Shown here one piece after another: positions 1 to 64,000 of a stretch of DNA of 64,000 nucleotides (the first letter of the stretch is position 1; each line of letters starts with the position of its first letter). A program made the position numbers and the translations under genes. This DNA is from an uncultured Nitrospirota bacterium (lineage in GTDB: Bacteria > Nitrospirota > Nitrospiria > Nitrospirales > UBA8639): the NCBI GenBank assembly GCA_937139405.1, contig CAKZPV010000003.1:62001-126000 (forward strand), written 5' to 3'. The notes under the pieces were generated by a model. That model searched no databases. It was not told the origin of the DNA and saw only the letters and a list, made by a program, of their open reading frames with translations.

Positions 1-327
1 TTTGTGAGTCTAACTGCGGCTTTATTCGCTTTGGTCTTATTAAATGCTTCGTTCATGGCTCCGTACGTAAAAGGGTTGGTATGGGGTGGACTTGGGAATG
101 TGGCTATTACACTTGTTATGATGGGTATTGTTCGGTATGAAGCATTTGGAGCCACTCTGTTTTCTCAAAATATTCCGTTTGCCATGGCGGAGTTATCAGG
201 ATGGCATGTCTTGTCGGTGTTCATGTTGCTGACTTTGCTTGGAGCTATACTTGTCCGTTGGTGTGTGTGGCCTGCAACCTTGATTTTTCATGCGACATTG
301 CCGACTTCACAACTAGACAAACCGTGA
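1..327 (+). CDS. Membrane protein, partial (C-terminal part)
   Basis: The frame is open to the left edge, so the true start may lie outside; a GTG at position 4 could also be a start. The visible 107 residues are strongly hydrophobic, with about three membrane segments (residues 1-20, 28-46 and 68-92) and a short polar tail. I do not recognise the family. The gene ends 15 bases before metF and points the same way, so the two may be co-transcribed. Confidence 0.55.
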   Translation, partial: FVSLTAALFALVLLNASFMAPYVKGLVWGGLGNVAITLVMMGIVRYEAFGATLFSQNIPFAMAELSGWHVLSVFMLLTLLGAILVRWCVWPATLIFHATLPTSQLDKP

Positions 328-342
328 GGAGACCACTAAGGT

Positions 343-1248
343 ATGGATATGCATATATCAGAAGTCTTGAGGCATCATAACCCCGTTATTAGCTTTGAAT
401 TTTTCCCTCCTAAAACCGAGCGAGCCTCCGAGGAACTCTTCGAGTCTATTTCTGCGTTGATGCCATTAAAACCGGCCTATGTGAGCGTGACATATGGAGC
501 GGGGGGAACGACTCGCGAACGCACGCATGATTTAGTGGTGAAACTCCAACGGGAAACCGATTTGACCATTGTGTCTCATTTGACCTGTGTGGGGTCCGTG
601 CGAGAAGAGATTCACCAAATATTAACGAAGTATCAGGAGAATGGTATTCATAATATTATGGCCTTGCGTGGAGACCCACCTCAGGGTTCCACAAATGTCG
701 AGATCCCCAAGGAGGGCTTCCCATTTGCCTCTGACTTAGTGCTGTTTATCAAACAAAAATTTCCCACAATGGGTGTTGGGGTTGCTGGGTTTCCCGAGGG
801 GCATCCTGGAACACCGAATCGCTTGGTTGAAATGGATCACTTGAAACGTAAGGTCGATGCAGGGGCCGATTATATTTGTACGCAGCTGTTTTTTGATAAT
901 CGGGACTATTTTGATTTTTGCGAGCGTTGTGAAGTTGCGGGTATCAAGGTTCCGATTATTGCGGGAATTATGCCCATTGCTTCACGAAAAGGCATGGCGC
1001 GTATGTCGGAATTGGCCTTGGGAGCTCGATTCCCAGCCAAGCTTTTGCGTGCGATGGACCGAGCGGAAAATGATAAGGCTGCTGAACATGTGGGTATTCA
1101 TTGGGCTACGGAACAGGTAAGAGATCTGATCGATAATAAGGTGAAAGGCATCCATTTTTATACTCTGAATAAATCCAAAGCGACACTCAAGATTTATGAA
1201 GCATTGGGTGTGCAAAGTTCAGAAGGTTTGCAGCAAATTGTTGGTTGA
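343..1248 (+). CDS. metF: Methylenetetrahydrofolate reductase
   Basis: MetF reduces 5,10-methylene-THF to 5-methyl-THF with FAD and NAD(P)H, supplying methyl groups for methionine synthesis. The 301-residue length is normal for the bacterial enzyme. Visible signatures are SFEFFPPK (residues 17-24, with the conserved Glu19), YVSVTYGAGG, the LRGDPP loop with Asp111, GVAGFPEGHP, the DAGADYICTQLFFDN strand-helix, and a C-terminal IHFYTLNKS. A GAGGAG Shine-Dalgarno precedes the ATG. It follows a membrane protein gene by 15 bases. Confidence 0.95.
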   Translation: MDMHISEVLRHHNPVISFEFFPPKTERASEELFESISALMPLKPAYVSVTYGAGGTTRERTHDLVVKLQRETDLTIVSHLTCVGSVREEIHQILTKYQENGIHNIMALRGDPPQGSTNVEIPKEGFPFASDLVLFIKQKFPTMGVGVAGFPEGHPGTPNRLVEMDHLKRKVDAGADYICTQLFFDNRDYFDFCERCEVAGIKVPIIAGIMPIASRKGMARMSELALGARFPAKLLRAMDRAENDKAAEHVGIHWATEQVRDLIDNKVKGIHFYTLNKSKATLKIYEALGVQSSEGLQQIVG

Positions 1249-1447
1249 TTGCCGATTGTTCGTTCGATCTTCCTTCCTCTAACATTTCGACCCTTTTCAG
1301 CAAATTTTCCTATTTTGGTCCTGTCTTAGGATTTGTGTGAATTTTACCGTTGTCATTTTTAGAGAAACCACGAGAAAGGAAGAATTTTATATTTTCTTCT
1401 CGACTACGTCTTGGGTATGATACTTGGTTTGTGAAGGAGGATTTTTT

Positions 1448-2104
1448 ATGAATCACAATGCGGGTTTTCAAGCGACCTTAGATATAGATGGTCGTCAATG
1501 TTTGGTGATAGGAGGGGATGAGGAAGCGGTTGAGAAAATTACTCGTCTGTTAGAGGCTGGGGCGAAAATTACGGTGGTGCATCCGACCTTGCATGTGGAT
1601 TTGCGAAAACTCACAGCCTCAGGGAAAATTATTCACCGTGGACGTAATTTTCGTTCGACAGATGCTCAGGATTGCGTGTTAGTTCTAAATGTCTTAAAGG
1701 ATGATTTGGCGTTGGCCAAATCCTTGTATGAATTGGCTAAAACTGAACGCTTTTTAGTTTGGTCGATGGACCAAACCGAGTATTCTACCCTTCTCATGCC
1801 TGCGTTGGTTAAACGTGGTCCTTTACGCATGGCGATTGGTACTAGTGGGACCGCTCCAGTCTTAGCTCGGGTTCTTCGTGAAAACCTTGAGTCGGTTTTT
1901 GATGAAGAGTTTGATCAATTTTTGGATTGGTTGGGGGCCTTGCGTGACGAATTGAAAAAGACCGAGGTCAGTGCTCGCCGTCGTCGTGAACGATTACTTG
2001 ACGCAGTAGATGGCTTCGCATTGACGGCAACGCTTCAATATCCTAATTCCTGGAAATTGTCTGAAGAGCCTGAGATGGATCAAGTTGGAAAGGAGGGTGT
2101 CTGA
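1448..2104 (+). CDS. Siroheme synthase N-domain protein (precorrin-2 dehydrogenase type)
   Basis: This resembles the CysG N-terminal half / Met8p, which oxidises precorrin-2 with NAD+ and can insert iron to make siroheme. A Rossmann nucleotide-binding stretch (CLVIGGDEEA, residues 18-27) is followed by the MPALV...GTSGTAPVLARVLRE region typical of the family. There is no uroporphyrinogen methyltransferase domain. The ATG at 1448 is chosen over an in-frame TTG at 1424 because GAAGGAGG lies just upstream of it. At the spot where CysG has an Asp-Asp pair this protein has Asp-Gln, so ferrochelatase activity is less certain. The stop codon overlaps the next start (TGATG), so the two genes are coupled. 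Confidence 0.85.
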   Translation: MNHNAGFQATLDIDGRQCLVIGGDEEAVEKITRLLEAGAKITVVHPTLHVDLRKLTASGKIIHRGRNFRSTDAQDCVLVLNVLKDDLALAKSLYELAKTERFLVWSMDQTEYSTLLMPALVKRGPLRMAIGTSGTAPVLARVLRENLESVFDEEFDQFLDWLGALRDELKKTEVSARRRRERLLDAVDGFALTATLQYPNSWKLSEEPEMDQVGKEGV

Positions 2105-2418
2105 TGGTTTTACTGGAATTTAGTATGTCTCCTTTAGGCAAAGGGGAGAGTGTCAGTGAATATGTTTCCCGTTCACTGGACATCATAGATAAAAGTGGAG
2201 TTGATTATCGGTTGAATCCTATGGGTACCGTGTTAGAAGGTGAATGGGATGATGTGTTGGGTGTGGTCAAGCAATGTTACGAACGGATGAAGGAAGATTG
2301 TCCTCGCATTTCTTGTGTGATGAAAGTGGATTATCGGCAAGGGCATAAAGATCGTCTGGCTGGAAAAGTAGCAAGCGTCGAAAGACAGTTAAACCGAACC
2401 TTGAAAACTTCCTCCTAA
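2104..2418 (+). CDS. UPF0045 / MTH1187-family thiamine-binding-like protein
   Basis: A 104-residue protein of the MTH1187/YkoF-type family: a small ferredoxin-like fold that forms tetramers, with some members binding thiamine or related ligands. Family hallmarks are the opening strand LLEFSMSPLGKG, then VSEYVSRSLDIID, the YRLNPMGTVLEGEWDDVLGVV block and a basic C-terminal helix with DYRQGHKDRL. Its start overlaps the stop of the siroheme gene by one base, implying translational coupling, but a link to siroheme synthesis is not established for this family. Confidence 0.85.
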   Translation: MVLLEFSMSPLGKGESVSEYVSRSLDIIDKSGVDYRLNPMGTVLEGEWDDVLGVVKQCYERMKEDCPRISCVMKVDYRQGHKDRLAGKVASVERQLNRTLKTSS

Positions 2419-2459
2419 GCAAGCATTCGCCTATTGGATTTTTATTTAAAGGAATGAAC

Positions 2460-3629
2460 CTACTTCGTTGAGATGTAAGTTCGCGTGGCTTTTCCCCCTA
2501 TTCCGCAGAGGATTTCATATGGGATTGTATCTAGCCAGCCTGCATAATCTTGTGCCGTAATTTCATTCTCTCCCTGTTTTCCCAATAATACCACTTCTTC
2601 TCCGATTGCTGGGCTTGGAATGTCTGTGACGTCCACCATCATCATATCCATACAAATCTTGCCAATGATGGGTGCTGGGGTACCGTGGATGAGGACATGG
2701 CCGGTGCCGGTGAGGTGTCGAGGGAATCCATGGGTATACCCTACTGGCAAGACAGCAATTTGTGATAGGCGTCTTGTGCGAAAGAGCGCATTGTATCCCA
2801 CGACTTCGCCAGGTTCGAGTGAACGGAGATGTGCAATATAGGTTTTGGCTTCCATGACGGGTTGAAGTTGAAATGGAGGAGGGTCAATGTCATACCCAGG
2901 GAGATAACCATAGAGCATGATGCCTGGGCGAACCATTCCTAAATGAGACGCTGGATGAAAAAGAATTCCTGCGCTATTGGCCATATGATAAAGGGGGATC
3001 TGGAGACCTTGTTCTTGGAGTCGCCGGATACATATTTGAAACTGTTGAAGCTGTTGGTTTGTGAAGCTTGGATCAAGGTTGTCGGCATCGGCGAAATGCG
3101 TTAAGACGCCTTGCAGGCTTACCGCAGTAGCTGATGATACAAGGGAAGGGATTAATGCGAGCGCTTCCTTGGCATCAAAGCCCAATCTGTGTAACCCCGT
3201 GTCGATCTTGATATGAATGGGAAAAGGTTCTTTTGCCGCAGAGAGTTGAGTGAGGAGTATGTGTAATATGTCAGGATGAGAGATGACTGGAGTTAAATTA
3301 TAGTGAATGATGTCTCGAATATGATCATTTAAAAGCGGTCCCGTAATGATTATGGGAGTATGAATGTGCTGTTCTCGTAGTCGAATGCCTTCTGGTACGG
3401 AGGCGACACCAAATCCAAAGATGTCTAACGGTGCTAAAGCTTGTGCGACAGGAACGGCTCCGTGACCGTAGGCATCAGCTTTAATAATCGGAAGAATTTT
3501 CGTCGTCGAAGGAACGAATTGACGAATGCGTCGAAAGTTGGTTTTTAGGGTCTGTAAGTTAATACAAACAGTGAGTGGAGGCTGAGGCACAATAGAGTTT
3601 AGGGATGGAGAGTTTGGAGAAACAGTCAC
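2460..3629 (-). CDS. alr: Alanine racemase
   Basis: A PLP enzyme interconverting L- and D-alanine for peptidoglycan. The 389 residues include the PLP lysine in IIKADAYGHG (Lys50), the IKIDTGLHRLGF strand, the MVRPGIMLYG block, the second catalytic base Tyr279 in VVGYNALFRT, and the CMDMMMVDVT segment of the C-terminal beta domain. About 18 residues of low-complexity Ser/Pro precede the barrel. It sits 10 bases downstream of frr on the same strand, so it may be the last gene of the rpsB operon. Confidence 0.95.
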   Translation of the reverse strand: MTVSPNSPSLNSIVPQPPLTVCINLQTLKTNFRRIRQFVPSTTKILPIIKADAYGHGAVPVAQALAPLDIFGFGVASVPEGIRLREQHIHTPIIITGPLLNDHIRDIIHYNLTPVISHPDILHILLTQLSAAKEPFPIHIKIDTGLHRLGFDAKEALALIPSLVSSATAVSLQGVLTHFADADNLDPSFTNQQLQQFQICIRRLQEQGLQIPLYHMANSAGILFHPASHLGMVRPGIMLYGYLPGYDIDPPPFQLQPVMEAKTYIAHLRSLEPGEVVGYNALFRTRRLSQIAVLPVGYTHGFPRHLTGTGHVLIHGTPAPIIGKICMDMMMVDVTDIPSPAIGEEVVLLGKQGENEITAQDYAGWLDTIPYEILCGIGGKATRTYISTK

Positions 3630-3639
3630 AGGTTAATTC

Positions 3640-4197
3640 TCAGATTGCGAGTATTTCCTCCTCTTTTTTCTTGATGAGCTCATCTACAATATGAATAAAT
3701 TTATCAGTGAGTTTTTGATTCTCACTTTCTAAGTGCCGAAGATCATCTTCAGTAATCGAGCTGTCCTTTTGACGTCGTTTGAGTTCCTCATTGCCGTCTC
3801 GCCGGAATCCTCGAATTTGAATTTTGGTTTCCTCCCCATATTTCTTACTGAGCTTGACAAGATCTTTTCGTCGTTCTTCACTAAGGGGTGGAATGGGAAG
3901 TCGGATGAGTTTGCCATCATTTGATGGGGTGAGCCCCAGCTCTGAACTGATAATGGCGCGTTCGATTTCTCGAATATGTGAGACGTCCCACGGCTGGATC
4001 GTGATTAAACGGCTTTCGGGAATACCTAAATTTGCCACTTGTTTTAAGGGTGTGAGAGTTCCATAGTAGTCTATCTTGATGTGATCGAGAAGACCTAGGG
4101 ACGCACGTCCTGTTCGGAGGCCGGTAAATTCTCTTTTGAGATGCTCAATCGCACCGTCCATCTGTTGATTGACTTTTTGAATGGTTGGATCACTCAT
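3640..4197 (-). CDS. frr: Ribosome recycling factor
   Basis: RRF releases 70S ribosomes from mRNA after termination, together with EF-G. The 185-residue length is standard. Recognisable stretches are the N-terminal helix, the GRASLGLLDHIKIDYYGT turn into the beta domain, LIRLPIPPLSEERR, and the ending helix with DELIKKKEEEILAI. It follows pyrH by 11 bases in the conserved order rpsB-tsf-pyrH-frr. Confidence 0.96.
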   Translation of the reverse strand: MSDPTIQKVNQQMDGAIEHLKREFTGLRTGRASLGLLDHIKIDYYGTLTPLKQVANLGIPESRLITIQPWDVSHIREIERAIISSELGLTPSNDGKLIRLPIPPLSEERRKDLVKLSKKYGEETKIQIRGFRRDGNEELKRRQKDSSITEDDLRHLESENQKLTDKFIHIVDELIKKKEEEILAI

Positions 4198-4208
4198 GAT
4201 CGGTCCCT

Positions 4209-4940
4209 CTATTCGTTGATGCGGGCGTTTTTTGAAACAATAGTGCCGATTGGTTCGCCTTCCAAGATTTTTCGGACGTTGCCTGATGTTGTCAGATCAA
4301 ACACAATGATAGGTAGGTCGTTATCCATGCAAAGTGTAATGGCCGTGGCATCCATGACTTTCAGGCTTTTATTCAGGACCGACAAGAAAGGCAATTCCGT
4401 GAAGCGCTTGGCTGTTGGAGTCGTGACCGGATCGGCATCGTAGATGCCATCGACTTTGGTCCCTTTCATAATCACATCGGCACCAATTTCCATGGCGCGA
4501 AGCGCTGCAGCCGTGTCTGTCGTAAAGTAGGGGTTGCCAGTTCCTGCAGCAAAAATGACCACACGGTTTTTTTCAAGGTGACGAATTGCCCGACGACGTA
4601 TATAGCCTTCCGATAATTGCTTCATTTCAATGGCGGACAGCACTCGGGTTGGAATGTCACATTTTTCTAAGGCGTTTTGTAGTGCCAGAGCATTGAGCAT
4701 GGTAGCGAGCATGCCCATATAGTCCGCTGAGGCACGCTCCATACCGGATGCACTGGCAGCCAACCCCCGAAAAATATTTCCACCACCAATGACAATAGCC
4801 ACTTCGACCTTCATGGTGAGGATGTCAGCTATTTCACTGGCAAGTTTCTCTAAGACAGAAGGTTGGATTCCGTATTCTTGCTCGCCGGCCAACATTTCTC
4901 CACTTATTTTCAAGAGGATGCGGCGGTATTTGAGAGACAT
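4209..4940 (-). CDS. pyrH: UMP kinase
   Basis: Phosphorylates UMP to UDP; a bacterial-type amino-acid-kinase-fold enzyme. Seen: [14 protein letters not shown] at the start, the [11 protein letters not shown] phosphate loop, the [21 protein letters not shown] helix, [20 protein letters not shown] and VDGIYDADP. At 243 residues it matches the family. Its start codon overlaps the tsf stop by one base, so it is translationally coupled to tsf. Confidence 0.96.
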
Positions 4941-5536
4941 TAGTCTTGGCCAAGTTGATAGCGGATAAAACGGCTAATCGAAATATTTTCACCTAATTTA
5001 GCAATTTTTTGAGAAACCAAATCTTGAATAGACACTTTTGGGTCTTTGATGAAGCCTTGTTCAAGTAAGCATTGCTCTTGATAGAATTTTTCGAGTTTGC
5101 CGTTCACGATTTTTTCCCAGGCAGCTTCAGGTTTTCCGGATTCTTTCACTTGTCCCAGATACACATTTTTTTCCCGTTGGATCAAATCCTCGGGAATGTC
5201 CTCTCGCTTGACAAAAGCTGGTTGTGATGCGGCAATTTGCAAAGCAACTTCCTTGACAAAGGCCTGAAATTCCTCATTTCTAGCGACAAAATCTGTTTCA
5301 CAATTCACTTCCAGGAGTACGCCAATTTTTGAACCGGCATGGATATATGAAGAGATGAGCCCTTCTTTGGTTTCACGCCCAGATTTTTTTTGGGCTGCGG
5401 CTAGACCCTTTTGACGCAATAAATCAATGGCTTTTTCAACATCACTTCCTGTCTCTTGCAAGGCTTTTTGACAATCAAGAATTCCTGCCCCGGTTTTTCC
5501 TCGCAACTCTTTGACCAAGGCGCTCAAGCTAGACAT
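4940..5536 (-). CDS. tsf: Elongation factor Ts (short form)
   Basis: Guanine-nucleotide exchange factor for EF-Tu. The N-terminal UBA-like helix bundle carries [16 protein letters not shown], and the core has [18 protein letters not shown]. At 198 residues it is a short form like that of Thermus, lacking part of the longer E. coli C-terminal half. Located between rpsB and pyrH in the usual order. Confidence 0.95.
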
Positions 5537-5595
5537 ACGCGTACTCTCCTACTCAAATAATGTTGATGGATGATAAAACGATAGCCGCACAATCT

Positions 5596-6381
5596 TTAGG
5601 CAGGTTGTGGATTCTCTGAGGCCTTTATCTCGGAAGGTCCTGCTCCAGGTGATTGGGAAGAAAGCACACCTTCGCCATTTGCTGAAGAATCTTGCCGTTT
5701 TTGGCGTAGCTCGACTCCTTCAATGCAAGCATCAGCAATCTGGGCTGTAAACAATTTCAGGGACCGAATCGCATCATCATTGCCAGGAATGGGAAAATCG
5801 ACGCCTTCAGGATCACAGTTTGTATCGACGAGGGCAATGACCGGGATACCCAATCGATTGGCCTCTTTGACGGTGATATGCTGAATGCGGGTGTCCAAGA
5901 TATAAATGCAGCCTGGAATATCTTTCATTCCTTTAATGCCGCTAAGGTATTTTTCTAATTTGGCTTGTTCCTTTTTCATCTTCACAATTTCTTTTTTCTT
6001 AAGCCGCTCGTAGGTGCCATCTGTTTCCGCCGCTTCAAGTTTTTTGAGTTGAGCTATACTCCTTCGAAGTGTTTGGAAATTGGTAAGCATACCTCCCAAC
6101 CATCGTTGGTTCACAAAAAACATCCCACAACGGTCAGCTTCTTCTTGCACAATACTCATAGCTTGTCGTTTTGTTCCCACAAACAAAACGGATTCACCTG
6201 CAGCCACAGAGTCTCGTGTAAATTCGTAGGCTTTCTGAAAACATTGCAAGGTAATTTGTAAGTCAATGATATAGATGCCATTTTTTTCACCAAAAATATA
6301 GCGCTTCATCTTTGGGTTCCATCGATTTGTTTGATGCCCAAAGTGAACCCCAGCTTCCAATAACGATTTAATCGTGACCAT
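5596..6381 (-). CDS. rpsB: 30S ribosomal protein S2
   Basis: S2 binds the 30S head. Characteristic segments: [60 protein letters not shown] and [17 protein letters not shown]. The ATG at 6381 is preferred over an in-frame GTG 15 bases upstream because GGGAAGG is spaced well for it. After about residue 230 there is a low-complexity Ser/Gly/Pro/Glu tail, as in several other phyla. First gene of the leftward rpsB-tsf-pyrH-frr(-alr) group. Confidence 0.96.
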
Positions 6382-6790
6382 AGCGGACCTTCCCACCCCC
6401 TTTCAGGAAAATATGGATTAACACCAAACTGTAGTCTTTGTTGAAACTATTGATTGAATTTGTTGGTTCAAATGGGACCGGCAGGAGACAATGAGGCAAG
6501 ATTGTCTAGTCAGGCAGGTTATTCCAAGTGAAGAGTCATTCATGAAATCATAGGTACTTTTAATGGGATACTGCTAAACCAACCAACTTTAGCATAGGTG
6601 AAAAAACCAATTCAAGTTTATTGCGACTGCTTTTCATCTGGAGAGACTTCTTGCATGTTGCCAGAAGAAAATCTCTTGAGAAATCGGCATATTTCCATGC
6701 CTCCCAGTCTTTTGACTCTATGAGACCTCATGGCTATAGTCAATGCGGTTTTCGTGATTTTTTTCTGTGATGATAAAGGAGTGCAGAAAT
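6382..6790. other. Intergenic region between divergent rpsB and the proA-like gene
   Basis: About 400 bases must hold the leftward promoter and leader of the ribosomal-protein operon and the rightward promoter of the proA-like gene. I see no open frame with a ribosome binding site, no clear -35/-10 pair and no strong terminator. Ribosomal-protein leaders of this kind may be structured, but I cannot show it by eye. Confidence 0.5.
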
Positions 6791-8146
6791 ATGGTTGAGA
6801 TTCCGGTAAAGCTCTACGTGCAAGGTTTATTAAAGCAAGCGAAGGTTGTTGCTCGTCCTATGGCTTGTTTATCTTCAGAAAAGAAAAATCACGCGCTACA
6901 GGCCATGGCGGATGCATTAGAAGCTCAAACATCCGATATTCTTGAGGCCAATGAACGAGATCTTGATAACATTCCAAGAGATGAGGGGCAACAGGCTCAT
7001 CGACTAGCTGCTGAACGTATTCGTATTACTGAAGATGACGTTCAACATATGGTCGAGACATTGTTGGACTTTCTCGTGTATCCGGATCCAATTGGGGAAA
7101 TGAGCCAGGCCTGGATGACGCCAGATGGTATGCATGTCCATACGGTTCGAGCTCCCATTGGCGTGTTAGGTGTGATTTCAGACATGGGACCATTGATGAT
7201 GGTTGAGTCGTTGGGGATGTGCGTGAAAACGAATAATGTCTGCATCTATCGAGGGGGCCCTGAGTGGTTGCAGACAAATGGGACTTTGTTCCGTTGTCTT
7301 AAGGACGTAGCGGTAGAGCAGGGTGTACCTGAAGACGCGTTGGTTTTTATTGATCGAGCGGCTCCTGAGGCCGCCTTGGAATTGGCGCGCCAGCCTCAAT
7401 ATGTACAAGCGGTCATTCCGCGTGGAAGGGCAAGCTTGCGTAATGGCATTGTGGAACATTCCCGAGTTCCAGTGATAGGGTTTGATGGTGGGTTGTGTCA
7501 CGTGTATGTGGATCAGAGGGCCGACATTCCGCTTGCTCAGACGATTGTGGTGAATGCAAAAGTGCAGTCTCCTACGGCGGCGAATGCCATGGACACTGTT
7601 CTTGTGCATCGTGATGTCTCACGGCATATTTTACCTGGGCTCACACGACGACTGCTTCAGGAATATCGTGTCGTGTTAAATGGGTGTCCAAAAACGGTAT
7701 CGATGCTGGGTGTATTGGAGATGACAGGGCATTTAGGGATAAAAGACGCAGAAGAGGCCGATTGGGATAAAAAATTTCAGTCGCTGGCCATGAATATTAA
7801 AGTGGTGAACGATCGACAAGAAGCCTTAGACCATATCGCCAAATATTCTCCCGGGCATACCGACACCATTGTGACAAGAGATTATGATTTTGCCATGCAA
7901 TTCGCTAGAGAGGTGGATTCGAGCGCAGTCCTGATTAATGCGTCAACCCGGCTTCATGGTGGCGAGCAATTCGGTTTAGGGCCTGAACTTGGCACAAATA
8001 GTCGACGTCTTCATGCCCGAGGGCCTCTAACGCTTGCGAAGCTCACGATGGAAAAGTATATGGTACTTGGCACGGGACAACTTCAGCAGCCTCATCCGGT
8101 TCCGCAAGCATATGAAGATGCCATGATGTTGTCTTCAAAATTTTAA
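6791..8146 (+). CDS. ProA-like protein lacking the catalytic cysteine
   Basis: Aldehyde-dehydrogenase-fold relative of gamma-glutamyl phosphate reductase, the second step of proline synthesis. The frame aligns over its length with ProA: ALQAMADALEAQ, VRAPIGVLGVIS, IPRGRASL, GGLCHVYVD, EVDSSAVLINASTR and QFGLGPELGTNSRRLHARGP. However, the motif that carries the nucleophilic Cys in ProA (S-T-C-N in E. coli) reads T-A-A-N here (Ala264), and the usual E-A-R-P-N stretch is S-D-M-G-P (130-134). The ATG at 6791 has AAGGAG nine bases upstream; an in-frame GTG lies 24 bases earlier. Activity as a reductase is doubtful; it may be a paralogue with another role. Confidence 0.8.
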   Translation: MVEIPVKLYVQGLLKQAKVVARPMACLSSEKKNHALQAMADALEAQTSDILEANERDLDNIPRDEGQQAHRLAAERIRITEDDVQHMVETLLDFLVYPDPIGEMSQAWMTPDGMHVHTVRAPIGVLGVISDMGPLMMVESLGMCVKTNNVCIYRGGPEWLQTNGTLFRCLKDVAVEQGVPEDALVFIDRAAPEAALELARQPQYVQAVIPRGRASLRNGIVEHSRVPVIGFDGGLCHVYVDQRADIPLAQTIVVNAKVQSPTAANAMDTVLVHRDVSRHILPGLTRRLLQEYRVVLNGCPKTVSMLGVLEMTGHLGIKDAEEADWDKKFQSLAMNIKVVNDRQEALDHIAKYSPGHTDTIVTRDYDFAMQFAREVDSSAVLINASTRLHGGEQFGLGPELGTNSRRLHARGPLTLAKLTMEKYMVLGTGQLQQPHPVPQAYEDAMMLSSKF

Positions 8147-8198
8147 AGAATGTTCCTAGGCTGATCTGAATCGATTTAGTTGAACACACTAGCGATAG

Positions 8199-9683
8199 AT
8201 GATGGGAGGGATATCTCGCCAGGATTCAAATGCTATACTCATCCGCTACTTGCAGTCATGGGGGTTGCGAGAGTTTCATGACGAACCTTCGTACTATGAA
8301 TGGCAACGCACAGAGTTGTCTCCGCAAAATTTACTTGAGCTGCAGACCTTGGTCGAACTCCGACAAGGAGGTGCCAATGAACAAGCTGACATTCAATTCT
8401 ATGACTTACTAGCTAAGCCTCCTCTTCTTTCTGTCCTCTATTCCCAACGTTTCGACTATTTTCTCCAAATCGGATTACTCATCTCTCCACGACTTTCGTT
8501 GGCAAAGCATGTTTTAGATTTTGGATGTGGTGTTGGGATTCTGACTTGTTTTTTTGCACAACAACATCCTGATGTGCAATTTGTGGGAATGGATCGATCT
8601 GCCCGGTCAATTGAAATCGCTCAAGAGGAAGCAAGGAAACGACATCTTTCTAATGTACAATTCCGTGTGATTCAGAACTTAGAATTTCCCCTTGGTGAGA
8701 TGTTTGATTGTATTCTTTCGACCCAAGTGTTGTTTCAATCCGAACGAGAGCCAGGTTTGCCGAGCCTCAACTGGAAAACCTTCGAGCGAACTAAAGATTC
8801 CTTCCAACAAGAAGAAATTGAAGCTCGGGTAGGCCTCGATAGACGTTTGGATTTCTTGCTGAGAATGTTGTCTTTCGACGGACGATTGATCTGTTTTGAA
8901 AAAACATGGAATCTAGGGCGACAGATCTTGTTTCAACGGGCGTTGAGTCGGAGGAGTCTATCCCTTGTTAGCGATCCAATTTCCTGTACTTATCATGAAT
9001 TGGGTGAAGCGAGAATTGATGGGCCTTTGTATGAAGTCTCTCGCTCTTCAGGTCCTGTATTCCATTTATGGAGTGAAGCCGCGTGTCATAGAAATGGAGA
9101 AACCTTGTATCGATGTATGGGGGATGTGGCTGAGCGAATGGGGAGAGCATTGGGCTGCAGCCAGCCTCAGGAAATAGCGCGTGGAGAACACCGCACTTTA
9201 GGGCCCTGGGTATTTCAGATTGGTTTGTGGGAACAAGCACTGGCATGGGGGGTGTGTGAGACTGATTCGGGCTTTCGAGGATTGATACTTGGGAGTCCAA
9301 AGGACAAGGATTTTATTCTTCAAATATTTGAGAAAGCCAGAGATCTTGTGAATTCAGAATTTGAGGACTTTCTTCAAAGCTTTTGGGGTACCATGCGTGA
9401 TGATCCTCAAAGTGATTCTACCCCAGGTTATGAAAATCATTTTCCTTCTGCGCAAAACATTTACTGGGCGCTTCCCCAAAAAGTGATTCAACAGGAATCA
9501 ACATATGCGAATGGCCAGGGGAAAGAAATGCATATGGAAGTTGGAACAACCGACACATTTCAGTATTTCTATTGGGCAAATACGTTTGATCAACGTCAGT
9601 TGGTTCTTATCGATGAGAATAGAGCCGATATTTTACATGAGTACTATCAAGAGTCCCTTCAGGACGCTCAAGCTTCCGCGTAA
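8199..9683 (+). CDS. Class I SAM-dependent methyltransferase, large
   Basis: A Rossmann-type methyltransferase core sits at about residues 100-200: motif I VLDFGCGVGIL, then VGMDRSARSIEIA as the acidic loop after strand 2, and a FDCILSTQVLF strand 4. Upstream about 100 residues and downstream about 290 residues are not recognisable and carry no membrane segments. The substrate cannot be read from the sequence or neighbours. The start is uncertain, since GGGAGG falls just after the first ATG codons. It converges with the next gene. Confidence 0.7.
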   Translation: MMGGISRQDSNAILIRYLQSWGLREFHDEPSYYEWQRTELSPQNLLELQTLVELRQGGANEQADIQFYDLLAKPPLLSVLYSQRFDYFLQIGLLISPRLSLAKHVLDFGCGVGILTCFFAQQHPDVQFVGMDRSARSIEIAQEEARKRHLSNVQFRVIQNLEFPLGEMFDCILSTQVLFQSEREPGLPSLNWKTFERTKDSFQQEEIEARVGLDRRLDFLLRMLSFDGRLICFEKTWNLGRQILFQRALSRRSLSLVSDPISCTYHELGEARIDGPLYEVSRSSGPVFHLWSEAACHRNGETLYRCMGDVAERMGRALGCSQPQEIARGEHRTLGPWVFQIGLWEQALAWGVCETDSGFRGLILGSPKDKDFILQIFEKARDLVNSEFEDFLQSFWGTMRDDPQSDSTPGYENHFPSAQNIYWALPQKVIQQESTYANGQGKEMHMEVGTTDTFQYFYWANTFDQRQLVLIDENRADILHEYYQESLQDAQASA

Positions 9684-9716
9684 GAATTCCAACCAGGGCA
9701 GAAAATTTCAAAATTT

Positions 9717-10040
9717 CTAAGTTTGTTGGGCTACAAGAAACTGAAATGGGCGATGTTGTGATTTTGCATAGCAGGATACAGCAGCGTATGTTTGCTGTTT
9801 CATGCTGGACGGAAGGTGTGACCATTGTGGGGAGAGGCCAATAGTCAAGATATGGCCATTATCCTGGATGCTCGTAATTGTTCCTATCTTGAGATAGGTC
9901 AGTAGGTGTTCACCATCAGATTTTCCTGAACAGGTTTTTTTAGCTGATGCCGTGACTGTGGAAGGTGTCTGAGGGTATTTGATAGAAATAGTTCCAGCCC
10001 AGAGAAATATACCAAATGCCAAAATAATAGCGAATCGCAT
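9717..10040 (-). CDS. Small exported protein of unknown function
   Basis: A 107-residue frame with AGGAGG properly spaced before the ATG. Residues 1-19 form a hydrophobic signal or anchor (MRFAIILAFGIFLWAGT). The rest has two cysteines (C37 and C91) that could form a disulfide, and predicted beta content. I do not recognise the family. It converges with the methyltransferase gene, 33 bases apart. Confidence 0.6.
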   Translation of the reverse strand: MRFAIILAFGIFLWAGTISIKYPQTPSTVTASAKKTCSGKSDGEHLLTYLKIGTITSIQDNGHILTIGLSPQWSHLPSSMKQQTYAAVSCYAKSQHRPFQFLVAQQT

Positions 10041-10350
10041 GAAGCCTCCTACATGTTTGGAGCAGTGTGATGGAGGCCAGACAAAACAGTAAATACCTCA
10101 AATGGAGAGCAGGAAATGCTTTGAATTACAGGAAATTTACTTGCTTTGTCAGACGCGAAAATTTACAGGCGTTAGACGTAGTGAAGGGAGGAAGAGTATC
10201 AATATGTTTTTGGATCTTCTTATCTGATGAATCTTAAGATGATGATCGAAATATCCGACAAGTGAAACAATATGCAGAGTCTTTGATATAGAAGTTGTTT
10301 TTTGATGCTTTTTGATTCAAATTGATGGGATCGCGTAAAGGGAGTCCTGG
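10041..10350. other. Divergent intergenic region
   Basis: About 310 bases between a leftward small exported protein and a rightward sensor kinase. Apart from the two ribosome binding sites at its edges I see no gene, repeat or convincing promoter. Confidence 0.5.
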
Positions 10351-11310
10351 GTGGATATCGCATCAATGGCGTTGTGGGTATTGGGCGGCACCTGTCTCTT
10401 TCATTGGGGGACGGTTCTGGTACTGATCCAGCGAATGCGGGAAACCGAAAAGCCGTGGGCATGGAATCTCTTGGGCTTGGCTGTCAGTTTTCTAGCGATG
10501 CAACAGACCTATAGTCTATATCTGCAGTATTTTGATCTTACTCCACCGATATTGAATGTGTTGAAAGAAATCCTAGGCTTGCTTGTGGCAGGCTTAATGT
10601 TTGCTGGAATTATAATGTTGTCTCCTTTTCTGAAAATATTACAACGCAATAAAGAGCTCTTGGAGGTCATTGATGAACGCAATGTCATTATTTGCCAATT
10701 TCATGATCGGATTGCTCGGACATTAAGACAAGTTCAAATGGCCATGGAAGTTGGAAAGCCCACAAACTTTATTATTGAACAAATTGCAGAGATGGCGACA
10801 ATGCTTCGGGTATTTCTGGAAGATCTTAAAGCAGGAGTATTATTGGGGAGTAAATTTGAGATTGCCCTCAAAACGCTTGTTGAAGACCTAAGTAAAGGAG
10901 GCTCTTTCCCAATTGTGGTTCAGGTTGATCCGGTCATAGAGGACTCAATTTCCTATGACCAGGGAGCAGAATTATTGCATATTTTGCGTGAAGCCATTCA
11001 AAACAGCGTCCAATATTCTCAAGCAAAAGCAGGCAAAGTCCTCGTAAAGGTTTTGGAAACACAAATCATATTTGAGGTTTCTGATAATGGAAAAGGATTT
11101 GAATTTGATCTTGTCGGGGCTCAGGGGCATGGGTTGGGGAACATGGCCCTTCGAGCGAAAGAAATTGAGGCTAGGTTGAAGGTTCAGAGTCAACCCAATA
11201 AGGGGACAACCATTCTGATTGAAGTTCCCCGAAAAAGAGAAACCTTAGGGAGCATAGAGCCGCTTTCGTCTTCTAAGGCTCCCAGTGAGAACGTTGCCGT
11301 ATGCTCATGA
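10351..11310 (+). CDS. Membrane sensor histidine kinase, NarX/DesK type, orphan
   Basis: The N-terminal 90 residues contain about three membrane segments and no extracytoplasmic sensor of note. A phosphoacceptor helix follows (CQFHDRIARTL, matching the x-L-H-D-x-I family pattern), then a HATPase_c domain with an N-box REAIQNSVQYSQA, a G1 box DNGKGF and a G2-like GHGLGNMALRA. This is the HisKA_3 class whose partners are usually LuxR-type regulators, but no response regulator gene is next to it. The start is GTG with AAGGGAG upstream. The signal is unknown. Confidence 0.8.
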   Translation: MDIASMALWVLGGTCLFHWGTVLVLIQRMRETEKPWAWNLLGLAVSFLAMQQTYSLYLQYFDLTPPILNVLKEILGLLVAGLMFAGIIMLSPFLKILQRNKELLEVIDERNVIICQFHDRIARTLRQVQMAMEVGKPTNFIIEQIAEMATMLRVFLEDLKAGVLLGSKFEIALKTLVEDLSKGGSFPIVVQVDPVIEDSISYDQGAELLHILREAIQNSVQYSQAKAGKVLVKVLETQIIFEVSDNGKGFEFDLVGAQGHGLGNMALRAKEIEARLKVQSQPNKGTTILIEVPRKRETLGSIEPLSSSKAPSENVAVCS

Positions 11311-11482
11311 GAGCTAGACGAACTGTACTTGGGACAAAAAATGAGTTACATCACTAATTATCGGAATACTGTGCTTTTCTTCTCCTATAAAAATTACACA
11401 TTTTCCTGTTAGGAAAACTCAGTTCGTGGACGCTGAAAAGTCTGTAAGGGAAGAAGAAAAAGATAAATGAATTGAGAAAGAA

Positions 11483-11558
11483 TGGTGGCGGTGGAGGGTC
11501 TCGAACCCCCGGCCCGCGGCTTATGAGTCCGCTGCTCTACCACCTGAGCTACACCGCC
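11483..11558 (-). tRNA. tRNA-Met (CAT anticodon)
   Basis: A complete cloverleaf on the minus strand: acceptor GGCGGTG/CACCGCC, D-arm GCTCAGGTGGTAGAGC, anticodon loop CTCATAA, five-base variable loop, T-arm with TTCGAGA, and encoded CCA. One A-G mismatch closes the anticodon stem. CAT could be elongator Met or lysidine-modified Ile; the loop matches elongator Met best. Confidence 0.93.
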
Positions 11559-11612
11559 AATATGTCTTCAATAAGCTTTTTGAGCGTATCGACAAAAAAC
11601 TTGTGCGGGGAA

Positions 11613-11642
11613 TCTATACCATAGGTCGAGAACATCAGACAA
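11613..11642 (-). promoter_or_regulatory. Possible promoter for tRNA-Met
   Basis: On the minus strand TTGTCT is followed after 18 bases by TATAGA, about 55 bases upstream of the tRNA. The match is modest and the distance rather long. Confidence 0.3.
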
Positions 11643-11706
11643 TTCCTTTTCTGAAAACTCTCTAGTTTATTTAAATGGATCTTCTTTTTCTTGTTTCTCA
11701 ATCATT

Positions 11707-12939
11707 ATGACTGATACTGCTACAACATTGTTAAAACAATCTGCTCTAGTTGGCAGGCAGGCCATTTTTGATCGTGACATGGAAGTCTTTGGGTATGAAT
11801 TACTCTATCGAGATGGCACCGGTAATGCCGCCAATATCATGGATGGGGATGAAGCCACGGCCAGGGTAATGGTCAATACTTTTTTAGAGCTGGGCATTGA
11901 CCAAATCGCCGGTAACAATTACGCTTTTTTGAACCTCACCGCCAACTTTTTTTTAAGCCAACATTATGAAGTGCTTCCCGCGAAAAATGTGATTCTAGAA
12001 GTCTTAGAGTCCATTGAGCCAACACCCACGGTCCTGCAGGCTCTGATTCAGGCTAGACAAAATGGCTATCTCATTGCTTTAGATGATTTTGTTTTGCGGG
12101 AATCGCATCGTGGCTTAATGGAGCACGCCGATATTGTCAAAGTTGATGTTTTAGCGTTAACGAAAGAAGAGCTCAAGGAACAGGTCGCGATGTTCCAAGA
12201 ATATCCCGTTCGGTTGCTGGCAGAGAAGGTCGAAGATCAGGGAATGTATGAGCAATGTCTGGCCCTAGGATTCGAATATTTTCAAGGGTATTTTTTTTGT
12301 AAGCCTCAAATCTTGGAAGGGGTGAGTCTTTCCGGTAATCGCATGGCAGTCGTGTTACTGCTTGCTAAGCTTCAAGATCCTTCCATTGATCTGCATGAAC
12401 TTGAAGACCTTGTCAAAAATGATGTGGCTTTGAGTGTGAAGTTGTTACGTTTTGTCAATTCGGCATCCGTTGGCTTGCCTCGATCCGTGGATTCCATTTC
12501 TCAAGCGATTGGGCTTGTTGGGACCGAACGAATGCGACAATGGGCAACTTTACTGGCGTTGGCCCATACAGGTGACAAACCATCCGAGCTGATGCGCGTT
12601 GCGCTTATTCGAGCACATATGTGTGAAGCCCTTTGTCCGTTCTATGGTCTACCTCCAGGCCCAGGTTTTACGACCGGATTATTTTCCATATTAGATGCGT
12701 ATTTTGATTGTGAAATGCGTCAGCTATTAGCAGATCTTCCTCTGGCACAGGAGATTCTAGATGCCTTACTCAAGAACGAGGGTGTGCTAGGGACGATTTT
12801 AGAAGAAATCTTGGCGTATGAGCGGGGGGAATGGGGTAAACAGAGCAATCAAACCGTTGAGCATGGAAGTGTCAATGCGGTGTATTGGGAGAGTGTTGAA
12901 TGGGCCAATGGTGTGATGGAGTCAATCATTCGAAAATGA
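11707..12939 (+). CDS. EAL-HDOD signalling protein (YuxH/CdgJ type)
   Basis: A 410-residue protein with an N-terminal EAL-like domain (about 12-195) and a C-terminal HDOD domain (about 205-390). The EAL part starts GRQAIFDRDMEVFGYELLYRDG; the signature reads E-L-L instead of E-A-L and the DDFG loop reads DDFV, so c-di-GMP hydrolysis is doubtful and binding or scaffolding more likely. Proteins of this architecture influence motility and surface behaviour in other bacteria. It is monocistronic here, with tRNA-Met upstream on the opposite strand. Confidence 0.85.
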   Translation: MTDTATTLLKQSALVGRQAIFDRDMEVFGYELLYRDGTGNAANIMDGDEATARVMVNTFLELGIDQIAGNNYAFLNLTANFFLSQHYEVLPAKNVILEVLESIEPTPTVLQALIQARQNGYLIALDDFVLRESHRGLMEHADIVKVDVLALTKEELKEQVAMFQEYPVRLLAEKVEDQGMYEQCLALGFEYFQGYFFCKPQILEGVSLSGNRMAVVLLLAKLQDPSIDLHELEDLVKNDVALSVKLLRFVNSASVGLPRSVDSISQAIGLVGTERMRQWATLLALAHTGDKPSELMRVALIRAHMCEALCPFYGLPPGPGFTTGLFSILDAYFDCEMRQLLADLPLAQEILDALLKNEGVLGTILEEILAYERGEWGKQSNQTVEHGSVNAVYWESVEWANGVMESIIRK

Positions 12940-12992
12940 TGAGGCATCAACGGTTATTTATAGTTTGCCATTTAATTCCATGTCTTCAATAA

Positions 12993-14159
12993 TTATCCTC
13001 GTCGCTTATCATCTTGCTCTCCAATAAAGGAATTGAGGACGCCAAGGCCCTGCTCGCCAAGTTCCACGGGTTTTTCTTCCTCTTCATTGGCTATTTGGTC
13101 ATCAGCTTGTTTTGGCATAATTTTGGCTGACAGCTCGTCTTCTAGTGCCTCGTCCGAAAGGTCCATATCATTCATCAGAGCATGCAATCGTTGAAATGCG
13201 AGGATTGAACGAGCGTGGGATGCCCAAGAACCGGAGAATTCGGTATCATTCACTTTGGTAATGTTGGTCCAGAATTTCGACTCCTCAGGCTCAGACATCA
13301 TTCCACTCACGAAAGCCTCTAATTTACCCATTAATAATTCTTCTGTCTTTTCCAAGCCATCATAATCAACGAGGGATCGTTCGATGGGGCGCTTGGCTAA
13401 AGTAGTAAAGGTTTCTCGCCATAGATCTAAAGGTTGAGTTGTTCCGTTAGAAGGCGAAGGTGTTTCTTGGTATCCTTGGAGACGAGTGAGGAATTGTTCT
13501 AAGGCTTTCACTTTTCTTCCAGCAAGGCTGCCGAGGGGGATGCCCCAGACATGAGCGATTTCATGGTCTTTTAGTGACGATGTTCCCGCCATGAGGAGTT
13601 CTTGTTCGGAAATCTTTTTTCGTCTTCGGAAAATCGCTCTTCTTCGTAACAAGGCTTGAAATTCCAAAAGGAGACGTTGTTGCTGATAATCTTTTTGAGG
13701 AATTTCCTCATGTTCCCAAGCCCGCTCTAATTTGCGGAGCTCCTGCCGGAGAAGAACCGACGGGGCTTGGCTTTTAGCACCCTTCATTGTCTCTTCGTCC
13801 GTCGTGAAATGTTCGAGAAGCATGCGTTCGACCATGCGAATTTTTCGATCCATGAGGACGAGAGATTCTTTCAGGAAATCTACGTGCATGCCTGGTCGTT
13901 CTCGTTTTTGACGGTAATAGCTTTTATATTGATTGGAACGGGACGTCACGTTTTGCACGGCTTCGAGAGAAATTGATTTTTCCTTTGGTTGTTTTCCGGC
14001 CAGAAAGCGTGAGTCGGGTTGATCCGTGGCCATGTAATCAATCTCTTCTTGGGTGACATCAATATATTGCAGCAACAGGAGTTGAAGCATAGCTCGACTT
14101 TGGACAGGAAGGGATTTTAAAGACGATTCGATATGTTCAAATTCAATGCAAATGGACAT
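12993..14159 (-). CDS. Unknown cytoplasmic protein, 388 residues
   Basis: Not recognised. It is highly charged and predicted helical, with no signal peptide or membrane segment. Features seen are a basic helix (FRRRKKISEQ), a following stretch DHEIAHVWGIPLGSLAGRKVKALEQ that reads like a helix-turn-helix of the sigma-70 region-4 kind, and an acidic C-terminal tail. TAGGA lies eight bases before the ATG. It is 23 bases downstream of a 75-residue gene on the same strand, so the two form a probable operon. A sigma-like or regulatory role is only a guess. Confidence 0.6.
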   Translation of the reverse strand: MSICIEFEHIESSLKSLPVQSRAMLQLLLLQYIDVTQEEIDYMATDQPDSRFLAGKQPKEKSISLEAVQNVTSRSNQYKSYYRQKRERPGMHVDFLKESLVLMDRKIRMVERMLLEHFTTDEETMKGAKSQAPSVLLRQELRKLERAWEHEEIPQKDYQQQRLLLEFQALLRRRAIFRRRKKISEQELLMAGTSSLKDHEIAHVWGIPLGSLAGRKVKALEQFLTRLQGYQETPSPSNGTTQPLDLWRETFTTLAKRPIERSLVDYDGLEKTEELLMGKLEAFVSGMMSEPEESKFWTNITKVNDTEFSGSWASHARSILAFQRLHALMNDMDLSDEALEDELSAKIMPKQADDQIANEEEEKPVELGEQGLGVLNSFIGEQDDKRRG

Positions 14160-14182
14160 GAAGTAATTCCTAGCGTAATGTT

Positions 14183-14410
14183 CTACGATGACGATTCGGT
14201 TTCACCCATTGATTCTAAATAGGTGGCGGCATATTCACGAAGTTGCTGGACAGTCCCACTTGCGTAGAGCTCTCTCGGGACGGGCACTCTAACCAGTTCG
14301 GATACGTTAGCACCGCGTTCAGCTGCCCAATCTTCGTCGACATATAACGTCACCGCTCCATCTGGTTCGCGGCGTACGAATAAAATATTTTGTTCTTCTT
14401 CCATCGGCAT
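14183..14410 (-). CDS. Unknown small protein, 75 residues
   Basis: An acidic small protein with a beta-hairpin-like start (ILFVRREPDGAVTLYVDEDW) and a helical end (QQLREYAATYLES). The first or third codon may be the start; AAGG precedes them. It leads a two-gene leftward unit with the 388-residue unknown protein. No family recognised. Confidence 0.55.
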   Translation of the reverse strand: MPMEEEQNILFVRREPDGAVTLYVDEDWAAERGANVSELVRVPVPRELYASGTVQQLREYAATYLESMGETESSS

Positions 14411-14576
14411 CCTTAAAAAACTAACAAGAAATCATGGGTTTGTGATACCACACCATTTGAAGGGCTGTCAAAAGATGAGAATTCCCTTCACGGATAAGCC
14501 AAATATTCGATGAAAACTGAGAATGAGGGAACAAGAAGACGTACTTCAAAAAAGTCATTTTTCCTCAAAAAAAGGC

Positions 14577-14611
14577 AAAAAAAACACTGGCTACGAAAAT
14601 CATAGCCAGTG
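14577..14611 (-). terminator. Rho-independent terminator after chdC
   Basis: On the minus strand a perfect 9-bp stem (CACTGGCTA / TAGCCAGTG) with a 9-base loop is followed by a run of eight T. It lies about 50 bases past the chdC stop. Confidence 0.9.
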
Positions 14612-14658
14612 CTAAATATGGAAAATATGGTGATTGAAGTTTAATTAGGCAGGAAGAG

Positions 14659-15366
14659 TTACCCGCCCAGCGTATCCACCACTTCTTTGATGCTTTTCAT
14701 AATGCAGGTAAAAATAGGAATGTCTCGTTTAACGTACCGGCTGCCTTCCGTGGAGCGCAATTCCATCACCAGATCCAAGAAGTCTTGTGGGGAATCGGTT
14801 TCAAACGCCACCACAAATTCTTGATCGTCCAATCCAAATGAATAGGTGGTGTTGAGCTTAACGGAAGGGTACTTGTGCCCAATTTCAATATGTTCATCCA
14901 TCATTCCCTGACGAGCTGCTTTTGTGAGCAAATACCATTCTCGGGTTTTTTCAAATGGATAGACAAAAATATATTTGGCGCGGCCTGGAGAAATCTTAAG
15001 TCTTCGGCTTTCTTGTCCTTCGTGAATATGGTTATCCACATAAATAGACCGTTTCGTCATGGAAAGGTAAGAGTAGGGGTTGGTAAGATATTGTCCCAAG
15101 CCAGTGGCCAATATTTTTGAGCTCATCTCTTGGAACATTTCTAAATCATAACTAATGCGCCAAAGCAAAAAATCACAATCGCCTCGTATGCCTGTGGTGG
15201 TATAGGGAACCACAATGACTTTGCCTGTATATTCTTCTACGGCCCGCACAAATTCTTGCTTGCCTTTGTCTCGTTCTTCTTTGGGAAGACGGCGCCACAG
15301 AGGATCGACTTGATAAAAACTAAAATTGACGAATTGTTGTTTGGCAGCCTGTTCGGCACCGGCCAT
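14659..15366 (-). CDS. chdC: Coproheme decarboxylase-type chlorite dismutase family protein
   Basis: A heme protein of the chlorite-dismutase superfamily, 235 residues from the ATG at 15366, which has GGAGGT upstream; a longer in-frame start exists but gives no good signal peptide. The proximal heme ligand is His159 in MMDEHIEIGH. Chlorite dismutases have a distal Arg 13 residues later in VKRKLYHSTGLDD; here the segment reads VKLNTTYSFGLDD, with no Arg. Instead Tyr136 in VYPFEKTREW matches the catalytic tyrosine of ChdC/HemQ, which decarboxylates coproheme to heme b with peroxide. I therefore call heme synthesis, not chlorite detoxification. Followed by a strong terminator, so a single-gene unit. 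Confidence 0.82.
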   Translation of the reverse strand: MAGAEQAAKQQFVNFSFYQVDPLWRRLPKEERDKGKQEFVRAVEEYTGKVIVVPYTTTGIRGDCDFLLWRISYDLEMFQEMSSKILATGLGQYLTNPYSYLSMTKRSIYVDNHIHEGQESRRLKISPGRAKYIFVYPFEKTREWYLLTKAARQGMMDEHIEIGHKYPSVKLNTTYSFGLDDQEFVVAFETDSPQDFLDLVMELRSTEGSRYVKRDIPIFTCIMKSIKEVVDTLGG

Positions 15367-15631
15367 AATGGCACCTCCGTAGAAAGAAAAACCCGTGTAT
15401 TTTGAATAACTTAAAACTAAAACTGAAGGTAGTACCATCGACACTATAATTTTGTCAATGGGGATTGGTGATGAACTTCCTCAATTTTCTTTATGACTCA
15501 ATATCTTAAAGAAAAAAATGGGGATGATTCCTGAAAATGAGTAGTGGTCTCTTTAAGGAATACGACGTATAACGGTAAAAACGGCTTGCAGTATAATTGA
15601 TGGAAATTAATGTGGATTTTGAATTATTGAA

Positions 15632-16927
15632 ATGCCGCTGATGCAGATGAAACCTTTCCGTGCAGAAATCGTAGCAATTGGGTCAGAATTGCTCCATGGA
15701 GGGCGAGTTGATAGCAATTCTCTTTTCATTGCCGAGATGTTGGCGAATTGTGGCATGAAAGTAGCCAAAAAGGTGGCCGTCAGTGATGAGCTAAGAGATA
15801 TTCAATCAGTTCTTCGCTTGTCTGCCAAACAAGCTAATGTGGTGGTTATGACCGGAGGGCTTGGCTCTACTGTCGATGATGTTACGCGTGAAGCCGTCGC
15901 GGATACATTTAGCCGCCCATTAACTGTTCGTCGAAAGGCGATGCAAATACTCAAGAGACAAATCCAAAGCCGAGGTCGGATTGTGACGCCATTGTTGGCT
16001 CGGCAAGCTCTTATACCGAGAGGGGCAAAGGTCTTAGACAATCATGTAGGAACCGCTCCAGGGTTTTATGTGCAGGAGGGACAAGCCCATGTGTTTGTGG
16101 TGCCGGGTGTTCCACGAGAGGCTCGGGAAATGATGGAATGTCAAGTTCAGCCTATTCTCAAAAGAAAACTGAGGGCGAATGCCATCCTCTGGACACATGC
16201 GTTCAATACCATGGGTTTGACGGAAACTGATATTCAACGACTCGTCTCTCCTCTCATCCAGAAATCTTCAGCTATCGCACTGGGTTTGTTAGCATCGACA
16301 AAAGGTGTAAAAGTGACCCTGACCTGTTGGCGTGCGAAGAATCAAAAACTGACACAATCCCTTAAGCTCAAGAATTTCCCGGAAGGCGATTTTCTCATTA
16401 AAAAAGTCCGGAAGGCATTAGAACCCTGGCTGTTTTCTGAAGGCGAAAAAACAATGGAAGAGATTGTCGGACAATTATGCTCTTCCCATAAATGGAGGCT
16501 CGCGTTGGCTGAATCTTGTACGGGTGGGCTCATTGCTCATCGCTTAACAGAGGTGCCGGGGAGTTCCGCTTATTTGGATCGTGGCGTCGTGACCTATAGC
16601 AATAAGGCGAAACAGGAATTATTGGGAGTTTCACCAACGACATTGCGTAAATACGGAGCGGTGAGTGCAGAGGTGGCGGAATCCATGGCGAAGGGAATCC
16701 GAGAGAAAAGTCGAGTCAATCTTGGCGTGAGTGTCACTGGAATTGCGGGGCCTGGCGGGGGATCAGCCAAGAAACCCGTAGGACTAGTTTTTATGGCAAT
16801 AGACGGGCCGAAAGGGTGCCAGTCACAACGTTGTCAGTTTTGGGGCGATCGCGCGGAGATCAAGTTTCGCTCTTCTCAATCCGCCCTGAATATGATCCGA
16901 CGCTATGTACTTCGAGCCAAAGCCTAA
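15632..16927 (+). CDS. cinA: CinA-like protein (MoCF domain plus nicotinamide nucleotide amidase)
   Basis: The N-terminal MoCF-type domain (EIVAIGSELLHGGRVDSNS, VVMTGGLGSTVDDVTREA) in other bacteria has ADP-ribose pyrophosphatase activity. The C-terminal domain (LALAESCTGGLIAHRLTEVPG, GIAGPGGGS) deamidates nicotinamide mononucleotide for NAD recycling. Length 431 is typical. Several closely spaced Met codons make the exact start uncertain. It is followed after 6 bases by thpR, then by recA; the cinA-thpR-recA order is common in bacteria. Confidence 0.92.
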   Translation: MPLMQMKPFRAEIVAIGSELLHGGRVDSNSLFIAEMLANCGMKVAKKVAVSDELRDIQSVLRLSAKQANVVVMTGGLGSTVDDVTREAVADTFSRPLTVRRKAMQILKRQIQSRGRIVTPLLARQALIPRGAKVLDNHVGTAPGFYVQEGQAHVFVVPGVPREAREMMECQVQPILKRKLRANAILWTHAFNTMGLTETDIQRLVSPLIQKSSAIALGLLASTKGVKVTLTCWRAKNQKLTQSLKLKNFPEGDFLIKKVRKALEPWLFSEGEKTMEEIVGQLCSSHKWRLALAESCTGGLIAHRLTEVPGSSAYLDRGVVTYSNKAKQELLGVSPTTLRKYGAVSAEVAESMAKGIREKSRVNLGVSVTGIAGPGGGSAKKPVGLVFMAIDGPKGCQSQRCQFWGDRAEIKFRSSQSALNMIRRYVLRAKA

Positions 16928-16933
16928 ACGTAC

Positions 16934-17524
16934 ATGCTGATGATCAGAGTTTTTTTAGCAATAGAACTGTCTGCCTGTATCCGAGAGAAACTTTCCTGTC
17001 TGCAACAACAGCTCAAAAAAACGCTGCCACCGATCAATTGGGTTCGTCCCAAATCGATTCATTTGACCTTGAAATTTTTGGGTTATGTGGAGGCGTCCCG
17101 CATTTCCGAACTCTTGTCTGCTCTTGAGCCAATAGGAAAGAAGCACAATGAATTTTCAATTGATGTTCAGGGCATGGGCGTTTTCCCTCAAGTCAAACAT
17201 CCCAGAATATTATGGGTCGGGCTCACAGGACAGACCCAAGCGTTAGAGGAGTTGGTCTTAGGAATTGAGGCAGAATTAGAACCGTTAGGTTTTCCTCCTG
17301 AAGAGAAACGCTATCATGCTCATCTTACTGTGGCACGTATTAAACGTGAGAATGCCATGGTAGGATCCGCACTTCTTCAACATCGTGTCTTGGAAAGTGA
17401 GGAACCGTTAGGCACATTGGTTATTGATCGGTTTATTCTCTTTCAAAGTGACCTGGATTCCTCAGGTGCTTTCTACACGCCCCTTGGGACGGTGCTATTA
17501 TCGGGAAATACCCTAAAACAGTAA
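16934..17524 (+). CDS. thpR: RNA 2',3'-cyclic phosphodiesterase (2H family)
   Basis: A LigT/2H phosphoesterase with the two HxTx signatures, HLTLKFLG near residue 41 and HAHLTVARIK near residue 121. In other bacteria the enzyme opens 2',3'-cyclic phosphates and can join tRNA halves in vitro. The 196-residue length fits. A second in-frame Met two codons on is an equally good start. Confidence 0.92.
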   Translation: MLMIRVFLAIELSACIREKLSCLQQQLKKTLPPINWVRPKSIHLTLKFLGYVEASRISELLSALEPIGKKHNEFSIDVQGMGVFPQVKHPRILWVGLTGQTQALEELVLGIEAELEPLGFPPEEKRYHAHLTVARIKRENAMVGSALLQHRVLESEEPLGTLVIDRFILFQSDLDSSGAFYTPLGTVLLSGNTLKQ

Positions 17525-17617
17525 AGTGAAGGTCGAAGAAAGCCATTTACCTGTTTGGGTATGTCGGGTAAGATAGCCACACTCTATTTCTCATTGATAT
17601 TGAACCAAAGGAACATC

Positions 17618-18715
17618 ATGGCTGATCGCACTGCCTCACAAAAAGAGACTGCCAAAGACGGAAAAAAACAAGCCTTAGATTTGGCTCTGACCCAAATTGA
17701 AAAGCAATTTGGAAAAGGGGCGATTATGAAGCTAGGTGGAGCAGAAATTCCAGCTGATATTCCTGCGATTTCTACCGGTTCTTTGACGTTGGATATGGCC
17801 TTAGGGATCGGTGGATTACCGCGAGGACGGGTGATTGAAATTTATGGCCCGGAGTCTTCAGGAAAGACTACCTTGTGTTTACATGCGATAGCGGAAGCTC
17901 AAAAAGCTGGTGGGGCGGCAGCCTTTATCGATGCCGAGCATGCCTTGGATATTTCCTATGCGAAGAAACTTGGAGTGCAAACGGATGATTTGCTCATTGC
18001 CCAGCCGGACACGGGTGAGCAGGCGTTAGAAATTGCTGAAACATTGGTTCGAAGTGGGGCGCTCGATATTATTGTCGTGGATTCCGTGGCGGCGCTTGTG
18101 CCTCGAGCAGAAATTGAAGGAGAGATGGGTGATTCGCATATGGGTTTGCAAGCGCGGCTCATGTCCCAAGCCTTACGGAAATTAACTGGTGCTATTTCTA
18201 AGTCACAAGCTTCCTTGATTTTTATTAATCAAATTCGAATGAAGATTGGGGTGATGTTTGGCAACCCGGAAACAACCACTGGTGGCAATGCTTTGAAATT
18301 TTATTCTTCGGTTCGTTTGGATATTCGCCGGATTGAATCCATTAAAGATGGGCAGGATGTGATGGGTAGTCGAGTGCGGGTCAAGGTGGTGAAAAATAAG
18401 ATGGCACCGCCCTTCAAACAGGCTGAATTTGATGTCATGTTTGCCGAAGGGATTTCCAAGGTGGGGGAACTTGTGGATCTTGGAGTAGATCGTCGGATCA
18501 TCGATAAAGCGGGGGCGTGGTATTCCTATAAGGAAGAACGATTAGGTCAAGGACGAGAAGCAGTCAAAACTTTCCTGAAAAGTAATCCGGATATTGCCGA
18601 AACGATCGCCACCCAAATTCGAGAAAGTTTTGGTTTGATCCCCAAGGCGAAAGACGATCAGCCTGCAACTGCCTCTCGAACTGATTCCAAAAAAACGACT
18701 AGTGCAAAATCATAA
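17618..18715 (+). CDS. recA: Recombinase RecA
   Basis: The strand-exchange ATPase and co-protease of the SOS response. From the ATG at 17618 (AAAGGA upstream) it has 365 residues; an in-frame ATG 63 bases earlier would add residues that RecA lacks. Walker [10 protein letters not shown] is at 77-85, with [19 protein letters not shown], the L2 loop [20 protein letters not shown] and a Ser/Thr/Lys-rich tail. No clear LexA box is visible upstream. Confidence 0.97.
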
Positions 18716-18770
18716 CTGGGAATATTGGAGTCATTCTTCTAGCCTTCCCAGATAAGCGGATGGTCCTTTC

Positions 18771-21416
18771 ATGATTGCCACGTCTCTTGAGTTACGACAG
18801 GCTTTCCTTGATTACTTTGTTGAGCGAGGACATACGCCCGTGCCCAGCGCGCCGCTCATTCCGCAAGCCGATCCCACCCTTCTTTTCACAAATGCGGGTA
18901 TGAATCAATTCAAGCGAATATTCTTAGGCGAAGACTCCCGGCCTTATGCTCGAGCCGTCTCGATACAAAAATGTATGCGGGCTGGTGGTAAACATAATGA
19001 TTTAGAAAATGTCGGGTTTACGCGACGGCACCATACGTTTTTTGAGATGTTGGGAAATTTTTCCTTTGGGGATTATTTCAAAAAAGACGCGATTGCCTTT
19101 GGTTGGGAATTTCTCACAAAGATTGCAGAACTTCCTGCTGATCGCTTATGGGTCACCGTCTTTCGAGATGATCAAGAAGCGTATGATCTGTGGCATAAAA
19201 ACATGGGAGTGGCTGAGACTAGGCTGGCTCGGCTTGATGAAAAAGATAATTTCTGGCAGATGGGTGATACAGGTCCCTGTGGTCCCTGTTCGGAAATTCT
19301 TATCGATCAAGGTGAAGCGTTTGGATGTGGGCGAGAGACCTGTGCGGTTGGGTGTGATTGTGATCGTTATTTAGAAATTTGGAATTTAGTCTTCATGCAG
19401 TTTGATCGGGATTCGTCTGGCACGTTGAATCCACTCCCCAAGCCTAGCATCGATACTGGTATGGGGTTAGAACGCCTGGCTGCCGTAACACAAGGTGTGT
19501 CATCCAATTATGACAGCGATGTGTTTCGACCGCTTTTGGAAAGCATTGCCAAGAGCACTGGCCAGGAATATGGAAAAGCGATTCATTCAGATCGCTCAAT
19601 GCGGGTAATTGCCGACCATGTCCGAGCCATGACCTTTCTCATTACCGATGGGGTTCTGCCGTCCAATGAAGGGCGAGGCTATGTCCTACGACGAATCATG
19701 CGGCGAGCGGCGAGACATGGACGTTTGCTGGGGATGGAGCGAGAGTTTTTATATGAGTTAGTGCCTACGGTGGTCACTCAATTGGGGACAACCTATCCGG
19801 AGTTACGACAAATGACGGATACGATTGCTGAGGTGGTGCAAGGGGAAGAGGGCCGGTTTATTGGAACGTTGGAGCAAGCTTCGCCTTTGCTCAATCAAAT
19901 TTTAAAAGAAACGAAAGAGCAGGGAAATACGCAGGTTTCGGGAGAAGCGGTTTTTAAACTCTATGATACCTATGGTTTTCCTCTAGATTTGGTAGAAGAT
20001 GCAGCCAAAGAAGAAGGTCTAGAGCTGGATCATCAAGGTTATCAGCAGGCCTTAAAAGAGCAGCAGGATCGCGCGAGGAGCAATGCCAAGTTTACACAAA
20101 CGGCCTCGCGGACGGATGTGGTGAAAGCCATAGAACCGTTTCCGGTGACTCAGTTTGTGGGTTACGCCCAACAACAGGCTCAAGGCACGGTGTTAGCTAT
20201 GGTCAAAAATGACCGTGTTGTTTCAGAAGTTCAACAAGAAGAGGAAGCGGAGTTTCTCCTGGATGTTACCCCATTTTATCCTGAAGGGGGAGGACAGGTT
20301 GGTGATCATGGTATTCTTGTCGGTCCCTCTTCGAGAATTCGGATTCACGATACAACAAAGTTAGCCAAGGGTTGGTTCCTACATAAAGGACAAGTCATGG
20401 AAGGGAGCGTCTGCATTGGTGATCATGTAACCGCGAATGTAAACAGTGAGTTACGGGCCGATGCTGCTCGCAATCATACGGCTACGCATTTGATGCATGC
20501 GGCACTGAGGGAAATTCTTGGTCCACATGTGAAACAACATGGATCTTTGGTGGGACCGAATCGACTGCGATTTGATTTCTCTCATTTTAGAGGGTTGAGC
20601 TCGCGTCATTTAGAAGACATTGAAAATTTGGTTAATGAGCAAATTCGGCAGAACACGGTGGTCCAATCAGAAGAAATGGGTATTCAAGAAGCGATCGGTC
20701 GAGGAGCGTTGGCATTTTTTGGTGATAAATACGGAGATCAAGTTCGAGTCGTGGAAATTGGCGAATTTAGCAAAGAATTGTGCGGAGGAACCCATTGCCA
20801 GCAAACAGGAGATGTCGGTCTTTTCCGTCTGATATCTGAGGGGGGCGTGGCAGCAGGCGTGCGTCGAATTGAAGCTTTAACGGGCAATGGCGCAGTTCAG
20901 TACGAACAAAAACGTGATGGTGAGTGGAGAGAATTAGCTGGCTTACTGAAAACCAGTCCACAAGAAGTGGTTGAAAAAACAAGAAAATTATTAAGCACGT
21001 TAAAAGAAACCGAACGGGCGCTAGAGAAGGTCAAACAAAAAGCTATAGAACAGCAAGGGGTTGGTCAAGAAGCGACCATTCGAGAGGTGAATGGTGTGCC
21101 CATTCTTGTTCAACGAATCGATGGCCTGAACATGCAGGAGTTGCGCACCTTTTCTGATAAACTACGGAATAAAGTGGCGACAGGGCTGTTGGTATTGGGT
21201 TCTGTTCTTGATGACAATGTCGCCTTACTTGTTATTGTAAGTAAAGATCAGACCAAGCAGATACCTGCAGGCAAAATGGTTCAGCATATTGCACAATTTG
21301 TAGGTGGAACTGGTGGTGGGCGGCCGGATATGGCTCAAGCCGGAGGCAATCAGCCAGAAAATCTAGATATGGCATTAGAAAAAGTCTATGAGTATGTCAG
21401 TTCTCAGCTTGGTTGA
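18771..21416 (+). CDS. alaS: Alanyl-tRNA synthetase
   Basis: A full-length class II synthetase of 881 residues. Visible are the catalytic core start (FLDYFVERGHTPVPSAPLIP), TNAGMNQFK, the DTGPCGPCSEI loop, the GMGLERLA motif 3, the editing domain zinc site RNHTATHLMHAAL with the later CGGTHC, and a C-terminal oligomerisation region ending in GGTGGGRPDMAQAGG. It lies 55 bases after recA; a 7-bp hairpin (18716-18751) sits between them but has no T-run. Confidence 0.97.
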   Translation: MIATSLELRQAFLDYFVERGHTPVPSAPLIPQADPTLLFTNAGMNQFKRIFLGEDSRPYARAVSIQKCMRAGGKHNDLENVGFTRRHHTFFEMLGNFSFGDYFKKDAIAFGWEFLTKIAELPADRLWVTVFRDDQEAYDLWHKNMGVAETRLARLDEKDNFWQMGDTGPCGPCSEILIDQGEAFGCGRETCAVGCDCDRYLEIWNLVFMQFDRDSSGTLNPLPKPSIDTGMGLERLAAVTQGVSSNYDSDVFRPLLESIAKSTGQEYGKAIHSDRSMRVIADHVRAMTFLITDGVLPSNEGRGYVLRRIMRRAARHGRLLGMEREFLYELVPTVVTQLGTTYPELRQMTDTIAEVVQGEEGRFIGTLEQASPLLNQILKETKEQGNTQVSGEAVFKLYDTYGFPLDLVEDAAKEEGLELDHQGYQQALKEQQDRARSNAKFTQTASRTDVVKAIEPFPVTQFVGYAQQQAQGTVLAMVKNDRVVSEVQQEEEAEFLLDVTPFYPEGGGQVGDHGILVGPSSRIRIHDTTKLAKGWFLHKGQVMEGSVCIGDHVTANVNSELRADAARNHTATHLMHAALREILGPHVKQHGSLVGPNRLRFDFSHFRGLSSRHLEDIENLVNEQIRQNTVVQSEEMGIQEAIGRGALAFFGDKYGDQVRVVEIGEFSKELCGGTHCQQTGDVGLFRLISEGGVAAGVRRIEALTGNGAVQYEQKRDGEWRELAGLLKTSPQEVVEKTRKLLSTLKETERALEKVKQKAIEQQGVGQEATIREVNGVPILVQRIDGLNMQELRTFSDKLRNKVATGLLVLGSVLDDNVALLVIVSKDQTKQIPAGKMVQHIAQFVGGTGGGRPDMAQAGGNQPENLDMALEKVYEYVSSQLG

Positions 21417-21510
21417 TGATGAATAATAGGGATTATGCTCCGTTATTTTTCGGTCAAACTTACCTCATATTGAACCGACAAGGATCAGATGGAGGGTAAG
21501 GGAGAATAAG

Positions 21511-22527
21511 ATGAAATTATTCCGCAAGCTCGTCTTGGTTGGCCTGTTGGCAGGGATCGTCAGTCTCCTTGGTATTTTGGTTTTCCTCGAGTTTAACCGG
21601 CCTCTCGGCGAATCACACCCTGTTCAAATTGTTGATATTTCTCCCGGCACTGCATTTACACACGTCTCACGTCTGCTGCATCAAAAAGAGCTCCTTGGCC
21701 CAGAATGGTTTTTTCAGGCATTGGCTCGTGTCCAACGAGTCGATCGAAAAATAATCCCTGGTGAATATGAGCTTCATGCGGGTATGCGGCCGACAGATTT
21801 ATTGGACAAGCTTGTCAAAGGAGAAGTTCACCAATATTCTGTTACGATTCCGGAAGGTTATAATGTTGTGCAAATCGCGGATATTCTGGATCAAAAGGGT
21901 TTAGCAGACAAACGCGATATTCTTCGTCTTAATCGGGCTCAAGCCTTTATTACCAGTTTAAATATCAAAGCTTTGTCACTTGAAGGGTATCTCTTTCCCG
22001 ATACGTACCGATTCGCCCGCCATAATCCCCCAGAATTTATTGTTCGGACCTTTGTTGATCGTTTTCATGAAATGGTCACTCCTAAGTTGCAAGCCCAAGC
22101 TAAAGAGATGGGGATGACGCTGCAAGAAGTGCTTACATTGGCATCAGTCATTGAAAAAGAAACCGGATTGGCCCAAGAGCGATCGCTGGTTTCGGGCGTG
22201 TTTCATAATCGTTTGCGAAGAAATATCCCGCTTCAAAGTGACCCTACCGTCATTTATGCATTGGAATATTTTGACGGCAATATTCGCAAGGCGGATCTCT
22301 CGGTGAATAGTCCCTATAATACATACAAGGTGCGTGGGCTTCCGCCTGGTCCGATAGCCAACCCTGGGCTTGCCTCCATCAAAGCGGCCCTCTATCCAAC
22401 CCCTAGTAATTTTGTGTATTTTGTCTCACGGAATGATGGAAGTCATAAATTCTCAGCGACCTTGGCTGAACACAATAAAGCGGTGGACAAATATCAACGC
22501 CGGCTTCGCTCCAAGCGTTCTTCCTAA
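21511..22527 (+). CDS. mltG: Endolytic murein transglycosylase
   Basis: MltG/YceG cuts nascent glycan strands and helps set their length. A single N-terminal membrane anchor (residues 7-29) is followed by a LysM-like part and the YceG catalytic domain. The catalytic Glu215 lies in LASVIEKETG, followed by VSGVFHNRLRRNIPLQSDPTV and the SPYNTYKVRGLPPGPI signature. AGGGAGAATAAG precedes the ATG. Confidence 0.95.
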   Translation: MKLFRKLVLVGLLAGIVSLLGILVFLEFNRPLGESHPVQIVDISPGTAFTHVSRLLHQKELLGPEWFFQALARVQRVDRKIIPGEYELHAGMRPTDLLDKLVKGEVHQYSVTIPEGYNVVQIADILDQKGLADKRDILRLNRAQAFITSLNIKALSLEGYLFPDTYRFARHNPPEFIVRTFVDRFHEMVTPKLQAQAKEMGMTLQEVLTLASVIEKETGLAQERSLVSGVFHNRLRRNIPLQSDPTVIYALEYFDGNIRKADLSVNSPYNTYKVRGLPPGPIANPGLASIKAALYPTPSNFVYFVSRNDGSHKFSATLAEHNKAVDKYQRRLRSKRSS

Positions 22528-22551
22528 ATCCTATTTTCAACAGGTTTCTTT

Positions 22552-23016
22552 GTGACGGCGTTAGAAAACCTACAGCGGTTAAGTGTGCAACTGCCTGAAG
22601 CGCCACGTCCGGTTGGTTCTTATGTCCCAGCATGCCAGGCGGGAGACCTGGTCTTTGTCAGTGGTGTCTTGCCATTTCAAGACGGAAAAATTCTTCAGCC
22701 CGGCAAAGTGGGGCGAGACTTGTCGATTGACGAGGGGAAAGCCAATGCACAAATCGCTGTTATTAATGCCTTGGCAATACTTCAACAAGAACTTGGAGAT
22801 TTATCTCGCGTCCTACGTGTTGTGCGACTGACTGGTCATGTTGCGTCAGCAGAGGGGTTTGGTGATCAACCTGCGGTTATTAATGGAGCCTCAGATTTTC
22901 TTGTGGAAGTATTTGGAGAAAAAGGCCGTCATGCACGACTGGCATTAGGAGCGTTTGAATTGCCCTTGCATGCTCCTATCGAACTCGAACTCATTGTCCA
23001 AGTCTCATCTCCCTAA
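22552..23016 (+). CDS. RidA-family protein (YjgF/UK114)
   Basis: A 154-residue RidA-superfamily protein of the longer subgroup related to YjgF/chorismate-mutase-like proteins. Seen: RPVGSYVPACQAGDLVFVSGVLPF, the NAQIAVINALAIL helix and ARLALGAFELPLHAPIELELI at the end, where the Arg expected to bind the carboxylate in deaminating members is present. Canonical RidA hydrolyses reactive enamines and imines, but this subgroup is not well defined. It begins with GTG 24 bases after mltG. Confidence 0.82.
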   Translation: MTALENLQRLSVQLPEAPRPVGSYVPACQAGDLVFVSGVLPFQDGKILQPGKVGRDLSIDEGKANAQIAVINALAILQQELGDLSRVLRVVRLTGHVASAEGFGDQPAVINGASDFLVEVFGEKGRHARLALGAFELPLHAPIELELIVQVSSP

Positions 23017-23081
23017 TTTGATATAATCGAAATCGACTCCCTTCTTTGTGGAGGGCGGTGTGGAAGTAGTTTCAAGGAACG

Positions 23082-23966
23082 ATGAACGCACAGGGCCTCA
23101 TCATGAAGTTTTCGGCAGTACTGTTTCTTATTATCGCTTGGGGACTTACCTGTGGAAACTCGGTGTTTGCGGAACAATCAGTTCTCCCGCTGATAGAGAA
23201 ACCAGCCATACAGGTTGTCGTCCAAGCTTCCACATGGAAAAAACGAGGCCGGCTGCTCTACGACATCGAAGGTTCTATCCTGAAAAAAATTTCTCTTGCA
23301 GGATTCCAAGCTATTCATGATCCAAAGAAGCCACATCAATATCAATTGGTGGTTCAATATGAAGAAGAGCGCGGGGCACAATATGGTGTTGAATTATGGG
23401 GGACGACCATTAATACCTCATTTTTATTACGCGGGGCAGGAATGCCAAAGCCCATAAGCTGGGAGATTCATGAAACTTCTACTAATTCCGTCTCTGGGCC
23501 TGCACCGTACTTGGATGCCCTGCTGAAATTTGAAACTCATCCCCATTACTTTTTTTTGGGTTTCATGCTGCAACGGATGACTAAAGGTGTGGGTTCACAA
23601 CCAAACGCGCTTATGCAGGCAGTCAGCGAATTTGTGGCAGTGGTGTATCCTACGATTGATGACGTCATTCCTCAAGATGGGATTCGTATCCAAGACCATT
23701 TTATGGATAGCTCAGGACGTGTGTACCAAGAAGTTGCCTTGCAAAGGGCCTTAGATGAGTTGGTGCATCAAGATATTTCAGATGATACATTAGCGCCGAT
23801 TGCCGAACGGCTTTTGGAGTCGGCCGATCCACATTCGCGTATCCGTGCTGTGCAGATTCTTGGACGCACGCACAATGTAATTTTTCAGGAAAAGATTCAG
23901 AAGGTGGCGACTGATGATCCTACTCTGGCTGTTCGCCAAGCTGCTCAACAATTCTCTCCACTCTAG
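23082..23966 (+). CDS. Exported protein with C-terminal HEAT-like repeats
   Basis: A signal peptide (cleavage likely after FAEQ) is followed by about 150 residues of mixed structure that I do not recognise. The C-terminal 80 residues contain helical pairs that look like HEAT repeats (IAERLLESADPHSRIRAVQILGR and VATDDPTLAVRQAAQQ). The start may be the ATG at 23082 or one 21 bases later. The layout (signal, mixed region, HEAT tail, about 295 residues) resembles that of the decayed gene at 36.1-37.0 kb, so the two may be paralogues. Confidence 0.6.
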   Translation: MNAQGLIMKFSAVLFLIIAWGLTCGNSVFAEQSVLPLIEKPAIQVVVQASTWKKRGRLLYDIEGSILKKISLAGFQAIHDPKKPHQYQLVVQYEEERGAQYGVELWGTTINTSFLLRGAGMPKPISWEIHETSTNSVSGPAPYLDALLKFETHPHYFFLGFMLQRMTKGVGSQPNALMQAVSEFVAVVYPTIDDVIPQDGIRIQDHFMDSSGRVYQEVALQRALDELVHQDISDDTLAPIAERLLESADPHSRIRAVQILGRTHNVIFQEKIQKVATDDPTLAVRQAAQQFSPL

Positions 23967-24059
23967 ATTTCCTCGCCCTCTGTCAATATAGAATTATCCC
24001 ACTCCGAGTAGCTAGATAGCAGCTCAAGTGCTTGGCCGTATGACAAACTTGTGGACTGT

Positions 24060-24704
24060 TTAATAGCCCGCTTTGGCCAGTTGAGAGTCGAGCTTAGAAA
24101 GGAAATCCTGAAAGGCTCGATGATACGTCAATTGCCAGTTGGCATCACTGGCGATTTGCCCTTGAACCCTTCCGTAACCTTGAATGATGATGGGCGAAAC
24201 GCCATCAGGCTTCGTCGGAGTAATTGTGCAGTTAACGTGAGCTTCAAAGGTGATCGTCCAAAATCCCGGGGTGAACCAACCCCAAAACAGATTGATGATG
24301 GCCGTTGCAGAGTTGAGGGCATTGGAATCTGAGGTGATTAAATAGCCTCGTTTTTTAAATCCTTCCTCTAGTAATTGCCTTGTTCGCGAAATGACTGAGT
24401 CATTGGCTGGCAAAGCTACATCTCCCGCCGCATTTCCGAATCCTCCACGTTGGCGGCCAATCATCATACCTTTCTGTTGCGGGGTTAAGGAATGCACATC
24501 TCCATCAATTGATGGAATTGATGGGTCGGAGGGTTTATTTTGGAAAATTCGGTTGTCAACGATGCTCCCAATAAAAACTACACCTTTTCCCTCGGGGCTA
24601 TGTGAGATGCTCTGGATTGGGAGGTCAACGGTACGCCTTCCGAGGACGCAACCGGTTAAGAGAACAAGAAATAATACCGTGATAATTTGTACTAATTTCT
24701 TCAT
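24060..24704 (-). CDS. Lipoprotein of unknown function (possibly YajG-like)
   Basis: A lipoprotein signal with lipobox LLTGC (Cys19). The 195-residue mature part has the pattern of YajG-like lipoproteins: a strand GVVFIGSIVDNRIF, then a helix near VISRTRQLLEEGFKKRGYLI, strands with TITFEAHVNCTITP, and a terminal helix. The role of such proteins is unclear. Codons and spacing are normal, and it is monocistronic. Confidence 0.6.
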   Translation of the reverse strand: MKKLVQIITVLFLVLLTGCVLGRRTVDLPIQSISHSPEGKGVVFIGSIVDNRIFQNKPSDPSIPSIDGDVHSLTPQQKGMMIGRQRGGFGNAAGDVALPANDSVISRTRQLLEEGFKKRGYLITSDSNALNSATAIINLFWGWFTPGFWTITFEAHVNCTITPTKPDGVSPIIIQGYGRVQGQIASDANWQLTYHRAFQDFLSKLDSQLAKAGY

Positions 24705-24998
24705 AGTGGATACGGGATGGGAAAGAGGGAATGCTTAAGATCTTATGTTCAAAGTGCAATTCTCATTGGTAAGTCACCGACAATGACCTTAACGATTCGG
24801 TCACTATAAATATGCTTAAAAATTATGTCAAAGAGATATTAGCGAAGGGCAAATGATCCTATGATAATTCTTGCTGTCAAGATGTGCGGAAGGCAAATCT
24901 CATCGTACTTACCCGTTGCTATGACTCAGGGAGTTAAATTTGGCTTTGCGGCGGCGGGCACTGAAGGTAAAATTTTGAAGGTAAAATGCAATAAAAAG

Positions 24999-25910
24999 TT
25001 AGGATTTTGTTCGTAAAGGCAGGGGTAGCTCTTTGGGTGGTTGTTTCTTTTCGGGCTTTCGGATGAGATCAGGTCTCGCCTTCAGGATCCAGTCGATGGC
25101 TTGTTCGTTATAATTGCGGAGTTGGCCATAGATTATTGATCGCATGCTGTATACGGTATCAACATAATCGTCAAAATTCTCTTGGGTGATTTCTTCCGGC
25201 GCCACGCGTAATAAGGTAGGAAGCAGACAGCTTTCACAGCCGGAAGCTTGTTCCTGGTAGGCTGCATACACAAAATATTTAGCTAAATCTAATCTGTGAC
25301 ACAAGATCCTGGCGAGTTGGTCGTAATTCCGTTCTTTGTCTTCTTTCCCACTGACTCCGCAGATGTCTTCTCCATAAAGATGAATTTTTTCCCAAGTAAT
25401 GGCATACGAGGCTTTTTGGAGCAGCATATCCAGTAACGAAGTTTTTGCTCCCAATAATTGTTCCTCAAATGCCGGAGCGATCACATATCTGGCCATGTCA
25501 GGACATTTGTCTAACAGTTCCGTCATCCAGGTAAAACATGCTTCCTGTGTGTTGCGATCCAGATAATCCAAGATTGTTTCAATCAATTTCATGTCTTCGC
25601 CTGTAATAAGCCTCCGATCTCGCCGCATGATTTCTCGGGCCTTTCTGACACGCCGCCGCACCAGTTCAATGCTTGAACCGCCATTGAGCATATGCGCGTT
25701 ATCGTAATCACCTCGTTTCTCTTCGTGGCGGAGCACTTCATAGGCTTCGTTGATCTTGAACATGCGCTCCCTCGCGGCGGGGCGTTCGAATTGTGGGACA
25801 ACATCCTCATGATTGTCTTTCACGAAGCTACGCCAGGCAGCTTGAATTTCCTTAAGAAGTGCATCTTCCGGGACGCCGAGGATTTGGTAGTAGTTAACAC
25901 CGTCAATCAT
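24999..25910 (-). CDS. J-domain-like protein with altered HPD motif
   Basis: The first 75 residues form a DnaJ-type domain: YYQILGVPEDALLKEIQAAW, then the loop, then INEAYEVLRHEEKRGDYD. The HPD tripeptide that stimulates DnaK reads H-E-D (residues 34-36), so DnaK activation may be lost. The remaining 225 residues are helical and unrecognised, with a conserved-looking Cys pair in EQASGCESCLLPTLL. No neighbour gives its role. A second J-domain protein at 33.7 kb has the normal HPD. Confidence 0.72.
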   Translation of the reverse strand: MIDGVNYYQILGVPEDALLKEIQAAWRSFVKDNHEDVVPQFERPAARERMFKINEAYEVLRHEEKRGDYDNAHMLNGGSSIELVRRRVRKAREIMRRDRRLITGEDMKLIETILDYLDRNTQEACFTWMTELLDKCPDMARYVIAPAFEEQLLGAKTSLLDMLLQKASYAITWEKIHLYGEDICGVSGKEDKERNYDQLARILCHRLDLAKYFVYAAYQEQASGCESCLLPTLLRVAPEEITQENFDDYVDTVYSMRSIIYGQLRNYNEQAIDWILKARPDLIRKPEKKQPPKELPLPLRTKS

Positions 25911-26183
25911 GGTGCAATGATAGAAAAAGGAATTTGCTACCTTGAAGGGTAGGGGGTAAGAATATCTTTATCCTTTTCAGGCTAAACTAATAAAAAAGAA
26001 TATCCTGGCGAGAGAAAACATAGAGAGACAATGTACCTCATGATTTGTTGAAAACCAAGTTTAAGTGGAGGGAAGGATTGGAGGAGAGGAAGGTCCATAG
26101 ATGAAAGAAGGAATCTCTTTTCCTACCGCGAGCTCAGGAGCAGTTTTTAAAAATATTCGTTGTTCATGAAAGATCTTTGAATA

Positions 26184-26230
26184 TTGACAATTTTACTAGC
26201 CTATGTTATTTGCAATAGACTTGCAATAAT
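26184..26230 (+). promoter_or_regulatory. Promoter with overlapping candidate Fur-family operator
   Basis: TTGACA (26184-26189) is followed after 17 bases by TATTTG. Overlapping that -10 is an imperfect inverted repeat, TTATTTGCAA - TAGAC - TTGCAATAA, which can also be read as two TTGCAATA copies 11 bases apart. It lies about 50 bases before a Fur-family gene, so autoregulation by that protein is plausible. Confidence 0.5.
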
Positions 26231-26278
26231 GCTTCTGGATTCCTTTTTTTTTGATTTTCGATTTAAGGTACTTTGCTA

Positions 26279-26701
26279 ATGTTAGAACCGACTATTGGTC
26301 AGGGGTTGCGGGCGACGGGGCGCCGGATGACTCGTACTCGAAAAGCCGTCCTTGCCCTTTTAGAACGCACGCATCAACCCGTGAGTGCTTCTGAAATATT
26401 TTCGCAATTGCAGGAAGCTGATGTGGCAATTGATTTAGTGACGGTGTATCGGACCGTTAATGTCTTGAAGGAACTGGGTCTGGTAGTTCAAATGGATCTT
26501 CACCAAGAAAATCAATCTCGATATGAATTAAAAGAAGGACGCAAGCATCATCATCATATTCGATGTCAAATTTGTGGGAAAATCGTGGATCTATTGTTAT
26601 GTCCATTAAAGAAACTGACGAAGTTGATAGAAGAACGTACGCAGTTTGTCGTCGATGATCATACGCTGGAATTTTCGGGATTTTGTCCCAAGTGCCAATA
26701 A
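26279..26701 (+). CDS. Fur-family metal-responsive transcriptional regulator
   Basis: A 140-residue Fur/Zur/PerR family repressor. The winged-helix part contains RMTRTRKAVLALLER and the recognition helix VTVYRTVNVLKELGLV. The dimerisation part has KHHHHIRCQICGKIVDL with a first CxxC and a final FCPKCQ second CxxC, the structural zinc site. An in-frame TTG two codons upstream is less likely than this ATG. The next gene, 17 bases on, is a MerC-like membrane protein with a His-rich tail, so zinc (Zur-like) is as likely as iron. Confidence 0.9.
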   Translation: MLEPTIGQGLRATGRRMTRTRKAVLALLERTHQPVSASEIFSQLQEADVAIDLVTVYRTVNVLKELGLVVQMDLHQENQSRYELKEGRKHHHHIRCQICGKIVDLLLCPLKKLTKLIEERTQFVVDDHTLEFSGFCPKCQ

Positions 26702-26718
26702 ACTAAGAAAGTCAGAAA

Positions 26719-27201
26719 ATGAGTACATTCGGCCCAAAGCTTTCTAAAGCTGGATCTATTGCTTCCCTTATCTGTGCCGTACATTGTGCGGTCACACCCT
26801 TGGCGCTGCTAGCATTACCTGTCATTGCAGCTCATTCCTGGGATGGATTAGATGGAGTTCTCGGAGCGTTTTGGACCGAGACAACGGAATGGGTTTTTTT
26901 AGCCGTCATTGTCTTCTTGGCGGGATTTGGCTTATTAGCAACCTATTCTCGCCATCGAGATATTCGGCCTACAATTTTGACAATCCTCGGAATTTTGGTC
27001 TTGATTGTTTCCCATCTCTGGGTAGAGGCAGGAAGTGGGAAGGAAATATTTCTTGACGTTCTTGGAGCGTCGTTAATCGCATGGGCAGGTTTTTGGAATC
27101 GTCGCCTTTGCCATCATCTAGGCTGTCATACACATGAGCATGCTCATGAATCGGGGTCTCCTAAGATAGAACCCATTCCTGATCTATCTTCCCATCCATA
27201 G
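26719..27201 (+). CDS. MerC-domain membrane protein
   Basis: A 160-residue protein with four membrane segments. The first carries ICAVHCAVTP, matching the paired Cys of MerC-type mercury/metal transporters. The C-terminus is rich in His (CHHLGCHTHEHAHE) and could bind a divalent metal. In an operon with a Fur-family regulator, so probably regulated by metal level. Mercury genes are absent nearby, so a role with zinc or another metal is more likely. Confidence 0.8.
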   Translation: MSTFGPKLSKAGSIASLICAVHCAVTPLALLALPVIAAHSWDGLDGVLGAFWTETTEWVFLAVIVFLAGFGLLATYSRHRDIRPTILTILGILVLIVSHLWVEAGSGKEIFLDVLGASLIAWAGFWNRRLCHHLGCHTHEHAHESGSPKIEPIPDLSSHP

Positions 27202-27257
27202 GTGTTTTGTCCATCATTCGTATCTCGGCCTGCTTCATAATAAAAGAGATTGTGGTA

Positions 27258-28334
27258 TCAACCTGAAACGGTGGCTTTGTTCGTAGATTTATCCAACGTT
27301 TCAGCCAGTTCATCAAGTAGATGCTCAGTTTCTTCCCATCCAATACAGGCATCAGTAATTGATACGCCCCAATCTAGCGATTTTCCTGCTTTCCATTTCT
27401 GATTGCCAGGTTTGAGATTGCTTTCAATTAAGAGACCCATAATGGCCGTTTGGCCTTCGGTAAATTGCTTGACGACTGATTGAGCCACAGGAACTTGGCG
27501 TGTATGGTCTTTTTCGGAATTGCCATGAGAGCAATCCACCATGACGGGACGGCAAATGTCCTCTTGAGCTAGACAATTAACGGCGTCGGAAATGTCCTTG
27601 TGATGGTAGTTGACTTTTCCGCCTCCGCCTCGAAGAACCAGGTGACGATCAGGATTGCCGTTGGTTTTTATGATGGAGGTTAGTCCTTCGGCATTTACAC
27701 CTATAAAACTCTGGGGATGTCGTGCGGCAACCATGGCATTGAGGGCGACTTGCAGTCCTCCATCTGTCCCATTTTTAAGTCCAACCGGCATGGATAGGCC
27801 GCTTGCCATTTCCCGATGAGTTTGGCTTTCGGTGGTACGTGCACCTATGGCAGACCAACTAATCAAGTCTGAAATATACTGAGGAGTGACGGGGTCTAGA
27901 AATTCAGTAGCACATGGCATCCCAAGATGATTGATTTTCAGTAAGATTGAACGAGCCAGTTCAAATCCCCCACCAATATCACAAGATCCGTCAAGTTTGG
28001 GATCGTTGATAAGGCCTTTCCACCCAACCGTGGTACGAGGCTTTTCAAAGTAGGTTCGCGAAATGACTAAAAGATGGTCGCGGACACGATCAGCTACTTG
28101 CTTAAGTTGTTCCGCATATTGAATGGCAGCTTCTGGATCATGAATCGAACAAGGGCCAATGATGATCGCTAGGCGATGGGTATCTTGTCCATGAAGAATA
28201 TCTCGGAGAGCTTGTCGTGCTTGCAAGACAATTTGAGCCGTTTTTTGCGGGAGGGGGAGATTTTCCTGCATGTGTTTCGGGGAAGGCAATGGAGCAATGT
28301 CGATAATGTTTTGGTTGTTAATGCGTTCGGACAT
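27258..28334 (-). CDS. 3-deoxy-7-phosphoheptulonate synthase, class I (AroFGH type)
   Basis: Condenses phosphoenolpyruvate and erythrose-4-phosphate at the start of the shikimate pathway. Signatures: LAIIIGPCSIHDP, YFEKPRTTVGWKGLINDP, ATEFLDPVTPQYISDLISWSAIGARTTESQ (here broken in my reading into two blocks), FIGVNAEG, LRGGGGKVNYH and VDCSHGNSEKDH. Length 358 is typical of the E. coli isozymes, and the N-terminal extension normally used for feedback inhibition is present. AAGGA lies before the ATG. It converges with the MerC-like gene. Confidence 0.93.
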   Translation of the reverse strand: MSERINNQNIIDIAPLPSPKHMQENLPLPQKTAQIVLQARQALRDILHGQDTHRLAIIIGPCSIHDPEAAIQYAEQLKQVADRVRDHLLVISRTYFEKPRTTVGWKGLINDPKLDGSCDIGGGFELARSILLKINHLGMPCATEFLDPVTPQYISDLISWSAIGARTTESQTHREMASGLSMPVGLKNGTDGGLQVALNAMVAARHPQSFIGVNAEGLTSIIKTNGNPDRHLVLRGGGGKVNYHHKDISDAVNCLAQEDICRPVMVDCSHGNSEKDHTRQVPVAQSVVKQFTEGQTAIMGLLIESNLKPGNQKWKAGKSLDWGVSITDACIGWEETEHLLDELAETLDKSTNKATVSG

Positions 28335-28625
28335 GGGGGAGATCCTTTGTAAGAATGAAAGCGAATGATGGCTCTCAATTTAACTGAAATATGTAAAAAT
28401 AGGGGATTTACCTGATATTGTAATCCGAGACCCTACAATCAGGCAACTAGTGGAGGGGTAGTATTCCTTAAATGATGAAATGCCTCAAAGGATTCTGTCT
28501 CAATTTGGTCGAATGGGTAAGAGCCGTATGTGCAGGATACGCTGACGAAGTGGTAAGGGTTGATTGCGATGAATCTAGAAAATTGATTCTTGTGAGGAAA
28601 GAAAAGTGAAGGAGGCAAATAACTC

Positions 28626-29288
28626 TTAGACACTAGTATTGACGAGATGGGCTTGTTGGGATGTGTACCACTGCATAATATTCTGTTTGGCAATATCCTG
28701 GTTGGATTCAAAAACGAACTGAATGCCTATGATGAGTTCGTTTGTAGGATGCACCCATTCAATAGAGCCATGGAATTTAGAATGGTGATCTAAACCAGGT
28801 AGTCGGCAGCTCAAGTAGAGATGTGTGGAAGAAACTTTGGGCCAGGCCGAAGGATCGATACTGAACTGACAGCCAGTGGGAGAGAGGTTGCTCATTTGGA
28901 CAGGAAGAACTGCGAGGATAGCCATCTTTCTACTAAGAGGGCGGACTGCACCTTGGAGATTAACCGCTAGTCGAGGAAATGAGCGAGGAATTTGACGTAT
29001 GATAGTGGGAGGCGCTTCTAAGCGAATAGCGGGAGGAAATGTGAGGAATTCTTGAATCACGGTTTCAAATTCATAAATCTCACCGTCAATATAGGAGCGA
29101 CCCTTGCACCCTAATCCTTTAGCCAATACGTCAAGAGATAGATCATTTGGAATAGCACAGAGGAGAGAATGATCAGGCCCTAAGCCGAGGAGCGATGAAC
29201 GAATCAAGACATTGTCTGGACTGGATGCAATGGTTAACCAAAGAATGTTTGAGCCTATGTTGGGGTAGTGAGAGGTCGTACTCATCAT
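28626..29288 (-). CDS. PilZ-domain c-di-GMP receptor, YcgR-like
   Basis: A 220-residue protein with an N-terminal YcgR-type beta domain (about 10-100) and a C-terminal PilZ domain. The c-di-GMP motif parts are visible: RSFPRLAV (R-x3-R type, second Arg at the PRL) and NLSPTGCQF (N/D-x-S-x2-G). YcgR acts as a flagellar brake. FlgM is encoded about 230 bases away on the same strand, which supports a motility role. Confidence 0.8.
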   Translation of the reverse strand: MMSTTSHYPNIGSNILWLTIASSPDNVLIRSSLLGLGPDHSLLCAIPNDLSLDVLAKGLGCKGRSYIDGEIYEFETVIQEFLTFPPAIRLEAPPTIIRQIPRSFPRLAVNLQGAVRPLSRKMAILAVLPVQMSNLSPTGCQFSIDPSAWPKVSSTHLYLSCRLPGLDHHSKFHGSIEWVHPTNELIIGIQFVFESNQDIAKQNIMQWYTSQQAHLVNTSV

Positions 29289-29517
29289 TTTCTTTTCGGT
29301 TGAGATGCTTCATCCTACAAGGCAAAAAGAAGTCAAACAAGCTGATAGGAAGAAATTTACACGAAAATCTATGAATATACAGAAAGACGAACGAAGTTCT
29401 AGGATAGAGGAAATATCATTTGGATTTCTCGGTCTACGAAAAGTTTTACGCTTCGCAAAACATTAAAACGGAAAGAGTCATTATCATTGGGTAAAGTAGA
29501 TTGTGTGTGATTTTTTG

Positions 29518-29850
29518 TTAGGAGGAGTTTTCGGAGGAAGTGCCTGGGAGCTGGGTTGAAATGTCTTGGATAATTTTGTCGGCAAGGTCTTGAGAGGAAA
29601 CAGAATACGTCTGTTTTTCCAGAGCTGCTTTAATCTCAGTGATTCGGTCTTGCCGAACATCTGGAAGGTTGGCTATATCCTCTGTGTATTGTTGAATTTC
29701 TTTCCCGATTTCAGAAATAGAAACGGAGGCTGCTGGGTGGACCGGCCTTGAAGGTTTGATCGTAGATCTTTGGCTGACAGACACTTGAGGTGTCTGTTTT
29801 GATGAAGATGAAGACGTTGAGTGAGGGGGGGGTGAAGAAAGAGGTTCCAT
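29518..29850 (-). CDS. flgM: Anti-sigma-28 factor FlgM
   Basis: A 110-residue protein with a disordered Ser/Pro-rich first half, then the FlgM core: VRQDRITEIKAALEKQTYSV and SQDLADKIIQDIS, matching the family pattern of sigma-28 contact helices. FlgM holds FliA until the hook is complete and is then exported. No fliA or other flagellar structural genes are in the window. The PilZ gene lies downstream on the same strand. Confidence 0.85.
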   Translation of the reverse strand: MEPLSSPPPHSTSSSSSKQTPQVSVSQRSTIKPSRPVHPAASVSISEIGKEIQQYTEDIANLPDVRQDRITEIKAALEKQTYSVSSQDLADKIIQDISTQLPGTSSENSS

Positions 29851-29932
29851 TGACGTGGTTTTCTTATAAAATCTTAATCCAAATCATAGAAAATATTGGC
29901 ATAAGAATCAAATACGACAAACGAGAAAATCT

Positions 29933-30832
29933 ATGGAATACGTGGTTTCAGCTCGAATAGCACAACTTCAGGTTATTGATCCCGGAGAAATTCGACGAAT
30001 CCAACTTGAGTTGCCCCAAGATATGGAGATTGATGGTCGGCGTTATGTTCTTAGCGATACCATGCGACCGGGCACGGCTTTTTTAGCAAAGCCCTGGGGT
30101 AGTCGGACGGATAAGTCACGACGGCGTATGTATACGAGATCGAATGCGTCCAGCCATGAACCTGGCTTGCTTGAGACTTTTATTAATCATACACATCGTC
30201 CTCAAGCAGACACATCGATTTGGTGGCAATCAGAAGAGCCGGATTACTGGCATAAAATAGGGAAAACTCTTGATATTCGTGTCACCCTTGATGAAATGCA
30301 CGGCGTCGCTTCTGTCTATGAAAATACGACGGTGTGTAAAGAGTCGAATCTTCGATTAGAGCCTGATGGAGATTGGGAAAAACGTCAGTTGGTCTGCATT
30401 GCGTTTGGGACGGGTATTACACCCTTTCTTTCATATATGCGACATATTGTGCATCGACAGGTCAAGAAGAAAAATGAAGAACATCGTGGATCTATCACCT
30501 TGATTGCCAGCGTCCGACATGCAGGACAATTGATGCTTCATCAAGAATTAATGGAGATGGCACAACAGTTTCCACAATATTTTCGCTATATTCCTGTGTT
30601 AACACGATCCTGGCCTAGTAGTTGGCCGTTTCTAAAAGGGCGCATTATTCGTACGAATGTTCTGGCATCTGGAGAGGAGCACATTGATCTTAGGCCTCTA
30701 CTTGAAATTGGCTTGGATCTCTCGTTGTCGGATTTGCGAGTCTGTGGGAGTGTGGCTGCTTGTCGTCAATTGCAACAAGGTTTGAAAGAACAGAATATCT
30801 CTCCTCTGAGTCAACGAATGGAATCGTGGTAG
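29933..30832 (+). CDS. FNR-type flavin oxidoreductase
   Basis: A ferredoxin-NADP+ reductase-like protein of 299 residues. The FAD-binding Arg-x-Tyr-x-x-Ser type motif is in RRRMYTRSNA (about 64-73), and the NAD(P) domain begins with CIAFGTGITPFLSYMRHI. Later PVLTRSWPSSWPFLKGRI and VCGSVAACRQLQQGL match the nucleotide and C-terminal regions. There is no iron-sulfur domain. The electron partner cannot be told from neighbours. Confidence 0.75.
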   Translation: MEYVVSARIAQLQVIDPGEIRRIQLELPQDMEIDGRRYVLSDTMRPGTAFLAKPWGSRTDKSRRRMYTRSNASSHEPGLLETFINHTHRPQADTSIWWQSEEPDYWHKIGKTLDIRVTLDEMHGVASVYENTTVCKESNLRLEPDGDWEKRQLVCIAFGTGITPFLSYMRHIVHRQVKKKNEEHRGSITLIASVRHAGQLMLHQELMEMAQQFPQYFRYIPVLTRSWPSSWPFLKGRIIRTNVLASGEEHIDLRPLLEIGLDLSLSDLRVCGSVAACRQLQQGLKEQNISPLSQRMESW

Positions 30833-30877
30833 GACAATTCTCGAGGAAGGCGAGGAAAGGCTCTTTAGTGGCTGAGA

Positions 30878-31162
30878 CTATCCGGTTATTGGGCGTTTGA
30901 TTGACTCTGGAATGGTGACGTTTGGTCGTTTGAGGAGACGAATCACTGGGCGTCCTATGAAGGAATGATGGCCACAAATCAAGCAATGGATACTGAGCGT
31001 AACCAGCAGTTCTTGCTCTAATTGTTCTAAAGTCACGGTCCGAGATCCACAGCGGGAACAGCGAGGATGTTTGTCGACTTTCGCTGATGGTGCTGTGGTT
31101 TTCTTTGCGATTTTTTTTCGTGGTCGTCCTCGTTTCACGGGTGTTGGGGGGATTTTTTTCAT
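30878..31162 (-). CDS. Small protein with AT-hook-like tail and zinc ribbon
   Basis: A 94-residue basic protein. Residues 9-20 carry KRGRPRKK, an AT-hook type minor-groove motif. Then two Cys pairs, CSRCG and CLICG, about 25 residues apart form a zinc-ribbon candidate. AAGGA is spaced seven bases before the ATG. DNA or RNA binding is likely; its target is unknown. It converges with the FNR-type gene. Confidence 0.6.
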   Translation of the reverse strand: MKKIPPTPVKRGRPRKKIAKKTTAPSAKVDKHPRCSRCGSRTVTLEQLEQELLVTLSIHCLICGHHSFIGRPVIRLLKRPNVTIPESIKRPITG

Positions 31163-31357
31163 AAACCAGTCCTTAGTCTAAATTCCTTAAATGGTTTACC
31201 CGTTACACTAACAAGTCTTGTGCCAAAGATAAGATGCATAAATTTACACCAATCTCTTCTAAAAGAGAGAAAAACTCACATCACTGCCATTGAAGGTAGG
31301 TAACTTTTTCCGTTTGTACTCGGTCGAAATGATGAGGGAGTTGCCAGGTGGTATTGA

Positions 31358-31804
31358 CTAAGGGCGGGGAGTCGACCGAGATAAAATGGCGTTTGCTCTA
31401 GCTAAAAGGTTTGTGGCTTCGGTAGGGCGGTTAGCTTGTTGCAGAACACGAGCGTATCGCTGGAGGATAGCCGCAACATCAGGATGGTTTGGGCCATTGA
31501 TCTGCTCTTTGATGTGGAGAATTCGCTGAAATTGGTGGGCGGCTTTATCATATTCTTTGCGATCATGATAATAATTGGCCAAACTATATAAGCCACTCAC
31601 AAGCAGTGGATTTCCCTGCTCTAAATTCTCGGCCGTGTTGATTGTAGCCAATAATTCTTGTTCAACCTGAGGGGGTTGAGGTTTAGCATGGCGGCCTTGA
31701 GGATATTTTTCGAGTTGTTGGTTACAGCCTGAGAAAATAGTAAAAAGCAGGAGCGGACTTCCAAGGATGAGCAACTTCCGCTTTGTCTCGAAGGTTTGTG
31801 GCAT
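31358..31804 (-). CDS. TPR lipoprotein
   Basis: Starting from the Met at 31804, the protein has a lipoprotein signal with lipobox FSGC, then two TPR-like repeats (LLVSGLYSLANYYHDRKEYDKA and HPDVAAILQRYARVLQQANRP). The repeat style (length-42 units with HPDVA) resembles kinesin-light-chain-type TPRs. A longer frame 48 bases upstream exists but would hide the signal. About 148 residues. Function unknown, likely periplasmic scaffolding. Confidence 0.65.
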   Translation of the reverse strand: MPQTFETKRKLLILGSPLLLFTIFSGCNQQLEKYPQGRHAKPQPPQVEQELLATINTAENLEQGNPLLVSGLYSLANYYHDRKEYDKAAHQFQRILHIKEQINGPNHPDVAAILQRYARVLQQANRPTEATNLLARANAILSRSTPRP

Positions 31805-31949
31805 GTTTGATGAAGTGAGAGATGATAAAAGATCGAAGATTTCAGGCTTCAATAAATACTACGAATTTCAAGACGATTCTGGCAAGTGAGAATAGATGAG
31901 GTAATTCATCTCTCTTTTGTGCTTGGTTCAACTCAATAAGGAATAGTCA

Positions 31950-33035
31950 ATGCCCATTATTTGGTGCTCGATTTCTGCTCATGGCTTTGGTCACGCAGCG
32001 CAAGTGATCCCTATTCTTAATGCACTCGGGGCGGTCGTGGAGAATATTCAAGTGATTCTTCGGACCTGTGTGCCATTTTCTATATTTAAAGAATATCTGG
32101 AAGTAAAGTGGGAATTGCAGGCCGTTCCCCAAGACATTGGGTGTATCCAACGAGGTCCACTAGATATTGATATCAATGAAACATGGTTAGCTCATCAAAC
32201 GTTTCATGAAAATTGGCATCAACGAGTGAACCAAGAAGTGCAGGCCATGAATGAGGTTCAGCCAAGCTTGGTGCTTTCCAATATTTCGTATTTGGCGATA
32301 GCCAGTGCATTCCAAGCTAGTTGTCCAGTGGTCGCCCTTGCCTCGCTCTCCTGGGATCAAGTGTTAGAACCGTTTATTGAATTATCAAGAACGGATCAGC
32401 AGGCAATTTATGAGCATATTCGACAGAATTATGCCAAAGCGAATCATCTCATTCGATTGCATCCTGCGATCACGATGCCGGCTTTCTCTTCCGTTTCTGA
32501 TACAGGTCCTTCTTTCCCTCTTACCCGGTACCAGGCACAAGACCTACGGGAATGTTTGGAAACAAGAGGAGAAAAGCTTGTACTGATTGCATTTGGCGGT
32601 GTGCCTTTGAACAGACTTCCATTGGAACAGATGGAGGCTTGTGAGGGATTTCATTTTCTTGTCCCTGGCCTAGCGTTCGATTCAACGTTCAAGCGTCTTC
32701 ATCGGATAGAGGACGTCAGGTTACCATTTGGAGAAATTATGAAGCAGGTGGATGTGGTCATGACCAAACCAGGGTATGCCACCATAACCACGGCAGTTCA
32801 TGACGCTATTCCCTTGATATATGTGAGACGTTACAATTTTGTCGATGAACAATTGTTGGTAGATTATGTGCATCAATATGGACGTGCTCTGGAAATGACA
32901 CGTGAAGATTTTGAGACAGGTTCCTGGAACGAAACCCTTCAAGCGATTTTGACTCTGCCTTGTCCACCTCAGAAACCACCTAAGCCAGAACATCATGCTG
33001 CGATCAACTTATTGAGAGAGTATCTCCAAGCCTGA
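31950..33035 (+). CDS. GT-B fold glycosyltransferase-like protein
   Basis: A 361-residue protein resembling the MurG/UGT-type superfamily and the N-terminal part of L-arabinokinase-like proteins. It opens with WCSISAHGFGHAAQVIPILNAL, a GT-B glycine/His loop, and later has VDVVMTKPGYATITTAVHDAIP, matching the donor-sugar binding helix. Donor and acceptor cannot be told. No carbohydrate gene is adjacent, although a GH-like lipoprotein lies at 48.5 kb. Confidence 0.65.
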   Translation: MPIIWCSISAHGFGHAAQVIPILNALGAVVENIQVILRTCVPFSIFKEYLEVKWELQAVPQDIGCIQRGPLDIDINETWLAHQTFHENWHQRVNQEVQAMNEVQPSLVLSNISYLAIASAFQASCPVVALASLSWDQVLEPFIELSRTDQQAIYEHIRQNYAKANHLIRLHPAITMPAFSSVSDTGPSFPLTRYQAQDLRECLETRGEKLVLIAFGGVPLNRLPLEQMEACEGFHFLVPGLAFDSTFKRLHRIEDVRLPFGEIMKQVDVVMTKPGYATITTAVHDAIPLIYVRRYNFVDEQLLVDYVHQYGRALEMTREDFETGSWNETLQAILTLPCPPQKPPKPEHHAAINLLREYLQA

Positions 33036-33060
33036 ACGTAAACGATGGTTCTTTTGTGGG

Positions 33061-33573
33061 TTATGCATTCTCTGGGATGGAAGATGGATACGGAGTGACT
33101 GAAATAGCTTCGATGGCATTTATGATAGTGGCACCGTTGCGATCTTGTTCCTTCCAAAATATACCAATGACCTCTACTGAATGATTCAAGCTAATCGGAG
33201 GTGCACCGCGAGTACGATCATGCTTCCCATAGACAACAATTGAGTCATTCCCTTGAGAAAGGCGGAATACAAAATTCAAAAAGAGTTCGGTTTCATCTAA
33301 ATGGAGTTCAGGTTGAGTAATCAACCCTTGGATGGAAATGAGATGCTGATGATAGGTTTGGGCATTGGCTAAGAGATCTTCAATGGAGACCTGTTGTGGG
33401 GGTGTGCGAAAATCGATTAGTCGTAGATGAGGATCTTGGAAAAGGTGAGATTCAATCGGTTGTACTAGTAGAGGAGGAAATGACGGAAAAGGATGGTCTA
33501 AGGAAAGACTTTCAGGTAATGGGGACAATAGGCTCCCAAGAGAAATGAGAAAATAAAATTGAACAAGAATCAT
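33061..33573 (-). CDS. Exported OB-fold-like protein of unknown function
   Basis: A short hydrophobic N-terminus suggests export. Residues 65-165 have the strand pattern of a small OB fold (LISIQGLITQPEL, LFLNFVFRLSQG, DSIVVYGKHDR, VEVIGIFWK). No ligand residues stand out. AGAGG precedes the ATG. It converges with the glycosyltransferase gene. I do not recognise a named family. Confidence 0.5.
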   Translation of the reverse strand: MILVQFYFLISLGSLLSPLPESLSLDHPFPSFPPLLVQPIESHLFQDPHLRLIDFRTPPQQVSIEDLLANAQTYHQHLISIQGLITQPELHLDETELFLNFVFRLSQGNDSIVVYGKHDRTRGAPPISLNHSVEVIGIFWKEQDRNGATIINAIEAISVTPYPSSIPENA

Positions 33574-33687
33574 CGTAAATTTTGCCTCTTTGGTTTAGAG
33601 TAGAAAGTCATCAATGGAAACATTTAGGTTCTCTGTAAGTATAGTCTTACGGTCGTCTGTTAATTCATTTCGTAAGGAAACTGTGTC

Positions 33688-34353
33688 ATGCCCTCTCTGA
33701 ATTATTATGCGGTTCTGGAAGTCTCCCTTCAAGCGACGCAAGAGGAGATCAAAAAATCGTACCGAAAACTAGCACTCCATTTTCATCCTGATCGGAATCA
33801 AGGGAATCGTCAAGCGGAACAGAAAATACGAGAGGTCAACGCGGCCTATGAAATTCTTGGAGATCCTGATGCCCGAAAAACCTATGATCGATTGCGGTTG
33901 GGGCATGTGGGGCCAACGGTATCTCGTCAAGAGGAAGAAACAGAAGAGGCTCCTTCTCCCGGCGTGGTTCTCCATCGCATGGAAGGCACGCTCTGCGAAG
34001 AAGCTCGCAAGCAACTATTTAAGACGATGATGAAAAACACGAATCGAATTAAAGAGGAGTTGAGCAAAATTCGTGAGCGTGTGATTAAAGTGCAAGGGTA
34101 TGATACGTTTTTAGAAAAAATTGTTACACAATGCGGCGAAGAGGGTATAAGAGACTTGGTGACTGAAGAATTAGAGCAACTTCGAGAGCGTCTTGTGGAT
34201 ATTGCGGTAGAAATGGTGTGCTCTGAAGTTCCCGGCACGTTTCAAGGGGGGCAGGCAATTGATGAGCTGAGACGAACATTACACAGAGCCTATCATCAGG
34301 GCTGGATACAAGGCTATGGGCAAGCTTGTGAGTTGCTTTATGAACGTCGCTAA
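33688..34353 (+). CDS. J-domain protein
   Basis: Residues 4-70 are a standard DnaJ domain with the HPD tripeptide intact (LALHFHPDRN), followed by AEQKIREVNAAYEILGDPDARKTYDRL. The remaining 150 residues are mostly helical and have neither the Gly/Phe region nor the zinc-finger domain of DnaJ proper. It should recruit DnaK/Hsp70 to an unknown client. AGGAAA precedes the ATG. Confidence 0.82.
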   Translation: MPSLNYYAVLEVSLQATQEEIKKSYRKLALHFHPDRNQGNRQAEQKIREVNAAYEILGDPDARKTYDRLRLGHVGPTVSRQEEETEEAPSPGVVLHRMEGTLCEEARKQLFKTMMKNTNRIKEELSKIRERVIKVQGYDTFLEKIVTQCGEEGIRDLVTEELEQLRERLVDIAVEMVCSEVPGTFQGGQAIDELRRTLHRAYHQGWIQGYGQACELLYERR

Positions 34354-34422
34354 GCGTTGGCTCGTCTGATGATAGGGTTATGATGTGTAAATCGAGATCT
34401 TGATGAGGATGAGATTTATTAA

Positions 34423-34449
34423 GGAGACACCCATCATGAGGGTGTCTCC
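34423..34449. terminator. Hairpin between convergent genes
   Basis: A perfect 10-bp stem GGAGACACCC / GGGTGTCTCC with a 7-base loop lies between the rightward J-domain gene and the leftward 83-residue gene. Neither side has a strong T-run, so it may be a weak or bidirectional terminator. Confidence 0.5.
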
Positions 34450-34456
34450 AATGAGA

Positions 34457-34708
34457 TTATCGATCAAAAGGCGATTGTTCAAAGGTATTGTTTTCAGACG
34501 TTTGTGATTTGGAAACCGAAAGAACTTGTGCTTCTTTAGACAACGTAACCTGATCTTGGATGGGAGCGATGTTACGTGTTTCTTGCCGTCCTTGTGCTTT
34601 GTCGGTGGCATCATCGCTCGGTCTCACGTCTATGCTTAGCTTTCGGTTTTGAATGTCAGCAGATTGGACTTGAGAGACTGCCTGGATTTCTACTCCTGCT
34701 AGCGTCAT
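34457..34708 (-). CDS. Small unknown protein
   Basis: An 83-residue hydrophilic protein with AGAGGAG well spaced before the ATG and a hairpin just past the stop. The block IQDQVTLSKEAQVLS resembles the D-x-V-x-L-S-x-E-A motif found in small proteins encoded near flagellar genes and in FlgM-like proteins, but the rest of the sequence does not match FlgM. Function unknown. Confidence 0.55.
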   Translation of the reverse strand: MTLAGVEIQAVSQVQSADIQNRKLSIDVRPSDDATDKAQGRQETRNIAPIQDQVTLSKEAQVLSVSKSQTSENNTFEQSPFDR

Positions 34709-34978
34709 AGTGTCTGCTCCTCTTTTAGGAAATACTTGTACGACATTCTTGTTATAAGTGATGTATCGGCGAACAAATAAAATGCTTGCTGGTGAATCCT
34801 GATAATGAACACAAAATATACAAATTGGACCCTATTGACCAATAAGCCCCACGAATCAGAGATATTCGCAGAAGTCCTATGGTTTCTCTCATACGCTCCA
34901 TGAGACATTTCTGGTTGTTCCTAGGCATTCTTCTCTTTTGTCTGTCTTCATTCGTTTTCGAACAGTAGGAAATTACAC

Positions 34979-35923
34979 ATGATTACCGAATTTGTTGTCG
35001 CTACGGGTGAAAAGAGCAAACGGTTGGATGCTTTTTTAGTAAGCCATGAGCGAAAGGTGTCGCGGTCTCGACTGCAACGATTAATTATAGCAGGTCGAAT
35101 TCGAGTGAATGCACAGGTCACGAAGCCTGGTCAGAAGATTAAGCCGGGTGACCGAATTACGATGGATTCGCCTGAGCCTGGCCCTTTGATGGTAGCCAAT
35201 GAAATTATTCCACTTAATCTTCTCTATGAAGACGAGACGTTGGTTGTCGTAAATAAACCCGCTGGAGTCGTGGTTCATCCCACCTCAGGCAATTGGGAGG
35301 GAACTCTCTTGAATGGTTTGTTGGCTCATTTTCAATTGAACGACAAAAATCATGGTCTCAGCCTTTCAAATGTTCATCCTGGGTTGGTGCATCGGCTCGA
35401 CAAAGATACATCTGGGGTCATGGTCGTGGCGAAAACAGATCAGGCTCATCGAGCCCTGTGTTGGCAATTTGAGAAACAAACCATTGTCAGAATCTATGAG
35501 GCCTTAGTCTATGGGCAACCACCAGCTGATCAGGGATCAATCAATCTGGCAATCGGACGTGATGCGACGGATAGTAAGAAAGTATCCACTTATACCATGA
35601 AACCTCAAATGGCGGTTACAGAATTTAGAGTCGTTCAACAATTTGGAGATAGGGTTTTTCGTGTGGAATTGACACCGCGTACTGGACGACAGCATCAGCT
35701 TCGAGTCCATATGGCCTCTCTTGGGTGCCCTATCTTAGGAGATCCCCTGTACGGTGGACAAAAGGGCTGTAGCGTGAGAGGACTTGAAACTTCACGAATG
35801 TTATTGCATGCGCAAACATTAGGGTTTCTTCATCCAGTTTCCGAACAATGGGTAGAATATTCTATAGAGGTGCCACCTGAAATGAATGTGGTGTTGGCCA
35901 AGTTGGAGCTGTTGTCTCAGTAA
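34979..35923 (+). CDS. rluD: RluD-family 23S rRNA pseudouridine synthase
   Basis: An N-terminal S4 RNA-binding domain (SRSRLQRLIIAGRIRVN) is followed by the RsuA/RluD catalytic domain with the signature HRLDKDTSGVMVVAKT, in which Asp141 is the catalytic residue. Then RTGRQHQLRVHMASLGCPILGDPLYGG. At 314 residues it fits RluD, which modifies helix 69 of 23S rRNA; RluC would be an alternative. Confidence 0.9.
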   Translation: MITEFVVATGEKSKRLDAFLVSHERKVSRSRLQRLIIAGRIRVNAQVTKPGQKIKPGDRITMDSPEPGPLMVANEIIPLNLLYEDETLVVVNKPAGVVVHPTSGNWEGTLLNGLLAHFQLNDKNHGLSLSNVHPGLVHRLDKDTSGVMVVAKTDQAHRALCWQFEKQTIVRIYEALVYGQPPADQGSINLAIGRDATDSKKVSTYTMKPQMAVTEFRVVQQFGDRVFRVELTPRTGRQHQLRVHMASLGCPILGDPLYGGQKGCSVRGLETSRMLLHAQTLGFLHPVSEQWVEYSIEVPPEMNVVLAKLELLSQ

Positions 35924-36068
35924 ATCTGTATTCTATGGAACGGTTCGAAGAACGTTGAACAGAAATTTCTATGCGGATGTTATTTCATGATAGCTCTGAC
36001 GAGTTACTGAGAGGTAGTATTTTGTTGTCTGCTGGTGAAAACAGCTGCATGGGTTTCAAGGAAAAGGT

Positions 36069-36969
36069 ATGAAGTCTATAGTCTCACCTCTCATGAAATG
36101 GAAGACAGGCATAATTGGTTTCTGTTGCCTAATGTCAATGGAAGCCAATGCCACTGCCCAATTGAGTGATCTTCGACAGACTCGAAAGCCTCTCCCTGGT
36201 GTATCTGATAGTTCGCATGTAAGAATTTACGTTGAATTAGGCCCTGTGTAGCATCTTATGCATTCAAATTTTATAGGTGAAACACTTCGCTCCCAACTCG
36301 AAACGCTAGGGTATCGGGTGTCTCTGGCTTCCACAACTTCTCCTGATGGGTTAGGGCTAAATGTGGCTTGCGAGTCTATTGAAGAAAAAAATGGCTCACG
36401 TGACTGGAACAATGCTACTCAGTCTTCAATAAACGGTTCGACGCCGAGACCGCCTTGTCAGCTGTCCTATCTCTATCAGCAAGAAGAGATTCCTTGCAGA
36501 AATGTGGATCGATTGATTTATTCTGAAAGTGTTTCCACGATGAAGAAGATTGCAACAATTTCTCCGGCTCTTAAGCCACAAGAATGCATGGAACAATTCT
36601 TTCGCTTCTATGATGTTCTGGTGTTATTGGCTGCGGAATGCGGACATGCTGATTGGTTGCTTCAAGTCCTTCATCAGCAGGATACATCTGTGTCCCGACA
36701 GCGGTTGATTCTTACATTATTAGGGAAAACGCGGGTCGCTCGTGGATATCCTGTCCTGTAGAACGATTGAAAGATGCGACTGTGGTTAGAGAAGCAGCCG
36801 AAGCACAAGGGTTTTTGGTCTTCGAGCGCAAAAGTATTTAATTCCAATCGCACAAGATTGTTCCGATCCTCAACTCCAAGCAGCAGCGGCGAAAGGATTA
36901 GGAAAATCGCAGCAGCTACTGGGAACAGACACCTCTTTATATGCAGATGGTGGTCGATTCGACAATTGA
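36069..36969 (+). pseudogene. Decayed gene for an exported HEAT-repeat protein
   Basis: Coding sense runs through three frames. A signal-peptide-bearing start (from 36069) reaches an in-frame TAG at 36249-36251, and the same frame carries on to 36761. At about 36757-36763 the sense moves to another frame with a HEAT-like helix (ERLKDATVVREAAEAQ). That stops at 36841, and a third frame continues with AQDCSDPQLQAAAAKGLGK up to 36969. The 901-base span equals about 300 codons, like the intact exported HEAT-type gene at 23.1 kb with the same layout. So one nonsense and two frameshift changes are inferred; sequencing error is an alternative. Confidence 0.6.
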
Positions 36970-37225
36970 TATTCACGTGCGGACTCACTTGTCTGGGCAT
37001 TGGGGAAGGCACCTGATATGGGTGCCTATTCAACTTTGCTTCAATGACAACAGCATATTGGGGATGATTATTCTCGTGATTCCTCTCTCTAAGAATTTCG
37101 AAAAGCACCGGATTGGAGCATTCGTGAAGTGAACAGGGCAGGCATGGAAATGATTTTTGAATACACTTCGTGACTTTGTACATCCCTAATATATTATAAG
37201 CGCTGATAAGGTTACGTTGTAATCT

Positions 37226-37690
37226 ATGCTAGATGTTGTTCTCTACGAACCAGAAATTCCGCCGAACACAGGGAATATCATTCGTCTCTGTGCTAATACG
37301 GGATTCGGATTACATTTGATTCACCCATTGGGCTTTGAATTAGACGATAAGCGCGCACGTCGAGCGGGGTTGGATTATCATGAGCTAGCTCGGATGAAAG
37401 ATTACCCGTCGCTGCAACACTATCTGGATGCTCACAAGCCCGCACGTGTGTTTGCCATCACGACGAAAGGTTCAACAAATTATCATGAGGTGGCTTTTCA
37501 TCCAGGCGATGCGCTGCTCTTTGGGCCGGAAACTCGAGGCTTGCCAGTTCATATCTTAGAATCACTTCCCTCAACTCATCGTTTACGTATTCCGATGCAG
37601 CCAAACTCTCGAAGCCTCAATTTAAATAATGCCGTCGCGGTAGTGGTATATGAAGCCTGGCGGCAGCACAAATTTTCCGGTGCTCAATAA
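37226..37690 (+). CDS. trmL: tRNA (cytidine(34)-2'-O)-methyltransferase
   Basis: A minimal SPOUT methyltransferase of 154 residues that modifies the wobble base of tRNA-Leu isoacceptors. The trefoil-knot motifs are clear: [31 protein letters not shown] and [20 protein letters not shown]. It lies alone between the decayed HEAT-type gene and a DUF4197 gene. Confidence 0.95.
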
Positions 37691-37862
37691 AAAAGGCTAA
37701 AAGGTTTGAGAAAGGCTTAAATCGTGCCTGGCCACTTTTGTATGCTTTATCGCTGTTGCAACGATTGGATTCATTTGCATCACTATCGTTAAATCCATAC
37801 ACTATGCAGCAGGCCCCCTCCCGTTTTCATCATTTACCCCAATCGATCCATGGAGGTCTGAC

Positions 37863-38597
37863 ATGATGATTCCTCAACTCATTGTTATCCTTTTTTTCGT
37901 TTTTGCTCCCCACATGGCATATGCCCAACTCGACTTTTTGGACGGTCTCAAAGAGAAAGGGATGGAGCAGCTTGGCATATCGGGGAGCGATGGACTAAGC
38001 AACGAGAAAATTATTTCGGGGCTGAAGGAGGCGCTTGAAATAGGGACGGAGAAGACCGTAGAGCTTACGGGTAATACGGATGGGTATCTTAAAAATGAAG
38101 CCATTAAAATTTTACTACCTGAAAAATTACAAAAAATGGACAAAGCATTGCGCATGGTAGGCTTTGGTCCACAAATCGACGAATTTGTCGTGAGTATGAA
38201 TCGATCGGCAGAGCAAGCCGCGCCTCTGGCTAAGCCTATTTTTAAAGATGCGGTGACGGAAATGTCGTTTGAAGATGGGGAGAAAATCTTAAACGGTGGC
38301 GATACCGCAGCGACCGACTACTTTAGAGAAAAAACCAAAGGAAAATTGGCTGAAGCGTTCAAGCCCAAAGTCACCGCAGCGATGGACCAGGTTGGCGTGG
38401 CCGCTCAATATAAATCTTTGGTCGGAGAATACAGCTCCTTGCCATTCGTCAATGTAGATCAGTTTGATCTCGACAACTATGTAGTGGGGAAAAGCCTGGA
38501 CGGGTTGTTCCACACCTTAGCCCAAGAAGAACAAAAAATTCGAGCTGACCCCGCAGCACGTGTCACGGATCTACTCAAAGAGGTGTTTGCTAAATAG
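37863..38597 (+). CDS. DUF4197 exported protein
   Basis: A signal peptide (cleavage after MAYAQ) is followed by a helical protein matching DUF4197: GLKEALEIGTEKTV, FGPQIDEFVVSMNRSAEQAAPLA, the AVTEMSFEDGEKILNGGDTAATDYFREKT block and LDGLFHTLAQEEQKIR near the C-terminus. Length 244 is typical. Its function is not known; it should be periplasmic. Confidence 0.85.
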   Translation: MMIPQLIVILFFVFAPHMAYAQLDFLDGLKEKGMEQLGISGSDGLSNEKIISGLKEALEIGTEKTVELTGNTDGYLKNEAIKILLPEKLQKMDKALRMVGFGPQIDEFVVSMNRSAEQAAPLAKPIFKDAVTEMSFEDGEKILNGGDTAATDYFREKTKGKLAEAFKPKVTAAMDQVGVAAQYKSLVGEYSSLPFVNVDQFDLDNYVVGKSLDGLFHTLAQEEQKIRADPAARVTDLLKEVFAK

Positions 38598-38928
38598 CAA
38601 AAATATTTTCGAGTGCATTTGCGATAACGAGGAGCCTCCTATAACTTAAGGCTGTTAATCTATCTACCAAAGCACCTTGCCTCTATGGGAACAGGGAGGA
38701 AGCATGTCGCTTCATGCCCGCTCTTCCATTGTTTTTTTGTCTTGAAGCCCTAAGTTGCCCACAAAGAGGGTACTCTTTGCCTAGCCATTCGGACCCTGTC
38801 TTCTAGAGATCTCCCAATTATCTGCGTTTTTTTGCAGTTCTTTTCCATTGGTTTGCGGCATAAAACTTGAGAATGGTTTAACAGGCTTTTGGAATCGGGT
38901 ATTTTTGCCCAGGGCGATTGTTGAGGAG
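38598..38928. other. Intergenic region upstream of the ZorA-like gene
   Basis: About 330 bases. An in-frame TTG at 38848 would extend the following gene by 27 residues, but the ATG at 38929 is more likely. No repeat, hairpin with T-run or clear promoter was seen. Confidence 0.45.
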
Positions 38929-40149
38929 ATGACTCATACATTGAGCATTTGGGAATTTTTAAGCCGTGACGTGGCGTTCTTCGGTGGGCCATCCAGTCCC
39001 ATGCTGAGTTGGCTAGGGGTCTTTGGAATTCTGCTTTTTTTTGTGTGGCACGTCCTCAAGTTGAAAAAACAGGTGGCGTCTGTTCAACAAGGATTTGAAA
39101 GAATGTGTCCCAGGTTAATGGCGCTTACACAAGAGCGAGGAGATGTGGAACGTGACCGATTTACGCACCACCCTGATCGAGGTACCAGCGCTCGGGTCAA
39201 CCGAGAGGTGAATCAGACCATGCGCAGTGATTGCCATGATCTACAGGGGCTCGACGAAGAGATGAATAAAGAGCCTCTGTTTCGCGAGCCGTGGGCACAA
39301 TATCGTAGGACCCTGGTTTTAGAACAGGTGCCATGGTTTATGGAACCGCAGCTGTTTAGTACAAGGCGGGCCGAGGATGTATTGACTCAAGAAGCTCTTA
39401 TGGCGAATCGAATTAATCTGCCATTTTATCAACAATTTCCTTCTCTGGTTACAGGCATTGGATTATTGTTGACCTTTCTGGCTTTGTTTGTCGGCCTAGG
39501 AAAGCTCCATGCAGAAGGGAGTGAGATTGCTGGTATTCAGGGACTGATCAATGGATTGGCCGGGAAATTCTTGACCTCTATCGTGGGGCTCATGGTGGCC
39601 AACCTATTTACTTTCATAGAAAAACCCATGGTTTCTCGGCTGCTGTATGCGCATCAAAAGTTTCTTAGTCTCGTCGACCAACTCTTTCCCCGAAAAACCA
39701 TGGAGCAAATGTTGGAACAGCTCACCTCACTTGGTGGTCAACAACAAAGTGAGCAAATACCGACCGGCCAAGCGTTCCCTCCTACCAGTGGTGGATTGGG
39801 AATCGGATTGGCTGGGCCGATGGCCAGCTTGACCTCAAGCATTCAGTCGTTGACGACATTACAGGAAGCGGCACATACGGAAACACGACGCACGATGGCG
39901 AACCTGACGGGAATGCTCAGAGAGGAACTTCAGGGCTCCCTTCACGAATTAACAGAGACCATTAATGAACTCACCAAGGCCCTCAAAGCTGCCCCACATC
40001 TAGCTCGAGTGGAGTTGCCTTCCCAATCTCGCCCCCTTTTATGGAAAGCGCCCTCTGACCTTTCAACATCTTCCGATGATCTTCCTTCCGAAAAAACCAA
40101 GTCGTGGCCTCGATGGCCGCGAATGTCTATGCAGCGACGCACGGGATGA
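38929..40149 (+). CDS. MotA/TolQ-like proton channel protein, ZorA-like
   Basis: A 406-residue inner-membrane protein. One membrane segment lies at 25-44, a cytoplasmic region follows, then two more (171-191 and 213-231) with PSLVTGIGLLLTFLALFVGLG and GLAGKFLTSIVGLMVANLF, the TolQ/MotA-type channel helices. A cytoplasmic tail of about 175 residues, partly coiled coil (TMANLTGMLREELQGSLHELTE), follows, as in ZorA of the Zorya anti-phage system. The next gene is a MotB/OmpA-like partner overlapping by ATGA. No zorC, zorD or zorE lies nearby, so defence is not shown. Confidence 0.72.
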   Translation: MTHTLSIWEFLSRDVAFFGGPSSPMLSWLGVFGILLFFVWHVLKLKKQVASVQQGFERMCPRLMALTQERGDVERDRFTHHPDRGTSARVNREVNQTMRSDCHDLQGLDEEMNKEPLFREPWAQYRRTLVLEQVPWFMEPQLFSTRRAEDVLTQEALMANRINLPFYQQFPSLVTGIGLLLTFLALFVGLGKLHAEGSEIAGIQGLINGLAGKFLTSIVGLMVANLFTFIEKPMVSRLLYAHQKFLSLVDQLFPRKTMEQMLEQLTSLGGQQQSEQIPTGQAFPPTSGGLGIGLAGPMASLTSSIQSLTTLQEAAHTETRRTMANLTGMLREELQGSLHELTETINELTKALKAAPHLARVELPSQSRPLLWKAPSDLSTSSDDLPSEKTKSWPRWPRMSMQRRTG

Positions 40150-40802
40150 AGTACGAGACAAATCACGGGACCTTTTCCTCCCATACGGCAAACGGGATGA
40201 CTGACCTCATGACGTCTCTTGTCATGGTGTTTATTCTGCTTTTTGTGGCCTTCATTACACAGACTTCATCTGAAGCCCAGACAGAGTTGCAGGGACACAA
40301 AGAGGACGTGCAAACGGCGTTGCAGGACCATCTCCAGCGTCTAGGTCTTACCTTGGAAGCCGATCCCCGTGATCCGCTGACTCTCATGATTGTGATTCCG
40401 GAAAACGTGCTCACCTTTGAATTTGGCCAAAGTCGACTTTCACCTCAAGCTGATCAATTTTTAGAAGAAGCGATGCCGTTTTATGCAGCAGCAGCCTGCG
40501 GGTCTTTGCGAGACACCATTGATTCTCTTGCTATCCAAGGACATACGGATGATCGGGGTGATGATGCCTATAACCTGCAATTGAGCCAAGAACGATCATT
40601 GGCCGTGATGGTGAAAGGATTGGAGGTTATTCGCGCTCGAGAGCCGTCCGCTTACCAGTGCTTTCAGGAATTGACCTCAGCCTCTGGTCGTGGTCGACAA
40701 GAGTTAATTTATAATTTAGATAATCGAGTAAATCGCGAGAAAAGCCGCCGCGTCATTTTTAAAATCCGTCTTCGTTCAACCGAACAAAGGCATAGAATTT
40801 AG
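40146..40802 (+). CDS. MotB/OmpA-like stator partner, ZorB-like
   Basis: From the ATG overlapping the upstream stop (ATGA), 218 residues: a single membrane helix with the proton-carrying Asp20 in GMTDLMTSLVMVFILLF, matching the A-D-L-M-T pattern of ZorB/MotB, then a coiled segment and an OmpA-type peptidoglycan-binding domain (LTFEFGQSRLSPQADQFL, IQGHTDDRGDDAYNLQLS). With the preceding protein it should form an ion-driven stator anchored in the cell wall. A start 42 bases upstream is possible but less likely. Confidence 0.75.
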   Translation: MKYETNHGTFSSHTANGMTDLMTSLVMVFILLFVAFITQTSSEAQTELQGHKEDVQTALQDHLQRLGLTLEADPRDPLTLMIVIPENVLTFEFGQSRLSPQADQFLEEAMPFYAAAACGSLRDTIDSLAIQGHTDDRGDDAYNLQLSQERSLAVMVKGLEVIRAREPSAYQCFQELTSASGRGRQELIYNLDNRVNREKSRRVIFKIRLRSTEQRHRI

Positions 40803-40873
40803 TTTCCAAGATCCCTGTCTCTCGCATACGTCATCAAAGTTCCTTGTCTTGATTGCCAGCTTGAGTATTCGTT

Positions 40874-42070
40874 TTATCTTTCCTCGCTAATCTCTGAAAA
40901 GCCTAGGCCCCTTATAATTTGTTGGAGCCAGCTATTGCTTTTAGTAAGTGTCACGGTGGTTTGATGGAATTCTCGACGAACAGGGTAGTTTTTGCGAAGG
41001 GCATCAAATAGCGTAGGGCGTTCTGTTGGAGATTTCCTAAACAATTCCTTCATGCAATGATAATCGGCTTCAATGTTGTAGATTTTGCTGACGATCTCTC
41101 TTATTTGTTCTTGATCGGATCGTAGGGGAGTATTGACCTCAATCAATGGTACAATTGGCGAAGGGAGTGCTTGAACAGGATTCCATCTTGGTGTGATGTC
41201 TAGATGTTTACAAAGGGCGGCGTAGATCATGAAAGTGCCATTGGCTTTGCCGTCTAATGAATGTCCGGCAATATGGGGTGTGCCCAGTGTGACGGCTTGA
41301 AAAAGATCCCAATTGATGTCAGGTTCATGTTCCCACACGTCAATGATTGTGGGGCCGATTCGTGTATGGCTAATAGCTTCGAGTAACGCCTGCGTGTTGA
41401 CGACTTCCCCTCGTGCGGCATTGATGAAAATGGTTGATGGTTTCAGCCATTTAAACGTGTGGTTGTTTAATAAGTGGTAGGTTGGGTATGGGCCATCGAT
41501 TGTTAATGGCGTATGAAGTGTCACGATATCACAACCGAGGGTTTCTTTCAGTGAATGGTGATCGATTTCATTCCTTTCTGCCAGGAACGGATCATTCAGG
41601 ATTGGTTGTAAGCCTAGCGCTTCTGCTTTGATTTTGACCAACTTGCCAATGTTTCCCACACCAACAATGCCAATAGTCTTTCCTTCTAGAGAAATGTTCT
41701 GCTGCTGGGCTAGATGCAGTAATGCTGCGATGACGTATTCGGCTACTGAATTCGCATTGCACCCCGACGCCGAGCAATAACGAATAGTGTTGGATTGGAG
41801 ATACGTGGTATCCATGTGGTCGGTTCCTGCGGAAGCCGAGCCGACAAATTCCACGGGTGTACCGTTTAATAACGCCTCATCAATGGGAGTAATGGATCGA
41901 ATGAGTAAAATATGTGTATCTTTCAACACGGAAGCGGTAATCGCACGTCCTGCAAAAAATGATAGGTTGCCGAGATTCCCAAAGGCTTCTTGTATATAGG
42001 GGATGCTTTCACCCGCGACGATGTTTAAGGGCCTGTTCATTGGATTTTCACTGGTTCCTAAGTTTTTCAT
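40874..42070 (-). CDS. pdxB: Erythronate-4-phosphate dehydrogenase
   Basis: The second step of DXP-dependent vitamin B6 synthesis, a D-2-hydroxyacid dehydrogenase. Seen: FVGSASAGTDHMD, YCSASGCNANSVAEYV, the NAD loop GIVGVGNIGKLVKIKAEALG, FINAARGEVVN, IDVWEHEPDI and the His in PHIAGHSLDGK. A PdxB-type C-terminal dimerisation part follows. The ATG at 42070 has AGAGGAG nine bases upstream; longer in-frame starts would run into the promoter region of the divergent VKOR gene. It converges with the ZorB-like gene. Confidence 0.93.
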   Translation of the reverse strand: MKNLGTSENPMNRPLNIVAGESIPYIQEAFGNLGNLSFFAGRAITASVLKDTHILLIRSITPIDEALLNGTPVEFVGSASAGTDHMDTTYLQSNTIRYCSASGCNANSVAEYVIAALLHLAQQQNISLEGKTIGIVGVGNIGKLVKIKAEALGLQPILNDPFLAERNEIDHHSLKETLGCDIVTLHTPLTIDGPYPTYHLLNNHTFKWLKPSTIFINAARGEVVNTQALLEAISHTRIGPTIIDVWEHEPDINWDLFQAVTLGTPHIAGHSLDGKANGTFMIYAALCKHLDITPRWNPVQALPSPIVPLIEVNTPLRSDQEQIREIVSKIYNIEADYHCMKELFRKSPTERPTLFDALRKNYPVRREFHQTTVTLTKSNSWLQQIIRGLGFSEISEER

Positions 42071-42167
42071 AGTAACAGGCTCCTCTGCTTCCGTCTTCCT
42101 TTGAGGACTGCATTGCATTCTTCTTAGCGTTTTGATATTCCTGTTCTGGTGTTGACTATCAATTTGC

Positions 42168-43094
42168 ATGCAATCATTTCGTCTGTTTCTAGTCAAGGGA
42201 TTTGTTGTGGGAAAGCGTAGTAAACGACATCAATCTTTGAGCACTGAATCGCTTCAGGGGAGTTTTCCCTCGTCTAAGCCCCATAACTTTAAAGCTATAT
42301 CAATATGGGATGTCGTGTTGCTTGTGCTTGCTGGAATCGGAATTTTGTTAACGAGTTATCTCACCTACGTTGCCTGGTTTGAGTCACACCCAGCATTTTG
42401 TAGTGAGGGGTCAGGATGTGATCTGGTACAAGCCAGCCGCTGGGCAACATTTTTTGGGATGCCCATGGCATTTTGGGGATGGCTGACCTATGTGATGCTG
42501 ACCTACGGTATATGGCGAGCCAAACAAAAACCTGGCACTTGGACGATGGTAGTGTTTGTGTCCGTGTCTGGATTTGCTATTAGTGCGTATCTCACTCTTG
42601 TGTCCGTAGTAGAGATTGAAGCGACTTGTCCTTATTGTCTTGCCTCATTTGGAATTATTACCACCATCATGATTCTCACCCTTGTAAGACAACCTCCTGA
42701 TTGGTCGACCTCATTAAAGGAAGCCCTTATTATTGCCGTTGTGCTTGTTGGTGGTTTGCATTTGCATTTTAGTGGCGTATTCGATGCAGCCGCAGGGCCC
42801 GAAGATCCACAACTTCAAGCCTTAGCGACCCATCTTGCTGACAAAGGAGTGAAGTTTTATGGAGCTTATTGGTGCCCCCGCTGTCAGCAGCAGAAAGCGG
42901 TATTTGAAGCCTCGGCCAAACGGTTACCTTATGTCGAGTGCAGTTCGGGTGGCCGTGGCAGCGCACTCACCAAAGCCTGCGCAGTGGAGAAGGTGAAGAG
43001 TTACCCTACCTGGATAATTGGCGATCGGCGTCTTACGGGTCTTCAAACTCCTCGTTCCCTTGCGGTTGCTACCGGATTCGACTGGAAGGAGTAG
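42168..43094 (+). CDS. VKOR-thioredoxin fusion protein
   Basis: A membrane disulfide-forming enzyme of the vitamin K epoxide reductase family, replacing DsbB in many bacteria. Four or five membrane segments run from about residue 46 to 205. The loop cysteines C78 and C84 and the quinone-site CPYC (154-157) are present. A C-terminal thioredoxin-like domain has YWCPRC (C236, C239), serving as a built-in DsbA-type partner on the periplasmic side. The first 40 residues are basic and uncharacteristic, so the start could be later. Confidence 0.92.
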   Translation: MQSFRLFLVKGFVVGKRSKRHQSLSTESLQGSFPSSKPHNFKAISIWDVVLLVLAGIGILLTSYLTYVAWFESHPAFCSEGSGCDLVQASRWATFFGMPMAFWGWLTYVMLTYGIWRAKQKPGTWTMVVFVSVSGFAISAYLTLVSVVEIEATCPYCLASFGIITTIMILTLVRQPPDWSTSLKEALIIAVVLVGGLHLHFSGVFDAAAGPEDPQLQALATHLADKGVKFYGAYWCPRCQQQKAVFEASAKRLPYVECSSGGRGSALTKACAVEKVKSYPTWIIGDRRLTGLQTPRSLAVATGFDWKE

Positions 43095-43466
43095 GGGATT
43101 GATACACTTGAAATCTCTATCCTCTTATCTTTGATTTCAGATAGCTGAGCCTTATTGAATCCTTTGCTTTCGGGGTCTGAGCGCATATGCCCCTGATTGG
43201 AGGAAATCCATACGACTTTGTTTACTACATTCTATACAGCCTAAATTCCTCTCTGAATGCGATGTTCCTTGGCCGCGATATTTATTCTTTTCTCAAATCA
43301 AACTTCCTGGACGCTGTTTGCATTTTCAAAAACGATCAGCTATGTAATTTTTCACTAGGAAATCTGACTGACTTGTTATAAGGACGATTGGCTGTCTTCA
43401 CAGAGATCTCAATTATTTTGTTCAGCCTTTCATCTGTTCATTCTCTTTCTGAGATTTTTTTTGAGA
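43095..43466. other. Intergenic region without a supported gene
   Basis: About 370 bases between the VKOR gene and the lipid A deacylase-like gene. A 64-codon frame (43187-43381) has no ribosome binding site and no recognisable sequence. No hairpin with a T-run was noted. Confidence 0.45.
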
Positions 43467-44042
43467 ATGTATATCATCATGATGGTCTTTTTTCGTCCCA
43501 TATTTTTGATTGTGCTTCTGTTCCTTCCGTCGATGCCTATCTGGGCTGAAGAATTTGAATGGACCTCGGTTGGCATTCGTGGAGGAGTTAATTTTAAGGA
43601 TGCCGGATTACCTCCCGGAGAAAAGGTGGACTTTGAACAATTCGATGTAGTGGGCATCCTCGGTTTTCCAGGTCATTGGGATGTTTTCGGGGATTGGAAA
43701 GCCCGGTATCAACTCACGATGACCGCAGGAGGATTGCGGGGGGATGGTGAGACGGGGTTTATCAGTACCATGGTCGGCGGCGTGGCTATGACCAACGAGC
43801 CGTGGCGCACTACCCTCGATATTGGTATGGGGGGAGCCCTTCTTAGTCAATGGAAATTCCCTGGACAAAACGTCGGAGGCCCCTTTCAATTTATTGCCCA
43901 TGGCGGGCTCCTCTTTCATCTCCCCTGGGATCTTTTAGCGGGGTATCGTTTTCACCATATGTCCGACGGCACGATCTATGGGAATAATCGAGGGGTGGAT
44001 CTGCACATGCTAGAGGTGCGTTTTCGTTACGATACCCCCTGA
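43467..44042 (+). CDS. Lipid A deacylase-like (PagL-type) outer-membrane protein
   Basis: A signal peptide (ending near WAEE) is followed by an eight-strand-barrel-like pattern. The C-terminal block GYRFHHMSDGTIYGNNRG matches the PagL/acyloxyacyl-hydrolase family, where H-x-S and a later Glu form the triad. Here His164 and Ser166 are conserved, and Asp178 takes the place of the Glu twelve residues after the Ser. PagL removes the 3-O acyl chain of lipid A. The start is uncertain among several Met codons. Confidence 0.75.
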   Translation: MYIIMMVFFRPIFLIVLLFLPSMPIWAEEFEWTSVGIRGGVNFKDAGLPPGEKVDFEQFDVVGILGFPGHWDVFGDWKARYQLTMTAGGLRGDGETGFISTMVGGVAMTNEPWRTTLDIGMGGALLSQWKFPGQNVGGPFQFIAHGGLLFHLPWDLLAGYRFHHMSDGTIYGNNRGVDLHMLEVRFRYDTP

Positions 44043-44301
44043 TTTTGTGGCTAAAGAATGAATCCTCCATGATTTGATTTTTCAGTTGACTTTTGATTTC
44101 TGCCAACCAATCCAATCCTCAGGCCAAGTGTCGTTTTCTTCTCATAGGAAGACCTCATGCTTTTTTATTTTTCCATGTTGCTGGTTATAGGAAATTGTGT
44201 ATATCCCATGCATCGTTGAAGCATACGACGCAAGGAAAATGGCGAAGCTGTCGAAAGGAAAGGATACTTGAAGAGACTCATCATAAAGTGGAGGAAGTTC
44301 G

Positions 44302-44775
44302 GTGCGGGCTCGATTGTGTGGTTTTCTATTTCTTCTCTTGTGCATGCTTTCCATTAGTCTGCATTCTTCGGATCTCTGGGCTGGTCCCACTTTTCTGAAT
44401 CGACAAGCGTACCCCCTTCATTTAGGGTTAACGGATATTGGGCGGTTCCATAATAATGATCTGAAAACCTTTGAAGTTTGGACGCAATGGAATAATCCCT
44501 CCAATGAGAAAATTGTTGTCAGTGTGACCTTTACGTTTTTTGATAAAGACTCCGCGGACTCGCAGTTAGGGGAGGATGGAGAGGATGATTCCCTCATGGC
44601 CGTGACAGAATCAGTGACGATTCCGGAACAAGTGAATAATTGGGGGAAATATTTTCAACTGACAGCAATTGGACATAAGCTCAATCAAGGGTATGATCAT
44701 CCAGCCGAAGGGGCAGGGTTAGAGCTGTATCTCGATGCACAAGTCATTTCTGTGCAACATCTCTCGTCAGAGTAG
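44302..44775 (+). CDS. Exported protein of unknown function
   Basis: The start is GTG with GGAGGAAG upstream. Residues 1-27 form a signal peptide (cleavage near LWAG). The mature 130 residues are beta-rich (TFEVWTQWNNPSNEKIVVSVTFTFFD), with an acidic loop (LGEDGEDD). It resembles no family I can name. Expected in the periplasm or outer membrane. Confidence 0.6.
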   Translation: MRARLCGFLFLLLCMLSISLHSSDLWAGPTFLNRQAYPLHLGLTDIGRFHNNDLKTFEVWTQWNNPSNEKIVVSVTFTFFDKDSADSQLGEDGEDDSLMAVTESVTIPEQVNNWGKYFQLTAIGHKLNQGYDHPAEGAGLELYLDAQVISVQHLSSE

Positions 44776-45334
44776 CACGCTCTATTCGGATATCGTGTCT
44801 ATTCTTTCGCTCTAAAAAATCGAAAAATATTAGCCTAATTTTTGCTAGTGGAGAATTGCGGAATATTTCGGCTTTGCATTTTCCCGATCTTTTTAGGGTA
44901 ATTCCCATGCCATCTTCTCTCAGCAGAATCTTTCATATTTTTCCTGTCTCTGATGTGAAAGCTGCTGATCATTGGTGCGAGCAAGTCTTGCGAGTTCTCG
45001 TCGCCGCTCATCAACAATTAGAATGAAAATGAAATAGAAACCTCATGGGCGTATGCGCTTCTTAAAAAAGCTGAGAGAGAAATACCTTGTGCAAGACTCA
45101 ACCGAAGGACGAAACCTTGTTGGCGTCATCCAACTGCTATGTGTATGTTTATGATGTTCAAGTGTTGCATTCCTATTTCTTAGCCATGAATGAGAACGTG
45201 ACAGATCTTGCTGAAATAGCTTTGAGAAATTTGGTATGCTGGCTACATGACCCCTACGGAACCCGGATTGTCCTGAGTGCGCCAGTGTGAGTTGTGTGAG
45301 GCAGAAATGTGGGAGAAAAATGGGTGAGTGCCCC
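44776..45334. other. Long intergenic region without a supported gene
   Basis: About 560 bases between the exported protein and the convergent membrane protein. Several short frames occur on both strands, the best a 39-codon ATG frame at about 44909, but none has a ribosome binding site plus recognisable sequence. It could hold gene remnants or a small RNA; nothing is shown. Confidence 0.45.
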
Positions 45335-46279
45335 TTATTTTTCTCTGGTGTAAACAGGGAGAAAAAAGCGGCTGTGGTAATCAATGCTATGTCGTTCACC
45401 TTGGACATCCAGTTCCCAGAATGTCGCAGGGCGTTCGCTAGGGGTACTCGAAAGATGTTTGTCATCTGGCAAGGTCCAAGTACATCGAAGTTGACCAGTC
45501 TCGTTGATTAACTCTCCTCGGATTGTTTGAGTATCCTGATAAATTTGATAGCACACCACAACGGATTCTCGCTTTTGTCCACCTTCTCTTTTCCGAATCT
45601 CATAGGCTTCTTCAATACATCGAAGAGTGAGTTGAACGGTGGTGATATCTATTGGTAATCGTTCGATGGTAAGTTGTATCTTCTGCCCAAGGTAAAAAGG
45701 GAATTCTGAAAAACTTATTCTTCCGTTGCCAAATGTCATAAACTGCCTGACATTCTTGAGGAGATAGCTTCCAACGCCTAAGACAATAATGACATCAAAC
45801 AACCCTGTCAGAACTTGCCAGAACATTCCGCCAGAATCAGACGCAAACGCAATCCAATTGAACGGAGCCAAAAAGACTCCGAATACAGCAAACGCGATGA
45901 GACTGGTGAGGGATTCCTTGAGCTTATTATCGGTGATGCCTTGGGCTTGCCAGGGATAATCCCAGAGCCAGGGGCTACCAGGAAGTTGCTGTTTCCCATG
46001 CGTCATATTCCATTGGCGACGTAGACCTGTGGCGCCATGGGTCATGAGCCAGACCCCACATGCCGCAAAAAGCCCGACGCATACGCCAATAATCCACATT
46101 GGGGCATGAATAGACGATTTAGGAAAATCTAACCACCCTAGTCCAATAGCGATAATAGGGGAGCCCATGATGAGAAAGACTGCACCAAACGCAATAGCCG
46201 GCCACCCATGGATAGTCGTGCGACTTAAGGGTTTGTGCGCCTTGAGGGGTGTGCCGTCAGTGTTTGGTTGTTGAGCCAT
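45335..46279 (-). CDS. DUF3592-like membrane protein
   Basis: From the Met at 46279 the protein has 314 residues. Four membrane segments are visible: two near the N-terminus (WPAIAFGAVFLIMGSPIIA and APMWIIGVCVGLFAACGVW) and two in the middle (LIAFAVFGVFLAPFNWIAF and VLTGLFDVIIVLGVGSYLL). A C-terminal domain of beta strands follows (LGQKIQLTIERLPIDI, ESVVVCYQIYQD). In-frame starts up to 129 bases upstream exist, one after AGGAGG, so the start is uncertain. The function of this family is not known. Confidence 0.6.
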   Translation of the reverse strand: MAQQPNTDGTPLKAHKPLSRTTIHGWPAIAFGAVFLIMGSPIIAIGLGWLDFPKSSIHAPMWIIGVCVGLFAACGVWLMTHGATGLRRQWNMTHGKQQLPGSPWLWDYPWQAQGITDNKLKESLTSLIAFAVFGVFLAPFNWIAFASDSGGMFWQVLTGLFDVIIVLGVGSYLLKNVRQFMTFGNGRISFSEFPFYLGQKIQLTIERLPIDITTVQLTLRCIEEAYEIRKREGGQKRESVVVCYQIYQDTQTIRGELINETGQLRCTWTLPDDKHLSSTPSERPATFWELDVQGERHSIDYHSRFFLPVYTREK

Positions 46280-46468
46280 TGCTATATTTTGCCTGCTACA
46301 GCCAAAGTTTTGACGGAGGAAAAGCATGTTCTTTCTTCTCGGCCCCTCCTGCGTCTTTATTAATGTTTCACAGATATCGAGCGTATAGATGGTGTGGATA
46401 TTTTTCATTGATTATACTGCTAGTCTTTCAAGAGAACGTCACGACTTATTTCTGCAGAAGGGGCAAGA

Positions 46469-47836
46469 ATGAAAGAGATCATGATGATAGGAGCAGGGTC
46501 GGTTGGAGGGTATTTTGGAGCACATTTGGCGCGGACGTATTCGAATGTCTCGTTTGTGTTGCGGTCTAAGACGCGTGCTGCAGTCGCTAAGAATGGTCTG
46601 ACAATTCGGAGTGCTATTGGTGAGAGCTTTACGGTTCATCCTCCTTCTGCTTCCAACCCACAAGACTTACCGCAGCCTGATCTCATCATTTTGGGAGTGA
46701 AGGCCTATGACCTAGATGAGGTTATGAATCAAATCGAACCGATCATGAAGCCAGAAACCACGCTTCTCACGTTACAAAACGGCGTCACGATTGAAGATAC
46801 GTTGAAGATGCGGTTTGGTCGAGAACGCGTGGTCGGGGGCGTGTCGTTTATCTATTCAAAAATTGTGGAACCAGGAGTGATCGACCATTTTAAAAAAGGG
46901 CTGGTCACGATCGGTGAATTGATGGGGTTAGAGACACCACGGCTGTTACAAATACAAGCTCTTTTTAAAGAGGCAGGGATTCCCTGTTTTCTCACCGAAG
47001 ATATTCGCAAGACCAAGTGGGAGAAGATGTGTTGGAATTGTGTGTTTAATCCTCTAACGGTCGTACTCAACGATCATGTGGCGAAAGCCTTGGACGCGAC
47101 TGAATTGCAACCGGTCATGGCAACAATAGTTCGTGAAGTAGCTGCTGTTGCGATGGCGGCACATCGAGTGCCCTTAGATGATGATATGCCGGAGAAGGTC
47201 GTGAAGTGGTCGCAAGAGCTTCGGGATATTCATACCTCAATGTATGATGATTGGCAGTCTGGCCGTCCAACAGAAATTGATGAATTGAATGGTTATATTG
47301 TAAAACGTGGGCAGCAATTTGGCGTGCCAACACCCATGAATGAAATGTTAACAGCTCTTATTAAAGGCATGACAAGGCAAGAATCTTCGGAGGAACCCGC
47401 CGTGGTCGTGGAAGGTGCTGTGCAGCGATCCTTGCGATTTTCTCGAATACATCTGAGTCAATTAGCTCTGGAACATCAGATTTCTGATGTTGGGCGAGTG
47501 ATGCCGAATATGCATGGGACTGGCGTAAAAATTAAAGCCATACTTGATGTTGTGTCGCTGCAGTCCGGTGTCGATCACGTAACGTTTAATTCTCAAGATG
47601 GACAGTATTCAGCTTGCATAACTGTGGAGCAGGCGAGAGAGTTTGGCATCCTCATGTATGAGCAGGACGGCGAAACTTTTCCCAATGAACGGGGAGGGCC
47701 CTTTCGGCTTGTGACACCAGGTTTAGGTGATCTTTGTGCGAATGTAAAGCAGGTTGGCCGTATGGTCTTTTCTCAAGGACTAGCTCAGGATTGCCGACCT
47801 CCAGAGGCTTGTGCTGAGGATACGCCTATCCAATAG
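46469..47836 (+). CDS. Ketopantoate reductase fused to a sulfite-oxidase-fold domain
   Basis: Residues 1-305 are a ketopantoate-reductase-type NADPH enzyme (CoA pathway): the dinucleotide loop IGAGSVGGYFGAHLA, TLQNGV at 101-106, catalytic Lys186 in KTKWEKMCWNCVFNPL and Glu269 in TEIDELNGYIVKRG. Residues 315-437 match the molybdopterin-oxidoreductase (sulfite oxidase/MsrP) fold: EGAVQRSLRFSRIHLSQL, GTGVKIKAILD, VTFNSQDGQYS, and MYEQDGETFP followed by GGPFRLVTPG. The frame is uninterrupted, so it is one chain. The second domain's Cys424 is not where a Mo ligand is expected, so this domain probably lacks the cofactor. Confidence 0.8.
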   Translation: MKEIMMIGAGSVGGYFGAHLARTYSNVSFVLRSKTRAAVAKNGLTIRSAIGESFTVHPPSASNPQDLPQPDLIILGVKAYDLDEVMNQIEPIMKPETTLLTLQNGVTIEDTLKMRFGRERVVGGVSFIYSKIVEPGVIDHFKKGLVTIGELMGLETPRLLQIQALFKEAGIPCFLTEDIRKTKWEKMCWNCVFNPLTVVLNDHVAKALDATELQPVMATIVREVAAVAMAAHRVPLDDDMPEKVVKWSQELRDIHTSMYDDWQSGRPTEIDELNGYIVKRGQQFGVPTPMNEMLTALIKGMTRQESSEEPAVVVEGAVQRSLRFSRIHLSQLALEHQISDVGRVMPNMHGTGVKIKAILDVVSLQSGVDHVTFNSQDGQYSACITVEQAREFGILMYEQDGETFPNERGGPFRLVTPGLGDLCANVKQVGRMVFSQGLAQDCRPPEACAEDTPIQ

Positions 47837-48080
47837 AATTTTAACTGTCCATATCATTTTTATTTATAACCAATTGTTGATTGAATATTTTCAATTTCCC
47901 TCCTGGTTGCGACTTCCCTCTTTGTTGTGTGTTTGCCACAATACTTTGAGTATTTGTGATAGTAACGCGCTGTTTTTTAAGGTCTTTTTGTCTGGCTTTC
48001 TGATTGCAAGTTTGGTGCATGCGCCGTAAAATGACAATTTCTCATTTACTTTTATTGATTTTCGGAAAGGACGTACCTGT

Positions 48081-48497
48081 ATGGCGGAGCGAACGTTGGC
48101 AATTATTAAACCTGATGCAGTAGCCAAGCATGCAATTGGCGATATTACTCGACGATATGAAGAAGCCGGGTTATATCCTGTTGGCATGAGGATGATGCAG
48201 TTATCTAAATCCTGCGCAGAGGGTTTTTACGCGGTGCATCGTGAACGTCCATTTTTTAATGATTTGACGACCTATATGTGTTCCGGTCCAGTGGTAGTTT
48301 TGGTTCTGGAGGGGACTGGTGCAGTTAAAAAAAATCGAGATCTCATGGGCGCGACTGACCCTAAGAAAGCTGACGGGGGAACGATTCGTGCGGACCATGG
48401 AGCATCGATTGAAGCGAATGCGGTGCATGGGTCCGATTCGGTCGAAAATGCACAAATTGAAATTCGATATTTTTTTGCAGAGTCAGAATTAGGATAG
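48081..48497 (+). CDS. ndk: Nucleoside diphosphate kinase
   Basis: Balances nucleoside triphosphates by phosphate transfer through a histidine. The 138-residue protein has [13 protein letters not shown], the [13 protein letters not shown] region, and the catalytic His116 in [15 protein letters not shown] precedes the ATG. It lies eight bases before the lipoprotein gene, so the two may be co-transcribed. Confidence 0.97.
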
Positions 48498-48504
48498 AGG
48501 TCGT

Positions 48505-50073
48505 ATGTCCGTGTTGTCTCACAGGTTTGTGAATTTCTTTCGCATAGCAATTGTCTGTCTGTTGTGTGTTGGGATGTTTGCAGCTTGTGGGCGTACGCGA
48601 TCGGTGCAGTCACCCCCTGGGACAGAGTCCTTACCTCCGCTCATTGAAGCCCGGCCAGATCAAGAAAATCCCATGTTGGAGGTCCAAAACCCTCAACGCA
48701 TTCGCCAGATTCATGAACGACTTTTTCAGGAAGCTCAAGACTCGTTCGAGGCGCAAAGGTTTCATGATGCTATTCGTGAATTGACACGATTGTTGGGGTT
48801 ACGCCCTCAAGCCGACCTTGAGCGAGAGGGGCGTTGGTGGCTTGGGCGATCCTATGATCACGTTAAGGATTGGGACTCTGCTCAACATGAGTATCGTCGT
48901 TTAGCTTCTGCGCCAACAGGCCAACGCTACCAATCCAATTCATCCCAGCGACTTAAGGAAATTCAAAGGTTGCTTGAACAACAAAAGCGACCACCCAAGA
49001 ATACCCAAGCCATTAGATTTGCATTGAATCAATTGCCGGGCTTTAATGGTTTTGATCAAGGTATTATGAAGATGAAGCAAGACGGGGTGACTACGTTGCT
49101 GATTGACCTGGGATGTGAGAAAACAACTGTACAGTCTTCATCTTCTTCGAACGCTGAACGTCTTTATGAAATTGAGGACCTCCAAGAACTCTTGGGATCT
49201 TATGCTAAACGAAGTCATCGAATAGGGCTCTTGCTGTATGTCGGGGTGAACCTTCGTTGTCTGGGGCATTGGGCACCTTCACAGCATCAGGTCTGGCGTG
49301 ACCGCATGTATCAGGTGGACATTGGTACGCTGACCATCAACAAGCGATTTGATCTTTTTCATCCTGCCTATCAAGAATTTCTCACACGTTTTCTCGCACA
49401 GCTTTGTCAGGTAGATGTTGATGGTCTCATATTTTTGAATGACCATCCTCTTGGTATATTTGATGGAGTAACCCAAATTGGGCTCAAGCGCTTCAAGAAA
49501 CAATTTGGCGTGGGTTTTGAGCCATCAGCAGTTTTTTATCCGGGATTTGATCCATCGCAGACATCAACAAAATCACACAGACCCGCACTCTCAAAAGATT
49601 CAAGCACGAAGGATTCTTTATTTTGGCGTTGGGCCGGGTGGAAAGCACGCGAACGTTTGACGATTCTTGAAGCCGCGGTTAGTCGTCTTCGTTCGCGACA
49701 TCCTACCGTTCAATTTGGGTTAGAGCTGCATCCGCATAGTTTAACGGACCCTGTCGATGCATTAGTGAGATATGCTGAGGATGCGATGGATGCAGCAGGA
49801 CGTCCGTTTTCGTTTTTCTTCGTGCGACCAGAAATTGATCGACGGTCGACGTTTACCCAGCAGTCCGTGGTTGAAAAGTTGCGGCGCATCTCAACGAAAG
49901 CCGTTCTTGATAGATTGCTGCCAGTGGTAGATGATCCACGACGAGTGTGGGTGAGTATGCCGGCCCAGGGCGGGAAGCGTCTCCGTCCCCAAGCGGGGTC
50001 AAATGAGGCATCACCTCTCCATAACTTTCCTGCTGGAATTGGCGTGGTTCATGACCTCCGTGCCTTTTCGTAA
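48505..50073 (+). CDS. Lipoprotein with TPR part and PgaB-type glycoside-hydrolase-like domain
   Basis: A lipoprotein signal (FAACG, lipobox near Cys28), then TPR-like helices (QRFHDAIRELTRLLGL, WWLGRSYDHVKDW) up to about residue 160. Residues 170-515 resemble the GH153 hydrolase half of PgaB, which cuts partly de-N-acetylated PNAG: the VDVDGLIFLNDHPLGIFDG block aligns with the D-G-x-x-x-x-D-D catalytic strand, though it reads N-D. No polysaccharide deacetylase domain or pga genes are nearby. An envelope role on an amino-sugar polymer is plausible. Confidence 0.62.
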   Translation: MSVLSHRFVNFFRIAIVCLLCVGMFAACGRTRSVQSPPGTESLPPLIEARPDQENPMLEVQNPQRIRQIHERLFQEAQDSFEAQRFHDAIRELTRLLGLRPQADLEREGRWWLGRSYDHVKDWDSAQHEYRRLASAPTGQRYQSNSSQRLKEIQRLLEQQKRPPKNTQAIRFALNQLPGFNGFDQGIMKMKQDGVTTLLIDLGCEKTTVQSSSSSNAERLYEIEDLQELLGSYAKRSHRIGLLLYVGVNLRCLGHWAPSQHQVWRDRMYQVDIGTLTINKRFDLFHPAYQEFLTRFLAQLCQVDVDGLIFLNDHPLGIFDGVTQIGLKRFKKQFGVGFEPSAVFYPGFDPSQTSTKSHRPALSKDSSTKDSLFWRWAGWKARERLTILEAAVSRLRSRHPTVQFGLELHPHSLTDPVDALVRYAEDAMDAAGRPFSFFFVRPEIDRRSTFTQQSVVEKLRRISTKAVLDRLLPVVDDPRRVWVSMPAQGGKRLRPQAGSNEASPLHNFPAGIGVVHDLRAFS

Positions 50074-50226
50074 TTGTCTACAGCATTGTCTTCTGAAGGA
50101 ATCGTGAAGAATGTTGTTGCCCCATTATTGGGAGGCCAATAGAATGAGGTTTCTGAGTAAGAAAAGAATATTCGTTTTGAGAACATCTAAAGCACACATC
50201 ATGTTTTTGAGGAAAAGGGGGTAGGG

Positions 50227-50610
50227 ATGGAACCGCAGGATTTGCGTTATCACAAAGAACATGAATGGATTCGAGTGGAAGGCAACAAGGCGACGTTGGG
50301 GATTAGTAATTTTGCTCAAGATGCATTGGGTGATGTTGTGTTTATTGATCTTCCTGAAGTTGGGGTCAGCCTGGCGGCAGATGCGGAATTGGGCGAAGTG
50401 GAGTCGACGAAAGCCACATCGACTATTTATTCGCCGGTCACAGGGGCAGTGGTGCAGGTAAATCAGGAATTAGAAGAGCATCCTGAATTTCTGAATCAAG
50501 ACCCCTATGGGCGCGGGTGGATTGCCGTATTGGAATTATCCAATCCTGTTGAAATTGATGGGCTCATGACTGCCGAGCAATATGAAGCCTTTTTGACGTC
50601 TGAAGAGTAA
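50227..50610 (+). CDS. gcvH: Glycine cleavage system H protein
   Basis: The lipoyl carrier of the glycine cleavage system, or a LipL-dependent carrier. 127 residues; the lipoylated Lys62 lies in GEVESTKATS, with HEWIRVEG and FAQDALGDVVFIDLP upstream and GRGWIAVLELS downstream. Its stop overlaps the lpdA start (TAATG), so the two are coupled. gcvT and gcvP are not in the window. Confidence 0.96.
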   Translation: MEPQDLRYHKEHEWIRVEGNKATLGISNFAQDALGDVVFIDLPEVGVSLAADAELGEVESTKATSTIYSPVTGAVVQVNQELEEHPEFLNQDPYGRGWIAVLELSNPVEIDGLMTAEQYEAFLTSEE

Positions 50611-52013
50611 TGCCTTCTCCAACACGTATTATCATTATTGGCGCAGGTCCTGGTGGATATGTTGCTGCAATTCGTGCGGCCCAACTGGGCGCACAGGTGA
50701 CGATTATTGAAGAGCAAGCTGTGGGTGGTGTTTGTTTGAATTGGGGATGTATTCCAAGTAAAACATTATTGAATCTTGTGGATCTTGGGGAACGGACTCG
50801 GCATGCTGAGGCTTGGGGCCTCACCTTTGGTGGTTCGATTGGGTTTGAGCTCAAGCGAATGATAACTCGAAAGAATGAGGTAGTGCAGTCTTTGGTCAAA
50901 GGCATTACAACCTTATTCAAACAATGGAAAATTCAGCATGTGGTAGGACGAGGAGAATTGGTAAGTGACCGACAAGTTCGTGTGACGACCGTTGATGGTG
51001 CGACCAGATTGTTAGACGCCGAGGCCATCGTGTTGGCCACTGGTTCTTCTTGGCCTCAATTGCCGCAGTTCCCAATTGATGGGAAGCACATCATTTCAAG
51101 CAAGGATGCCTTAGATCTTACCGACATTCCTCAACATGTCATGATTATTGGTGGAGGAGTCGAGGGCTGTGAGTTTGCATGTTTATTTAGTGGGCTAGGG
51201 AGTCAGGTGACGCTGGTTGAAATGATGCCGACTGTGCTTCCCACAGAAGATCAAGATACCGTTGCCATCTTGACACGTGAATTAAAAAAACGAAAAGTGC
51301 AATTATGCATGAATACGACAGTCCAAGATTGGCAATCGACACCTGAAGGGGTCCAAGCCATTCTGAGTTCTGGACAGTCGGTTATGGTAGATAAGATGCT
51401 CATTTCCGTGGGTCGACGAATGAATTCTCGTGAGTTAGGGCTAGAAGCTGTTGGCGTCAAAATTGGAGGTCGAGAAGAAATCTTAGTCGACGATCATATG
51501 GAGACTTCAGTTCCCGGTGTGTATGCTATTGGCGATGTTACAGGGAAATCCATGCTGGCGCATGTGGCATCTGCCCAAGGGAAAGTCGCTGCTGCCAATG
51601 TGATGGGAACGATTCAGTCCATCAATTATGACGTGATCCCTGCGGGTATCTTTACACTCCCCGAGATTGGGCGGGTGGGATTAACTGAGAAGAAAGCCAG
51701 CGAGCAAGGGGTACAAACCAGGATCGGGCGGTTTCGCTATGGAGGACTTGGTAAAGCGCAAGCGGTCGGAGAAACATCAGGACAATTTAAAGTTATTGCT
51801 GATGAACAATCCAAAAAGATTGTTGGTGTGCATATTATCGGCGCACATGCTGCCGATCTTATTCATGAAGGCGCATTGGCGATGCAAGGTGGGTTAACGG
51901 TCACGGATGTGGCCGACATGATTCATGCCCATCCCACCTTAGCAGAAGGGTTGATGGAAGCTACTGAGGATATTGATGGTCGGGCTATTCATCAAGCCAG
52001 AAAACGAACATAA
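50610..52013 (+). CDS. lpdA: Dihydrolipoyl dehydrogenase
   Basis: The FAD-dependent E3 enzyme that reoxidises dihydrolipoyl groups. Seen: the FAD loop GAGPGGYVAAIRAAQLG, redox Cys42 and Cys47 in GGVCLNWGCIPSK, the NAD loop IIGGGVEGCEFA, YAIGDVTGKSMLAHVASAQG and the C-terminal His-Glu type end (AHPTLAEG). 467 residues. Directly coupled to gcvH, which suggests it serves that lipoyl protein. Confidence 0.96.
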   Translation: MPSPTRIIIIGAGPGGYVAAIRAAQLGAQVTIIEEQAVGGVCLNWGCIPSKTLLNLVDLGERTRHAEAWGLTFGGSIGFELKRMITRKNEVVQSLVKGITTLFKQWKIQHVVGRGELVSDRQVRVTTVDGATRLLDAEAIVLATGSSWPQLPQFPIDGKHIISSKDALDLTDIPQHVMIIGGGVEGCEFACLFSGLGSQVTLVEMMPTVLPTEDQDTVAILTRELKKRKVQLCMNTTVQDWQSTPEGVQAILSSGQSVMVDKMLISVGRRMNSRELGLEAVGVKIGGREEILVDDHMETSVPGVYAIGDVTGKSMLAHVASAQGKVAAANVMGTIQSINYDVIPAGIFTLPEIGRVGLTEKKASEQGVQTRIGRFRYGGLGKAQAVGETSGQFKVIADEQSKKIVGVHIIGAHAADLIHEGALAMQGGLTVTDVADMIHAHPTLAEGLMEATEDIDGRAIHQARKRT

Positions 52014-52044
52014 TCTTATCCTTAAGAAAAGCGGATCATTCAGC

Positions 52045-52542
52045 ATGTTAGCTCCGAGAACATACCCGAGAGAGTGGTCTTGGCAAAGATCGCTCCTTTT
52101 GAAAGGCGGTATCTTGGGAATGGGGGTAGCTGTTATTTTGTCGGCTGGTTGGCCTCACCCCGCTCGTATCCATGATGATCGTTCTCTCACATCCCCTGTG
52201 TTTCACCAACCCATGGCGAGTCAATTATCTTCCATGCTGGTTACGAGTGCATCTCCGACTGAAGTTTTGCCACTCTTGGCGGTTGAAGCTGAAGAGGAAG
52301 ATCTGCAGCTTACGCATCGAACATTATTGGTTGACCTAAATCTTGGATCTCGGGTGGACCTTGAAATGCTTCCTGGCATTGGCATGAAATTATCGGATCG
52401 CATTGTCGCCTATCGTTCTATCCATGGAGATTTTCAGCAAGTCGAAGATTTAGTGAAGGTCTCAGGTATTGGAACGAAGCGACTCCAACGATTAGAACCA
52501 TTTGCGACCGTCCAAAGAGAAGTTGAAGAAAGTAGAAGTTAA
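52045..52542 (+). CDS. ComEA-like helix-hairpin-helix protein
   Basis: A membrane-anchored protein (hydrophobic segment near residues 20-37) whose C-terminal half carries two helix-hairpin-helix motifs: VDLEMLPGIGMKLSDRIVAYRSIHG and VEDLVKVSGIGTKRLQRLEPF. This is the ComEA type, which in other bacteria binds incoming DNA in the periplasm. The start at 52045 is chosen because longer frames overlap lpdA. No other competence genes are nearby. Confidence 0.78.
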   Translation: MLAPRTYPREWSWQRSLLLKGGILGMGVAVILSAGWPHPARIHDDRSLTSPVFHQPMASQLSSMLVTSASPTEVLPLLAVEAEEEDLQLTHRTLLVDLNLGSRVDLEMLPGIGMKLSDRIVAYRSIHGDFQQVEDLVKVSGIGTKRLQRLEPFATVQREVEESRS

Positions 52543-52572
52543 TTCCACGAACCATTTCTTACGAAAGTGATT

Positions 52573-53799
52573 ATGGCTACGTCAGAACTTGATCGACAAT
52601 TAGAGCTCATACTTCGAGGAACGGTTGAAGTCTTTCAGCTCGATGAACTAAAAGTTAAGTTGAAGGAATCGCTGGAAGAGCAACGTCCACTCAACATTAA
52701 GGCCGGGTTTGATCCAACCGCGCCTGATCTTCATTTAGGACATACGGTTCTGATTCAAAAGCTGAAGCATTTTCAGGATTTAGGACATCAGGTTATTTTT
52801 TTGATCGGAGATTTTACTGGAATGATTGGGGATCCCAGTGGTGTATCCGAAACGCGTAAGGCCTTGACAAAGGAACAGGTGCTCGCGAATGCCAAGACAT
52901 ATGAACAGCAAATTTTCAAGACCTTGAATCCCGAAAAAACGCGTATTGAATTTAATAGTCGGTGGATGAGTGCAATGCCGACGGAAACTATGGTGGAAAT
53001 TTGTTCACATTATAGCGTGGCCCGAATGCTAGAGCGGGATGATTTTTCTAAACGCTATCGAGATCAAAAACCTATAAGTATTCATGAGTTTCTCTATCCT
53101 CTCGTACAAGGCTACGATTCAGTGGCATTAGAAGCCGACGTAGAGTTAGGCGGGACTGATCAAAAGTTTAATCTGCTGGTTGGCCGAGATTTGCAACGGG
53201 ATTATGGCCAAAAGCCGCAAGTGGTTCTCACTATGCCGTTATTAGAGGGAACTGATGGTGTGAGGAAGATGAGTAAGAGCTTTGGCAATGTCATTGCCTT
53301 AGAAGATCGTCCCGCAGACATGTTTGGAAAATTGATGTCCATCAGTGATGATCTCATGATGCGATACTATGAATTACTGACTATTTCGAATTTAGATGAG
53401 GTCAAGCAACAGCATCCGATGGAAGCGAAGAAAGCCTTAGCCGAACAGTTAGTGCGGCAATATCATGGGGAACATGGAGCAGACGAAGCCAAGGCCGATT
53501 TTCAACAACGCTTTCAACAACGCGATTTTCCAGACAACCCAAATTTTTCTATTGTACTAAGGCCAACAGATTTTTCTATCGCTCAAAGTTCCGATATGTC
53601 TATGGTAGATGTCTTGTTATGGACGGGTGAAGTGGCCAGTAAAAGTGAAGCGCGTCGTCTCATATCTCAAAATGCGATTAAGGTAGACGGAGAAAAAATG
53701 AATGACATCAATGGCGTGATTCATTTTGAACCAGGACGGCAATTTTCATTAAAAATTGGCAAGCGTATATTTGGTCTTGTCGATATGGTTGATTCGTAG
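52573..53799 (+). CDS. tyrS: Tyrosyl-tRNA synthetase
   Basis: A class I synthetase of 408 residues from the ATG at 52573; an in-frame GTG lies two codons earlier. The HIGH signature is [17 protein letters not shown]-type pocket residues follow, and the KMSKS loop is [12 protein letters not shown]-terminal S4 RNA-binding domain ([19 protein letters not shown]) is present. This is the TyrRS form with the short N-terminal arm typical of many non-enteric bacteria. Confidence 0.95.
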
Positions 53800-53831
53800 C
53801 AGATCAACAGGCAACTGTTTCGGCACGATCC

Positions 53832-53860
53832 TTGACTAAGTTCTTGATCGTACCTAGAAT
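53832..53860 (+). promoter_or_regulatory. Promoter of tRNA-Gly
   Basis: TTGACT and TAGAAT are separated by 17 bases; the -10 ends 19 bases before the tRNA. A good sigma-70-type match for a stable RNA gene. Confidence 0.75.
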
Positions 53861-53879
53861 GCCAATCCTAATCTATTGA

Positions 53880-53954
53880 GCGGGCGTAGCTCAGTGGTAG
53901 AGTTCTTGCTTCCCAAGCAAGCTGTCGGGGGTTCAAATCCCCTCGCCCGCTCCA
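53880..53954 (+). tRNA. tRNA-Gly (CCC anticodon)
   Basis: A complete cloverleaf: acceptor GCGGGCG/CGCCCGC, D-arm with GCTCAGTGGTAGAGT, anticodon loop TTCCCAA, T-loop TTCAAAT and encoded CCA. Reads GGG glycine codons. It marks the left side of the RiPP locus that follows. Confidence 0.95.
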
Positions 53955-54127
53955 ATTTTTTTTCTTTCCCTTCCCTTTTCTGAAAAATTATTTTCCCCCA
54001 CGAGTATTTACCTATGCTTGCATGTGTTCTAAAGTTTTAATTGTGTTCTGTGATTTGTAGGTTCAATTCATGGATTTTTGGCCAGAATTGAGTACATGCA
54101 CATGGCAGTTGGTAATAATTTGTGAGT

Positions 54128-54526
54128 ATGAAAAAGTATTGGATACTCCTTCGGATAGGGATTCTTATGATATGGATTAGGTTCGCCTTGAAATTTGTGA
54201 AGCTGACGACCCTGCTTGCATGGTTACAACCTAGAATAGGTTCAGGGAGGGAAGATGAAGAGTGTGTTGCGAAGATGGCTTACTATACTGATGCTCTCTT
54301 AGGAATGTTTCCTGCCAATCCTAAAGGAAATTGTCTGCCTCGTTCTCTCATTCTTTTTCGTCTCGCTCGCTTAGAAGGGTTCCCGGTTGTGTTTCATTGT
54401 GGTGTGAGCCGTAGTGGATCAGGTTTGGATGGCCATGCCTGGCTCACTCATATCGAACAACCTTTTCTAGAAAATTCTAGTCAACATCAATCGATGGTGA
54501 AGACGATTTCTTTTCCTGCTAAATGA
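54128..54526 (+). CDS. Lasso-peptide-type B2 leader peptidase
   Basis: A 132-residue transglutaminase-like Cys peptidase of the lasso B2 family, which cuts the leader from a precursor delivered by a PqqD-like B1 protein. The catalytic Cys69 is in GNCLPRSLILFRLARLEG and His103 in GHAWLTHIE, the typical C-L-P-R-S and H-A-W motifs; the third acidic residue is likely Glu110. A short hydrophobic N-terminus (about 6-30) may sit at the membrane, next to the exporter encoded downstream. A GTG two codons earlier is an alternative start. Confidence 0.85.
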   Translation: MKKYWILLRIGILMIWIRFALKFVKLTTLLAWLQPRIGSGREDEECVAKMAYYTDALLGMFPANPKGNCLPRSLILFRLARLEGFPVVFHCGVSRSGSGLDGHAWLTHIEQPFLENSSQHQSMVKTISFPAK

Positions 54527-54607
54527 AACAATCTAGAGAACCGAGGTCCTGGCAACGTTCTCTAGAGGTCCATATTCTTGTCTTTATTGTTGAAAGACCT
54601 TGAATAG

Positions 54608-56434
54608 ATGAAGATACCTTCAATGCTTAATCAATATGTCAATCGATTTCGGCCCCTATATGGGAATATGTGTTTAGCCTTGTCGTTTGTTTGGAAGAGT
54701 GGATCCAATTGGACTCTCGCTAATATTGGGCTGCTCATCATGCAAGGACTTCTCCCTTTAGCCACGTTGTATCTAATGAAGTTGTTGGTTGATCACGTGG
54801 CTGATGCGCTTACTCAACCAAATCCTCAACTGTTATTAAATGACGTGGCGTTCATTATGATGGGGATGGGCGGGGTAGCATTATTGAGCAGTATTCTTTC
54901 GATACTTTCGACTTGGGTGTCGCGAGGCCATTCGCAGCTGGTTGTGGACTATATGCAAAATATTTTGCATGTTAAATCCTTGGAAGTCGATTTGGAATAT
55001 TATGAGAACTCGCAGTATTACGATCGCTTGCATCGTGCGCAACAGGAAGCTGGCCATCGTCCTATTTCCATTCTAAATTCACTTATACAAGTCGGTCAAA
55101 ATGCTATTTCCCTTGTTGCCATGGGAGGTCTGTTGTGGATGTTCCATTGGGCTGTTGTGCCTGTGTTGCTCGTTGTGGCCCTTCCTGAGTTTTTTGTTCG
55201 TCTTCGGTATGCGAATAAGATGTATGACTGGCAACGGAGTCGAACGGAGGAAGAACGCAAGACTTGGTACTTAAATTGGATGTTGACTCGGGATACCCAT
55301 GCGAAGGAAATCCGTTTATTTCAGGTGGGGTCATATTTTAAAGGAATGTATCAGGGTATACGGACATTGTTGCGTAATGAACGACTCGGCTTAGAAAAGA
55401 AACGAGCATTCGCATCTTTAGGCGCGCAAGTTTTAGCGACGCTCGGGATATTTGGTGTGTACTTTTTTCTTGCCCACCGTACCTTGCAAGGTTTTCTGAC
55501 CCTGGGTGATTTAGTCATGTATTTTCAAGCTATTCAGCGAGGGGCGGGTTTTCTGCAACAATTTAGTGTAAGCCTTTCGGGGTTGTATGAACATAATTTA
55601 TTTCTGAATAACCTCAATGAATTTTTAAAAGTGGAATCTCGTATTCAAGAGCCTATACATCCAATCGCCGTTCCAGTTCCCTCGACCAAGGGATTAGAGT
55701 TTGATGGTGTAACATTTGCGTATCCTGGAGACAGGCAAAAACGGCTTTGTCACTTTTCCTTTAAAATCAAACCAGGAGAACATATTGCATTTGTTGGAGC
55801 CAATGGAGCAGGGAAGACGACACTCGTGAAAGTGCTGTGCCGGCTGTATGACCCTGATGAAGGAGAGATTCGGCTTGATGATCGAAATATCCAAGACTTT
55901 TCAGTTGAACAATGGCGCGGTGAAATTAGTGTCATTTTTCAAGATTTTGCGCGATATTATTTAACAGCTCGAGAAAATATTGCGTTAACCGAGCATGGAA
56001 TCTCTGATTTGGAAAAAGTTAGAACGGCTGCAACACAGGCTGGTGCCAATGAGTTTATTGATCGTCTGCCTTTAGGGTATGACACAATTTTGGGGAAATG
56101 GTTTGACGGTGGCCAGGAACTCAGTGTTGGTGAATGGCAAAAAGTGGCGTTGTCTCGGGCATTTTTCCGTGACTCCCAAATATTGATACTTGATGAACCA
56201 ACCAGTGCGATGGATGCCAAAGCGGAAGCCCAATTATTTGAACGCTTTCATCAATTGACAAAGGGGCGAATGGCCATTTTGATTAGCCATCGTTTATCAA
56301 CGGTTAAAATGGTAGATCGTATTTATGTTGTGGATCATGGGGAAATCGTAGAATCCGGAAATCATGACGAGTTAATGAACCAAGCAGGGTCCTATGCTGA
56401 GCTGTATGAAATTCAAGCTAAGCACTATCAGTAA
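54608..56434 (+). CDS. ABC exporter (permease plus ATPase)
   Basis: A half-transporter of 608 residues: six membrane segments in the first 330 residues, then the ATPase with Walker A GANGAGKTT near 397, signature LSVGEWQKVALSRA near 505 and Walker B ILILDEPTSAMD. No C39 peptidase domain is present, so leader removal must come from the B2 protein encoded upstream. Its position right after B2 supports export of the mature peptide, as for lasso D proteins. Confidence 0.88.
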   Translation: MKIPSMLNQYVNRFRPLYGNMCLALSFVWKSGSNWTLANIGLLIMQGLLPLATLYLMKLLVDHVADALTQPNPQLLLNDVAFIMMGMGGVALLSSILSILSTWVSRGHSQLVVDYMQNILHVKSLEVDLEYYENSQYYDRLHRAQQEAGHRPISILNSLIQVGQNAISLVAMGGLLWMFHWAVVPVLLVVALPEFFVRLRYANKMYDWQRSRTEEERKTWYLNWMLTRDTHAKEIRLFQVGSYFKGMYQGIRTLLRNERLGLEKKRAFASLGAQVLATLGIFGVYFFLAHRTLQGFLTLGDLVMYFQAIQRGAGFLQQFSVSLSGLYEHNLFLNNLNEFLKVESRIQEPIHPIAVPVPSTKGLEFDGVTFAYPGDRQKRLCHFSFKIKPGEHIAFVGANGAGKTTLVKVLCRLYDPDEGEIRLDDRNIQDFSVEQWRGEISVIFQDFARYYLTARENIALTEHGISDLEKVRTAATQAGANEFIDRLPLGYDTILGKWFDGGQELSVGEWQKVALSRAFFRDSQILILDEPTSAMDAKAEAQLFERFHQLTKGRMAILISHRLSTVKMVDRIYVVDHGEIVESGNHDELMNQAGSYAELYEIQAKHYQ

Positions 56435-56466
56435 TTGAAAAATGCATACGTGTAAAGAGGTTTGCC

Positions 56467-57087
56467 ATGGCAAAACCAATACATGTCCTGAACAGAAGAA
56501 AAGTACTTGTCTGGGGAGGAATGGTCGGGGCACTCTTACTGAGTGGTGGGACATTGGTTCGTTGGTTGTACAAAATAGATGCATTGCCTGATCTTGAACA
56601 TATCCATGAACCGCTTCTTGAGCAATCCTTTGAAAATTTTTCGGCTTATGAAGCGACGGTCTTACATGAGGTGGCTGGACTCATCATTCCAGCGGATCAA
56701 CATCCCGGCGCAAAAGAGGCATTGGTGGTCGTTGAATTTGATCAGATGGCCAAAAACAATGAGCGGTTTAAGGTGCTGTGCCAGCAAGGTGTACGGTGGT
56801 TAGATGAAATAGCGAACGACCTGTTTCAGGTCAAGAGTTTTTTGCAACTTGATTGTTCCGCCCAAACAAAAATTCTCTTGAAGGCTGACGTACCGTTAAA
56901 AACGGTTTGGGAAAAGATCTCGGACAAGATTCAATATGGTGAAACACACCTCGGCTATACATTTTTCCAATCTCTCAAACAACAAACGTTTGCCGTTTTT
57001 TACGCCCATCCGATGGGTTGGATGACTGTTGGTTATCACGGCCCTCCTCAATGGTCGGGGCATCTAGACTATCATATCTGTGTGTAG
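56467..57087 (+). CDS. Gluconate 2-dehydrogenase subunit 3-like protein with Tat-type signal
   Basis: A 206-residue protein of the gamma-subunit family of FAD-dependent sugar dehydrogenases. The N-terminus NRRKVLVWGG followed by a hydrophobic stretch fits a twin-arginine signal; in known complexes this small subunit carries the flavoprotein out through Tat. The core FENFSAYEATVLHEVAGLIIPADQHPGA is typical. It is 32 bases after the exporter and 3 bases before the GMC gene. Confidence 0.8.
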   Translation: MAKPIHVLNRRKVLVWGGMVGALLLSGGTLVRWLYKIDALPDLEHIHEPLLEQSFENFSAYEATVLHEVAGLIIPADQHPGAKEALVVVEFDQMAKNNERFKVLCQQGVRWLDEIANDLFQVKSFLQLDCSAQTKILLKADVPLKTVWEKISDKIQYGETHLGYTFFQSLKQQTFAVFYAHPMGWMTVGYHGPPQWSGHLDYHICV

Positions 57088-57090
57088 AAC

Positions 57091-58770
57091 GTGACGCAGA
57101 GAATTGAAGCAGATATCTGTATTATAGGTTCCGGGGCCGGAGGAGCGGTTATGGCCTATAGTTTGAGCCAAGCAGGGTTTTCTGTTGTCGTCCTGGAAGC
57201 TGGGCCGCGCTTTGATCCGACACAGTATCCTCTGAACCAGGCAGATTGGGAACGATTACCAAAGACTTTCTCTGCTTCAAGAGATGCACAGCGAGATCAC
57301 TATACGAGCGGGCCGAAAGAACCGCTCAATCCTCAGTATCGTCATTTACAATCATGGACAGAAGGGGAAAAAGTATCAGTAAACAAAACGCATCGTGCTC
57401 CGCCAAAGGTCTATCGGGTGAAGGGAGTAGGAGGCTGCACCCTGCATTATCAGGGCGAAGCGCATCGTTTTTCTCCCCATGCCTTTAAATCTCGATCTTT
57501 ATTTGGGTATGGAGAAGATTGGCCTATTCAATACGAAGATCTTGAGCCCTATTATGACAAAATGGAAAAACTCTTAGGCGTCGCGGGTGATCCCAATAAC
57601 CCATTCAAAGCTCCTCGAGGCCCCTTCCCCAATCCACCTCATCGCTTAAGTTGTGCCAGCCAGCGCTTCAAGCAAGGCTTTGATGAATTAGGCCTCCAGC
57701 TACATCAAAATTCAGTCGCGATTCTTTCTCGACCCTATGATGGTCGGGTGCCCTGTAATTACTGTAACGGCTGTTCACAGGGATGCATGATGGGGTCGAA
57801 AAGTAGTATGGATGTATCGCTGTTGCCGAAAGCCGAAGCGACGGGGAACACACGCATTCTGGCGAATGCGACTGCAGCACAGATTCAAATAGATGGCGAA
57901 GAAAAGGCCAAAGGCGTCATGTTTTTTGATGAGAAAAAACAAGAAAATTTTGTCCATGCCAAGGTTGTTGTGCTTTCTGCTAGTGCGATGGAATCACCTC
58001 GTCTTTTATTGAATTCCGAGTCCAAGGCCTTCCCTGATGGCTTGGCCAATCGTAGTGGGGGCGTGGGCCTATATTTCATGGAGACGATGTTTCATGATCT
58101 CACCGCGTTGTTTGATGAACCGATTCATTCGCATAAAGGCTTGCAAATTGATGCTCGCTGTTGGAATTACAATTTTCCTAATCCGAGCCAATCTTTTCAG
58201 GCTGGAGTGGTATTTGGAGTATCACCCTTAGGGTTGATCGGTCCTGGAGCCTACTCCAAATATCTCGTTCACGGTTGGGGGAAAAGTCATAAGGATCAGA
58301 TGCGAGAATATTTTGGACGTACCTTGCATCTGTTTGCTATTGGAGAACAACATCCTCATCCAAATAATCAGGTGAAGCTGGATCCTACAGAGAGGGATGG
58401 TTTTGGTCTACCAGTCTCGCAACTCGCAACACAGCTTCATGCCAATGAATTGGAAATGCTGAATTTTATGGCGATACGAGGCAAGGCTATCTCAAATGCG
58501 GCAAGAGTCAAGCGAGTGCTAGGGGAAGCGAGTGCCTATGACTTGAGTGGTATTACCCATATGGGTGGAACCTGTCGAATGGGGTCAGATCCTCAACGGT
58601 CCGTCGTTAACCAGTTCTGCCAAAGTCATGATGTTCCTAATTTGTTTGTAGTGGATGCCAGTTGCTTTGTCACACAAGGCGGTGGCGATAGTCCATCATT
58701 GACGATTCAAGCTTTGGCGCTGCGAGCGGGAGAGTATCTTGCTAAAGAAGCGCGGAAAGGGAACATCTAA
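57091..58770 (+). CDS. GMC-family FAD oxidoreductase with Cys cluster
   Basis: A 559-residue glucose-methanol-choline oxidoreductase. The FAD loop CIIGSGAGGAVMAYSLSQAGF is at 10-30, and HMGGTCRMGSDPQ and LFVVDASCFVTQGGGDSPSLT lie near the end. A cluster PCNYCNGCSQGC near 221-231 matches the cysteine region of FAD glucose dehydrogenases, which in some members binds a 3Fe-4S cluster. There is no signal of its own, so export with the Tat-type partner is likely. The substrate may be a sugar or alcohol, or, given the locus, the RiPP. GTG start. Confidence 0.85.
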   Translation: MTQRIEADICIIGSGAGGAVMAYSLSQAGFSVVVLEAGPRFDPTQYPLNQADWERLPKTFSASRDAQRDHYTSGPKEPLNPQYRHLQSWTEGEKVSVNKTHRAPPKVYRVKGVGGCTLHYQGEAHRFSPHAFKSRSLFGYGEDWPIQYEDLEPYYDKMEKLLGVAGDPNNPFKAPRGPFPNPPHRLSCASQRFKQGFDELGLQLHQNSVAILSRPYDGRVPCNYCNGCSQGCMMGSKSSMDVSLLPKAEATGNTRILANATAAQIQIDGEEKAKGVMFFDEKKQENFVHAKVVVLSASAMESPRLLLNSESKAFPDGLANRSGGVGLYFMETMFHDLTALFDEPIHSHKGLQIDARCWNYNFPNPSQSFQAGVVFGVSPLGLIGPGAYSKYLVHGWGKSHKDQMREYFGRTLHLFAIGEQHPHPNNQVKLDPTERDGFGLPVSQLATQLHANELEMLNFMAIRGKAISNAARVKRVLGEASAYDLSGITHMGGTCRMGSDPQRSVVNQFCQSHDVPNLFVVDASCFVTQGGGDSPSLTIQALALRAGEYLAKEARKGNI

Positions 58771-59151
58771 CAGGCTCTGTTTGTGAATACATGTTGTGCG
58801 ACAAAGATACAGAACTTCTATGGAATACAAGAGAATGTATGCATGAGAAGGGGTGGGCTATTGGTTTTAATTTTCCTCTAACAAGTTTGGGTGATTTTTT
58901 CTAAGAAATACCATGCGTACGTATTTATGACTAGTTGAGGTTATCGCGAGAATTGGATGCTACAAATGTCATCTTACATGATTTGAGAAGAATGTCTTTC
59001 CGACTTTGAGCGTACGAGCAAGAGATTGTATTCTGCTGGCTGTTTGTCTCCCTCAAATTGACTATTGTGGAATGTGCAAGACAATTTTACTGTGATTGCA
59101 GTAGGTGTCAGGATTATTCCATGTGGTTTTCAAAAAGGAAGGCAACACCGT
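58771..59151. other. Intergenic region upstream of the first precursor
   Basis: About 380 bases. The GMC stop has no clear terminator. A TTGACT at 59058-59063 with a weak -10 (ACAATT) 17 bases on could be the promoter of the first precursor. No further precursor copy was found in this stretch. Confidence 0.4.
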
Positions 59152-59277
59152 ATGAATCAAGACCAACAAAAAGAAATCTATTCGGAGCCGATCGTGCTGA
59201 AACATGAGTCCTTACGTGAGGTCACTGGTGGGGGAAAATATGCCGAAAAAGTGACAGATGTTTTTGATGCCAATTAA
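59152..59277 (+). CDS. RiPP precursor peptide 1, lasso-type leader
   Basis: A 41-residue peptide with AAGGAAGG upstream. The leader has the lasso spacing Y10-x2-P13-x-V15-x3-E19-x5-T25, with V and E replacing the usual L and G. With T25 at -2, the core would be residues 27-41, GGKYAEKVTDVFDAN. Its acidic residues fall at core positions 6 and 10, which does not give a standard 7-9 residue lasso ring. Lys and Thr alternate with Glu and Asp. Leader recognition by the PqqD-like protein encoded downstream is expected. Confidence 0.8.
   Translation: MNQDQQKEIYSEPIVLKHESLREVTGGGKYAEKVTDVFDAN
59164..59232 (+). repeat. Leader-encoding repeat, copy 1
   Basis: A 69-base unit matching the one at 59405-59473 at 61 positions. 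Six of the seven differing codons are synonymous and the other is Ile/Val, so the leader protein sequence is kept while the core has diverged. Confidence 0.85.
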
Positions 59278-59284
59278 ATAATAA

Positions 59285-59315
59285 GGGGCGGAAGTATTGA
59301 GAGAGTACTTGCCCC
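59285..59315 (+). terminator. Hairpin between the precursors (possible attenuator)
   Basis: GGGGC and AAGTA pair with TACTT and GCCCC around a nine-base loop, with two bulged bases. No T-run follows; the next bases are the -35 of the second promoter. It may be a weak terminator or an mRNA processing or stability site after precursor 1. Confidence 0.45.
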
Positions 59316-59316
59316 G

Positions 59317-59343
59317 TTGACTTTTCTGTTGACCACATATAAT
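59317..59343 (+). promoter_or_regulatory. Candidate promoter of precursor 2
   Basis: TTGACT then a perfect TATAAT, 15 bases apart, about 50 bases upstream of the second precursor ATG. The spacer is short, but the -10 is ideal. Confidence 0.5.
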
Positions 59344-59395
59344 ATTTAAAAGGTCAAGGATTGTTATCGTTATCTTTCATTAGGGAGAGCAAGGT

Positions 59396-59518
59396 ATGCA
59401 AGCCCAACAAAAAGAAGTGTATTCAGAACCGATCGTGTTGAAACATGAGTCCTTGCGAGAGGTCACGGGTGGGATTCCCGGCAAATACACAGAAAAACAG
59501 AAAGAAGCTGTAGAATAA
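59396..59518 (+). CDS. RiPP precursor peptide 2, lasso-type leader
   Basis: A 40-residue peptide with GGGAGAG upstream. The leader is nearly the same as in precursor 1 (Y9, P12, V14, E18, T24). With T24 at -2, the core would be residues 26-40, GIPGKYTEKQKEAVE, where Glu33 sits at core position 8, right for a Gly1-Glu8 lasso ring. The core lacks the bulky plug residues typical of lassos and is rich in Lys and Glu, so side-chain ligation by ATP-grasp enzymes is also possible. It is followed by a strong terminator. Confidence 0.82.
   Translation: MQAQQKEVYSEPIVLKHESLREVTGGIPGKYTEKQKEAVE
59405..59473 (+). repeat. Leader-encoding repeat, copy 2
   Basis: Partner of the 69-base repeat in precursor 1; the identity stops at the Gly-Gly junction between leader and core, where an extra Ile-Pro appears here. 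Confidence 0.85.
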
Positions 59519-59604
59519 CCAGCAAAAGGTGCTGGCCAACAAAACCTCATGCCATAAGATGAGAGACTGTTTTTGAAGTAGACGAGATCATCATGATCTT
59601 ATTG

Positions 59605-59639
59605 GAAGGGAGTGAATAAATCACTCCCTTCTTTTTTTT
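59605..59639 (+). terminator. Rho-independent terminator after the precursors
   Basis: A perfect 11-bp stem GAAGGGAGTGA / TCACTCCCTTC with a five-base loop, followed by eight T. It should separate precursor transcription from the enzyme operon downstream. Confidence 0.95.
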
Positions 59640-59914
59640 GCGGAGTAACTTCCTCTGAGCTTTATTATTTCTTGCCTTTTTTTCTCCTCAGTTTTAGTTC
59701 ATGACGGCCTAAACTTTTGGTTTTTCAGAAAGAAAAAATCTTGAGGTCTGAGTGCACCCACCAAGATTGTTCTCTTTTATCCTCTCCTTTTTTCATCATT
59801 CTTTTACAATTTTCCTAGTGTTTTTGCTTGTGAGAGCGTCCTTTTCTGCCGATTAGTGAATAAGGTTGCTCGTATACTTAAGGGTGTTCTCATTGCCAAC
59901 GAGGGACTGGCTTG
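59640..59914. other. Intergenic region before the ATP-grasp operon
   Basis: About 275 bases, AT-rich. It must hold the promoter of the ATP-grasp-PqqD-HprK operon, since a strong terminator precedes it. I could not pick a convincing -35/-10 pair. Confidence 0.4.
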
Positions 59915-60838
59915 ATGATTCTCATTTTGGGGTCTACAGAAAATTGGGTTGTTCGGCAAGTGACGACAGTCCTTGTAGAGCAAGGTCTTTCAACGGTTGT
60001 GATTTCACCAGAAAATTTGGTGTTTGACGGCAATTTAATTTGGCAGGTTGGAATCAGTCAGCATTGTCAGCTAAACGATGGCAAGCGAGAGACCGTTTCA
60101 ATTGATTGTTCTTCGCTGGCAGCGATCCTTTGGCGAGGGAAATTTCCTCTATCTACTATGACTTCGGACCATTGGTCGCGACAAGATCGTGACTATATCG
60201 CGAAAGAGGGTTATGCGGCTTTGTTAGGGCTTTTACAGGATTGTCCATGTCCAGTGATCAACCAACCAACTCCGGCGGGAGACCGAAGTCGATTCTTTTT
60301 TGCAGACGCTTGTTGGACACGGCGGTTTGCAGAATATTCGATTCATCTCCCTTCCATGTGCCTTGCCACTTCTCGATCATTGGCGCACGAATGGTTGCAG
60401 GATGCTTCTGGAACGGTGCGAAGCATTTCGTTAGCTGGAGCAGACTCCACTGGACTCGTTCCTGAGCAATCAGAATTGAGCGAGTGGGATTACATGAAAT
60501 CTCCTCTCTGTTTACAAACTATTCCGTCAGGCCAATGGTTTCATGTGGTTACATGTGGAGAAGAAGCACTGGGTGGACCGATAGATCCGCAAGTTGGTTA
60601 TGGTTCATTTGTGACTGGAGTGGAACCTCAAGCTTGCCCTTCTTCGCTCATCAAAAAATGTGTGTTTTTAGGAAAAACCTTTCAAATGGAGTTTGCTGAG
60701 AGCATATGGGTGAATCATGAAGGAGGACAGTGGTATTGCATGGATTGGAATAGTTCTCCACAAGCGGAACATTGGGGAACAACGATGCATCAAGAAATTC
60801 CTAAGTTACTCGCCAAATTGCTTGTCAATATATCATGA
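59915..60838 (+). CDS. ATP-grasp-type protein 1 of the RiPP locus
   Basis: A 307-residue protein with a preATP-grasp start (MILILGSTENWVVRQV) and an ATP-grasp-like end, where WYCMDWNSSPQAEHWG occupies the place of the E-x-N metal motif (here D-x-N). The central lysine-bearing strands are less clear than in its neighbour, so this one may be the weaker or regulatory member of the pair, as in two-enzyme graspetide systems. It overlaps the next gene by ATGA. A TTG one codon earlier is an alternative start. Confidence 0.72.
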   Translation: MILILGSTENWVVRQVTTVLVEQGLSTVVISPENLVFDGNLIWQVGISQHCQLNDGKRETVSIDCSSLAAILWRGKFPLSTMTSDHWSRQDRDYIAKEGYAALLGLLQDCPCPVINQPTPAGDRSRFFFADACWTRRFAEYSIHLPSMCLATSRSLAHEWLQDASGTVRSISLAGADSTGLVPEQSELSEWDYMKSPLCLQTIPSGQWFHVVTCGEEALGGPIDPQVGYGSFVTGVEPQACPSSLIKKCVFLGKTFQMEFAESIWVNHEGGQWYCMDWNSSPQAEHWGTTMHQEIPKLLAKLLVNIS

Positions 60839-61770
60839 CATTCAATCCTCACATTCTTTTGATCGGGCCGGTCGCGGAGCCCATACTTGCGAGCGTCAGT
60901 GCGAGACTTGCGAGGCGAGATTGCACCTTGGTTATTTTGAATTTTCAGCGACCTGCTCATGAATGGCCCATTTCTCTTTCATTTTCTGGAAAGGAACGGA
61001 TAGGAATTTTACAGGTCGAAGATCGAAAAATCCACTTAGAGACTATTCGTTCCACCTATGTTCGGATAGCCAATAGGTTTCCTCAGGTGAATGATGGCGA
61101 AGTTTTTCAAGATATTCAACCGCATCATCACGCGCTTTTTCCTAATATCTTAGGGTGGCTTCCAGGGTTAGTGATCAATCCTTATGAGGCAGCTTGTACC
61201 AATGCCTCCAAACCGTATCAGCAATTGCTTATCTCGCAGTTAGGATTTCAAGTGCCTAAAACCTTGATAACAACCATGCCACAAGCCGTTCGTCATTTTT
61301 ATTCGGAATGTAACGGAAGGGTCATTTACAAATCGATTAGCGCAGAACGGTCTGTCGTGAAGCGGCTCATAGAGGAAGATTTTGATCGGCTCGAGCAAAT
61401 TCTATCATGCCCTGTTCAATTTCAAGAGTTTATTCCTGGGATCGATTTTCGAGTTCATGTGGTTGGTCGGCGGGTGTTTGCGAGTCAGATCGAAACGAGT
61501 TCGACTGATTACCGATATGTGGATACGGATGGATTTCGCCGTATTCGTGCTGTTGAGTTTTCTCCTGAGTTGCAGGAACAATGTGTGGCGTTGACTGAAG
61601 GGTTAGGGCTGGTCCTAGCGGGCATCGATCTACGGCGAACGATGGATGGCCAGTATTATTGTTTTGAGGTGAATACCAGTCCGGCATTTACATTTTACGA
61701 GGGTCAAACCGGGCAGCGAATTGGAGAGGCCGTTGCTGAGTTACTCTACAAAGGCAAGGTCGAATCTTAA
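60835..61770 (+). CDS. ATP-grasp ligase 2, RimK/graspetide-synthetase-like
   Basis: A 311-residue ATP-grasp enzyme. Clear motifs: VIYKSISAERS (ATP-binding Lys), VQFQEFIPGIDFRVHVVGRRVFA, the LAGIDLRRTMDGQYYCFEVNTSPAF block with the Asp and E-V-N metal ligands. This order matches the RimK and MvdD type ligases, which join carboxylates to side-chain hydroxyl or amino groups through acyl phosphates. The likely substrate is the nearby precursor, whose cores offer Lys, Thr, Glu and Asp. Confidence 0.82.
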   Translation: MTFNPHILLIGPVAEPILASVSARLARRDCTLVILNFQRPAHEWPISLSFSGKERIGILQVEDRKIHLETIRSTYVRIANRFPQVNDGEVFQDIQPHHHALFPNILGWLPGLVINPYEAACTNASKPYQQLLISQLGFQVPKTLITTMPQAVRHFYSECNGRVIYKSISAERSVVKRLIEEDFDRLEQILSCPVQFQEFIPGIDFRVHVVGRRVFASQIETSSTDYRYVDTDGFRRIRAVEFSPELQEQCVALTEGLGLVLAGIDLRRTMDGQYYCFEVNTSPAFTFYEGQTGQRIGEAVAELLYKGKVES

Positions 61771-61795
61771 TTGCTCAATAAAAGAGGAGGCGAGA

Positions 61796-62275
61796 ATGGC
61801 TGATATCGATAAACCGGAGAAAAAAGAATTATTTATTGGTTCTGAATTGCGACCTAAAGTCGGGTTTGATGAATCTGAAGATACGCCGCAGGTAAATTCT
61901 TCAGCCACAAATCAAGAAATTCAAGAGGCCGCCATGAAAGCGTTAGAAAGCCATGGTCCAATGTCACCCCTTCCTCAGAGTTCTGGTGATTGGGAGTCTG
62001 AAAAGAATTCTGTGCTTCATGCTGCTGAGGATGTGCATTGTACGATTTTAGAGGGGGATGCTGTGCTCTTAAATTTAGAGAATGGCTATTATTATTCCCT
62101 GAATAAAGTTGGAACGGTCATTTGGGAAAATAGCGATGGCAAGCGTACGCTTCAAAAAGTGCTCGAACATATTTGTGATCGATTTGACGTTACGGAAGAG
62201 CGGGCTCAAGCCGATCTGCTATCTATCACGGCACAATTAGTCCAAGAAAAGCTCCTTCTTAAGTCTGATGCTTGA
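61796..62275 (+). CDS. PqqD-family leader-binding protein (RRE)
   Basis: A 159-residue protein; GAGGAGG sits five bases before the ATG. Residues 77-157 form a PqqD domain: HCTILEGDAVLLNLENGYYYSLNKVGTVIWE, then the helical half ending VQEKLLL. In lasso systems the stand-alone PqqD (B1) binds the Y-x2-P leader motif and hands the precursor to B2. The first 70 residues are acidic and probably disordered, which is longer than usual for B1. It follows the ATP-grasp gene by 25 bases. Confidence 0.88.
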   Translation: MADIDKPEKKELFIGSELRPKVGFDESEDTPQVNSSATNQEIQEAAMKALESHGPMSPLPQSSGDWESEKNSVLHAAEDVHCTILEGDAVLLNLENGYYYSLNKVGTVIWENSDGKRTLQKVLEHICDRFDVTEERAQADLLSITAQLVQEKLLLKSDA

Positions 62276-62335
62276 GTGGTCTTTTTTCGTAGATCCTGAA
62301 AGTTTTCCTATGACATGCCCATGATTGGAGCGACC

Positions 62336-63337
62336 ATGCAAAGCCTTGAAGTCTCGATCCATAATAATGATCTGAAAGTCTCCTCTGCGTCTCCTATGCT
62401 TTTCGATCCAATTTGTCGTTTTTTACGGTATGTCTCAGTGAAACCTGCCAGTCAAGGTCCGATTCTTGACTTGACGTGTTATGCGGTTTCGTCACCAGAA
62501 GAAATTCCTGATGTTTTGTCCCCACATTCAAAAGAGGTATCGTCTCGTACTGGGGAAACGCGAGGGGACACCGCACGGTCAGAATGGAAGTGTACGCTAT
62601 ATGTGGAACCCACTAAATTCATTGCCGATTATCATGCCCAAGGTCTTGTTCTTGTTGATTTTTCAACCGAGAGTGCTCAGGTGTATGTCGTAAGGCCGGA
62701 GGCTATGCATGAAGATATTCGAATCAGTTACTTTCATTTTGCGTTAGTCGAACTGCTGAAGCGTCGAGGATTTTATACGCTTCATGCGACAGCCTTAGAG
62801 AAAGATGGGCAAGGTATCTTGATTCCGGGTTGTAGTGGAAGAGGCAAAACCACGGCTTTCATCTCGTTGCTTCGTTCTGGCTATCGTTGTCTGTCGGATG
62901 ACCATCCCCTGCTTCATGAAAACAATGGGGAGTTGGAGCTTCTGGCTTTTGAAGAGAAGGTTGATGTGACAGAAAATTCACTCAAATTTTTCCCTGAATT
63001 TCAGAATGCGAGCGACGAGAAATTGCCACAAGGATTTTGGAAACGGTATTTTTATATTGAAGATTTCTATGATGATCGCTTTGCCATGTCCTGTCGACCC
63101 CGCATGTTACTCTTTCCACAGATCGTAGATGTTCCCACGAGCTCTGTCCAGTCCTTAAAAAAAACTCGCGCGTTGGAAGAATTGCTCCCTGAAACTCTTG
63201 CCGTCTTTGACAAGCAAGTCGCGAAGCAAGAGTTTCAATTCTTATCCAGGTTAGTGAATCAATTAGATTGCTACCAATTGTATTTTGGCCACGATGTGTT
63301 GGACTTACCTAAGTTAATTGATCCTCTTCTGAAATGA
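62336..63337 (+). CDS. HPr kinase-like protein of the RiPP locus
   Basis: A 333-residue protein with a P-loop like the C-terminal half of HprK: LIPGCSGRGKTTAFISLLRSG (163 on) and CLSDDHP at 185-191. Such kinases occur in lasso clusters, where some phosphorylate a core Ser; here neither core has a Ser, so Thr, Tyr or another target would be needed. GGAG lies seven bases before the ATG at 62336; an earlier ATG at 62315 is less likely. Last gene of the operon, followed by a terminator. Confidence 0.8.
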   Translation: MQSLEVSIHNNDLKVSSASPMLFDPICRFLRYVSVKPASQGPILDLTCYAVSSPEEIPDVLSPHSKEVSSRTGETRGDTARSEWKCTLYVEPTKFIADYHAQGLVLVDFSTESAQVYVVRPEAMHEDIRISYFHFALVELLKRRGFYTLHATALEKDGQGILIPGCSGRGKTTAFISLLRSGYRCLSDDHPLLHENNGELELLAFEEKVDVTENSLKFFPEFQNASDEKLPQGFWKRYFYIEDFYDDRFAMSCRPRMLLFPQIVDVPTSSVQSLKKTRALEELLPETLAVFDKQVAKQEFQFLSRLVNQLDCYQLYFGHDVLDLPKLIDPLLK

Positions 63338-63363
63338 GACTGTAACGCACATCCTCTAGTGTG

Positions 63364-63410
63364 TGGTCATGGGATGTTGATTTCGGTTAACCGGCCCGTG
63401 GCCATTTTTT
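63364..63410 (+). terminator. Rho-independent terminator of the RiPP enzyme operon
   Basis: TGGTCATGGG pairs with CCCGTGGCCA (two G-U pairs) around a 21-base loop that contains its own small palindrome, followed by six T. Confidence 0.8.
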
Positions 63411-63716
63411 AATTTGGTCAATTCATTGTTGGCCTACCGTATTTTACTAAAAATACCTGTCTCAATTGATGATGTATGAACTGAAAATTTTGGTGATTCG
63501 TCCTAAATGGAGGGCTGCCCGAGGCCTGTTTTACTTAGCGCGTTTGGCAAACTCTAGTCATATAGGTGGGTTGGATAAATGAGAGTGAGTGAATATGCTG
63601 TGAACATATTTTACTTTTCTATTTTTCTCGCTAGAAGCTGTCTGACTTTTGATCCTCAAAGGGCCTCTTTTTCATGGTCTTCGGATTTCAGAATCAAGTC
63701 AAATAAGGAATGTGTA
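63411..63716. other. Intergenic region before the STAS gene
   Basis: About 300 bases with no frame of note. The right end has AAGGAA before the STAS start. No repeat or attachment-site-like copy of the tRNA-Gly 3' end was seen. Confidence 0.4.
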
Positions 63717-64000
63717 ATGCGTTGGGGTTTCCAGATATTACCACATGCTATCATCGTTCGAATGTTTGCGGATTTGGATCAGAGTCTAGGCCAAATGTTT
63801 GAACAAGCCACTGAGCGGGCCATATCACATAAAAATCGACAAGTGGTACTTGATTTTTCTGACGTTGAAACTATTGATACGATGGGACTCGTGCTTTGTG
63901 GATACGGTCTGCATCATTTTCGGCAACTTGGTATTCCTGTTGCACTTGTTAAGCCTCCTGCCTCCCTTCTGCCTGTTTTGAGGCAACATGGTCTGCCAGA
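63717..64000 (+). CDS. STAS-domain protein, partial
   Basis: The frame is open at the right edge. The visible 94 residues form a STAS domain of the anti-sigma-factor-antagonist type: QVVLDFSDVETIDTMGLVLCGYGLHHFRQLGIPVALVKPP. The position of the phosphorylated Ser in SpoIIAA-type proteins (D-S-S-G) reads D-T-M-G, so the usual phosphoacceptor is missing, though the Thr next to it might serve. AAGGAA lies seven bases before the ATG. Its partner is out of view. Confidence 0.8.
   Translation, partial: MRWGFQILPHAIIVRMFADLDQSLGQMFEQATERAISHKNRQVVLDFSDVETIDTMGLVLCGYGLHHFRQLGIPVALVKPPASLLPVLRQHGLP

Follow-up and report, generated by a model that had tools for sequence, protein, structure and literature searches.

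A candidate RiPP cluster of an uncultured Nitrospirota bacterium that probably pairs lasso-type handling of leaders with graspetide-type cross-linking

We identified a RiPP gene cluster that, as judged from its sequence, probably combines lasso-type leader handling with graspetide-type cross-linking. The cluster occupies positions 54,128 to 63,337 of the 64,000-nucleotide stretch that we analyzed (the window), with all features on the + strand. In the proposed course, the winged-helix domain of a PqqD-type protein (B1) would hold the YxxPxL leader of the precursor, and an FIxxxLRP motif on the disordered PqqD tail would take over ligase recognition, a task for which ordinary graspetide leaders have a motif of their own. 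The tail would dock and activate a complex of two ATP-grasp proteins, the active AG2 and its degenerate partner AG1. AG2 would then phosphorylate an Asp or Glu side chain and link to it the Lys three residues upstream, giving one to three Lys-x-x-Asp/Glu lactams per core. An HprK-like kinase would phosphorylate a core hydroxyl, a GMC pair may oxidize the product, the B2 peptidase would cut off the leader after Thr-x, and an ABC protein would export the peptide, presumably in this order.

The genes for leader removal, export and kinase action named in the earlier note on this DNA were all borne out by family or domain matches. B2, a transglutaminase-like leader peptidase (54,128–54,526), matched NCBIfam NF033537 with 44.2 bits (cut-off 33) as well as Pfam Transglut_core3, carries the Cys (NCLPRS) and the His (GHAW), the latter followed 12 positions further on by an acidic residue, and is the sole B2 of the genome. 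The ABC exporter (54,608–56,434) consists of ABC_membrane and ABC_tran domains without a peptidase domain, and its homologue adjoins B2 in most relatives. The HprK-like kinase (62,315–63,337) scored 57 bits against TIGR04352 (cut-off 200) and is not assigned to the HPr-rel-A system. We considered that such kinases might be degenerate and rejected this, because the alignment shows intact His, P-loop and DD motifs (LHA...GCSGRGKT...SDD); some sub-cassettes with the ATP-grasp pair (L050, L053, L055) lack an HprK of their own. All genes listed in the earlier note are real, but two genes at 56,467–58,770 had been overlooked: a Gluconate 2-dehydrogenase subunit 3 family protein (Gluconate_2-dh3; 56,467–57,087; PF13618, 63 bits) and a GMC oxidoreductase (57,091–58,770; PF05199/PF00732). 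Both also adjoin the cassette in genome G307. In locus L056, a homologue of the subunit 3 protein is present and a GMC oxidoreductase homologue (59% identical) adjoins AG1. We infer a tailoring role for this pair.

The two precursors are real, as had been proposed. Precursor 1 (59,152–59,277) reads MNQDQQKEIYSEPIVLKHESLREVTG followed by GGKYAEKVTDVFDAN, and precursor 2 (59,396–59,518) reads MQAQQKEVYSEPIVLKHESLREVTG followed by GIPGKYTEKQKEAVE, the cut being presumed at the junction in each. Their 21 shared leader codons show 6 synonymous differences and 1 non-synonymous difference, tblastn found homologues in 14 other genomes, and a terminator-like hairpin (12-bp stem and T run; 59,604–59,632) stands between the second precursor and AG1. 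The hairpin was the strongest site of a terminator scan that overall was not above chance, and a promoter scan found sites no more numerous than in shuffles. Both window leaders are of the YxxPxL type with Thr at −2, and they are accompanied by B1 and B2; Y..P and Thr at −2 are the leader features read by lasso B1 and B2 (PMC10368454). We gathered 54 precursors by a pattern already containing Y..P and Thr, so their presence in 54/54 is not independent evidence, which the tblastn homologues do provide.

The cores show a second regularity. Precursor 1 contains K-V-T-D, and precursor 2 contains K-Y-T-E and K-Q-K-E. Across the cores linked to ATP-grasp pairs, K-x-x-[DE] occurred 52 times against 12.2 expected (z 13, a score that, like the other z-scores and Fisher values, overstates independence because the precursors and the PqqDs are related sequences). 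The pattern was present in 23 of 26 such cores, three lacking it, versus 2 of 28 other cores, and it supplies a Lys donor and an Asp/Glu acceptor in the regular arrangement expected of a graspetide core, where the donor may be Lys, Ser or Thr. AG2 might instead form a lasso-like ring, joining the N-terminus left by B2 to Asp/Glu at core position 7–9, so that ATP-grasp truly replaces the lasso cyclase C. The leader handling is lasso-type, and Asp/Glu stands at 7–9 in 18/26 of these cores if they are cut after Thr-x (counted by eye). However, 8/26 cores lack it, including window precursor 1 with its first Asp at 10, the first core residue varies, Lys-x-x-Asp/Glu is the more constant feature, and known graspetide ligases link side chains (PMC13097080), which makes such a ring unlikely.

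A Lys-x-x-Asp/Glu lactam is the probable product of AG2 (60,835–61,770). AG2 matched RimK (PF08443) with 40 bits, above the cut-off, and TIGR04187 with 127 bits, under the cut-off of 350. Its best PDB match was PsnB (5.8e-28). AG2 is a graspetide-type ATP-grasp ligase with an intact active site, its catalytic residues being kept in 13/13. A TIGR04187 ligase makes a Lys-Asp lactam in KxxxD repeats, and graspetide ligases that depend on a partner have precedent (PMC13097080). A plasmid search with AG2 returned three partial matches, each below 40% identity. Because AG2 matches RimK too, and ATP-grasp ligases are able to join separate molecules, the pair could be a RimK-like or tagging ligase that attaches amino acids or another small molecule without forming a ring. 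We regard this as improbable, since the closest solved relatives are graspetide ligases rather than RimK, and a constant distance between Lys and Asp/Glu in Lys-x-x-Asp/Glu points to a bond within the peptide.

AG1 (59,915–60,838) had no Pfam match. A profile search retrieved PruB (9bou, E 1.1e-11), and the predicted model (pLDDT 77.6) had PruB, AMdnB and MdnC as its top PDB matches; search and model together place AG1 in the graspetide ATP-grasp fold. The active-site residues are lost in 15/15 AG1 proteins, and AG1 is predicted to be a non-catalytic partner of AG2. Thus, the earlier claim of two ATP-grasp proteins holds for the fold of both, but only AG2 keeps catalytic residues, and the pair is not of the microviridin type with two catalytically intact enzymes. 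It is very unlikely that AG1 acts through an unusual active site and that each enzyme forms a bond of its own, as with MdnB and MdnC in microviridin: D-x-N is retained in 4/15 and one ATP-site Lys in 12/15, but the DFR motif is lost and the equivalents of AG2 Lys126, Arg172, Glu198 and Asp265 are kept in no AG1.

The PqqD-type RRE protein (61,796–62,275) matched PF05402 with 59 bits; NF033536 and NF033530, which model lasso PqqD proteins, also matched but did not reach their cut-offs. In its predicted model, residues 1–31 form a disordered extension and the RRE region is confident. The extension carries FIGSELRP (61,832–61,855). An N-terminal FIxxxLRP was present in 15/15 PqqDs adjacent to ATP-grasp pairs versus 0/29 other PqqDs (Fisher p about 4e-12, which likewise overstates independence), and only Met1, F, I, L, R and P are invariant among the first 36 positions of eight aligned PqqDs. 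The motif-bearing PqqDs split into two groups in a weak tree. A scan for FIxxxLRP-type motifs in long open frames, totaling 590,664 residues, gave 31 matches, namely the 15 PqqDs and 16 K/E-tailed carrier proteins beside ATP-grasp pairs, and none elsewhere. The carriers adjoin related pairs and share the motif, yet are otherwise unrelated to the PqqDs; the spacing in their K/E tails differs (z for K-x-x-[DE] only 3.2). A single scan of genome contigs found only two loci, L008 and L009, each with a carrier. Compared with a part of the known graspetide leader motifs, the leaders here are lasso-type, with FIxxxLRP on PqqD. The motif on PqqD seems to be a docking motif that recruits the graspetide-type ligase. 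The wider proposal has about an even chance of being right: a natural split leader, in which the disordered tail of an RRE adaptor bears the ligase motif and steers a graspetide ligase to lasso-type precursors, while related pairs cross-link the K/E tails of large motif-bearing proteins. As a precedent, a graspetide leader retains its function after transfer to the opposite end (PMC13003496).

AG1, AG2, PqqD and the precursors are adjacent in 15 genomes (that of the window and 14 others) from 6 genera of one order, and B2 lies in the same locus in 12/14 of the other genomes; in G301 no B2 adjoins the cassette, and the sole B2 is on another contig. The union of lasso-type leader handling with ATP-grasp proteins described in the earlier note is therefore genuine and conserved. 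Related genomes in which the pair is never near the precursors would have spoken against it, but the pair lies beside the precursors in all 15. Although clusters with B2, PqqD, HprK and precursors but without ATP-grasp exist, it is highly improbable that the pair is a neighbor with another target and that the precursors undergo only phosphorylation and cleavage, a course that those clusters may follow, because the pair, the motif-bearing PqqD and the precursors co-occur in 15/15 loci and a second precursor class in these loci lacks K-x-x-[DE] and has a PqqD without FIxxxLRP.

A lasso cyclase just outside the window would likewise have undermined the proposal. The cluster contains no Asn-synthase-like cyclase C, the 316-kb contig (C3) has no Asn-synthase-like gene (PF00733), and none of the 15 genomes with the cassette has a cyclase above the NF033535 cut-off. 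Six full-length Asn-synthase-like genes on contigs C1, C4 and C48 were rejected as a hidden lasso cyclase; none is accompanied by B2 or PqqD, and all score far under the lasso model cut-off. Only in G373 did a cyclase come near the cut-off (409.8 bits); it stands with B2 in a separate locus (L114) on another contig, and its detection indicates that the search is capable of finding real lasso cyclases. An earlier suggestion was that ATP-grasp simply takes the place of C. More probably, the ligase joined a lasso-type chassis that lacked a cyclase, because the order also contains related clusters in which B2, PqqD, HprK, a nucleotidyltransferase and precursors occur with neither cyclase nor ATP-grasp. 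In a weak tree, the PqqDs of these clusters group with the ATP-grasp-linked PqqDs, apart from cyclase-linked ones.

In the literature, we found lasso-type handling together with graspetide-type cross-linking only as a laboratory construct: engineering reported in March 2026 brought lasso and graspetide enzymes to one peptide, with modifications 'not seen in nature' (PMC13003496). Nature seems to combine lasso and graspetide parts, without the lasso ring, by a different route, in which the protein that binds the leader has taken over the ligase-recognition motif of the substrate. If so, a short tail added to an RRE could steer graspetide ligases to new peptides, and FIxxxLRP would be a simple genome-mining signature for unexplored peptide and protein cross-linking systems.

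Phosphorylated lasso clusters (paeninodin; bsf of Bradymonas with A, B1, B2, C, K, N and D) share with the window cluster the YxxPxL leader, PqqD-type B1, B2, HprK-like kinase and ABC exporter, and with its relatives the nucleotidyltransferase (PMC10368454, PMC8498205); unlike them, the window cluster lacks cyclase C but has an ATP-grasp pair and Lys-x-x-Asp/Glu cores. Graspetides with TIGR04187-type ligases (corallotide, rosaritide; PMC13097080) offer precedents in their Lys-Asp lactams and partner-dependent ligases, and AG2 has an intact graspetide active site, but here the leader is lasso-type, the ligase-recognition motif apparently lies on PqqD, B2 stands in place of a GG peptidase, and the partner is a degenerate ATP-grasp protein rather than MirC. 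Microviridin likewise has two adjacent ATP-grasp proteins, MdnB and MdnC, and its leader helix PFFARFL resembles PFITADL in the PqqD tail of relatives; MdnB and MdnC are both active, whereas here AG2 alone appears to be, with the motif in trans. The carriers (L008, L009, L057–L067, L071, L072) have related AG1 and AG2 and the same FIxxxLRP-type motif, but unite motif and tail within one large protein, with no PqqD or B2 nearby. Finally, the engineered lasso-graspetide chimeras (ThfA16; PMC13003496) also bring both enzyme families to one peptide and show that the graspetide leader is movable; they are laboratory fusions that use two leaders together with a lasso cyclase, whereas the window cluster is natural, with one leader and no cyclase.

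The window covers bases 62001-126000 of a 316-kb contig (C3), in an assembly of 4.46 Mb and 51 contigs; the cluster under study (54128-63337) lies downstream of tyrS and a tRNA-Gly gene (53880-53954). Its genes run on the forward strand throughout, in the order leader peptidase B2, ABC exporter, Gluconate_2-dh3 protein, GMC oxidoreductase, two precursors, the graspetide-type ATP-grasp proteins AG1 and AG2, the RRE protein PqqD and an HprK-like kinase. An earlier note had listed all of these save the Gluconate_2-dh3 protein and the GMC oxidoreductase, which were missing from its list. The latter two stand beside the cassette in two distant genomes, here at 56467-58770 and in a locus of a relative (L056, 5660-8128). 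The Gluconate_2-dh3 small subunit gives a very weak match to a twin-arginine signal, hinting at a possible periplasmic step.

Relatives of AG2 (E < 1e-70) were found in 14 further genomes among 396 of the phylum, where they adjoin AG1 and PqqD and the locus also holds homologues of the precursors; the proximity of the ATP-grasp pair to the precursors, which the earlier note had made a test, holds in related genomes. The co-occurrence of the cluster genes is not due to chance. The cluster extends over six genera and two families of one order, and B2 is in the locus in 13 of the 15 genomes; in G301 it lies on a different contig, and the G383 contig breaks off. One genome of this order, G204, has a gene for an ammonia monooxygenase subunit, which would fit Nitrospirota. 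Because three genomes from the window's genus (L141-L143) have an empty site, where tyrS is directly followed by a STAS gene and htpX, and the site is occupied in G301, of another genus, where precursor, AG1, AG2, PqqD and HprK-like kinase stand at exactly this tyrS/STAS-htpX site, we conclude that the cassette has been gained and lost. The exporter and B2 genes of G301, on a contig apart from its ATP-grasp cassette, have a precursor of their own (L113; core RGSYACNDNEGG...), which suggests that exporter and peptidase are shared. In several loci (L044, L046, L047, L049, L050, L053 and L055) two sub-cassettes lie side by side, and each contains a separate PqqD and separate precursors. In many ATP-grasp loci (L044, L046-L055), the window not among them, the precursors are followed by a fatty-acid-hydroxylase-like membrane protein of about 345 residues (PF04116; assignment tested in L048, 12358-13395), for which a tailoring or immunity role is possible.

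No Asn-synthase-like gene was found on the 316-kb contig, and none of the 15 genomes has a lasso cyclase (C) scoring above the curated cut-off, a search that the earlier note had proposed; this genome has one B2 and one PqqD of the cluster kind. The same note held that the ATP-grasp enzymes take the place of C. However, the B2 loci inspected sort into three kinds: those with a cyclase (for example L114, L119 and L121-L123), those with PqqD, HprK-like kinase, nucleotidyltransferase and precursors that lack both cyclase and ATP-grasp (for example L124-L126, L128 and L131), and those with ATP-grasp. In a weak tree of the PqqD domain (82 residues), the cyclase-linked PqqDs separate from both other kinds. 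From the three kinds of locus and this grouping, the most likely course is that a chassis already working without C gained the ATP-grasp pair, rather than that the pair was substituted for C. The lasso-type loci lacking both enzymes (L118, L120, L124-L131) have PqqD, HprK-like kinase, nucleotidyltransferase and YxxPxL precursors with cores such as ...TAxxSG... or ...TAIQLSR..., and mostly B2 and the exporter.

In 13 of 13 AG2 proteins all the catalytic residues examined are kept, and those that belong to the cluster carry D-[FIL]-R; among solved structures, the plesiocin ligase PsnB is the best match to AG2. The model of AG1 (pLDDT 77.6; leading matches PruB, AMdnB and MdnC) has the graspetide ATP-grasp fold, but AG1 has lost the equivalents of AG2 Lys126, Arg172, Glu198 and Asp265 in 15 of 15 genomes; it is probably a non-catalytic partner. 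A precedent for graspetide ligases that need a partner is MirC (PMC13097080), which is unrelated to AG1. Catalytic motifs are kept in B2 and the HprK-like kinase.

The precursor leaders carry Y..P and a Thr at position -2 relative to the presumed cleavage site, both of which are read by lasso B1 and B2 (PMC10368454); their presence in all 54 precursors is no independent support, because the collecting pattern includes both. K-x-x-[DE] occurs 52 times in the 26 ATP-grasp-linked cores versus 12.2 expected from shuffles, with related sequences counted as independent, and twice in the 28 other cores. The only further strong spacings in the linked cores, adjacent [DE]K and a gap of 6, would arise from repeats of the K-x-x-[DE] unit. 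The three-residue spacing between a Lys and an acidic residue is suggestive of a side-chain lactam. The corallotide ligase, annotated as TIGR04187, a family it shares with AG2, joins Lys to Asp as a lactam within KxxxD repeats (PMC13097080). Core position 3, the target of the lasso kinase BsfK (PMC10368454), is Ser or Tyr in many precursors, although the window's own do not fit.

The PqqDs adjacent to ATP-grasp pairs have an N-terminal extension, with residues 1-31 predicted to be disordered. Across the first 36 positions of eight PqqDs, only Met1 and the F, I, L, R and P of FIxxxLRP are invariant. This motif is present in 15 of 15 such PqqDs versus 0 of 29 others, related sequences being counted as independent. 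More distant ATP-grasp pairs, with no PqqD or B2 alongside, adjoin large proteins whose tails are rich in Lys and Glu: an M6 peptidase, a protein weakly matching lectins, DUF6519 proteins, and an esterase-like and a trypsin-like protein. All have [FY]I..x[LEF]RP directly after the tail. These carriers (L057-L067, L071, L072, L008 and L009), which stand beside a related pair, are otherwise unrelated; the search was made in one phylum, with two further loci, both of the carrier type, taken from Acidobacteria and Bacteroidales. Scanned strictly for the motif, 590,664 residues of long open frames gave 31 matches, all in ATP-grasp-adjacent PqqDs or carriers. The simplest reading is that the motif is a putative docking site for the pair, in cis on carriers and in trans on PqqD. 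The carrier system, a separate one, possibly cross-links protein tails; we know of no description of it.

All of the chemistry and binding in the cluster is inferred. No description of lasso-type handling combined with ATP-grasp was found in the freely available main texts searched. A 2026 survey gives two graspetide groups (33 and 39) with a transglutaminase-fold neighbour, which could include ATP-grasp-linked B2 loci. Lasso and graspetide enzymes have been combined on one peptide by engineering (PMC13003496). In the same study, relocating a graspetide leader to the opposite end of its substrate was tolerated, which is in line with a motif that may be movable. The leader helix that activates the ligase in microviridin, PFFARFL (PMC8939145), looks similar to the PFITADL of most PqqDs in our set, a resemblance rather than a test.
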